From Byssovorax sp. (GTDB lineage Bacteria; Myxococcota_A; Polyangia; Polyangiales; Polyangiaceae): a stretch of DNA of 36,021 nucleotides. The DNA lies in assembly GCA_025362495.1 (NCBI GenBank), contig JANYGI010000112.1, forward strand, positions 1 to 36,021. Direction: 5' to 3'. The notes under the pieces were generated by a model. The model worked only from the letters and a program-made list of their open reading frames with translations. It had not been told where the DNA came from and made no database searches. Each line of letters begins with the position of its first letter. Position 1 is the stretch's first letter. Shown here one piece after another: positions 1 through 36,021 of this stretch. The position numbers and the translations under genes were made by a program.

Positions 1-954
1 GACGCGCTCACCAGCGCGCAGAAGAAGGCCGTCAGCGATCACATCAAGAAGGTCGCCGCCAAGCACGGTATCACCAATCCGGTGCTCTTCGCCGGCGTGC
101 CCAACCACGAGAGCGGCCTCGTGCAGTGCTGGAAGGACGCGACCTGGGCTTGCCAGGGGCCGCACTCCGACTACTGCGGTGGCCCGGTGATCGCCGGCTC
201 CGGCGACGGCCCCTGCTCGCAGCAGCAGGGCGGCCTCGGCATGTACCAGCTCGACGCGGGCACCTATTCGCAGACGCTGGCCTCGTATGGCAGCGACGTC
301 GTCGAGCTCGACGCCCAGATCGACAAGGGGGTGGACGTCATCATCTCCAAGGTCTGGCACTGCCCCAACACTCCCCACTACGACAACGAGGCTGCGGTCG
401 TGGCCTGGCTCAACGCGGCAAAGCCCGGCACCGCGAAATACGAGACGTTCCTCTCGGCGATGGCCTATTGCTACAACGGCACTCCGCCCGGCTCGAGCAA
501 CTTCCAGAACATGCGGGCCAACTACGACGCCGGCGTGAGCAAGCTCGTCGACGCCTTCGGCGACGCGTACTGGTTCGCCCCCGCGGGCCCGCCGCCGGCC
601 GCCCCGACGGGCTGCGGCTTCATCCAGCCGGGCAAGGCCCTCGCCTCGGGCACCACCCACTCTTCGTGCAGCAAGAAGTACGATCTCGCGATGCAGACCG
701 ATGGTAACCTCGTGCTCTATCACGCGGGCGTCGGCGCCATCTGGGCGACTGGCACCAACGGAAAGGGCGGCCACAAGGCCGCGATGCAGACGGACGGTAA
801 CTTCGTCCTCTACACGGCGGCGGACAAGGCCCTCTGGTCCAGCGGCACCTCGGGTGAAGACGGCGCGTACCTCGCGGTCCAGGACGACGGCAACCTCGTC
901 GTGTACTCGGCCTGGGGCAAGGCCCTCTGGAATTCGCACACCAACGGCAAGTGA
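1..954 (+). CDS. Lysozyme/transglycosylase-like protein with C-terminal bulb-type lectin domain (5' partial)
   Basis: The reading frame is open from the first base, so the N-terminus lies outside the window; 317 codons are visible. The N-terminal part looks like a lysozyme/SLT-type fold: a Glu in an N-H-E-S-G context near base 100, then G-G-L-G-M-Y-Q and later A-Y-C-Y-N-G, which resemble the E-S, G-L-M-Q and A-Y-N-G signatures of lytic transglycosylases. Several Cys residues suggest an exported, disulfide-bonded protein. From about base 610 to the stop there is a bulb-type (B_lectin, mannose-binding) domain with three Q-x-D-x-N-x-V-x-Y-like repeats (QTDGNLVLY, QTDGNFVLY, QDDGNLVVY). A secreted or surface enzyme acting on peptidoglycan and anchored by a sugar-binding module is inferred; catalytic activity is not proven. 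A terminator-like hairpin follows the stop. Confidence 0.8.
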   Translation, partial: DALTSAQKKAVSDHIKKVAAKHGITNPVLFAGVPNHESGLVQCWKDATWACQGPHSDYCGGPVIAGSGDGPCSQQQGGLGMYQLDAGTYSQTLASYGSDVVELDAQIDKGVDVIISKVWHCPNTPHYDNEAAVVAWLNAAKPGTAKYETFLSAMAYCYNGTPPGSSNFQNMRANYDAGVSKLVDAFGDAYWFAPAGPPPAAPTGCGFIQPGKALASGTTHSSCSKKYDLAMQTDGNLVLYHAGVGAIWATGTNGKGGHKAAMQTDGNFVLYTAADKALWSSGTSGEDGAYLAVQDDGNLVVYSAWGKALWNSHTNGK

Positions 955-958
955 GCCT

Positions 959-980
959 GCGCCGCCCGCTCGGGCGGTGC
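959..980 (+). terminator. GC-rich hairpin after the lectin-domain gene
   Basis: An inverted repeat starts 4 nt past the stop codon: CCGCCC at 962-967, loop GCTC, GGGCGG at 972-977, extended outward by three more pairs including one G-U, giving a 9-bp stem. There is no obvious T-run, which is common for high-GC genomes. The position supports transcription termination of the upstream gene. Confidence 0.5.
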
Positions 981-1008
981 CTCGCGGTGAATCGAGCGCG
1001 GGCGCACG

Positions 1009-1037
1009 TTGACGCGCCGCCCGCGACTTGCGATCCT
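1009..1037 (+). promoter_or_regulatory. Weak sigma70-like promoter, possibly leaderless
   Basis: TTGACG at 1009-1014 (5 of 6 matches to the -35 consensus) is followed after 17 nt by GATCCT at 1032-1037 (3 of 6 to the -10). The predicted start of transcription would lie only a few bases before the ATG at 1049, which has no Shine-Dalgarno sequence. A leaderless mRNA would fit both facts, but the -10 is poor. Confidence 0.22.
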
Positions 1038-1048
1038 CCGCCGCTCCG

Positions 1049-2686
1049 ATGAGCAAACCCCCTTCTTTTCCCGGCGAATCGCCGCGAATACCCCTCGACG
1101 AAGCGGCTGAAGCGGCGATCCTGCGCGAGGTCGAGGGCGTGGCGAACCTCTATTTTGCGGACCGAGGCGAGTGGCGGCCCGTGCTCGTCGACGCCATCAC
1201 GGCGGTGCTGCGAGGGGTCGTGCACACGCTCCAGAGATACCGGTACGACGTCGCCGTCGCCGTCTACTGCGAGGTTTGCGGACTCCCTCCGGAGAGCAGG
1301 TGGTTCGTCAACGTTCATCCGACCGGGCAGGGCCAGGGCCGGCCGAGGTTCGGGGTCAACGTGGGGTGGATCAGGGAGCGCGCCCCCGCGATCTGCGAGT
1401 ACTGCGCCTCGCGCGAGTGGCCTGAATGGGAGTCTGACGTGCTGGCCATCGCTGCCACGCTCTCCCGGGGATCCGCCTCTGCGCGCGAAGCGGCGCTGGC
1501 GCTCGTGGAGCGGTTCAGTCGACGGCCGGTCCGGGTCGCCGTCGGGGCATATGGCGCGTGGGTCCGGATCGACGAGTGTCGTTACTGCGGCACCGAAGCG
1601 CCCGGCCTCCGTGGCACCGCGATCTACGTGTGTCTCCAGTGCATGCTCGAAGCGCAGCAGGTCATGTGGGAGGCGCAGTCCGACTTTCCGGAGCGGAGCG
1701 ACGGTGGCCGTTTCACCAAGGAAGATGAGCACGATCTCCCCTTTCCCGACGACGTGCTGGCCGACGCGAAGGCGGTCGCAAAGCACCTTCGCGCCCGTCG
1801 AGCGCAGGTCCTCGGTCCGCCGCCCGCGCCGCCGCCGCGGAGGCCTGACGACGCCCTCTGGGACGAGATGCGCCGTCTGTTCGCGAATTCGTCGTGCTAC
1901 TCCAACATGCGGTATTTCGACAAGGGGATCCCCGGATCGACGCCGCCCCCCGATCTCCTGGATCTGGTGGGTACCGGCCTCGCGCGGATCCTCGCGCACG
2001 AGGGCCTCAATGGCTATCGGCAGCGCGAACGGGCCCAGTTCACCGATGGTCGATCGGTGGTCGGCGATCGCTGGGTGCCGCAGGCCGTCGGCTCCTTCCT
2101 GTGGAAAGGCGGCATGAGCGCCGACGTGCGGGAGCTGCTCGACGAAGCCCTGGTGCTCCTGCGCCACGCGCTCGAAAAGGGGGTTTGTTTCATGGAGTAC
2201 GACGACCAGTTCTACGAGGACGTGACCTGGTCGTATCTCCATCTCGTGCGTCAGCTCTACGACTACCGCGCTCCTCAGCGGACGGCGCTCGACGACGGGG
2301 CGCTCCTGCTCCATGGCGGACGGGCCGAAGATCGCCTGGAGATCGCTCGCGAGATCCACCTCTCGCGGACCGGCGGCCTCGACGCCCGGGTCCAGATGGA
2401 CTTCGTGATCTTCGGCGAGGGTAGAGAGGGCCACGAGCCACAGTGGGAGTCGCCCGGGGGATCGACGGTGTACATCCCCGATCCGCTGGCGCTCTCGGTG
2501 GAAGACCAGGCCTGGCTCGCGGGCCGACTCGGGGCCGAAGGGCCGGTTCCGCCAACCATCCTCGGGGCCGACGACGAGGCGAGCTTCCGCGAGCGCGCGC
2601 AAGCCGAGCTGCTCGAAGAGCTCGTGTCGCGACTCTATACCTTCGAGCTCGACGTGCGGATAGAGCTCGCTCGCGCGATCAGGTGA
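1049..2686 (+). CDS. Zinc-ribbon protein of unknown function
   Basis: A 545-aa soluble protein that I cannot assign to a named family. The ATG at 1049 is chosen over the in-frame TTG at 1028 because it opens the more regular N-terminus (MSKPPSFPG); no ribosome-binding site is visible. Three Cys pairs lie in the N-terminal half: C-x2-C (CEVCG), C-x2-C (CEYCA) and a C-x2-C-x14-C-x2-C unit (CRYCG...CLQCM). The last resembles the N-terminal zinc finger of ClpX, used there for protein-protein contacts. The C-terminal half is acidic and rich in Trp/Tyr/Leu without a recognisable catalytic motif. No signal peptide or membrane segment is seen. The 3' end overlaps the convergent esterase gene by 8 bp, so the two cannot share a simple terminator. 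Function unknown; a metal-binding adaptor role is only a guess. Confidence 0.7.
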   Translation: MSKPPSFPGESPRIPLDEAAEAAILREVEGVANLYFADRGEWRPVLVDAITAVLRGVVHTLQRYRYDVAVAVYCEVCGLPPESRWFVNVHPTGQGQGRPRFGVNVGWIRERAPAICEYCASREWPEWESDVLAIAATLSRGSASAREAALALVERFSRRPVRVAVGAYGAWVRIDECRYCGTEAPGLRGTAIYVCLQCMLEAQQVMWEAQSDFPERSDGGRFTKEDEHDLPFPDDVLADAKAVAKHLRARRAQVLGPPPAPPPRRPDDALWDEMRRLFANSSCYSNMRYFDKGIPGSTPPPDLLDLVGTGLARILAHEGLNGYRQRERAQFTDGRSVVGDRWVPQAVGSFLWKGGMSADVRELLDEALVLLRHALEKGVCFMEYDDQFYEDVTWSYLHLVRQLYDYRAPQRTALDDGALLLHGGRAEDRLEIAREIHLSRTGGLDARVQMDFVIFGEGREGHEPQWESPGGSTVYIPDPLALSVEDQAWLAGRLGAEGPVPPTILGADDEASFRERAQAELLEELVSRLYTFELDVRIELARAIR

Positions 2687-3749
2687 CGGCGTCGCTCGAG
2701 AGCCCGTCGCGCAGCGCGCGGCCAATCTCGCGGCAGATCCGCTCTGTCGTCTCGCGCGCGGCGCGTGACAGGCCGGCGTTGAGGAAGCCGTGGATCATCC
2801 CGTCCGCGCGCACCTCGCGCACCGTGACGCCGGCCCCCCGCAGGCGAGCTGCGTAGTCGATCGCCTCGTCGCGGAGCGGATCGAACGCGGCCGAGACGAC
2901 CAGCGTCGGCGGGCATCCCGCGAGATCCGGCGCGAAGAGCGGCGAGGCGTCGGGCCCGAGACGCGTCCGCGGATCCTTGCCGAAGTAGTGATTCATGTAC
3001 CACGCGATCGCCCGGTGCGAGAGGTAGTAGCCCTCGGCCAGCTCCCGGTGCGACGCCGACGAGCAGCTCGCGTCGACGGCGGGATAGAGCAGCGCCGCGA
3101 GCGCGGGCCGGCGCGCGTCGTCGCGGGTCCGCAGGCTCACCACCGCGGCGAGGTTGCCACCGGCGCTGTCGCCGCCGACCGCGATCCGCGACGGATCGAG
3201 GCCGAGCGACCCGGCTTCTCGCGCTGCCCAGCGAAAGGCGGCGAGCGCGTCGTCGACGGCGGCGGGGAAGGGGTGCTCGGGGGCGAGGCGGTAATCGATG
3301 GCGATGACGCGCAGCCGCCCCTCGATCGCCAGCCGCCGGCAGAGGGCGTCGTGCGTATCGAGATTGCCAGTCACCCAGCCGCCGCCGTGGAAGAACACCA
3401 GCCCCGGTGACGGCTGCGCGAGCCCCGCGGGGGCGTAGCGACGGGCGCGAAGATCGCCGCCCGGGCCGGGGATCGCGAGGTCGTTCACCGCGACGGCGCC
3501 GCTCGGAGGCGACTCGACGATCGCCGACGACTCGGCGACGAGGTGCCGCGCGCGCTCGGCAGTGCCCTTCCATACCTCGGACTCGTGGGTGATGGCGTCG
3601 AACGCGAGGAGGACGGCGAGGTCGGGATCGAGCCCGCTCCCGACGCGGGATCGCGCGAGCCGATCGCGCAGCCGCCCCGAGCTGAAGATCGCGCGCACGA
3701 GCGGACGGATGAGCGCGACTCGAGCGCGGGACACCAGCGGGAGCTTCAT
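2679..3749 (-). CDS. Alpha/beta hydrolase, HSL-type esterase (GDXG family)
   Basis: A 356-aa serine esterase/lipase of the hormone-sensitive-lipase-like family, which hydrolyses short to medium acyl esters in the cytoplasm; the natural substrate is unknown. Family marks are complete: the oxyanion motif HGGG at residues 121-124, the nucleophile Ser195 in GDSAGG, and the likely acid Asp290 (AFDPLRDE) and base His320 (MIHGF), in the usual order and spacing. Asp-Tyr-Arg-Leu-Ala-Pro-E-H after the oxyanion motif is also typical. Length is slightly above the usual 310-330 aa because of a basic N-terminal extension (about 80 aa) containing an alpha-helical cap region. The gene converges on the zinc-ribbon gene with an 8-bp overlap and is divergent from the kinase gene at 4034. 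I see no strong ribosome-binding site before the ATG. Confidence 0.9.
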   Translation of the reverse strand: MKLPLVSRARVALIRPLVRAIFSSGRLRDRLARSRVGSGLDPDLAVLLAFDAITHESEVWKGTAERARHLVAESSAIVESPPSGAVAVNDLAIPGPGGDLRARRYAPAGLAQPSPGLVFFHGGGWVTGNLDTHDALCRRLAIEGRLRVIAIDYRLAPEHPFPAAVDDALAAFRWAAREAGSLGLDPSRIAVGGDSAGGNLAAVVSLRTRDDARRPALAALLYPAVDASCSSASHRELAEGYYLSHRAIAWYMNHYFGKDPRTRLGPDASPLFAPDLAGCPPTLVVSAAFDPLRDEAIDYAARLRGAGVTVREVRADGMIHGFLNAGLSRAARETTERICREIGRALRDGLSSDAVT

Positions 3750-3895
3750 CGCGGTGATGCTGTCTCGCCCCGCGCGCGGCGTCCAGCGCGCCGGATCGCC
3801 GTGCTCGGGAGCGACGATGCGAGGACCGGTGAGAGCGCTGGTATCGGGTACACGACGCGAGACGCCGGCTGCCGGGCCGTCGCCGCGAGCCCGGG

Positions 3896-3905
3896 GGGAA
3901 TTCCC
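3896..3905. promoter_or_regulatory. Perfect 10-bp palindrome in the esterase/kinase divergent region
   Basis: GGGAATTCCC forms a perfect palindrome in the 284-bp space between the divergent esterase and kinase genes, in a locally more AT-containing patch. It could be an operator for either gene. Short palindromes also arise by chance in GC-rich DNA, so this is only a candidate. I see no convincing -35/-10 pair in the same region. Confidence 0.2.
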
Positions 3906-4033
3906 GAAACCAGGGTGCCGGCGCCACCGTACCTGCCGGGGCCGAGCCTTCTCGCGCAGCGATCTGCTGCAAAGCTGAACTTCTCCGCGGGGTGTACTAC
4001 CGTGGCGGCCGGACCGATGCAGGGAGCAATCAC

Positions 4034-6046
4034 GTGAGCGAACTCGAGCCGGGGTCGGTATTCGGACGGGACTTCCGGATCGTCAAGGCCCTGCGCGCCG
4101 GCGGGATGGGGGCTGTCTACGTGGCGCTCCAGCTCAGCACCGGCAAGGAGCGCGCCCTCAAGGTGATGGCGCCGGGGCTGGCGGCCGATCCCGCGACCCG
4201 CGATCGCTTCGTCCTCGAAGCGCAGGCCGCAGGGCGGATCGAGAGCGATCATGTCGTCGAGATTGTCACGGCCGGCGTCGACGAGGCCACGGGCGCGCCG
4301 TACATCGTCATGGAGCTCCTGAAGGGCGAAGAGCTCGGCGACTACATCGAGCGTGTCGGTCTGCTCCCGCTGGGCGACGTCGCCGAGATCTTCCAGCAGA
4401 TCGGCCACGCGCTCGAGCAGGCCCACCACCAGGGCCTCGTTCATCGCGATCTCAAGCTCGAGAATATCTTCCTCTGCGCGTCGCGCCGCCGCGACGTCGC
4501 GTTCACCGCGAAGGTGCTCGATTTCGGCATCGCCAAGCTCGTCGCCGAGAGCAAGCAGACCGGGACACAGCCGCTCGGGACACCGCTCTTCATGGCGCCC
4601 GAGCAGACGGATCGCCGCGGCCGGATCTGCCCCGCGACCGACGTGTGGGCCCTCGGCCTCATCGCATTTCGCCTGCTCACGGGGAGCTATTTCTGGATCG
4701 ACGTCGAGACGATCACCATGCTGCTCCGGCAGATCTGCGTCGATCCGATCCCGTTCGCGACCGAGCGCGCCCGCGAGCTCGGCGTGACCGCTCCCCTCCC
4801 GCCGGGCTTCGACGCCTGGTTCGCTCGCTGCGTGAGCCGCGACATCGACGCGCGATTCCAGGAGGCCGGCGAGTGCGTGCGGTCGTTCGCCGAGCTCGTC
4901 ACGGCGGGCGCGCCGCGCGGCGGGGTGGTGATCAGCGGCGCATCGACCGGCGGCCTGGCGTCGGGCTTCACGGGCGCCGCGACCGTCAGCCACGCTCAGG
5001 GCACGACGGCCTCGATCGCCCTCGCCGCCACCGGCCCAGCGCTCGTCGCGCGCACCGGACAGCCGGGCGTTCTGGCCGAGAAAAAGCCTGGATCCTCGAA
5101 GGGATGGCTCCTCGGCGCGCTCGCGGTGCTCGTCGGGATCGGCGGCGCGATTGCCACTCTCGGCCGCAGCCACGGTGAGCCGAGCAAGCTCGCCGCGGCG
5201 AGCGCGAGCAGCTCGGTCAGCGCCGTGCCTCCCGCGGCGCCCGAGAAGACGAGCTGCCCCGAAGGAAGCCTGTTCATCCCCGGCGGGCCGATGTTCATGG
5301 GCGCCCGCGATCTCAACGAGGACGCCAGGCCCCCTCACGAGGTCACCCTCTCGTCGTTCTGCCTCGATCGCACCGAGGTGACGACCCGCGCGTATGCCGC
5401 TTGCGTCGAGAAGGGCCAGTGCGAGCGCGCCCTGGAGGAGGTGAGCTGGCCCGGCGTGACCGCCGACAAGAAGAAGCGCTACAGCCCCTTCTGCAACGCG
5501 GGCAAGGCCGGTCGGGGCGAGCACCCCATCAACTGCGTGGCCTGGGCGATGGCCGATAACTACTGCACGAAGGCCGGCCGTCGCCTCCCCAGCGAGGCCG
5601 AGTGGGAGTTCGCCGCGCGGGGCTCGAACCAGCGCAAGTATCCCTGGGGCGACGAGGCGCCGAGCGCGAAGCGCCTCAATGCCTGTGGCAAGGAGTGCGC
5701 GCTCTGGGGCGACAAGCACGCCGAGAAGCACGCGACGATGTACGATGATGACGATGGGTTCTCCGCGACGGCGCCAGTCGGCTCGTTCCCGGCCGGCGCG
5801 GCGGCGCACGGCGTGATGGACCTCGCAGGCAACGTGTGGGAGTGGACGGCGGACTACTACGCTCCGTACACCGAGGCGAAGCAGCAGGATCCCAAGGGCC
5901 CCGCGACGGGGGACAAACGCGTCGTCCGCGGCGGCGATTACTTCGCGTTCCAGGCCGACTGGGCCCGTCCCGCGTATCGCTGGAAGACGGAGCCGGCGAG
6001 CTACAACCACGCCATCGGGTTTCGCTGCGCCGCCGATCCGGGGTGA
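4034..6046 (+). CDS. Membrane Ser/Thr protein kinase fused to FGE-sulfatase (SUMF1-like) domain
   Basis: A 670-aa protein. The GTG at 4034 is chosen because AGGGAG sits 7 nt upstream; the frame extends to a GTG at 3992 without a good site. Residues about 14-285 form a Hanks-type kinase: Gly loop RAGGMGAVY, Lys43 in ALKVM, catalytic HRDLKLEN starting at His137, DFG at 163-165, GTPLFMAPEQ. A Pro/Ala/Ser-rich linker and one membrane segment near 357-377 follow. The rest is an FGE-sulfatase domain: PGGPMFMGA, LPSEAEWEFAARG, YPWGDE, GNVWEWTADYY, VVRGGDY, IGFRC. In true formylglycine-generating enzymes the stretch after R-G-G-S-F carries the two copper-binding catalytic cysteines; here it reads FAFQADWARP, with neither. 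The outside domain is therefore probably a ligand-binding or structural module, not an oxidase. Kinase inside, FGE domain outside is the inferred topology. Confidence 0.93.
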   Translation: MSELEPGSVFGRDFRIVKALRAGGMGAVYVALQLSTGKERALKVMAPGLAADPATRDRFVLEAQAAGRIESDHVVEIVTAGVDEATGAPYIVMELLKGEELGDYIERVGLLPLGDVAEIFQQIGHALEQAHHQGLVHRDLKLENIFLCASRRRDVAFTAKVLDFGIAKLVAESKQTGTQPLGTPLFMAPEQTDRRGRICPATDVWALGLIAFRLLTGSYFWIDVETITMLLRQICVDPIPFATERARELGVTAPLPPGFDAWFARCVSRDIDARFQEAGECVRSFAELVTAGAPRGGVVISGASTGGLASGFTGAATVSHAQGTTASIALAATGPALVARTGQPGVLAEKKPGSSKGWLLGALAVLVGIGGAIATLGRSHGEPSKLAAASASSSVSAVPPAAPEKTSCPEGSLFIPGGPMFMGARDLNEDARPPHEVTLSSFCLDRTEVTTRAYAACVEKGQCERALEEVSWPGVTADKKKRYSPFCNAGKAGRGEHPINCVAWAMADNYCTKAGRRLPSEAEWEFAARGSNQRKYPWGDEAPSAKRLNACGKECALWGDKHAEKHATMYDDDDGFSATAPVGSFPAGAAAHGVMDLAGNVWEWTADYYAPYTEAKQQDPKGPATGDKRVVRGGDYFAFQADWARPAYRWKTEPASYNHAIGFRCAADPG

Positions 6047-6195
6047 GCGCCGCGGCGTCGTCGACGCCGAGCCTGTCAGTGCGGTGACGCCGCGCCTGTC
6101 ACGCCGATGGCGTGATCGCGCGCGTCGGGACGAGCCCGGTCGCGAACGCTCGCGGTGCGCAATTTGCCTCTCTGGAACCGTTCCAGGAGGCGTGT

Positions 6196-7116
6196 ATGTC
6201 CATCGAAGGGCCCGAGTGGCCGGCTCTACCTCTCCACGCGTGGCAAGACACCTGCTCCACGCTCCATCGCTACACGCAGATCGTCGGCAAGGTCCGGCTC
6301 GCCCTCTCGCCGACGATGAACGAGTGGTGGCAAGCCCCGCTCTATGTCACCGCCCGGGGGCTGACCACCTCTCCGATCGAGCACGATCATCGCAGCTTCG
6401 AGATCGACTTCGACTTCCTCGATCACCGGGTGGTGGTCCGCGCGAGCGACGGGCAGATCCGCTCGATCGAGCTCGCGCCGCGCGCGGTCGTCGACTTCTA
6501 CGCCGAGATGATGCCGACGCTCGGCGCGATGGGGCTCAGCGTCTCCCTGCGCGAGATGCCGGTCGAGGTCCCTGATCCCGTGGCGTTCTCGAAGGACCGC
6601 GCGCACCGATCCTACGATGCGGGGTACGCGCACCGGCACTGGGAGATCCTGCGGAGGCTCGATCTCGTGTTCAAGAAGTTCCGGGCACGCTTCACCGGGA
6701 AGGCCAGCCCGGTTCACTTCTTCCGGGGCTCGTTCGATCTCGCCGCGAGCCGGTTCTCCGGTCGCCCCGCGCCGCCGCGGGCGGGGGCCGATCGGATCAC
6801 GCGCGTGGCCTACGACGAGGAGGTGAGCAGCCTCGGCTTCTGGCCCGGTAGACAGGGGATCGACGAGCCCGCGCTCTACTCGTACACGACGCCGGAGCCG
6901 CCCGGATTCGCCGACCAGCGCGCCCTGCCGGCCGAGGCGTTCTACAGCCAGGCGCTCCACGAGTTCGTGCTCCCGTACGACGTCGTGCGGCAGGCCAGGG
7001 ACCCCGAGGAGATGATCCTGGCGTTCGCGCAGAGCACCTACGAGGCCGGCGCGAGGCTCGCGAAGTGGGATCGCGCGACGCTGGAGCGACCGATCGAGGC
7101 GCTGCTCGCGGCGTGA
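6196..7116 (+). CDS. DUF5996 family protein
   Basis: A 306-aa cytoplasmic protein beginning at the ATG at 6196, preceded by a textbook AGGAGG at 6185-6190 with 5-nt spacing, which decides the start against earlier in-frame codons. The N-terminal block WPALPLHAW...TLHRYTQIVGK, followed by WWQAPLYVTARGLTTSPI and FEIDFDF, is the pattern I associate with DUF5996. The family has no established function. Conserved Trp, His and Arg residues dominate, for example HFFRGSFDLA, SLGFWPG and HEFVLPYD, which suggests a ligand-binding or enzymatic pocket. No signal peptide or membrane helix is visible. The gene lies 149 nt after the kinase-FGE gene in the same direction, so it has room for its own promoter, and its end is 14 nt from the convergent LysR gene. 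Confidence 0.88.
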   Translation: MSIEGPEWPALPLHAWQDTCSTLHRYTQIVGKVRLALSPTMNEWWQAPLYVTARGLTTSPIEHDHRSFEIDFDFLDHRVVVRASDGQIRSIELAPRAVVDFYAEMMPTLGAMGLSVSLREMPVEVPDPVAFSKDRAHRSYDAGYAHRHWEILRRLDLVFKKFRARFTGKASPVHFFRGSFDLAASRFSGRPAPPRAGADRITRVAYDEEVSSLGFWPGRQGIDEPALYSYTTPEPPGFADQRALPAEAFYSQALHEFVLPYDVVRQARDPEEMILAFAQSTYEAGARLAKWDRATLERPIEALLAA

Positions 7117-7130
7117 CACGGAGCCCGCGA

Positions 7131-8045
7131 TCAGGGGCGTTTTCGCCGTGGTGATCGCGGCAGGCGCGGCACCAGATCGAAGAGCGCCTTCACCGCGCGC
7201 AGGCGCCGTCGCTCTTCGAGGCAGGCCACGTACTCGATGTGCTCGATGGTCGCGTCGAGCAGCGGGAGGGCGACCAGCCGGGCGTCGTGCCCGCGCTCCG
7301 CCTCGATCACCACGCCGGCGCCGATGCCCGCCGCGACGGCCTCGTTCACGGCCTCGCGGCTCCCGAGCTCCATCACGACGTCCGGCGTGACCGCGGCGCG
7401 ATCGAGGGCGGCCTCGATCGCTCGGCGGGTCACGCTGCCCTCTTCGCGCATCACCATCGGCGCGCCGTGGAGATCGCGCAGGCGCACGCCCCGGCGCGCG
7501 GCCCACGGGTGCTCGCGCGCGACGATCACCACCTGGGCGCTCTTCGCGGCCGCGACGGCGAACAGGCGCGGATCCTCGACGCGATCCGAGAACGCCGCGA
7601 CGTCGGTGCGGCCTTCGAGCAGATCGCGCAGCACCTCGCTGGAGTTGCCGAGCGCGAGCGTGAGCGCCACGTGCGGGTGCCCGCGCCGGAACGCCGCTAG
7701 CACTGGCACGATCAGGAACGGCCCGTCGGCCCCGACGCGGAGGCGGCCGCGGAGCAGCGCCGTCGCGCGCTGGAGCAGCTCGGCGGCCTCGGCCTCGAGC
7801 GAGAACATCGGCCGCGTCGTGTCGAGGAGCGCGGCGCCGAGCTCCGTCGTGGCGACGCCGGTGCGGCCGCGGGTGAGCAGCTCGACGCCGTAGGACTCCT
7901 CCAGCGCGCGCACGTGCATGCTCACGGCGGGCTGGCTGACGCCGAGCGCCTGCGCGGCCCCGGTGAAGCTGCGGGCCACCGCGACGGCGTGGAAGGCGCG
8001 GAGCTGCGCGTAGGTCGGGGCGGGCGGAGGGGCGCGGCTGGCCAT
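7131..8045 (-). CDS. LysR-type transcriptional regulator, likely controller of phnX
   Basis: A 304-aa LysR-family regulator. The N-terminal winged helix-turn-helix (about residues 12-70) has the family pattern: LRAFHAVAVARSFTGAAQALGVSQPAVSMHVRAL is split across the recognition helix, followed by LLTRGRTG. The rest is a periplasmic-binding-protein-like effector domain (residues about 90-290). It is transcribed away from phnX with 71 bp between the two start codons, the usual LysR arrangement in which the regulator binds the shared intergenic region and controls both itself and the neighbour. The effector is therefore likely a phosphonate intermediate such as 2-aminoethylphosphonate or phosphonoacetaldehyde (inference). 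I could not pick out a clear T-N11-A operator in the intergenic DNA. Confidence 0.92.
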   Translation of the reverse strand: MASRAPPPAPTYAQLRAFHAVAVARSFTGAAQALGVSQPAVSMHVRALEESYGVELLTRGRTGVATTELGAALLDTTRPMFSLEAEAAELLQRATALLRGRLRVGADGPFLIVPVLAAFRRGHPHVALTLALGNSSEVLRDLLEGRTDVAAFSDRVEDPRLFAVAAAKSAQVVIVAREHPWAARRGVRLRDLHGAPMVMREEGSVTRRAIEAALDRAAVTPDVVMELGSREAVNEAVAAGIGAGVVIEAERGHDARLVALPLLDATIEHIEYVACLEERRRLRAVKALFDLVPRLPRSPRRKRP

Positions 8046-8116
8046 CAGCGGAGCTTATCCTCGGCGTCAAAACAACTGCCTGGAATCATGAGCGCCGACC
8101 CTCCAGAGTGCCGCGC

Positions 8117-8923
8117 ATGACGGTGCGCATCGAGGCGGCGATCTTCGACTGGGCTGGAACCACGGTCGATCACGGGTGCATGGCGCCGGTCGCCGCGTTC
8201 CTGGAGGTGTTCCGGCGCCGCGGGGTGATCGTCTCGGCGGCCGAGGCGCGCGGGCCGATGGGCACCCACAAGCGGACGCACATCCAGACGCTGTGCGCGC
8301 TGCCCGAGGTCGCCCGGCAGTGGCGCGCGGCGTTCGATCGCGCGCCGACCGCGGCCGACGTCGACGCGATGTTCGCCGAGTTCATCCCGCTCCAGCTCGC
8401 GGTGCTGCCCGAGCACGCCGAGCCCGTGCCCGGGTGCCTCGACGCCGTCGCCGCGCTGCGGGCCCGGGGGCTGCGCGTCGGATCGACCACCGGCTTCACG
8501 CGCGCGATGATGGATGTGCTCGCGCCCGAGGCCGCGAAGCGCGGGTTCGCGCCCGACGTGATCGTCACCGCCGACGAGGTCCGCCACGCGCGCCCGTGGC
8601 CGGACATGTGCTTGCGCAACGTGATGGAGCTCTGCGTGTCGGCCGTCGACGCGTGCGTGAAGATCGACGACACGATCGCCGGGATCGAAGAGGGCCTGCG
8701 CGCCGGCATGTGGACGGTCGGCGTCGTGATGACGGGCAACGAGCTCGGCCGCACCGAGAGCGAGCTCGCGGCGATGGATCCAAGCGAGCGAGCGCGCCTC
8801 CGCGTCGCGGGACACGCGCGCCTGCGGGCGGCGGGCGCTCACGCCGTGATCGACGGGATCGCCGAGCTACCCGCGGTGATCGCCGCGTTCGAGGCGCGCT
8901 CGCGCAGCTCGCGCGCGGCCTGA
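8117..8923 (+). CDS. phnX: Phosphonoacetaldehyde hydrolase (phosphonatase)
   Basis: A 268-aa HAD-superfamily enzyme that cleaves the C-P bond of phosphonoacetaldehyde to acetaldehyde and phosphate, the second step of 2-aminoethylphosphonate breakdown. Visible marks: nucleophile and acid Asp in IFDWAGTTVDHG near the N-terminus, the family-specific cap Lys in MGTHKRTHI (Schiff-base lysine), STTGFTRAMMDVL for motif II, RPWPDMC, and KIDDT for the Mg-binding acidic motif; GMWTVGV and ELG follow as in known PhnX proteins. The second acidic position after DDT is Gly, as I recall for proteobacterial rather than Bacillus enzymes. ATG at 8117 is preferred over GTG at 8108 by family length. The usual partner transaminase phnW is not in the window, so the pathway is split or the substrate comes from elsewhere. 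Confidence 0.95.
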   Translation: MTVRIEAAIFDWAGTTVDHGCMAPVAAFLEVFRRRGVIVSAAEARGPMGTHKRTHIQTLCALPEVARQWRAAFDRAPTAADVDAMFAEFIPLQLAVLPEHAEPVPGCLDAVAALRARGLRVGSTTGFTRAMMDVLAPEAAKRGFAPDVIVTADEVRHARPWPDMCLRNVMELCVSAVDACVKIDDTIAGIEEGLRAGMWTVGVVMTGNELGRTESELAAMDPSERARLRVAGHARLRAAGAHAVIDGIAELPAVIAAFEARSRSSRAA

Positions 8924-8933
8924 ACGCCGAGGC

Positions 8934-10073
8934 TCAACCGCCCGTCGCGAGCTGCGCGTCGAGGAAGCGCGTCACCTCGTCGAGGAGCGCGGGCGCGAGC
9001 TCGTGGCCGATGTCGTCGGGCGTGATCTGGCGGGCGTCGGGCCGGCTGATGCAGTTGAGCGCGTGGGTGACGCAGTCGAGGATCCGCACGCGGTGCGCGG
9101 CGCGCGGCGAGGCGTCGAGCCAGCGCGCCCAGGCTTCGATCTCCGAGGGTGCGACGTTGTAATCGTAGCTCCCGCCGAGGACGAGCAGCGGCCGATCGAG
9201 CGCGCGGGCCAGCGCCGGCGCGGCCTGCGCGAGCTCGATCCACGACGCCCACATCGCCGCGGGTTGCCCGAGGATCGGATCGCCGAGGTGGGTGCCGCGT
9301 TCGATCTGAGCGAGGGCGTGCGCCGCGTCGTGGAGCTGCTTGCCGTCGGCCTCGGCGCGCTCGACCTGGCCGGCGATCGTGAACGACCAGCGCACGCGCT
9401 CGCTCTGCTGCTCGAGCACGACGCTCATGGTGTGGAACGGCGGCGCGAGCATGACGCCGGCGCGCACGCCCGGCCGCTCGGTGAGCAGCACCGGCACGAG
9501 CTGCCCGCCTTCGCTGTGGCCGACGAAGAAGGTGCGCGCGGGATCGACGGCGGGGCTCTTCATCACGGCGTCGAGCGCGGCCACGGCGTCGCCCACGTAC
9601 TCGGACGTGGAGAACGCCTCCGCGAGCATGCTGTACGGGATCGAGCTCGGGCCATTGTCGGCGCAGTCGTTGAAGCTGCCGCAGGTGCGTTTGTCGTAGC
9701 GATACACCGCGAATCCATGGCTCGCGAGGGCCGCGGCGAGGCGCTGGTAGACGGGCAGCTCGAAGCCGAAGCCAAGGCCGATCTGCCCGCGCATCACGCC
9801 GTCGCGCGACATCGGCCCGCTGCCGTGGACGACGACGACGACGGGGACGCGGGCCCCGACGTCGCGCGCGGGTAGCGTCAACGTGCCCTGGAGGTGCCAG
9901 AGGCCGCGGTCGAACCCGAGGGGCACGTCTTCCTGCGCAAGGCGCGCGCGTGGCGGCGCGACCTCGTGACGGGGCGGCGGGAGCGGCGCGGCGGGAGGCG
10001 CGGGAACCACGATCGGCGCGCAGCCGGCGAGGGCGAGGAGCACGACGGCGAGGCGCGTGGCGACGAGGCTCAA
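8934..10073 (-). CDS. Lipoprotein alpha/beta hydrolase
   Basis: A 379-aa predicted exported lipoprotein hydrolase. The start is uncertain: the frame is open up to 10280, but a TTG at 10073 gives a compact lipoprotein signal (MSLVATRLAVVLLALAGC) with lipobox L-A-G-C at Cys18, whereas the longer version would put an unlikely Arg/Pro-rich stretch first. After a Pro-rich tether the fold shows VVVVHGSGPMSRDG (oxyanion region, 79-92), FAVYRYDKR, nucleophile Ser187 in GHSEGG, LLVLGGSYDYNV around the acid, and a late His in DCVTHALN. The pattern fits the dienelactone-hydrolase/BAAT-like COG1073 hydrolases; substrate unknown. Extra Cys residues (RTCGSFNDCADNG) could form a disulfide in the envelope. 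Its 3' end is 10 nt from the convergent phnX stop. Confidence 0.82.
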   Translation of the reverse strand: MSLVATRLAVVLLALAGCAPIVVPAPPAAPLPPPRHEVAPPRARLAQEDVPLGFDRGLWHLQGTLTLPARDVGARVPVVVVVHGSGPMSRDGVMRGQIGLGFGFELPVYQRLAAALASHGFAVYRYDKRTCGSFNDCADNGPSSIPYSMLAEAFSTSEYVGDAVAALDAVMKSPAVDPARTFFVGHSEGGQLVPVLLTERPGVRAGVMLAPPFHTMSVVLEQQSERVRWSFTIAGQVERAEADGKQLHDAAHALAQIERGTHLGDPILGQPAAMWASWIELAQAAPALARALDRPLLVLGGSYDYNVAPSEIEAWARWLDASPRAAHRVRILDCVTHALNCISRPDARQITPDDIGHELAPALLDEVTRFLDAQLATGG

Positions 10074-10321
10074 GCGTCGAGGGTAGCCTTTTTCCCGCGG
10101 GCGGGAGGGCGCGGCGACCCGAGCGGCGCTCGTCGGCTCCGCGCGGGCGCCGTCGCGCCGGGCGAAAGGCGACCTTCGTCGGACTGTCGTTGACAGCGAC
10201 GCGCCTCGCGTTCGACGCTCGCCCCTGCCTGCCCGCGATCCGCGCGGACCAGGCGTCACCACTGCACTTCGTCTGCCCATTCGACGGGGGGCTTCACTCC
10301 CCTTCGAGGACAGGAGTACGC

Positions 10322-10633
10322 GTGAGCAACATTCGATTCCAGATCGATCGCATCGGCAATTTCTCTCCGGATACCCAGCAGGACGGCAAGGTCGACGACA
10401 CGGTCTCGTTCGTCCTCGCGGACGGAGCGACGTTCGCGAGCGTGTACATCTTCAGCGGCTCATCCGCGCCGGACTCCACCCTCTTCGGCACCGTCTCGGT
10501 GCGGGCGGCCAGCACCGCGACAATCCTCTCGTCGGCCGTCGTCAACCGCCTCTACACGCTCTCCGTTTCCGACACGCTCGTCGTGGATGACGAGACCGTG
10601 ATCAAGAATGGCACGATCAAGGTAGGTAGCTGA
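10322..10633 (+). CDS. Small beta-rich protein of unknown function
   Basis: A 103-aa protein that I do not recognise. The GTG at 10322 has AGGAG at 10312-10316 (5-nt spacing), so this start is preferred although the frame stays open much further upstream, where codon use is poor. The sequence is rich in Thr, Ser, Val and alternating hydrophobic residues (VSFVLADGATFASVYIF, TILSSAVVNRLYTL), suggesting a small beta-sandwich. There are no Cys residues, signal peptide or membrane segment. Third-position GC is lower than in neighbours. The stop is 6 nt from the end of the convergent TPR kinase gene. Confidence 0.7.
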   Translation: MSNIRFQIDRIGNFSPDTQQDGKVDDTVSFVLADGATFASVYIFSGSSAPDSTLFGTVSVRAASTATILSSAVVNRLYTLSVSDTLVVDDETVIKNGTIKVGS

Positions 10634-10639
10634 GCGTCG

Positions 10640-13600
10640 CTATCGTGGGGTGCCGAGGAGCCGCGCCTGCGCCGCCTCCTGGCTCCACGCGTGATCGAGG
10701 TTGGGGTTCGCCGCGAGCGCCCGGGTGAAGTCTTCTCCGGCGCGCGCGGCGAGCTCGCGTTGCGCGGCGGGATCGGCCGAGATTCGAGCCTGGATCAGCA
10801 GGAGCCGCGCCCGCAGGATCCGGGCGTCCGGCCACTCGGGTCGCGCAGTGAGCACCTGCGCCGCGAGCGCGAGGCCTCGTTGCAGCGGCGGCGCCGGGTC
10901 GCGATTGGCCTTCTTCTGCGCGGCGGCCCAGGCCACGCAGAAGTCGCCGAAGATCAGCCGATAGTCCAGCTCCTCGGGGGCCAGATCGATGGCTTTTTGC
11001 AGCTCGTCGGCGGCAGACTCGAAGTCTGCGGGCGAGGCCTTCTGCGCGAGGAAGCGCGCCAGGAGGCCGCGAGTCGCGCCGAGGCCGAGGTGCGCTGCGG
11101 CCTCGCTCGGGTTCTGCTTCACGCCGCGGAGGAGCACCGCCGAGGCCTGGTCGAGGTGCGCTCGCGGATCGCGGCCACGCTCGATCTCTCGGGTGGCCAG
11201 GAACGCGTGGACCATCCCCAGATTCGCCCACAGCGTCGGTAGCTCCGGCGACAGCGCGACGGCGCGCAGCCGCGCGGCCAGGGCGGCTCGCGCGCTCTCG
11301 TCGGAATCCTCGCCACGCGCGAGCTGGAAGCGGGCCCGCTGAAGCCACGCTTCACCGACGTTGTCGTGCGCGGAGGCCTGCTCCGGCGCTGCCGCCACCG
11401 CCGCGTCGAGCTCCGTCAGTGCCTGTTGAACCAGCGAGTCGGGGCTCTGGCCGCGGTCCCAGACCTCGCGCGCCAGCTCGAGCAGGGTAGTCCCGGCCCC
11501 CGAGTGGAGGTGCCACATCGTGGGGTTGATGACGAGTCCCTGACGGTACGAGTCGAGCGCCTTCGTCCACTCCGGGCGCCCGTCCCGGCCGTGGGAGCGG
11601 TCGCGGTAACCCATGCTCGCGTGGACCTCGCCCCCGTAGAAATGAGGCACCACGTGCTTGGGGTTGAGAGAGCGTGCCCTGTCGAGGGCGACCCGGGCCC
11701 GCTCCAGATCGCCGTCGGGATCCGGGGTACGCGGCCGCATCGCGCGCATGAAGTACGTTGTCCCGAGGTTGATCCAGGCCGGCACCTTGCGGTCGTCGAG
11801 CCGCGTCGCGGCGAGGTAAGCGTCGATCGTCTTGCCCCGGTCGGGGAGCGAGTCGACGGCGATCTGATCCTCGTAGTCGGCCAGGGTCTGGTAAATCAAA
11901 CCGAGGTAGAGCTGATAGTCGTAGTCACGATCGCCGGGGGCGATCCCCTCGAAGATGGCGATGGCCTTGCCGAGCTCGGCGCGGGGATCGAGGTTGTGCT
12001 CCTGGCGGTAGGAGCCTGACTGGTAATAGCTCTTCCCGAGCTCCATCCGGCCCTGGGTCTTCGTGGGGGCTAGGGCGACGGCCGCCTCGGCCGCGGTGAT
12101 CGCCTTGGCCATGAGGTCATCGACGTTGCCCCCGAGATCGGCCTCGTGCTCGGCGAAGCGACGGTAGAGGCTGGCCTGGAGCACGCGCGAGGCATAGTGA
12201 TCAGGCAGGGCGGTGAGCGCCTTTTTCGTGGCCTCTTCCCCGCGCTCGAAGTGCGGTTTGACGTCGCCCTGGCCATAGAGCTCCATCAGCATCGCGGCGT
12301 ACTCGAGCTCTCCCAGGGCTTCATGCACCGTGGGAGCGCTCTCGCCGATGGCGCCCGCCGCCGCGTACGCCGCCCGCCCCGCCTCGAAGTCCGCCAGCGC
12401 CCCTTCGCGCTCCCCCTCTTGCCAGCGCCGCGCCGCCCGCGCTTCGAGCACGTCGCCGCGCAGCGCCGGAGCCTCGTAGAACCATGGTAATCCCACTCCG
12501 ATCGCGTCGAGCCGCGCGAGCGCGTCGTCGAGGCGTCCTTCGTAGAACGCCACCAGGGCCGCCACGTAGTCGGCAGAAGGCACCTCCGCGCCCTGGCTCT
12601 GCCGAAGGTAGGCGAGGGCCGGATCGCGATACCGACGCTCGATGTCGCGCCTCCGCTCCTCGCGCTGATCTTTGCTCTCGATCCGCTCGACCTCGCGGAG
12701 CTCGACGGCGTAGAGCCGCCCCATCACCAGCGCCAGCGCGTAGGCCGCGCGCGGCTCGTGATAGCCATGCTGCCAGGCGGACTCGAGCTGCTCGCGCGCC
12801 CGCGCCTCGTCGCCGAGCGCGAGATAACCGCGGCCGAGAGCGTAGCTCCCCGGCCCCTCCGCCAGTGGCCCAGCCTTGCTGATCTCCGCCGACAGCTCGC
12901 TCATCCGCGCCCGGATGGTGGCCTGATCCCCGCGGATGTCGTGGAGCCGCGAGAGCGCCGAATACCGCGCCTGCGACTCGATGCGTTCGACGAGCTCGGT
13001 GAAGCGCTGCGCCAGCCGCTCGCGCGCCGCCGCCTCGCGTCGCGTCGAGATCCCCCAGCCCAGCGCGAGCAAGAGGAGCGAGGCCGCCGCCGTCGCGGCG
13101 ATCAGCAGCCCCCGGTGCTTCATCAGCCGCTTGCGCAGCCGGTACCAGGCGCCGATCGATCGGGCCTCGACGGGATCGCCGCGGAGGAAGCGGTCGAGAT
13201 CCTCGGCGAGCGCGCGCGCCGAGTCGTAGCGGGCGGAGCGGTCTTTCTCGAGGCATTTGAGCGCTATCGCCTCGAGATCGGCGGGGATGTCGGGATCGAT
13301 CGCCCGCGGCGCGAGCGGCTCGGCGGTGGCGATGTTGCTGAGCACCTCGAGCGCGTTCTCGCCCGGGACCGACGCCTCGCCGGTGAGCAGGTAATACAGC
13401 GTCGCTCCGAGGCTGTAGACGTCGGCGCGGCGGTCGAGCCGCTGCACCTCACCGCGGGCCTGCTCGGGCGCCATGTAGTGGGGAGTCCCGAGGACGGTGC
13501 CAGTCTCGGTCGCGCCCTCTTTCCAGTCGCGCGCCAGGCCGAAGTCCATCACATAGGCCCTGAGGCGGCCGTCGTCGCTGCGCTCGACCATGATGTTCCC

Positions 13601-14374
13601 GGGCTTGAGATCGCGGTGAATGATCCCCGCGCGGTGCGCCTCGTGGATGCCGAGCGCCGCGTCGCGGAGGAGCATCGCCTTCTGCTCGACGGTGAGCTCG
13701 CGCGCGAGCGCTCCCAGCGTCTCGCCCGCGATGTACTGCATGGCGATGTAGACCTCGCCCCGCGCCTCGCCGACTTCGTAGACTTTGCAGACGCGCTCGT
13801 GATCGACGCGCGCCTGGGCGCGGGCCTCCGAGATCAGCCGCGCCACGTGCGCCGGATCGTCGCTGCGCACGAATTTTATCGCCACCTCGCGCCGCAGCCG
13901 GAGATCGCGCGCGAGGAAGACCTTGCCCATCCCGCCCTGGCCGAGGAAGCGGATCGGCTGATACCGATCCCAGCCGACGATGGGGAAGTCCGGCACGCCG
14001 CGCGGCAGCGCGAGGCGCGCGGGATCGAGGGTGGCCGTCACGTCGGGATCGGCCATGGCGGCGGCGATCGCGGCGGCCGCGGCGCTCGGCGGCGGCGCGT
14101 GGATCGTCGAGCCGAGCGCGTCGTCGGAGAAGTCTTTGCCGCGCTCGGTCGACGGCGGCGGCACGCTCGCGGTCGCGTCGGCGTCGCCCCCGACGCCCGC
14201 CAGCCGTCGCAGCGACGTCAGCGTCTCTTGCGAAATTTGCCCGCGATCTCGCAGCAGATCGAGCGGCTTGCGCTTCGCGGCCATCGCCTCGGCGCGGAGC
14301 ACCTCGGCCTCCTCGGTGGCGACGATGCCCTCCGCGCGCGCGACGCGCAGCTCGGCCTCGTGATCCTGGAACAC
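10640..14374 (-). CDS. Ser/Thr protein kinase with transmembrane segment and TPR-rich C-terminal half
   Basis: A 1244-aa kinase. An N-terminal charged helical segment (1-60, with KPLDLLRDRGQIS) precedes a Pro/Ala linker. The Hanks-type kinase domain lies at about 138-405: Gly loop FLGQGGMGKVF (143-153), Lys167 in VAIKF, catalytic HRDLKPGNIM near 253, MDFGLARD, GTPHYMAPEQARG. A single hydrophobic segment follows near 420-441, then about 800 residues of tetratricopeptide-like helical pairs (for example YALGRGYLALGDEARAREQLE, PAWINLGTTYFMRA, PTLWANLGMVHAFLA). The topology is a cytoplasmic kinase and a TPR array on the far side of the inner membrane or an extended scaffold (inference). Such kinases are abundant in myxobacteria and signal through protein contacts; the target is unknown. 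It is divergent from the small membrane protein at 14494 with 119 bp between them. Confidence 0.93.
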   Translation of the reverse strand: MFQDHEAELRVARAEGIVATEEAEVLRAEAMAAKRKPLDLLRDRGQISQETLTSLRRLAGVGGDADATASVPPPSTERGKDFSDDALGSTIHAPPPSAAAAAIAAAMADPDVTATLDPARLALPRGVPDFPIVGWDRYQPIRFLGQGGMGKVFLARDLRLRREVAIKFVRSDDPAHVARLISEARAQARVDHERVCKVYEVGEARGEVYIAMQYIAGETLGALARELTVEQKAMLLRDAALGIHEAHRAGIIHRDLKPGNIMVERSDDGRLRAYVMDFGLARDWKEGATETGTVLGTPHYMAPEQARGEVQRLDRRADVYSLGATLYYLLTGEASVPGENALEVLSNIATAEPLAPRAIDPDIPADLEAIALKCLEKDRSARYDSARALAEDLDRFLRGDPVEARSIGAWYRLRKRLMKHRGLLIAATAAASLLLLALGWGISTRREAAARERLAQRFTELVERIESQARYSALSRLHDIRGDQATIRARMSELSAEISKAGPLAEGPGSYALGRGYLALGDEARAREQLESAWQHGYHEPRAAYALALVMGRLYAVELREVERIESKDQREERRRDIERRYRDPALAYLRQSQGAEVPSADYVAALVAFYEGRLDDALARLDAIGVGLPWFYEAPALRGDVLEARAARRWQEGEREGALADFEAGRAAYAAAGAIGESAPTVHEALGELEYAAMLMELYGQGDVKPHFERGEEATKKALTALPDHYASRVLQASLYRRFAEHEADLGGNVDDLMAKAITAAEAAVALAPTKTQGRMELGKSYYQSGSYRQEHNLDPRAELGKAIAIFEGIAPGDRDYDYQLYLGLIYQTLADYEDQIAVDSLPDRGKTIDAYLAATRLDDRKVPAWINLGTTYFMRAMRPRTPDPDGDLERARVALDRARSLNPKHVVPHFYGGEVHASMGYRDRSHGRDGRPEWTKALDSYRQGLVINPTMWHLHSGAGTTLLELAREVWDRGQSPDSLVQQALTELDAAVAAAPEQASAHDNVGEAWLQRARFQLARGEDSDESARAALAARLRAVALSPELPTLWANLGMVHAFLATREIERGRDPRAHLDQASAVLLRGVKQNPSEAAAHLGLGATRGLLARFLAQKASPADFESAADELQKAIDLAPEELDYRLIFGDFCVAWAAAQKKANRDPAPPLQRGLALAAQVLTARPEWPDARILRARLLLIQARISADPAAQRELAARAGEDFTRALAANPNLDHAWSQEAAQARLLGTPR

Positions 14375-14493
14375 GACGCCGAACGTATCCGATCCAACGC
14401 GATCGCGGGCGCCTGCTCGCGCCGGATCGGCCCGCCGCGCGCGCCGCGGCCAGCGCCGCTCGCTCGCGCGCGGCGTCGTGATATACGTCGACG

Positions 14494-14799
14494 ATGCTTC
14501 AGGGAGCTCTGATCGGTCTCATCGTGGCGGTCGTCATGATGTTCATGCAGCGGCGCAACGCGAAGAACGGCACCGGCATCGCAGGCAACCTGGAGCGGGT
14601 GCTCGCCGAGCGCGGCGCGCTCACGCTGAGCGAAGCGGCGACGGCCGTCGGCAAAGGCTCGTTCATGGGCCGCGGCGAGGTCGCCCAGGCGCTCAACGCG
14701 CTCTCGTCGGTCGGCAAGGTGCGGATCATCCAGGCGCCCGAGGGGACTCCGCAGCTCCAGAAGGTCGACCACATCCGCTACGAGCGCGTCGCGAGCTGA
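14494..14799 (+). CDS. Small membrane-anchored protein with winged-helix-like C-terminus
   Basis: A 101-aa protein of unknown function. Residues 1-18 (MLQGALIGLIVAVVMMFM) form a membrane anchor followed by a basic stop-transfer QRRNAK. The remaining soluble part, with ERVLAERGALTLSEAATAVGKGSF and GEVAQALNALSSVGKVRII, has the helix-helix-strand look of a small winged-helix domain, where A/L-rich helices precede a VRII-type strand. DNA binding is not demonstrated; the fold is also used for protein contacts. It is divergent from the TPR kinase gene and convergent with the Omp85 gene (63-bp gap with an imperfect hairpin). Confidence 0.72.
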   Translation: MLQGALIGLIVAVVMMFMQRRNAKNGTGIAGNLERVLAERGALTLSEAATAVGKGSFMGRGEVAQALNALSSVGKVRIIQAPEGTPQLQKVDHIRYERVAS

Positions 14800-14815
14800 G
14801 CTGTCCCTCGCGATC

Positions 14816-14847
14816 GCCGGCGTCGAGTCCGTGGACTTCTCACCGGC
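14816..14847. terminator. Imperfect nested hairpin between convergent genes
   Basis: In the 63 bp between the convergent membrane-protein and Omp85 genes, an outer GCCGG/CCGGC pair (14816-14820 with 14843-14847) encloses an inner AGTCC/GGACT pair (14826-14830 with 14833-14837). The structure is weak but its position between two stop codons suits a bidirectional terminator. Confidence 0.3.
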
Positions 14848-14862
14848 CCACGAGAGTGGCAA

Positions 14863-17800
14863 TCAGAAGAGGCCGATGGAGAAGTGGAATGCTCCAAAAT
14901 CCTCCCACTGGCGTCGGTTCATGTTGATGCCGTAGTCGAGCGCGATGGGCCCGATCGGCGTCGCGATCCGCAGGCCGGCGCCGAGCGCATACCGCAGCAC
15001 CAGGATATCGACGGTCGCGCTCCCCGACCACAGGTTGCCCGCGTCGACGAAGACCCCGGCCTGGAACGTCTCCGTCAGGGGGACGCGGAGCTCGGCGCGG
15101 GGATTGACCATGACGTCGCCGCCGCGGATCTGGACGTCGCAGATCGAGAGCGGGTGCTTCGTGGTGGGGGGAAAGCCGGGCTCGGTGCAGCGCGTGGCGT
15201 CGCCGTCGAGGATCTTGTCGGCCACGTCCTGCGGGACGAGCGAGTCGGCGAGGAACGATCGCACCGAGTCGACGCCGCCCAGGAAGAACAGGCGATCGGG
15301 GTACGTCTTGCTGTCGGCGACGAGCTGGAGGTTGTACCCGGCGGCGAGGCTCATCGCGAGGACGAGCTTGCGCGGCAGGCTGACGTAGACCGCGACGCGC
15401 CCGGTGAAGCGGAGAAAGTGGCTGACGTCGGTGGCGAGGTTGTTGTCGGCGACGAGCGGGAAGGCGTCGACGTGCTCGAGGCTCGTCGAGAAGAGCGCGC
15501 CGCGCGTGGCGTTGAAGGGGTTGTCGCGGAGATCCCAGGTGAAGTTGATCCGCTGCGAGAGCGCCAGCGTCAGGCCCTCGGGCGCGCGGAGGATCGCCAG
15601 GGCGCCGCGGTTGAAGATCGTCACGTCGTTGCGCTCGGCCGAGAAGCTGAGCTGCGACGCCAGGCCGCGGAACGGGCGGTACGAGAGCGTGGGGACGACG
15701 GCGTCCTTCGAGAGGCCGAAGTCGCGCTGGTTGTGGCGGATGTCGATCCCGTCGAGCGAGACGCTGAGCGCGGGCGAGAGGCCGATCTCGGGGAACGTGA
15801 GCGAGATGGTGTTCCGGCGCTCGAGGCGGTCGAGGATCGACAGCTCGGGCGAGCACACCGTGCAGCCGGGCACGCGGGTGATGCCGAAGTTCTGCCGCAC
15901 GCCCTCGTCGAGGATCAAAAAATCGGGCAGGTAGCCGAGCTGGAGGTGGAGGCCGAAGTTGATGGCGAGGCCGCCGATGTTGCGGCCTTCGAAGTCGACG
16001 CCGAAGCGCACGCCCTCGCCGGTGGAGAAGCCGAGGTGGCTGTCGATCGCGAACGGGTTCGACTCGGCGACGGTGATGACCACGCGCTTGCGCTTCTGCG
16101 GGACCTCGGGATCTTCGAGGGCCACCGAGACGCTGGAGAACACGCCGAGCGTGGCCAGGCGCTCCTCGCTCTGGCGCACGAGATCCTGCTGGTAATAGCC
16201 GCCGCGGCGGAGCTGCACGCGCCGCAGGATCACGCTCGTCACCGTGTGCTTGTTGCCCTTGACGACGATGCCTTCGACGACGACGCGATCGCGCTCGGTG
16301 ACGGTGAAGCGCACGCGCGCGCGGGTGCGATCCGGCGAGGGCTCGAGCGCGGCGACGACGTCGGCGTAGGCGTACCCGCGGAGGCGATACTCGTCGAGCA
16401 CGCGGATCCGCGCCGACTCGACGTCGACATTGGAGAGCGGTGAGCCGAGCGGCAGCGCCGCGATCTTGCCGAGGTCGCGCTCGGTGAGCGATTTGTTTCC
16501 CTCGAACGCGAGATCGTAGAGCGTCATCTGCGGGCCGAGGGCGATCGGGATCCGCAGCGTGAGCTCCGGCGAGCACTCGACGCCGTGCGCGGGATCGGGC
16601 CTGCAGGTGAAGCTCTCGGGGATGACGGGCTCGGGCAGGGGGAGGCCGAGCGAGTCCTTGAAGCAGCGGGCGTGAAGGTCCGACGGCGGCGGCTCGGGGA
16701 CGCATTTGTTCGCCGGCGACGAGCGCTTGCAGGTGGCGCGCATCGGCGTGAGCGGCCCGATCACGGCGTTGAGGTACCCCTTGCTGTGATAGAGGTCGCG
16801 CAGGTGCTTGAGGGCGCGCTCGTAGGTCTCGGGCGCGTACGTCACCAGCGGGTTGAGATCGGCCGGCAGGCCGCGTCCCCCGGTGCCCGACGTCGGCCCG
16901 AGGAGGCGGGCGATCATCCGGGGATCGCCGGCCGAGAACGTCTCCGAGCCGGGCAGCTCTTCGTCGAGGAAGCTGTCGATCTCGCTGCCGACGTCGTCGG
17001 CCGAGGCCTCCTTCGCGAGGCACGGGAACACCCGCTTGACGACGCGCACCTGGCGGTTCTCGCGCACCGTGAAGACCAGGTAATGCACGGGATCCGCCGG
17101 GGCGCCGCGCTCGACGCCGCTGACCTCGGCGTCGAAGAAGCCGCGCGCGACGTAGAACGCGCGCAGCCGATCGATGAGCTCGGCGAGGCGCCCGTCGGGC
17201 GCTTTTTCCAGGCCCAGCGCCTCGGTGAGCTGGTCGCCGTCGAAGGCGCGGTTGCCGTCGAACGAGGGCACGAGGCGCGGCCCGGCGTCGAGCTGGATCT
17301 CGAGCGTGCTGGCCCCGCCGATGTGGGTGATGTTGTGGTGGACCTCGGCGCGGAGGAAGCCTTTTTGCCGGAGCAGCTCGGTCATCTCGCGATCGGCGTC
17401 GGCGAGCGTGGGCTCGTCGAGGCGCGCCCCCGGCGTCACGCGGTACTTCGATTTGAGATCGCCGACCTCGCGATCGATGCGGGGATCGATGACGAAGACG
17501 CGCTGGAAGAGCGTCTGCGGCAGGCCCGGCGTGATCCGGATCGAGAGCACCACGGCCGTGGGATCGTCGGTGTCGGTGGTGTCGGCCTCGGCGCCGGTGA
17601 ATGGGAAGCCGTGCTGGCCGTAGTAGCGGCGGATCCGCGTGGCGATGAGGCCGAGGAGCGGAGCCGTGATCTCGCCGCCGTCGGCGACCTCGGCGGCCTC
17701 CAGCGTCGCCGCCGTGTCGAGCGCGCCGCCGGTGACCTGGATCCGCGCGATCAGGCGGCGCGGGAGCACGTGGACGCGGAGCACGGCGCCGTCGCCTTCG

Positions 17801-18168
17801 GCGAACGTCTCCACGTTGGCGCGCGCGACGCTGCCGCTGGCGAGGACCTCGCGCATGGCCCGGCGCGCGACCTCGAAGCTGAGCGCCTCGCCGAGGCGCA
17901 CGCCGGCGATCTTCGGCGGCGTGGTCCACCGGCCGCCGACGACGACGACGTCGACGCGACGGATCGGCTTGCCGATCAGGGCGCGGCTCGGCGGCTCCGT
18001 GAGCTCGGGCACCGCGCCGCCGAGCGCCGGCTCTTCGGGCGCGGCCATCGCGCGCTCGCCGGGCGAGGTGGGCGCGGTGGGCGGGCGATCGGCGCGCGCG
18101 AGCCGCGGTGCTCCGACCAGCGTCGCGACGACGGCGAGAGCGATCAGCGCAGCTCGGAAAGAGACCAT
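14863..18168 (-). CDS. Omp85-family outer-membrane protein (BamA/TamA type) with POTRA repeats
   Basis: A 1101-aa outer-membrane protein. A Sec signal peptide (residues 1-26, ending A-R-A) is followed by a periplasmic region with several POTRA-like repeats, seen as repeated patterns of short helices and strands such as VRDLYHSKGYLNAVI, IRVLDEYRLRGYAYADVVA, LRQKGFLRAEVH and YYGQHGFPFTGAEA. From about residue 740 comes the 16-strand-type barrel: LGFSTGEGVRFGVDFEGRN, LSQRINFTWDLRDNP and RGGDVMVNPRAELRVPL. The protein ends in F (FHFSIGLF), the usual barrel-assembly signal. The lid-loop motif VRGF is VRSF here. It is longer than E. coli BamA (810) or TamA (577). Cys pairs in the POTRA region and the barrel loops (VPGCTVCSPE) are unusual. 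Its likely partner is the TamB-like protein at 23167-27630, so a TamA role is favoured, but BamA is not excluded. Confidence 0.9.
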   Translation of the reverse strand: MVSFRAALIALAVVATLVGAPRLARADRPPTAPTSPGERAMAAPEEPALGGAVPELTEPPSRALIGKPIRRVDVVVVGGRWTTPPKIAGVRLGEALSFEVARRAMREVLASGSVARANVETFAEGDGAVLRVHVLPRRLIARIQVTGGALDTAATLEAAEVADGGEITAPLLGLIATRIRRYYGQHGFPFTGAEADTTDTDDPTAVVLSIRITPGLPQTLFQRVFVIDPRIDREVGDLKSKYRVTPGARLDEPTLADADREMTELLRQKGFLRAEVHHNITHIGGASTLEIQLDAGPRLVPSFDGNRAFDGDQLTEALGLEKAPDGRLAELIDRLRAFYVARGFFDAEVSGVERGAPADPVHYLVFTVRENRQVRVVKRVFPCLAKEASADDVGSEIDSFLDEELPGSETFSAGDPRMIARLLGPTSGTGGRGLPADLNPLVTYAPETYERALKHLRDLYHSKGYLNAVIGPLTPMRATCKRSSPANKCVPEPPPSDLHARCFKDSLGLPLPEPVIPESFTCRPDPAHGVECSPELTLRIPIALGPQMTLYDLAFEGNKSLTERDLGKIAALPLGSPLSNVDVESARIRVLDEYRLRGYAYADVVAALEPSPDRTRARVRFTVTERDRVVVEGIVVKGNKHTVTSVILRRVQLRRGGYYQQDLVRQSEERLATLGVFSSVSVALEDPEVPQKRKRVVITVAESNPFAIDSHLGFSTGEGVRFGVDFEGRNIGGLAINFGLHLQLGYLPDFLILDEGVRQNFGITRVPGCTVCSPELSILDRLERRNTISLTFPEIGLSPALSVSLDGIDIRHNQRDFGLSKDAVVPTLSYRPFRGLASQLSFSAERNDVTIFNRGALAILRAPEGLTLALSQRINFTWDLRDNPFNATRGALFSTSLEHVDAFPLVADNNLATDVSHFLRFTGRVAVYVSLPRKLVLAMSLAAGYNLQLVADSKTYPDRLFFLGGVDSVRSFLADSLVPQDVADKILDGDATRCTEPGFPPTTKHPLSICDVQIRGGDVMVNPRAELRVPLTETFQAGVFVDAGNLWSGSATVDILVLRYALGAGLRIATPIGPIALDYGINMNRRQWEDFGAFHFSIGLF

Positions 18169-18175
18169 CGCGCGA

Positions 18176-18250
18176 TCACGCCGGCCCGGCGTCGTCGAGC
18201 CGCGCGATGTCCTCGCTCTTGCCGATCACCACGAGGACATCGGCCCGTGC
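18176..18250 (-). pseudogene. TrkA-C-like C-terminal remnant
   Basis: Reading leftwards, the frame ending at the TGA 18176-18178 encodes ARADVLVVIGKSEDIARL, which matches the usual end of TrkA-C/RCK domains (G-D-x-L-V-V-x-G-x-x-E-x-I-x-x-L) from K+ transport or channel proteins. Third positions are almost all G/C in just this stretch. No upstream part of such a gene exists; it runs instead into the NYN head at 18226-18330 in another frame. The stop lies 7 nt before the Omp85 ATG, operon-like spacing, so the parent gene probably once preceded tamA. Confidence 0.5.
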
Positions 18251-18330
18251 GAGCGCTCGAAAAGCGAGGCGTGGATGTTCTCGAAATCCCAGTACACCCC
18301 GACCATGCTCGTGCCGTTTTCGGAGCCCAT
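18226..18330 (-). pseudogene. NYN-domain (LabA/DUF88-like) N-terminal remnant
   Basis: A 34-codon frame from the ATG at 18330 encodes MGSENGTSMVGVYWDFENIH then ASLFER before a premature TGA at 18226-18228. The core VGVYWDFENIHASL is the first strand and catalytic Asp of NYN/PIN-like ribonucleases, which normally run 200 aa or more. The frame has good codon bias up to about 18245, where it meets the TrkA-C-like tail in a different frame. The best explanation is a deletion that joined the start of an NYN gene to the end of a co-oriented RCK gene. This 304-bp gap (18169-18472) otherwise holds only the start region of the PhnD-like gene. Confidence 0.5.
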
Positions 18331-18472
18331 GCGCGCAGCGCATCATAGGTGGCGGGGCCGCAATGTCGACCGGCACGACGAGGCGCGCGCGGCGGTAGTG
18401 GTTCCCGCCACTCGAGCGCGCGTGCGTGGTAGGGTCGGCTCACGCGGGCGCTGGCCGTCCGCGTCCCAGCCC

Positions 18473-19282
18473 ATGAGCGACGCAACCATCCTCCTCGGCG
18501 CAGTCGCGCACGATCCGAAGGTCCTCCCGTACTGGGAGGCGATGCGCGAGTACCTCAAGGCGAACGGCGTCGGGATCGATTTTGCCCTGTATTCCAGCTA
18601 CGAACGCCAGGTCGAGGCCCTGCTCGGCGGGCACATCGATCTCGCGTGGAACGGCCCGCTCGCGCACGTTCGCGTCAAGCGCCGCGCCGAGGGGCGCCTC
18701 GTGCTCATCGCCCAGCGCGACGTCGATCGCGAGTTCACCACCAAGGTCCTCGTGCGGCGCAATGCGGGCATCGGCGCCCTCTCGGATCTCCACGGCAAGA
18801 CGCTGGCGATCGGCAGCAAAGACTCGGCGCAGGCCCGGATCCTCCCGCTGTTCTTCCTGAAGCGCGCCGGCGTCGACGCCGCGAAGATCACGCTGCTGCC
18901 CTTCGATCTCGACGCGGGCAAGCACGGCGATCCGCCGCAGAGCGAGCTCGACGTCCTCGCCGCCGTGCAAGACGGCCGCGCTCACGCCGGCGTGATCGGC
19001 GGCCTGGTCTTCGCGACCGAGCTCGCCGCGGGCCGCGTCGATCCGCACCGCGTCGAGACGCTCTGGACGACGCCCTCGTACGATCACCACGTGCTCGAGG
19101 CGCTCCCGAGCTTCCCCGAGGCCAAGGCCCTGGCGCTGCAGCGCGTGCTCCTCGATCTGCGATGGAACAACCCGAAGCACCGGCGCCTCCTCGAGATGGA
19201 GGGCGCGCGCCAGTGGATCGCCGCTCGCGAAGACGGCCACATGCACCTCGAGGCCGCCCTGGAAGATCAGCGCGGCTGGTAG
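18473..19282 (+). CDS. PhnD-like phosphate/phosphonate-binding family protein without signal peptide
   Basis: A 269-aa protein of the phosphate/phosphite/phosphonate periplasmic-binding family (PF12974-type). The usual features are present: MSDATILLGAVAHDPKVLPYW at the first strand (read as two parts), YSSYERQVEALLGGHIDLAWNGPLAH, LHGKTLAIGSKDSAQARILP, AGVIGGLVFA and LWTTPSYDHH. Members normally carry an export signal and work with PhnC/PhnE ABC components. Here the ATG at 18473 opens directly on the first strand, with no signal peptide and no transporter genes nearby, so the protein is predicted to stay in the cytoplasm. It may act as a sensor or scavenger of a small anion rather than as a transporter part (inference). 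Upstream in-frame codons exist but read through the antisense of the Omp85 gene. The GST gene starts 44 nt downstream, so they may be co-transcribed. Confidence 0.85.
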   Translation: MSDATILLGAVAHDPKVLPYWEAMREYLKANGVGIDFALYSSYERQVEALLGGHIDLAWNGPLAHVRVKRRAEGRLVLIAQRDVDREFTTKVLVRRNAGIGALSDLHGKTLAIGSKDSAQARILPLFFLKRAGVDAAKITLLPFDLDAGKHGDPPQSELDVLAAVQDGRAHAGVIGGLVFATELAAGRVDPHRVETLWTTPSYDHHVLEALPSFPEAKALALQRVLLDLRWNNPKHRRLLEMEGARQWIAAREDGHMHLEAALEDQRGW

Positions 19283-19326
19283 CGGAGGTCCTTGCCGTGC
19301 GCGAGGGTGGCACCCATCCTCCCGCG

Positions 19327-20025
19327 ATGATCGATCTCCATTACTGGCCCACGCCCAACGGGTGGAAAGTCTCGATACTGCTCGAAGAGACGGGGCTGCC
19401 TTACCGCCTCGTCCCCGTGAACATCGGCCGCGGGGAGCAGTTCAAGCCCGACTTCCTGGCGATCAGCCCCAACAACCGCATGCCGGCCATCGTCGACCAC
19501 GATCCTCCCGGCGGCGGGGAGCCGGTCTCGGTGTTCGAGTCGGGCGCGATCCTGGTCTATCTGGCCGAGAAGACGGGCCAGTTCCAGCCGAAGGACCTGC
19601 GTGGTCGCTTCGAGGTGCTGCAGTGGGTGATGTGGCAAATGGGCGGCCTCGGCCCGATGGCCGGGCAAGCGCACCACTTCCGCCAGTACGCGCCCGATCC
19701 GCTGCCGTACGCGATCGAGCGCTACACGAAGGAGGTCAATCGCCTCTACGGGGTGATGAACAAGCGCCTCGCCGATCGCGACTACCTCGCTGGTGAGTAC
19801 TCGATAGCCGACATGGCCGCCTGGCCGTGGGTCGTGCCGTGGAAGAACCAGGGCCAGCAGATCGAGGAGTTCCCGCACCTCGCCCGCTGGTTCGAGGCCG
19901 TGAAGGCCCGCCCCGCCGTGGACCGTGGCTTTGCCGTGGGCAAAGATCTCCGCAGCACCGCGCCGATGGACGACGAGGCCAAGAAGGTGCTCTTCGGCCA
20001 GACGGCGGCGAGCACGCAGAAGTAA
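19327..20025 (+). CDS. Glutathione S-transferase, YfcG/Nu-class-like
   Basis: A 232-aa cytoplasmic glutathione S-transferase. The thioredoxin-like N-terminal domain shows HYWPTPNGWKVSILLEETGL, in which T-P-N-G-x-K-V is the signature of the Nu-class (YfcG/YghU) enzymes, known for disulfide-bond oxidoreductase activity with glutathione using a Thr/Asn site rather than Tyr, Ser or Cys. NNRMPAIVDHD and VFESGAILVYLAEKTG (the cis-Pro and gamma-glutamyl-binding E-S motif) follow. The all-helical C-terminal domain carries EYSIADMAAWPWV with the conserved N-capping Asp. The protein probably reduces or conjugates small disulfides or peroxides. It lies 44 nt after the PhnD-like gene and ends 31 nt before a strong hairpin terminator. 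Confidence 0.95.
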   Translation: MIDLHYWPTPNGWKVSILLEETGLPYRLVPVNIGRGEQFKPDFLAISPNNRMPAIVDHDPPGGGEPVSVFESGAILVYLAEKTGQFQPKDLRGRFEVLQWVMWQMGGLGPMAGQAHHFRQYAPDPLPYAIERYTKEVNRLYGVMNKRLADRDYLAGEYSIADMAAWPWVVPWKNQGQQIEEFPHLARWFEAVKARPAVDRGFAVGKDLRSTAPMDDEAKKVLFGQTAASTQK

Positions 20026-20056
20026 CCGCGCTCCACAGCAGTATACGCGCGACAGA

Positions 20057-20097
20057 GCACCACGCCTGACGAGACTGGCTTTCTCGTCGCGTGGTGC
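20057..20097 (+). terminator. Strong hairpin terminator after the GST gene
   Basis: GCACCACGC (20057-20065), a CT bulge, and GACGAGA (20068-20074) pair with TCTCGTC (20082-20088) and GCGTGGTGC (20089-20097). This gives 16 base pairs with a 2-nt bulge and a 7-nt loop. It starts 31 nt past the GST stop codon. No T-run follows, as expected for this GC content. Confidence 0.7.
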
Positions 20098-20137
20098 ACG
20101 CGTCAGTGGACGGCTCGATTCGCTTCGTGCAGTGTGC

Positions 20138-20163
20138 CTTGCCCGCCTCCCTTCGCGGGCGAG
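20138..20163 (+). other. Hairpin in the 5' leader of the Cys-rich lipoprotein gene
   Basis: CTTGCCCGC (20138-20146) can pair with GCGGGCGAG (20155-20163) across an 8-nt loop, 9 bp with one G-U. It ends 23 nt before the ATG at 20187 and could influence translation, or mark an attenuator. No known riboswitch pattern is visible. Confidence 0.3.
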
Positions 20164-20186
20164 ATCACTCGAAAGGCTCATCCCCC

Positions 20187-20747
20187 ATGTCGCGCTCCGC
20201 GCTCCTGCTCCTCATCACCGCTCCGGCCGCGCTGCTCATGGCCTGCGGCTCCGATACCACCTCTGGCACCGCCGCCACCGGTGCCGGCGGATCGACCTCG
20301 GCCACGACGAGCACCACGACCTCCAGCGCCGCCACCGGAGTCGGCGGCTCGGCCTCGGCCACCACCGGCGCGGGCGGCAGCGCCTCCACCACGTCGAGCA
20401 GCGGCGGCACGACCAGCGCGACCGGCTCCACGGGCACCGGCGCGATGATGGGCGCCTGCACCAGCGCGGCGGATACGATGATCCTCATGTCGAAGGACAT
20501 CGGGAAAATCACCGGGGACTGCGCCTCGAGCAAGCTCGGTATGGAGCCGGGGACCAAGGACTGCATCAAGATGGGCACGGGCCTCTCGGACCCTTGCGTC
20601 ACCTGCTTCGACGACACCGTCGGCTGCGTCTTCAAGAACTGCCTCGGCGACTGCATCGGCGGCTCGGGCAGCCCGGCCTGCACCGCCTGCCGCGCCGCCA
20701 AGTGCGATCCCGCGTTCGTCGCCTGCAGCGGCCTTCCGGCGAACTGA
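20187..20747 (+). CDS. Cys-rich lipoprotein of unknown function
   Basis: A 186-aa predicted lipoprotein. The ATG at 20187 gives the signal MSRSALLLLITAPAALLMAC with lipobox L-L-M-A-C; earlier in-frame codons would place it after a charged stretch. The Cys is followed by about 70 residues made almost only of Ser, Thr, Gly and Ala, a flexible tether typical of myxobacterial surface lipoproteins. The C-terminal 95 residues hold twelve Cys, several in C-x2-C pairs (DPCVTC, PACTACRAAKC), so six disulfides or a metal/heme-binding module are possible; there is no CxxCH heme motif. No homologue family is recognised. It stands alone between two hairpins, so it is probably monocistronic. Confidence 0.8.
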   Translation: MSRSALLLLITAPAALLMACGSDTTSGTAATGAGGSTSATTSTTTSSAATGVGGSASATTGAGGSASTTSSSGGTTSATGSTGTGAMMGACTSAADTMILMSKDIGKITGDCASSKLGMEPGTKDCIKMGTGLSDPCVTCFDDTVGCVFKNCLGDCIGGSGSPACTACRAAKCDPAFVACSGLPAN

Positions 20748-20755
20748 TCGCGTCC

Positions 20756-20817
20756 AGCCACGGAGATACGGAGACACGGAGTCTCACTGGACTCCCTGTC
20801 TCCGTGGCTCCGTGGCT
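20756..20817. repeat. 28-bp inverted repeat of CACGGAG units, likely bidirectional terminator
   Basis: Left arm 20756-20783 and right arm 20790-20817 are inverted copies matching at 25 of 28 positions, with the 6-nt loop TCACTG. Each arm is itself built from three spaced CGGAG units (CCACGGAG, ATACGGAG, ACACGGAG). It lies exactly between the convergent lipoprotein and peroxidase genes. It would terminate transcription from both sides. The unit looks like the CACGGAG-type dispersed intergenic repeats seen in several GC-rich bacteria (recollection, not checked). Confidence 0.7.
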
Positions 20818-20847
20818 CGAGCCTCCTCGCCCGGGCCCCGCCTGCGC

Positions 20848-22029
20848 TCACGGCAGCTTCGGCGCCGTGCTCAGCTCTTCGAGCGGCAGGTCGGCCCCCT
20901 TCAAGGCCTTGATGAAGGCGACGATGTCTTCCACCTCGGCCGCGGTGAGGTCGGTCAGGGCATCCAGCCGCACATCATGGTTCGGGTCCAGCGCCCGGGT
21001 CGCCGCCGAGGTCTTGCGGGCGATCACCTTCGAGATGCTCACCTCCGAGCCGTCGTGCAGGTACGGGCTCGTCTGCGAGGCGGAGCGCAGCGTCGGCGTC
21101 AAGAACGCGCCGCGATCCTCCTCTTTCTGGGTCACGAGAAACCGCCCCTCGTCCGCGCGGATCCCGTTCGTACCCGGGGGAGACGTCGCGATGTTGTGGA
21201 ACTGGAAGTCGGAGAAGAGCGGCCCCGAGTGGCACGAGGCACACCCCGCCTTCCCGCGGAAGAGCGAGAGTCCGCGGATCGCGGCCTCGGTCATGGCGCC
21301 GTCGTCGCCCGCGTTCCACCGGTCGAAGGCCGAGTCGCGCGACACAGCGAGGCGAATGTAAACGGCCAGCGCCTTGCCCGCGAGGCGCCAGATCGCCTGG
21401 GCAGAGAGCCCCTGGATGTCCTCCCCGAACGCCGCCTGGAACAGAGGAACGTACCCCGGGATCTCCGTAGTGAGCTTCGCCTGGAGGGCGGTCTGGGCGC
21501 CGGGGACGTCAACCACGCTCACCTCTGCTGCCGGGTGCCCCGGGGCGAGGTTCATGTTGGCCTCGGCCAGCGGCAGCACCATCGCGTCGTAGAGATCGGT
21601 GAAGTGCGCGCCGTCCCAGCGCAGCATCGGCGCGTAGACGATGTTGAGCAGCGAGGGAGTGTTGCGGGGCAGCGTCGGCGAGATGCCCGGATAGGACCGG
21701 TCGGGCGCGTCCTTTGGCCCGCTCGACTGAAACTCGACCAGCGGGAAGTGGCAGTTTCCACAGACCGTCTTGCCGCTGCCGGAGAGCCGCGGATCCGCGA
21801 AGAGCGCCCGACCCAGCTCTTTTTTCTCGGTCGTCGCCGGGTTGTCGGCCCACCCGGGCAACCCCGGGACGGGGCCCGAATCGTCGACGCGCAGGCCCGT
21901 GTCGGGGTGGACCGGCCAGGCGTTCGAGGGGGCACCGCCGCCGGCGCCCGAGCCGCCCGCTCCGCCGCCGCCGCACGCCGCGAGGGCCAGGAGCGAGGAT
22001 ATCACACCACAGATGGTCTGGACGCGCAC
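20848..22029 (-). CDS. Di-heme cytochrome c peroxidase/MauG-family lipoprotein
   Basis: A 393-aa exported di-heme enzyme. The signal MRVQTICGVISSLLALAAC has a lipobox with Cys19, followed by a Gly-rich tether. Two c-type heme motifs are present, CGNCH (90-94) and CASCH (263-267), at the spacing of the bacterial CcpA/MauG superfamily, with LGRALFADPRLSGSGKTVC before heme 1 and YLHDGSE, a typical substrate-face motif, near the C-terminus. These enzymes reduce H2O2 or carry out high-valent oxidations of partner proteins in the envelope. The gene starts 7 nt after the stop of an upstream lipoprotein gene, so the pair forms one operon. In MbnH/MbnP and similar metal-handling pairs a di-heme enzyme oxidises its companion; a comparable role is possible here but not shown. 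Confidence 0.92.
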   Translation of the reverse strand: MRVQTICGVISSLLALAACGGGGAGGSGAGGGAPSNAWPVHPDTGLRVDDSGPVPGLPGWADNPATTEKKELGRALFADPRLSGSGKTVCGNCHFPLVEFQSSGPKDAPDRSYPGISPTLPRNTPSLLNIVYAPMLRWDGAHFTDLYDAMVLPLAEANMNLAPGHPAAEVSVVDVPGAQTALQAKLTTEIPGYVPLFQAAFGEDIQGLSAQAIWRLAGKALAVYIRLAVSRDSAFDRWNAGDDGAMTEAAIRGLSLFRGKAGCASCHSGPLFSDFQFHNIATSPPGTNGIRADEGRFLVTQKEEDRGAFLTPTLRSASQTSPYLHDGSEVSISKVIARKTSAATRALDPNHDVRLDALTDLTAAEVEDIVAFIKALKGADLPLEELSTAPKLP

Positions 22030-22036
22030 GGGGGCC

Positions 22037-22696
22037 TCAGGGAATCGCGAGCACGGTGTTCGTGAAGGCGGCGGTCACCTGATCACCGTTCTTGGTATCC
22101 GCCGGAGTGCGGTTTTCGATCGACACGGACGCGTCCGCGCCCTCGACGTTGAGGCGCAGTGTCCCGAGCGGGTTCTTCGGATCGCCGTCGTGAATGTCCT
22201 TGGTGCTGATGGTGAACGAGGCGATGTCGCCCCCCTTCGCCGCGGGCGCCGACTGGGGCTCTCCCGCCTTGATTTCTTCGGTGATCTTCGTCGACGTGTA
22301 GCAGACGAACACGATGTCGTAGGGGCCGTCCTCGTGAGAGCTCTTGGACGAGAACTTCACCACCATGTCGGCTGGCATCTCGCCCCATTCGTGGTCGAGG
22401 GGCGGATCGTTGCCCGGCGCGAAGCCCGCCGGGAACGTGGCGATCAGGTACGGCTTCCCCACGATGTCGGCGGCCGCCTGCTCGACGATGGTGTTGGACG
22501 GCGTCAAGAACGAGAGTTGCCCGGCCTTCGCCGTGAGCGCGACATTCATTCCCAGGGTGTGGCCTGTCATCGCGCCTCCTGTGGTGCTCCCGGTGGTGCT
22601 CCCGGTCGTGCCCCCCGTCGTGCTCACGGGCTCCGATCCTCCACACCCGACCAGCAAGACGGCGAGCGCGACCGCTCCGGCGTATCTCTTGAACAT
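22037..22696 (-). CDS. Lipoprotein partner of the di-heme peroxidase, unknown function
   Basis: A 219-aa lipoprotein. The ATG at 22696 is preceded by AAGGAAG at suitable spacing and gives the signal MFKRYAGAVALAVLLVGC with lipobox L-V-G-C. A TTGS repeat tether follows, encoded by four 12-bp tandem units, and then a beta-rich domain (HTLGMNVALTAKAGQLSF, GPYDIVFVCYTST, DIASFTISTKDIHDGD). There is only one Cys beyond the lipobox, so it is not the four-Cys metallo-mystery-pair type. Trp-Gly-E-M and HEWGEMPADM could form a metal- or oxidation-sensitive site. It is co-transcribed with the di-heme peroxidase 7 nt downstream, which suggests it is the substrate or binding partner. A sigma70-type promoter lies 79 nt upstream. 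Confidence 0.8.
   Translation of the reverse strand: MFKRYAGAVALAVLLVGCGGSEPVSTTGGTTGSTTGSTTGGAMTGHTLGMNVALTAKAGQLSFLTPSNTIVEQAAADIVGKPYLIATFPAGFAPGNDPPLDHEWGEMPADMVVKFSSKSSHEDGPYDIVFVCYTSTKITEEIKAGEPQSAPAAKGGDIASFTISTKDIHDGDPKNPLGTLRLNVEGADASVSIENRTPADTKNGDQVTAAFTNTVLAIP
22581..22628 (-). repeat. Four 12-bp tandem repeats encoding the lipoprotein tether
   Basis: Two perfect copies of GTGGTGCTCCCG (22581-22592, 22593-22604) are followed by two diverged copies (22605-22616, 22617-22628). On the coding strand they give repeated Gly-Ser-Thr-Thr just after the lipid-anchor Cys. The unit keeps the reading frame, so slippage would change tether length without breaking the gene. Confidence 0.8.
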
Positions 22697-22774
22697 GGGG
22701 ACTTCCTTGGCGATGAGGCGTGCGGGGCGGGGCAATGATCACCCCGGCGCGCGCCGATGGCGCGAGCCCGCAGC

Positions 22775-22803
22775 CGTGTATCGAGGGCGGCATCTGGTGT
22801 CAA
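22775..22803 (-). promoter_or_regulatory. Sigma70-type promoter for the lipoprotein/peroxidase operon
   Basis: On the minus strand a perfect -35 TTGACA (22803-22798) is followed after 17 nt by TACACG (22780-22775), a 3-of-6 match to the -10. It lies in the most AT-containing patch of the region. It would start transcription about 70 nt before the ATG at 22696. Confidence 0.45.
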
Positions 22804-22811
22804 CGCGAATA

Positions 22812-22854
22812 TTTCGTGTGCGAAACTTATCGGCGTGATCCGGCCTGAAGCCGG
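22812..22854 (-). terminator. Two small palindromes after the tamB-coupled remnant
   Basis: CCGGC-CTGAA-GCCGG (22840-22854) and TTTCG-TGTG-CGAAA (22812-22825) follow each other in the leftward direction, past the remnant stop at 22868. The first could end the tamB transcript; the second lies just upstream of the -35 of the next operon and could be an operator. Both stems are only 5 bp. Confidence 0.25.
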
Positions 22855-22867
22855 CGAGGTCGACGGT

Positions 22868-23170
22868 CTACAGCAGCGCTTCCACGACGGCGCACCACCC
22901 CGCGGCGAGATTGGCCTTCTCGTAGCCGCCTCCTCCGAGCACGAGGAGGCGGCCTCCCGCGTGACGATCGGCGATTGCGCGGAGCCGCGTGGTGGCCCTG
23001 GCGAGCGAGGCGGGCGTCAACTCGAGGTGGGCCAGCGGATCGCCGGCGAGGATCTTCGCCGTGGCGTCGAGCACCGCGCCGACGACGTGGGTGGCGGCGA
23101 TCTCCACGGTTCGCCGCGCGAACGTGGGCCCGTGATCGAGGGCGCCGACGCTGGCCGCGCAGAGGCTCAC
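22868..23170 (-). pseudogene. Chimeric ORF: unknown head fused to histone-deacetylase-family tail
   Basis: A 100-codon frame whose GTG overlaps the tamB stop in a GTGA. The last 60 residues match the end of histone-deacetylase/AcuC-type amidohydrolases: AGDPLAHLELTPASL, then LLVLGGGGYEKANLAAGW ending in VVEALL. Such enzymes are 300 aa or more, and the deacetylase core with its His and Asp zinc ligands is absent. The first about 40 residues (LDHGPTFARRTVEIAATHVV) do not look like the deacetylase and may be the head of the gene that once followed tamB. The frame is intact, so a small expressed protein is possible, but a deletion-fusion remnant is the simpler reading. Confidence 0.5.
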
Positions 23171-26100
23171 TCGAACTCGAGGCGCAGGCGGAAGTCGGCG
23201 CCGACGTTGCCGAAGGTCGAGCTGGAGACATCGTTGACGTTGTCGTACGAGCCCTGCACGCTCATCTTCCGGTTGAGACGCCACTCCACGTTGGAGCGCA
23301 CCTCGCGGTTCTCGGTGATACCCGTCGTCACCGTGGCCCGCACGTTGTCGGTGATGCGCTTGCCGACGGTCACCGTCGGCTCGGTGCGGCCCGTCTTCGA
23401 CGAGTAACCCGTCCCGAAGTGGAACTCGTCGATCAGCGGGACGATCTTCTTCACGGCCTTGTCGGCGCCGGTGAGGGCCGAGAGCGCCTCGAGGCCGACG
23501 GTCTCGCCGAGCGACGATACGGCCTCTCCGCGATCGATCTCGGCGCGGGTCATGCCGATGGTCAAGAGCAACACGATGTCTTCCTGGCGCAGCGGCGGAT
23601 CGCTCGCGAGCGTCATCTTGAGATCGTCGGCGTCGCCGTGGACGTTGAGGGTGATCCGCCAGATCCCGCTGCCGCTCTGGGTGCTCCCCGACGACGCGCC
23701 GCCCGAGCTGTCGGTGCCTGTCCCCGAGACCGACTGCTCGGCCGCGGCGCTGGCGTAGCGGCGGTATTCGGTCTGCGCGCGCACGTCGACCTGGGGGGCG
23801 ATCTTCAGCGGATCGTCGAAGCGCACCGAGCCCTCGCGCACCAGGAACTCGTTGTTGCGGAGCTGGAGCTTGGAGTCCGGGAGGATGCGCAGGAGGCCGC
23901 GCGCGCCGAAGCGCTGGTTGGTCCCCGAGAGCACGAGGCCGGGATCGGCCACCGCGAGCTCCATGTCGATGAGGTTGTTGGTGAAGCGGAGCGGCCGCGG
24001 GGACACCAGCGTGATCTCGAACTTCACGACGTCGTCGGCCGGATCGTAGGTGTTCACGACCGTGCGCGGAGGCCGGGCGAGCGAGCTCGGGTTCAGCGTC
24101 ATCGGCTTCGTGTAGCTGAACGAGGTGAGCGAGACGTTGCCCTTCACGTCGGGGAGGTTGCGCGCCGCGCCCGCGCTGCTCGGCGTGGGCCGGTACGTGG
24201 CCTCGAGATCGGCGTCGGCCGTGAACGTCACGCCCTCGGCCGCGGGGACCTTCACGCCGCGCGCGGTGATCGTCGCCGTGACCGCGCCGGCGTCCGGACC
24301 GCGGAGAGGCATGCGCCCCGACACCTCCATCGTGCCGCCGCCGAGGCGCGCCGTGGCCCGCTTGATCCGCGCGTCGCTGCCGGTGATGTCGAGGTCGATG
24401 TCGATGTCCTGGATCGCCAGCGGGATGCCCTTGAGGTTGAGGTCGCCCTTGCGCAGGTGGCCGGCGCCCGAGTACCGGAGCGCGCTCGGCGACCCCATGA
24501 TCCGCAGGTTGGCGTCGACGGTGCCAGCCGCGCGCTCGACGCCGGCGATCCCCTCGCTGAGCTTGGCGAGGTTGATCGGCTCGACCCGGGCAACGATGTC
24601 AACGTCGGGGGACGTCGTGACCCGATGGATCTTGCCGCCGGTCACGAAGGTCGCGCTGAGGCCTGCCTTGGCCCTGGCGGTGACGCGGAGCTCGGGCACG
24701 TCGAGCTCGTCGCCGGCGAGGACGATCGGCCCGCTGGGCGCCGCCAGGGCCACGCTGCTCCCGTCGCGCGCGATCTCGAAGCGCTGGATTGCCAGCGTCA
24801 TCTCGCCGCGCTGCGGGGCGCCGAGCGGCAGGCTCTTCACGTCGAGCGAGGCGGTGAGCTTGCCCTCGGGCGACGCGCTGGCGAACGCCACCCCGGGGAT
24901 CAGGTTCGACAGCGTGCCGAGATCGAGCTCGGTCACGCGGACGCGACCGTCGAGGATCATGCGCTTTTGACGGGTGATCCTCACGTCGTCGAGGGCGACC
25001 TGCCCCTCGAAGAGCGAGCCGTTGATCTTGAAGTAGCCCCCCGAGGCGTCGCGCTCGTACTCGGCGAGGTCGAAGGGCGCGCCGCGCTCGTTGCCGCAGC
25101 GGGTGCGGTTGACGACGCCGGCGGGCTTGCCCGTGCCCGTCATCGCGACGCGGAGGTGCGAGGGAGGCAGGCTCGCCGGGCCGATGCGCAGGCGCGAGAC
25201 GTCGACGTCGGCCACCGTCTCGAAGTCGCTCAGCGTCCCGCCGAGGTTGGCCACGAGCGAGATCGATCCGTCGAAGAGCTTGCCCGAGGCGCCGAACGCG
25301 TCGATCTTCGCGATGGGGATCCCGCTGCCGATCACCGTGCCTTGCACCACGCCGCCGTGCCGCACCGTCGCCGTCGCCAGCACGCTGCCCGAGCCCTTGC
25401 GCAGCGTCGCCGAGGTCACGTCGATGCGCATGCCCGACGAGCCCGCGTCCTTGTCGTCCCAGGAGAGATCGATCGCCGCGACGCCGTCGTCCCAGTGTTC
25501 GCCGAACATCGACACGGCCGAGACATCCATCGTGGTGTGGATGTCGAGCTGGCCCCCGCCGCAGCGATCGTCCTTGCCGCCGAGCGTGTAGTGGAAGCGC
25601 GCCTTGCCGCTGGCCACGGCGTCGATGTCGGCGAAGCGAGGATCCTTGTCGAAGTGGAAAATCTCGAAGAGATCACGGACGCGCACGTGGGGCGCGTCGC
25701 GGGTGTCGAGGTCCCCGTCGATGAGCACGTCGGGCCCCTTGTCGAAGGCGATCCGGGTCAGCGCCGAGCGCATGCGGCTGCCCCCGTGCTTGATGTGCGC
25801 GTCGCTGAGATCGAGCACCAGCGGCTCGAAGGCCACGTGCGAAGACTCGATGTCGCCGACGGGCATGCCCGCGAACACGAAGTCCTTGATCGCCAGATCG
25901 CCGGTGAATTTCGGGTGGGTGAAGGGCCCGCGCCCCGTGGCCTTGAGGCTGGCGACGCCGGCGACGGGGATGTCGATCAGCGGCGAGATCTCCGACAGGT
26001 CGATCTTCGTGTCCTCGAAGAGCTCGATGTCGAGCAGCGTGGCGAAGCCGAGCGTGACGTTGGTGTGAACGTGCGACTTCGGCGTATCGATCGCGAAGTT

Positions 26101-27630
26101 CGAGAACACGACGCCGGGCATCTTGTAGAGCGACGAGCGCTCGAGCCCGTTGACGATGAAATCGCCGTGGATCACCGCCTCTTTCACCCCCATGCGGTGC
26201 AGCTTGCGCGGGTCCGACACCGGGTGATCGAAGATCTCGAAGCCGTGGGTCGACACGCTGAGGGGGCCCTCGAGCAGCAGCGGATCGAGCGTGCCCTTGA
26301 GGTGCTCGAAGCGGCCGTGGTCGAAGCTCCAGCTCACGTAGGCCTGCGGGTGGACGCCGAGATCGCGCAGCAACGCCGGGAACTCGAGGCCTTCGAGGAT
26401 CACCGGGCCCACGGTGAGCGGGACGCCCTTCACGAACGGCTCGAGCTTCACCTCGGGGATGGTCACCTTCCCGTCGGCCCAGAGCGCGACCATCTTCGAG
26501 ACGAGGACGGTGCCGCTCGCGCTGGTGGCGAGATCGAGATCGAGGTGCTTCGCGAAGACCTTGCCGTCGGCGCCGATGCGGTCGCCCGCGACGTGCCCCG
26601 TCAGGATCGGCAGCCGCGATACGCCGTCGAAATCGGCCTCGAGATCGACCGTGAGCGAGCCCGTGGCGTGCGGCATGTCGACGAAGCGATGTGCGATCGA
26701 CGCGGGCACCCTCGCGTGAACGCGGCCGCGGGCCTGGATCGGGCCGCCCTTCGGGAGCTCGAGGTGGACCGCGCCGAGGCGCACCTCGACCGCGCGCGGG
26801 TCCGACTCGCCGAGGTGACACGAGGGCGTGGTGCCGGGATCGGGATCGAAATCGGCCGAGCCCTGGAGGAGCAGGCGCCGCACGACGACGCTCGTCCCTT
26901 GCACGCGGACGCGGGCGTCGAGCCGGCAGATCACGTCGTCGTCGACGGCGTCTTCCCAGGCCTCGCGACCAGGGAATTTGTAGGTCCGCGTCACCCGCGT
27001 CGTGCCGGCGCGGATCGCGATCTCGAAGGCCCCCGGGTCCTCGACCGACACGTCGAGATCGACCTCTTTCGTGTCGACGTGGAGCGAGTCCACCGTGGCG
27101 TCGATGCGCGCGTCGGTGATCGAGATCGACGCCAGCGGCGGGCGGGTCGGCCCGGTGGAAGGCGCGGTGCTGGCGCTGCCGTCGCCGGGGATGCGGTAGT
27201 GCAGGTTCGTCAGCTCGCCGTGCTCGACGACGGCGCGGATGCGCGGGCCGATGATCTCCACGTCGCCCACGTCGAGCTCGCCCGCCAGCAGCGAGAAGGG
27301 CCGCGGTCGGATCGCGGCGCGCTCGACCTGGAGGAACGGCGTGCCCCCGTCGGAGGCCTCGATCACCAGATCGTCGAGCGCGATCAGCATCGGCCAGGCC
27401 TGCACCGAGACCTGGTAGTGCGCGTTGAGGCCGAGCTCGGACGCCAGCAGCGTCGCCGTCTTGCGCGCGGCCCAGGCGCGCACCGGGCCCGTCCGCACGA
27501 GGAAGCCGAGGGCGAGCGGGACAGCGCCGACGATCGCAAAGAGGACGCAGAGGACGAGCGCGAAGAGGCGACCCCAGTCCCGGCGGGGGCGCCACTTCTG
27601 CGGTCGTTTCCTCGGCGGCGCCGTGAGCAT
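23167..27630 (-). CDS. tamB: TamB-like translocation and assembly module protein (AsmA/DUF490 family)
   Basis: A 1487-aa inner-membrane-anchored protein of the TamB/AsmA-like lipid-transfer family, proposed to form a long hydrophobic groove bridging the inner and outer membranes and to aid outer-membrane assembly or phospholipid transport. Visible: a basic N-terminus, a signal anchor at about residues 24-46 (LFALVLCVLFAIVGAVPLAL), about 1000 residues of repeating short beta-strands (VEIIGPRIRAVVEHGEL, VSGRMPLRGPD, GAGHLRKGDLNLKG), and a C-terminal DUF490-type domain with FTNNLIDMELAV, RVQG-like strands, IGMTRAEIDRGEA, VTVGKRITDNVRATVTTGI and the final RLRLEFE. It is longer than E. coli TamB (1259). 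Its likely Omp85 partner lies 5 kb downstream in the same orientation rather than next to it. The stop overlaps a small chimeric frame. Confidence 0.92.
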   Translation of the reverse strand: MLTAPPRKRPQKWRPRRDWGRLFALVLCVLFAIVGAVPLALGFLVRTGPVRAWAARKTATLLASELGLNAHYQVSVQAWPMLIALDDLVIEASDGGTPFLQVERAAIRPRPFSLLAGELDVGDVEIIGPRIRAVVEHGELTNLHYRIPGDGSASTAPSTGPTRPPLASISITDARIDATVDSLHVDTKEVDLDVSVEDPGAFEIAIRAGTTRVTRTYKFPGREAWEDAVDDDVICRLDARVRVQGTSVVVRRLLLQGSADFDPDPGTTPSCHLGESDPRAVEVRLGAVHLELPKGGPIQARGRVHARVPASIAHRFVDMPHATGSLTVDLEADFDGVSRLPILTGHVAGDRIGADGKVFAKHLDLDLATSASGTVLVSKMVALWADGKVTIPEVKLEPFVKGVPLTVGPVILEGLEFPALLRDLGVHPQAYVSWSFDHGRFEHLKGTLDPLLLEGPLSVSTHGFEIFDHPVSDPRKLHRMGVKEAVIHGDFIVNGLERSSLYKMPGVVFSNFAIDTPKSHVHTNVTLGFATLLDIELFEDTKIDLSEISPLIDIPVAGVASLKATGRGPFTHPKFTGDLAIKDFVFAGMPVGDIESSHVAFEPLVLDLSDAHIKHGGSRMRSALTRIAFDKGPDVLIDGDLDTRDAPHVRVRDLFEIFHFDKDPRFADIDAVASGKARFHYTLGGKDDRCGGGQLDIHTTMDVSAVSMFGEHWDDGVAAIDLSWDDKDAGSSGMRIDVTSATLRKGSGSVLATATVRHGGVVQGTVIGSGIPIAKIDAFGASGKLFDGSISLVANLGGTLSDFETVADVDVSRLRIGPASLPPSHLRVAMTGTGKPAGVVNRTRCGNERGAPFDLAEYERDASGGYFKINGSLFEGQVALDDVRITRQKRMILDGRVRVTELDLGTLSNLIPGVAFASASPEGKLTASLDVKSLPLGAPQRGEMTLAIQRFEIARDGSSVALAAPSGPIVLAGDELDVPELRVTARAKAGLSATFVTGGKIHRVTTSPDVDIVARVEPINLAKLSEGIAGVERAAGTVDANLRIMGSPSALRYSGAGHLRKGDLNLKGIPLAIQDIDIDLDITGSDARIKRATARLGGGTMEVSGRMPLRGPDAGAVTATITARGVKVPAAEGVTFTADADLEATYRPTPSSAGAARNLPDVKGNVSLTSFSYTKPMTLNPSSLARPPRTVVNTYDPADDVVKFEITLVSPRPLRFTNNLIDMELAVADPGLVLSGTNQRFGARGLLRILPDSKLQLRNNEFLVREGSVRFDDPLKIAPQVDVRAQTEYRRYASAAAEQSVSGTGTDSSGGASSGSTQSGSGIWRITLNVHGDADDLKMTLASDPPLRQEDIVLLLTIGMTRAEIDRGEAVSSLGETVGLEALSALTGADKAVKKIVPLIDEFHFGTGYSSKTGRTEPTVTVGKRITDNVRATVTTGITENREVRSNVEWRLNRKMSVQGSYDNVNDVSSSTFGNVGADFRLRLEFE

Positions 27631-27724
27631 CCCGGGCAGCTTAGCCCAGGGGCGCGCCTGCTGCTGGGACGGGATGTGTCCGCAATTTGCCCCGGCGCGA
27701 CGCGCGCTTCACCGAGCGAACGTC

Positions 27725-27763
27725 ACGCAGGCCGAGGCGAAGGAGGGCGCCGAGGCGCGGAGG
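27725..27763. repeat. Purine-rich degenerate intergenic repeat
   Basis: In the 167-bp gap between the endonuclease-like gene and tamB, a run of short GGCGAAGGAGG/GCCGAGGCG-like units resembles the dispersed CGCCGAGG intergenic repeats of many proteobacteria. Only one copy is present in the window, so assignment as a repeat family is tentative. The rest of the gap shows no gene and no clear promoter. Confidence 0.25.
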
Positions 27764-27797
27764 CGACGATACGCCCCGCGCTCTCGAGGCGGAGCCT

Positions 27798-28823
27798 TCA
27801 ATGCACCAGGTACGTCGCCGAGATCGGCGAGTGATCGCTCGCGTACTTGCTCGCGTCGTCGACGTCCTTGGCGTGCGTGAGCACCACCGACGTCGGATCG
27901 AGCATGGAATGGAGCGCAGGGTTCGCCATCTGGTGATCGATGAGCTCGAGCTTGCCCATGAAATTATAGCTGTGGCGATCGCTCGTCTGCACCGAGTCGG
28001 CCGAGTCGACGAAGAGCTGCGGCGCCGCGCCGGCCACCGCGAGGTACGGCGGCGAACCGGGCGTGTCGTTGTAGTCGCCCAGGACGAGGATCCCGACGTC
28101 GGGCTGCTTGGCCTGGAGATCGTCGGCGATCTTGCGCGTGTGCTGGGCCTCGGCGAGGCGCTTGTCGGGATCGTCGGGAGCGGCCTTGGCCTTGAAATGC
28201 ACCCCGAGCACCACGATCGCGCGGTGGTTGAAGGTGAAGTGCAGCTCGACGCAGTCGCGGGCGTAGTGGTACTGCGGGCCGTTGGTACCCGCGAGGACGA
28301 ACACGTCGTCCTTGTGGCTGACGACGCTGTCGGGGACGACCTTGGTCAGCACGCCGATGTCGATCCCGCGCGAGTCGTTGCCCTCGATCAAGATCGTCTG
28401 AGCGTAGGCGGAGCCGAGCTCGGTCGCGTTGAGATCGTCGAGGATGCCCTTGTTCTCAATCTCCGCGAGCACGACGATGTCGGCGTTCAGGGCCTTGATC
28501 TCGGCGCCGATCGTCGCCCGCTTCTTGGCGTAGTCGGCGGCGCTGAGGATGATCTCGGTGGGCGTCGCCGGGTTCTTCTTGGTGTCGAAATAGTTGTGGG
28601 TGTTCCAGTCGGTGATCTTGAGCGGCGCGGCCGGAATGCTGCCTCCGGAGCCGCCGTCGCCGCCGCCGCTTCCGGTGGTGGTCGTCGCGCTGGTCTCGCC
28701 TCCGCTGCCGGTGGTCGCGCTCGTCGTCGCGCCCTGCCCGCAGGCGGCGGCGAGCACGAGCAACGGAGCGACGAGCAAGCCGGCGAACGAGCGGCCCGAG
28801 CTGAAGAAAGAAGAGCGCAGCAT
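27798..28823 (-). CDS. Endonuclease/exonuclease/phosphatase-family lipoprotein
   Basis: A 341-aa exported protein. The ATG at 28823 gives a lipoprotein signal, with LLVAPLLVLAAAC as hydrophobic core and lipobox, followed by a Thr/Ser/Gly tether (about 35 residues). The body is an EEP-fold metal-dependent phosphoesterase (DNase I, sphingomyelinase and inositol-phosphatase relatives): ITDWNTHNYFD (first strand, Asn), VVLAEIENKG (metal-binding Glu), LHFTFNHRAIVVLGVHFKA (His), LVLGDYNDTPGSP (Asp and Asn), and the final catalytic His in SDHSPISA. A surface-tethered nuclease or phospho-lipase/phosphatase is expected; the substrate cannot be told from sequence. The gene is 74 nt downstream of the c-type cytochrome gene in the same direction, so it may share or end its operon. 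Confidence 0.9.
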   Translation of the reverse strand: MLRSSFFSSGRSFAGLLVAPLLVLAAACGQGATTSATTGSGGETSATTTTGSGGGDGGSGGSIPAAPLKITDWNTHNYFDTKKNPATPTEIILSAADYAKKRATIGAEIKALNADIVVLAEIENKGILDDLNATELGSAYAQTILIEGNDSRGIDIGVLTKVVPDSVVSHKDDVFVLAGTNGPQYHYARDCVELHFTFNHRAIVVLGVHFKAKAAPDDPDKRLAEAQHTRKIADDLQAKQPDVGILVLGDYNDTPGSPPYLAVAGAAPQLFVDSADSVQTSDRHSYNFMGKLELIDHQMANPALHSMLDPTSVVLTHAKDVDDASKYASDHSPISATYLVH

Positions 28824-28897
28824 CCCCGAGAGGTACTCGTTTTCCAGCGGGCGAGGTAGCCCCCGCCGCGCGGATTTCTCCGACTGGGTGGGGGCGC

Positions 28898-29365
28898 TCA
28901 GCGCAGCGGCCGTCGACGATCCGTGTCGCGATACCTCTGTCGATACTGATCGTGGCAGGCCTTGCAGGCGACGCGACACCCGTCCACGTTCGAGGCCCGC
29001 GCGGCGGCGGCGCCCTGGCTCGCGATGGCCTTCCACCCGTCGTAGCCCGGCGGATCGATGCGTTCGATGCGTTCGAAGACGGCCACGAGCGCCTCCGGAG
29101 TGCCCGACGCCAGGGTGCGCGCGGCGGTCCCCTTCATCCACGTTTGGAGCGGAAAATCCGGGCCGATCGCTGGAGCGAGGGTTGCGCTGGAGCTGGCTTG
29201 ACCGGACTGCGCCGGCTCGGTCGCCGCGTCGCGCCGATCGGCGCACGAGGGCAGCCCGAGCAGCACTATCACTGCGCCCATCGCCGCCGCGCGACAGGGC
29301 CGCTCGCGGTGGGGTCGCGCTGACCGTGACGCGCGGCGAACATCGATAGAAGGAGCTCTGTTCAT
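28898..29365 (-). CDS. Small c-type cytochrome lipoprotein
   Basis: A 155-aa protein with one heme-binding motif near the C-terminus, CKACH (134-138), in the context CKACHDQYRQRYRD. The C-x2-C-H-x2-Y-R arrangement at the very end of the chain is the pattern of cytochrome c'-type proteins. The ATG at 29365 (GGTGAGG upstream) leaves a long basic n-region before the hydrophobic MGAVIVLLGLPSC; an alternative ATG at 29281 gives a normal lipoprotein signal with lipobox L-P-S-C. It starts 7 nt after the stop of the di-heme peroxidase gene, so it is probably the electron donor or partner of that enzyme. Confidence 0.82.
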   Translation of the reverse strand: MNRAPSIDVRRASRSARPHRERPCRAAAMGAVIVLLGLPSCADRRDAATEPAQSGQASSSATLAPAIGPDFPLQTWMKGTAARTLASGTPEALVAVFERIERIDPPGYDGWKAIASQGAAAARASNVDGCRVACKACHDQYRQRYRDTDRRRPLR

Positions 29366-29372
29366 CGCGACC

Positions 29373-30473
29373 TCACCTCGCCGTCACGGAGGCCACGGCG
29401 GCCTCGCTGGCGTAGTCCGCCGGCAGCTCGCCCGTGAGCGACTTCAACCAGATCACGATCGAGCCCACCTCCGCGCTGGTGAAATCCAGCCCGAGCTGGT
29501 GCTTCCCCATGGTGTGCACGGCGTCCTCCAGCGTGGCCGCCGAGCCATCGTGGAAGTACGGGCCCGTCTTCTCCACGTTGCGCAGCGTGGGGACCTTGAA
29601 CATCATCCGATCGGCGCTGGCGTGGGTCACCATCATGCGTCCAGTGTCGCTCTGGTTCGGCCAGGGCTCGACCACGCCCACGCGCTCGAACATCGATCCT
29701 CCGAGCAGGGGGCCCGTGTGGCAAACCATGCAGCCGGAGTTGAGGAAGAGCTTGAGTCCCTCTTTTTCCGGGCGGGTGAGCGCGGCCTTGTCGCCCGCGA
29801 GATACCGGTCCCAGCGGCCCGGGGTCATCAATCCTCGCTCGAAGGCGCCGATCGCTCCGCCGACGTTATCGTAGCTCATCGGGTGGGCCTCGCCGGGGAA
29901 CGCCTCGCGGAACGCGCGGTCGTACGCGGGGATGGCCTCGAGCCTCGCCACGACCTCCTCCGCGCTGCTCATCCCCATCTCCAGCGGGTTGAGGATGGGG
30001 CCTTTGGCCTGCTCCTCGACGTCGCTGGAGCGGCCGTCCCAGAACTGGGAGAACGACCCCGCGGCGTTGTAGACCGTGGGCGCGTTGCGGCTGCCGTGGT
30101 GCCCGTCGATGCCCGTCGACGTCGCCTTCCTGTCGACGCCGAACTGCTGGAGATCGTGGCAGCCATTGCAGGAGAGATCGTTGTTCTTCGAGAGCCTCTT
30201 CTCGTAGAAGAGCAGGCGCCCGAGGGCGATCTTCGCCGGCGTGCGCGGGTAGCGCGCCGACTCTGCCGCCGAGTCGATCGCCTGGAAGCGCCGCAGTAAC
30301 CGGGGATTGATCTCGCTCGACGCCTCGCTGACGTCCGTGGCGTAGATCGCCTGGATCGACGCCGCGGGCGGGGGAGGAGTCTTGTCGGCAGCCGGCGCGT
30401 GACTGCACGCCTCCAGGAGGAGCAGAGCGCCGGTCACGAATCGCCTGGTGGTCGGAGCGGGCATGGATTTCAT
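29373..30473 (-). CDS. Di-heme cytochrome c peroxidase lipoprotein, coupled to the sensor kinase
   Basis: A 366-aa CcpA/MauG-family enzyme. The ATG at 30473 overlaps the kinase TGA as ATGA, which decides the start and implies translational coupling. The signal MKSMPAPTTRRFVTGALLLL leads to the lipobox E-A-C (Cys23). Heme motifs are CNGCH (102-106) and CMVCH (248-252). Between and around them are LGRLLFYEKRLSKNNDLSC, SRNAPTVYNAA, FWDGRSSDVEEQAKGPILNP and, near the C-terminus, FKVPTLRNVEKTGPYFHDGS, all standard for bacterial di-heme peroxidases, which reduce H2O2 with electrons from a small cytochrome. The envelope location and the c-type cytochrome 7 nt downstream fit that reaction. Confidence 0.94.
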   Translation of the reverse strand: MKSMPAPTTRRFVTGALLLLEACSHAPAADKTPPPPAASIQAIYATDVSEASSEINPRLLRRFQAIDSAAESARYPRTPAKIALGRLLFYEKRLSKNNDLSCNGCHDLQQFGVDRKATSTGIDGHHGSRNAPTVYNAAGSFSQFWDGRSSDVEEQAKGPILNPLEMGMSSAEEVVARLEAIPAYDRAFREAFPGEAHPMSYDNVGGAIGAFERGLMTPGRWDRYLAGDKAALTRPEKEGLKLFLNSGCMVCHTGPLLGGSMFERVGVVEPWPNQSDTGRMMVTHASADRMMFKVPTLRNVEKTGPYFHDGSAATLEDAVHTMGKHQLGLDFTSAEVGSIVIWLKSLTGELPADYASEAAVASVTAR

Positions 30474-32761
30474 CTCGCCGGAGCTTCGCGGGACATGGAC
30501 AGAGACGCGCTCCTCGCCCGGGGCGGCGGAGGGAGACTGAGGAAGGTCGGGGTCGCGATTGGCCCGCTCGAGCTCGGGGTCGGGATCTGGAAGCGCCAGA
30601 CCGTCCCCTGGCCGCGGACGCTGGTGATCGCCACCGAGCCTCCGAGATCGACGCACGCGGCGCGCACCGCCCCGAGGCCGACGCCGCGCCCCGAATACTC
30701 GCTGACGCCGTCCTTGGTCGACACGCCGTCGTGGAACAGCGCGGCCTCGAGCTGCGCCTGGCTGTCGCTCGGCAGCCCCGCTCGGCGAGCGCGCGCCGCG
30801 ACGGCATCCCAGTCGATGCCGCCGCCGTCGTCGCTCACCTCGACCACCACGGTCCGGCCTTCGCGAAGCGTGCGCAGTCCGAGGTTTCCGGCCGCGGTCT
30901 TGCCGGCGCGCAATCGCTCCGCCGGCGGCTCCACGCCGTGGTCCATCGCGTTGCGCACCAGGTGCACCAGCGTCGACCAGAAGGGGGCCCAGCGCGCGGC
31001 CTCGAAGCGGACGCCGTTCGACTCGACGCGCACGGTGGGCGCCGGCTTGTCGAGGCGCGGCGCCAGGCTGCGCGCGTGCTCGCCGAGCCGCTCGAGCCGG
31101 CGATCGGTGGGCTCGAGATCGAGCGACGCCAGGAGCGAGAGGAGCTCGACCCGCGGCCGCCCCGCGATGATCAGATCGCGGAGGCGCGCGCGATCGGCGG
31201 CGCACAGCCCCGAGGTGCTCGCCGGCGCCTCGCTCGCCATCGACTCGACGGTCGTCGCGATCCAGCTCCACAGCGCCGCGAGCCGGGTCCGCTCGGCCTC
31301 GGTCGGCGCGTCGCCGGTCTCGGCGAGGCGGCTTTCCATCGCGTGACAGAGCCGGGTGAGGCGGGGGAACCCGAACATCCCGCTCGTGCCTTTGACGGTG
31401 TGGATCTGCCGAGACATCAGCGTCGGATCGTCGCTGACGCCGCCCGCGACGATCTGTCGGATCAAGGGCTCGGTGTCGGCGATGAACGCGGCGAGCCCCT
31501 CGCCGTCCTGCCGGGTGCGCTCGAAGATGTTGAGGGTGTCGCGGGCCTCGGCCTCGACGCGGGCGCGCTCCACCTCGCTGGTCGTGTCGCACACGACCAG
31601 CATCACCTTCACGAGCGCGCCGTCGGCGAGGATCGGCGTGTACCCGAGGGCGTAGCTCCGCGCGCCGTGGTGGAGCTCGCGCGGCATCTGATCGATCGTC
31701 AGCTCCAGCGGGAGCGCGCCGTCGATGATCATCTCGAAGCCGATCTCGAAGCTCATCGCCGCCTGTGGATCGATGGGCGCGAGGTACTCCCAGAAGGTCG
31801 TCTCGTCCGCGGCGGGGCCGAACCACGTCGTCAGCGTCGCCGAGCGCTCGCGCGACATGCGGCCCTGGAGATCGATCGTCACGAACCCCTCGCCGACGTT
31901 GTCGAGCACGCCGCGCAGATCGTCGTTGCGGTGGCGCAGCTCCTCGGTGCGCGCCGCGACGAGCCTGGCCAGGCGATCCTGCTCCTCGGCCGCGGTCGCG
32001 GAGATCTGCGCGAGGAGCCGCTCGATCTCGGCCATCATGTCGTTGAACGATCGGGCGAGCTGGCCGACCTCGTCGGCGGAGGCGTCGACGAGGCGCGGCT
32101 GCGAGAGATCGCCCGCCGCCACCGCCGCCGCGACGCGAGCGACGGCGCGTACGCGGCCGCCGATCGATCGCGCCACGAGCCACGCCGCGATCAGCCCGAA
32201 GGCCAGCGCCGGCAGCGCCGCGAGCAGGGCCGCGCGCCGCACGCGCCGACGATCGAGGTCGAGCGACGCCGTCGAGAGCTCGAGCACCAGCGTCCCGCGC
32301 GGACCCTCGCGCGAGACCACCGCGACGGTGGCGCGGATCATCGTCTCGAGGCGCTCGATCCGCGGCGCTCCGCCGGGCGCGAGCTTCATCGCGGCGCCCA
32401 TCGTCGGCTCGCCGAGCACGTGGAGCGGACGCCCGGCGGCCGTGTAGAGCCCCATGGCGACGACGTCCTTGTCGGTGGCGATCGCCTCGAACACTTCGCG
32501 CACCGTCTGCTGGTCGTCGAACGCGATCGCCGACTCGACCTCCGGCGCGATCACGCGCGCGTAGGTGTCGGCCTTGTGCTCGAGATCGAGGCGCGCCGCG
32601 GCGACGTGCTGCGCCGGGAAATACGTCGCCAGGAAGGTCACGAGCGCGAGCATCAGGGCGCAGATAACCCCGAACATCTTCAGCTGGATCGACCGGAGCG
32701 CGAGCCGGCCGGCGCGCGCCGGGACGATGCCTTGCCTCGCGGCAGGTTGGGAGAACGACAC
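30470..32761 (-). CDS. CheA-like membrane histidine kinase (TM-HAMP-PAS-HPt-HATPase)
   Basis: A 763-aa sensor kinase. Two membrane segments (about 30-48 and 177-200) flank a periplasmic sensor domain of about 125 residues. Then come a HAMP linker (about 200-255, DEVGQLARSFNDMM), a coiled stretch, a PAS-like domain (about 283-400, GVLDNVGEGFVTIDLQG), an HPt domain with the phosphorylatable His454 in IHTVKGTSGMFG, and a CheA-type ATPase: N-box HLVRNAMDHG, G1 VSDDGGGID, F-box ALFHDGVSTKD, G2 YSGRGVGLGAV. The C-terminal CheW-like domain of chemotaxis CheA is absent, so it does not join receptor arrays in the usual way. The start is the GTG at 32761 (weak ribosome site). No response regulator lies in the window. 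The last 4 nt overlap the peroxidase gene, pointing to redox or peroxide sensing (inference). Confidence 0.92.
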   Translation of the reverse strand: MSFSQPAARQGIVPARAGRLALRSIQLKMFGVICALMLALVTFLATYFPAQHVAAARLDLEHKADTYARVIAPEVESAIAFDDQQTVREVFEAIATDKDVVAMGLYTAAGRPLHVLGEPTMGAAMKLAPGGAPRIERLETMIRATVAVVSREGPRGTLVLELSTASLDLDRRRVRRAALLAALPALAFGLIAAWLVARSIGGRVRAVARVAAAVAAGDLSQPRLVDASADEVGQLARSFNDMMAEIERLLAQISATAAEEQDRLARLVAARTEELRHRNDDLRGVLDNVGEGFVTIDLQGRMSRERSATLTTWFGPAADETTFWEYLAPIDPQAAMSFEIGFEMIIDGALPLELTIDQMPRELHHGARSYALGYTPILADGALVKVMLVVCDTTSEVERARVEAEARDTLNIFERTRQDGEGLAAFIADTEPLIRQIVAGGVSDDPTLMSRQIHTVKGTSGMFGFPRLTRLCHAMESRLAETGDAPTEAERTRLAALWSWIATTVESMASEAPASTSGLCAADRARLRDLIIAGRPRVELLSLLASLDLEPTDRRLERLGEHARSLAPRLDKPAPTVRVESNGVRFEAARWAPFWSTLVHLVRNAMDHGVEPPAERLRAGKTAAGNLGLRTLREGRTVVVEVSDDGGGIDWDAVAARARRAGLPSDSQAQLEAALFHDGVSTKDGVSEYSGRGVGLGAVRAACVDLGGSVAITSVRGQGTVWRFQIPTPSSSGPIATPTFLSLPPPPRARSASLSMSREAPAR

Positions 32762-32841
32762 GGGATCGACGTACCTCGGGGCCTGAAACGGCCGCCCCGC
32801 GCGATACTTGAGCGCCGCCCCGCGCCGCGCGTGCCCGTCGA

Positions 32842-33330
32842 TCAGCCCTCGCCGAGCAGGCTCCGGATCATCGCTCGCCCGTCGACGCGCTCGCGCTCGG
32901 GGCCCTCACCGACGCGCGAGAAGCCGAGATCAGCCTCGAGCCGGTACGACCCTTCGAAGGGGTGCGGCGGCGCGCCGCGCCAGTCGTCGGGCGAGAGCAT
33001 CGAGAAGTAGAGCTCACCGTCGTCGCGCCGGTAGAGGTGATACGTCTTGCCGGGCGTCTTCCTGAAATTGCACGTTGCGCGGTGCAGCTCCGAGGCCGCG
33101 CGAGCCTCTTCGAGGAGGCGGCGCGCCTGCTCCTGGAGGGCGCGCATCTGCTCGCGGATCACGTCGAGCTTTCCGCCGACGACGACGCCGATCGTCTCGT
33201 CGGCGCGCTCGATCTCGCGGGCCAGATCGACGAGCTCGATCTTCGCGCCGAGACGGCTCGTCGGGTAGGTCATCGCGCGGTTCGACGAGCGCTCGTCCGC
33301 GGGTTCGCCGGTGTCATGATCGCGGGCCAT
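32842..33330 (-). CDS. DUF2452 family protein
   Basis: A 162-aa soluble protein. The ATG at 33330 opens a charged, disordered N-terminus; a central amphipathic helix (VIREQMRALQEQARRLLEEA) could form a coiled coil. The C-terminal half has the marks I associate with DUF2452: CNFRKTPGKTYHLYRRDDG, ELYFSMLSPDDW, then HPFEGSYRLEADLGFSRV. The family occurs in bacteria and some animals and has no known function. The gene lies 80 nt before the CheA-like kinase in the same direction and may be the first gene of that operon. It is divergent from the Cys-rich IPT lipoprotein gene. Confidence 0.88.
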   Translation of the reverse strand: MARDHDTGEPADERSSNRAMTYPTSRLGAKIELVDLAREIERADETIGVVVGGKLDVIREQMRALQEQARRLLEEARAASELHRATCNFRKTPGKTYHLYRRDDGELYFSMLSPDDWRGAPPHPFEGSYRLEADLGFSRVGEGPERERVDGRAMIRSLLGEG

Positions 33331-33409
33331 TGGAGGGCCGGAGCCTAGCAGAGGCCCGGTGTCACGGCAGCGCGCGGAGCCCGTACGTTTTGCGTGCGCG
33401 GGCCTCGCC

Positions 33410-33425
33410 GCGTGAAAATTCACGC
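33410..33425. promoter_or_regulatory. 7-2-7 inverted repeat, candidate operator
   Basis: GCGTGAA (33410-33416), AA, TTCACGC (33419-33425) form a perfect inverted repeat with a 2-nt centre in the 162-bp divergent region between the DUF2452 gene and the IPT lipoprotein gene. The AT-rich centre stands out in this GC-rich DNA. The form suits a dimeric repressor or activator site controlling one or both genes. Confidence 0.35.
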
Positions 33426-33492
33426 CCCGGCGCGGGGGCGCGTGCGACCATCCTCGACCCTTGTCGCGGGACAGCGACGCCGAGGAGGCATG

Positions 33493-34881
33493 ATGCGCCA
33501 GTCGATTTCCGCCGGCCGCGAAGCGATCTTCATCCGCGCCTCGTCGCTTCGATCTCTCGCGGCGCTCGCCGTGGCCGCGTCGACGCTGGCGGCGTGCTCG
33601 GGCGGCGCGCCGACGTCGGCGGGATCGGGATCGGGATCGGGACCGAGCGGCGCGGGCGGGGCGCTCCCCGGCGCGACGGCGACGGCGGGCGCGTCCACTT
33701 CGGGCTCGGCCGCCACGGCGTCGAGCGGCTCGGTCGGCAGCGGCGGCACCGGCGGCTCGATCGGCGTGCCGGATCCCGGCCCTTCCACGTTCGCGATCGC
33801 CGACATCGATCACAACCGCGACCGCGTGCTCGACACCTACGCCCACCACCGCGGCGCGCCGGATCGCTGCAGCTTCTGGTCGGCGATGACCATCGTCGAG
33901 AAGGGCATCTTCCTGACCCACACCGACATGCTCGGTCACCGCTCGTGCCTCGAGAACGCCAGCGTCCCGCCGGCGCAGCTCGGCAATGGCGCGTGCACCG
34001 CGGGCTCGTGCAACTGCTCCGGCAGCGCGCCGTGCAGCTGCGCTGTCGGCTCGGCGATGGCGCTCGATCACGTGTTCGCGATCTGGGCCATCAACGGCTC
34101 GGACACCTCGTGCTGCGGCGGCGTCAACTGCTGCAACGGCGGCGGCGAGTGGCACCGCACCTTCTTCTCGGCCGACGATCGCCTGATTGCCTATTTCCGG
34201 GACATCAACGCTGGCCTGCCCGAGTGGGCCGAGAGCAACGATTTCGGCGGCCCGCACGCCCCGTTCACGCAGAGCGACGAGACGATCCCCGGCTCGCCGC
34301 GCGGCCAGACGCACTTCTGGGGCAAGGACGCCGACGCCAGCATCCTCCAGCGCAACGGCGTCGTCGGCGTGTCGGATCCGCACGTCGTGGAGATCGACAA
34401 CGACTACAACTTCATCCACGACTCCAGCCCCGAGGGCTATTACAGCTCGACCTACGGACGCGCCGAGTACAAGCGCAACTGGAGCTGGACGGACGCCGCC
34501 CACAACCGCGGTGACGGACTGCCCACCTCGTTCGCCGGCAACGGCGCGCCGGCCGGGATCTCGGAGCTCGTCAACGACGCCACCTGGTCGCCTCACTGCA
34601 TCGCGGCGACGGTCACCGGCGTCACTGGCAAGAGCGGTATTCACCCCGGCGGGGTGATCACCATCGCTGGATCGGGCTTCCTGGCTGCGGGAAACCGCGT
34701 CCACGTGCGTACCCGGTCGATGGCCGTCGCGCTCGACAGCACCTCGCCGCTCCTGCTCTCCGAGGCGGACTCGCACCTCGACGTGCAGCTCCCGCTCGAC
34801 ATCGGCGCGGGGGAGGCCTTCGTCTACGTGGAGATCCAGGGCGCTATTACTGACGTGCTCCCGATCCAGATTGCCCCTTGA
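33493..34881 (+). CDS. Cys-rich surface lipoprotein with C-terminal IPT/TIG domain
   Basis: A 462-aa predicted lipoprotein. GAGGAGG at 33482-33488 stands 4 nt before the ATG at 33493, favouring it over the ATG at 33490. The signal ends in the lipobox L-A-A-C (Cys35), followed by a Ser/Gly/Ala/Thr tether of about 60 residues, partly encoded by GGGATC hexamer repeats. The middle domain (about residues 100-370) is unfamiliar: twelve Cys, including CNC, CSC and two CC pairs (TSCCGGVNCCNGG), several His and Trp, and motifs such as GEWHRTFFSADDR and GQTHFWGKDAD. It could be a disulfide-rich or metal-binding enzyme. The C-terminal 85 residues (VTGVTGKSGIHPGGVITIAG, GSGFL, QLPLDIGAGEAFVYV) form an IPT/TIG immunoglobulin-like domain, common in surface proteins. 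A terminator hairpin overlaps its stop. Confidence 0.83.
   Translation: MRQSISAGREAIFIRASSLRSLAALAVAASTLAACSGGAPTSAGSGSGSGPSGAGGALPGATATAGASTSGSAATASSGSVGSGGTGGSIGVPDPGPSTFAIADIDHNRDRVLDTYAHHRGAPDRCSFWSAMTIVEKGIFLTHTDMLGHRSCLENASVPPAQLGNGACTAGSCNCSGSAPCSCAVGSAMALDHVFAIWAINGSDTSCCGGVNCCNGGGEWHRTFFSADDRLIAYFRDINAGLPEWAESNDFGGPHAPFTQSDETIPGSPRGQTHFWGKDADASILQRNGVVGVSDPHVVEIDNDYNFIHDSSPEGYYSSTYGRAEYKRNWSWTDAAHNRGDGLPTSFAGNGAPAGISELVNDATWSPHCIAATVTGVTGKSGIHPGGVITIAGSGFLAAGNRVHVRTRSMAVALDSTSPLLLSEADSHLDVQLPLDIGAGEAFVYVEIQGAITDVLPIQIAP
33621..33644 (+). repeat. Hexamer tandem repeat in lipoprotein tether
   Basis: Three GGGATC units and one GGGACC lie end to end inside the IPT lipoprotein gene and encode a Gly-Ser run in the tether next to the lipid anchor. 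Hexamers keep the frame, so the length could drift by slippage. Confidence 0.7.
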
Positions 34882-34927
34882 GCCGGTCGGGGTTGCCCCT
34901 GCAACCCCCGACCATGGCTTCGCTCAA
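34878..34927. terminator. Bidirectional hairpin terminator spanning both convergent stop codons
   Basis: The inner stem pairs GGTCGGGGTTGC (34885-34896) with GCAACCCCCGACC (34901-34913), one bulged C, loop CCCT. An outer stem pairs TTGAGC (34878-34883) with GCTCAA (34922-34927). The outer arms contain the stop codons of the lipoprotein gene (34879-34881) and of the convergent gene (34924-34926). Confidence 0.7.
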
Positions 34928-35724
34928 GGCACCCCGGCGCCACCCACAGGCGCTGCCGGCGCGTCTGCCGGCGCCGCCGCTCCGCCCTCATACCGCTTGC
35001 TCGCCCGGTCCGACGCCTTCGTCACCGGGCCACGGATGAGCTCGATCGACTCTGCCGGCGCGTCCGACAGCTCCAGGTTCGACAGGACCTGCGACACCAG
35101 GCGGATCCAGCGGGCCCGGAGCGCGTTCATTTTGGCCTTGCCAAGGGGCTCTGTCGCCTCCTTCGCCTCTTGCACCTCGCGCGCGCGCTCCAGCTCTCCG
35201 AGCTTTGCGCCCGCGGCGATCCAGCGCTTCGTCGTGTCGAGCAACGTGCCCTTACCCTGCACCGGGATCGACTTGAGAAAGGCCCGCACGTCGGGCTGCT
35301 CCTCCAGCAGCTTCGCCACGCGCTCGGTGTTCCCCGACTCGGCGAGCAGCGAAGCGTTGATGATGCTCATCCCCGTGGGAAAGAGCCTGGCCTGCACCTC
35401 TTCAGCCTGCTTGGCGCGGGCGAGATCCGGTGTCTCCGCGGCGAGGCTGTTGTTCTTGTCGGCCTCGATGGCGCTCCACACGGAGCGCGCCAGGGGATCG
35501 TGAACCGCGTCGGCCGCGATCCCCGCGTCGATGATCTTCTGGAGCGCCGGCGACACGACCGCTCCGGCTGGCTGCGCGGAGAGGAGATCGCCATGGATCT
35601 CGACGACCTTCGCGTGGAAAGCCGCCACCTCCGGGATGGAGAGAAACAGCGCCTTCCTCGCGGGGTCGTTCGCCCATGGCGCGATGATTCCCACCATTTC
35701 GTGAATGTTCATGTGCTTGAGCAC
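34924..35724 (-). CDS. Helical protein of unknown function
   Basis: A 266-aa protein that I do not recognise. The GTG at 35724 has AGAGG about 6 nt upstream, which supports it over the internal ATG at 35712. The chain is almost entirely helical by appearance (Ala/Leu/Glu/Lys-rich, e.g. ARAKQAEEVQARLF, ERVAKLLEEQPDVRAFL), lacks Cys apart from none seen, and ends in an Ala/Pro tail. No signal peptide or membrane segment is present, so it should be cytoplasmic. It converges on the IPT lipoprotein gene with a shared hairpin. The next gene on the same strand ends about 110 nt upstream, so it may belong to a longer leftward operon outside the window. Confidence 0.75.
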   Translation of the reverse strand: MLKHMNIHEMVGIIAPWANDPARKALFLSIPEVAAFHAKVVEIHGDLLSAQPAGAVVSPALQKIIDAGIAADAVHDPLARSVWSAIEADKNNSLAAETPDLARAKQAEEVQARLFPTGMSIINASLLAESGNTERVAKLLEEQPDVRAFLKSIPVQGKGTLLDTTKRWIAAGAKLGELERAREVQEAKEATEPLGKAKMNALRARWIRLVSQVLSNLELSDAPAESIELIRGPVTKASDRASKRYEGGAAAPADAPAAPVGGAGVP

Positions 35725-35833
35725 GCGTTACCTCTTCTCGTGTGGGTCGTTTGGCCCATCGTTGGTGATCCCCCGAGCGAAGAGGGAGAAGAGCGGCTCC
35801 GATCGTTCCTGTCAAGCGTCGCTTGCTCCCGAT

Positions 35834-36021
35834 TCAGAGAATTTCTTGGCGCAGGTGGAGCGTGAACGCTGGCACGCGCCCCTCGATTTCCATCTCGAAA
35901 GGGCCGGAGGGGAGCGCTATGCGCTGCTCGCGCGGGTCGGCACGCCCCAGCGGAGGTCCTTCTCGGTCTCGCCATACGCCGCGAGGACGCCGATGCCGGC
36001 GAGGCTGTCGAGGAGATCGGC
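35834..36021 (-). pseudogene. 3' end of a leftward gene with an apparent frameshift
   Basis: From the window edge one minus-strand frame encodes LLDSLAGIGVLAAYGETEKD, then WGVPT, with nearly every third base G or C, until a TAG at 35917-35919. From about 35930 leftwards a different frame takes over the strong codon bias and encodes REQRIALPSGPFEMEIEG, VPAFTLHLRQEIL, ending at TGA 35834-35836. Removing one CG from the CGCGCG at 35929-35934 would join them as ...GVPT-REQRIALP. A 2-nt insertion in a dinucleotide run (mutation or sequencing error) is the simplest explanation. The family cannot be told from this fragment. Confidence 0.5.

Follow-up and report, generated by a model that had tools for sequence, protein, structure and literature searches.

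Head of an NYN nuclease gene joined to a probable RCK/TrkA-C gene tail: a putative deletion scar beside tamA in Byssovorax sp.

The RCK/TrkA-C domain (PF02080) is a component of potassium channels and transporters. Bacterial proteins that combine an N-terminal DUF88 (NYN/LK-nuclease) domain with OST-HTH are described in PMC2848206, and Liu et al. 2004 (PMC522871) count failed horizontal transfers among the large sources of pseudogenes in prokaryotes. The short block of DNA considered here, which lies upstream of a tamA-like gene in Byssovorax sp., resembles each of these in part. Like bacterial pseudogenes and gene remnants, failed transfers among them, it consists of intergenic gene pieces, likely from gained genes that did not persist; it differs from them in joining pieces of two distinct genes at a single place, about 30 codons of each being left. 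Its head matches the N-terminus of the NYN + OST-HTH family but extends over the first 30 residues only, with the OST-HTH and the greater part of the NYN domain gone. Its tail would correspond to the last ~21 residues of the RCK/TrkA-C domain and shares their C-terminal position, whereas everything upstream of them is missing and the score lies below the curated cut-off. We regard the block as likely to be debris, putatively non-functional, in which an NYN head and an RCK tail were joined by one deletion between co-oriented neighbours.

The stretch analysed, called the window below, comprises positions 1-36021 (36,021 nt) of one contig of an assembly of 10.8 Mb in 240 contigs with an estimated completeness of 96.56%. 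The block lies on the minus strand between the tamA/Omp85 gene and a phosphonate-binding gene, and the relevant features are as follows.

18241..18330, minus strand: 5' end (30 codons) of an NYN/OST-HTH-type nuclease gene, from a 79-homologue profile, residue matches and reading frames
18176..18256, minus strand: 3' end (26 codons plus stop) of a probable RCK/TrkA-C gene, from Pfam TrkA_C, our own profile and controls
18241..18256, minus strand: frame-crossing zone and presumed deletion joint, from the ends of the NYN and TrkA-C alignments
14863..18168, minus strand: intact tamA-like Omp85 gene (POTRA + Omp85), from Pfam, with an Omp85 match at E <= 1e-30 in 57/60 family genomes, its own included
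18473..19282, plus strand: intact phosphonate-binding-protein-like gene, divergent from tamA and bounding the scar region on its far side (PF12974, E 6.9e-36)
23167..27630, minus strand: tamB (PF04357, E 2.5e-32)

In the window tamA and tamB are 5 kb apart (18168-23167), and the phosphonate-binding gene, a GST, a CCP_MauG cytochrome peroxidase and two open reading frames without a Pfam match lie between them.

The head is the better characterized of the two pieces. Its frame opens with an ATG at 18330-18328, reads MGSENGTSMVGVYWDFENIHASLFERSHGP to 18241 and continues with MSSW to a stop at 18228-18226 on the minus strand, 34 codons in all, the stop falling 57 nt before the tamA ATG. A profile built from 79 homologues that have the NYN frame and motif, out of the best 80 of 139 relatives, matched this head at E 1.8e-8 and ranked it first among the window's 618 six-frame stretches, ahead of a runner-up at 0.94. 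The N-terminal VYWDFENxHAS-like motif of the subfamily is present, as judged by profile and residue matches, and the core DNA motif had no match in 100 shuffles of the window. By residue count the closest single homologue among the best 80 of 139 is L191, from a Chromatiales MAG, with 15 of 20 residues identical. Seven NYN homologues were scanned with Pfam, all seven showing NYN and six of them OST-HTH above the Pfam cut-off. The 34-residue head returned no family in a Pfam hmmscan because it is too short on its own. Profile, motif and residue matches together argue strongly that the fragment is the start of an NYN/OST-HTH-type nuclease gene, and the complete NYN domain and OST-HTH are absent at the site, where NYN similarity stops at 18241.

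A search of 183 genomes of the order with the head peptide gave matches in 39 besides its own, at E 0.027 or worse; in a plasmid collection the peptide found 49 Sinorhizobium records and one from Aquabacterium, all below 60% identity and at best E 0.3; and viral contigs gave one distant NYN match at 28% identity. Other NYN genes occur in relatives (PF01936 in 14/39; the L104 NYN domain in 48/183 order genomes, at <=36% identity) and were judged by identity to belong to a different subfamily. The exact motif YWDFEN.HA, slightly longer than the core form used with the shuffles, occurs in 2/377 genomes of the phylum, namely that of the window and L104, a Myxococcales MAG. L104 has its NYN gene intact at positions 1014-2339, and the OST-HTH there stays just short of the threshold (22.5 vs 23.8 bits). 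Searches of the window's own genome with PF01936 and with the L104 NYN domain gave no match, so the part of the gene missing behind the head did not turn up in the assembly. Two TrkA-C matches above the cut-off are present in that genome, on contigs C34 and C129 and not on the contig of the window. At the estimated completeness, the rest of either gene could sit in unassembled DNA.

The tail is less secure. Its frame runs from 18256 to 18179 as ALARADVLVVIGKSEDIARLDDAGPA and ends in a stop at 18178-18176 on the minus strand. Against Pfam TrkA_C the 28-residue tail scored E 0.016 over positions 48-67 of 71, with 15.5 bits against a curated cut-off of 27. Against our own profile, made from 20 TrkA-C regions of this and related genomes picked by hand from a list, it scored E 0.0078 (11.1 bits for the whole stretch and 10.6 for the domain), the top of the 618 window stretches. 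The alignment covers model positions 48-68 of 77 and leaves 5 residues to the stop; between the domain and the C-terminus, 19 of the 20 reference proteins have 3 to 31 residues, and the twentieth (L238) has no stop in the stretch. In the same genome the tail matched a channel (L021), with 55% identity over 20 residues at E 0.013 in a small database. Searching 177 genomes of the order with the tail yielded, besides the tail itself, 17 matches at E 0.043 or worse (16/176 other genomes, one in its own), of which one (L225) was judged a plausible TrkA-C domain; there was thus no convincing near relative in that search, and the plasmid collection gave no match to the tail peptide.

These figures bear on an alternative in which the NYN head is a true remnant and the RCK-like tail a chance resemblance, a truncated NYN gene running into old intergenic DNA before tamA. 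The match is short and below the Pfam cut-off, and the order-wide search offered nothing else better than E 0.043 and a single plausible domain. Around the best 80 of 139 NYN loci, moreover, the TrkA-C profile scored up to 11.1, against 10.6 for the tail, and two stretches there reached 11.1 and 9.7; the top three scores all fell on a part of the domain other than the one that the tail matches. On the other side, the tail outscored the other 617 window stretches and all 7,635 control stretches taken upstream of tamA in relatives (807,137 aa), in which the best domain score was 8.3. It also matches the expected part of the domain, stops where proteins of this kind usually stop, and begins at most 16 nt from the point where NYN similarity stops. 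Given the scores around the NYN loci, the tail's score alone is not beyond chance in that much sequence, and it is the position that makes the identity appear convincing. We therefore consider chance resemblance unlikely and read the tail, on 21 aligned residues, as the probable end of an RCK (TrkA-C) protein. The initial annotation had named both genes; its NYN assignment is borne out strongly and its TrkA-C assignment becomes a probable one. Neither peptide proved to lack homologues, an outcome that the annotation had named as speaking against a scar: the head has many, and the tail has a fitting profile match.

Head and tail are both read from the minus strand, each in a frame of its own. 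The NYN alignment reaches the P at 18243-18241 and the TrkA-C alignment starts at the A at 18256-18254, so the frames cross within 18241-18256. Two co-oriented fragments meeting near 18245-18255 had been proposed from a first look at the DNA, and the crossing agrees with this, as does the distance of the RCK-frame stop from the Omp85 start: the ATG occupies 18168-18166 and the spacer is 7 nt (18169-18175). The good codon bias claimed for both fragments holds as far as third-position GC is concerned, with 0.90 in the head and 0.92 in the tail beside 0.94 in Omp85. It lends little weight to the reading, because other frames of both pieces reach similar values, one at 0.90 for the head piece and three at 0.84-0.92 for the tail piece.

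The order of head then tail, together with their common orientation, is the pattern expected of a deletion between neighbours, with a tail whose identity is probable. In the proposed course of events, two genes pointing the same way would have settled in this lineage in the space between the phosphonate-binding gene and tamA, the upstream one coding for an NYN/OST-HTH nuclease and the downstream one for a protein with an RCK (TrkA-C) domain at its end. A deletion would then have taken out all DNA between about codon 30 of the nuclease gene and a point some 26 codons short of the RCK gene's end, leaving the head joined to the tail out of frame within 18241-18256. One deletion is the simplest origin because it accounts at once for the start, the stop, the order and the joint. 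The DNA itself shows the two fragments, how they are ordered and oriented, and in which frames they read. The deletion between neighbouring genes suggested by the initial annotation thus stands as the simplest origin, and it is one that we infer, the undeleted pair having been found in no genome; the single deletion, gain rather than loss elsewhere, the assignment of the tail to an RCK protein and the absence of function are likewise inferred parts of the scheme.

The joint also bears on a reading in which the NYN and RCK pieces arrived or decayed separately, in two independent events. Three TrkA-C protein queries against the best 80 of 139 NYN loci gave no match at E 1e-3, NYN/OST-HTH and TrkA-C genes were not found adjacent in those 80, and an intact NYN + TrkA-C pair was found in no genome searched. 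The tamB-tamA stretch, moreover, holds several genes here, as opposed to a tamB within 250 nt in 19/50 relatives, and may be a site of repeated gain. Two unrelated events would nevertheless have had to leave a head and a tail in the same orientation, with plausible start and stop codons at their outer ends, meeting within 16 nt, and we think it improbable that they did. A deletion between neighbours remains our preferred reading. It seems to us highly implausible that the NYN-head frame, overlapping the RCK-tail frame, has been retained to adjust the translation of tamA as an upstream open reading frame. In the RCK frame a 66-aa open reading frame with a GTG start (18176-18376) crosses the scar, its first part being largely the NYN gene out of frame.

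The history of the site was approached through its relatives; among the genomes compared, the window's own was the sole member of its genus. Of the 56 other genomes in which Omp85 was matched, 50 supplied upstream stretches, which measured 20 to 13,142 nt each, six of them under 600 nt; the remaining six genomes (G017, G042, G048, G049, G056 and G058), which have partial Omp85 matches, were omitted. NYN and RCK profiles matched upstream of tamA in 0/50 of these relatives, and the undeleted arrangement was likewise seen in none of the 50, so that the full-length RCK and NYN genes sought before Omp85 on the strength of the initial annotation did not materialize there. What was recognised upstream of tamA on the same strand in 26/50 is tamB: in 19 of these no more than 250 nt separate it from the tamA match, in two the distance is about 600 nt, in four it lies past an opposed phosphonate-binding gene, and in one it is 4.2 kb away. 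The opposed phosphonate-binding gene adjoins tamA in five of the 50 (L083 and L086-L089) and sits between tamB and tamA in four of those five, the L083 stretch being without tamB. One or the other of these genes was recognised in 27/50 stretches, and neither in the other 23. The phosphonate-binding gene appears to have been inserted between the two tam genes. In this family tamB, and not the NYN and RCK genes, looks like the old neighbour of tamA.

Nor does the block itself recur. In the five relatives with the opposed phosphonate-binding gene, alignment of the spacers revealed no counterpart of the block by eye. A DNA search with the 304-nt block in 107 other family genomes, with the best six candidates per genome scored, gave no full-length copy among the matches, the best other match being 59 nt at E 1e-6; the short sequence shared with relatives that the initial annotation had set against its own reading is thus not among them. 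Matches at E <= 0.01 in 79 other family genomes were dismissed as composition noise, those listed being short (under about 70 nt) and spread over the query. The plasmid collection contained no DNA match to 17900-18700. Because the NYN and RCK genes are absent at this site in the relatives examined, they were probably gained in this lineage, and gain here is the most likely course, as against loss in the others.

The same comparison speaks to the integrity of the assembly. A collapsed or chimeric join would be conceivable in a genome of 240 contigs, but the flanking phosphonate-binding gene and tamA are paired in 5/50 relatives as well, which speaks against gross misassembly, and the genome yielded no second NYN copy that could have caused a collapse. 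We hold an artefact of this kind to be very improbable.

For annotation, the consequence is that the 66-aa open reading frame at 18176-18376 should not be entered as a gene. The block neatly illustrates the loss of two genes at a single joint and is otherwise an ordinary gene remnant with little meaning past annotation. It does suggest that this lineage once had an NYN/OST-HTH nuclease of a type that, by exact motif, is rare in the phylum, the two genomes carrying it among the 377 including the one in which this remnant lies.
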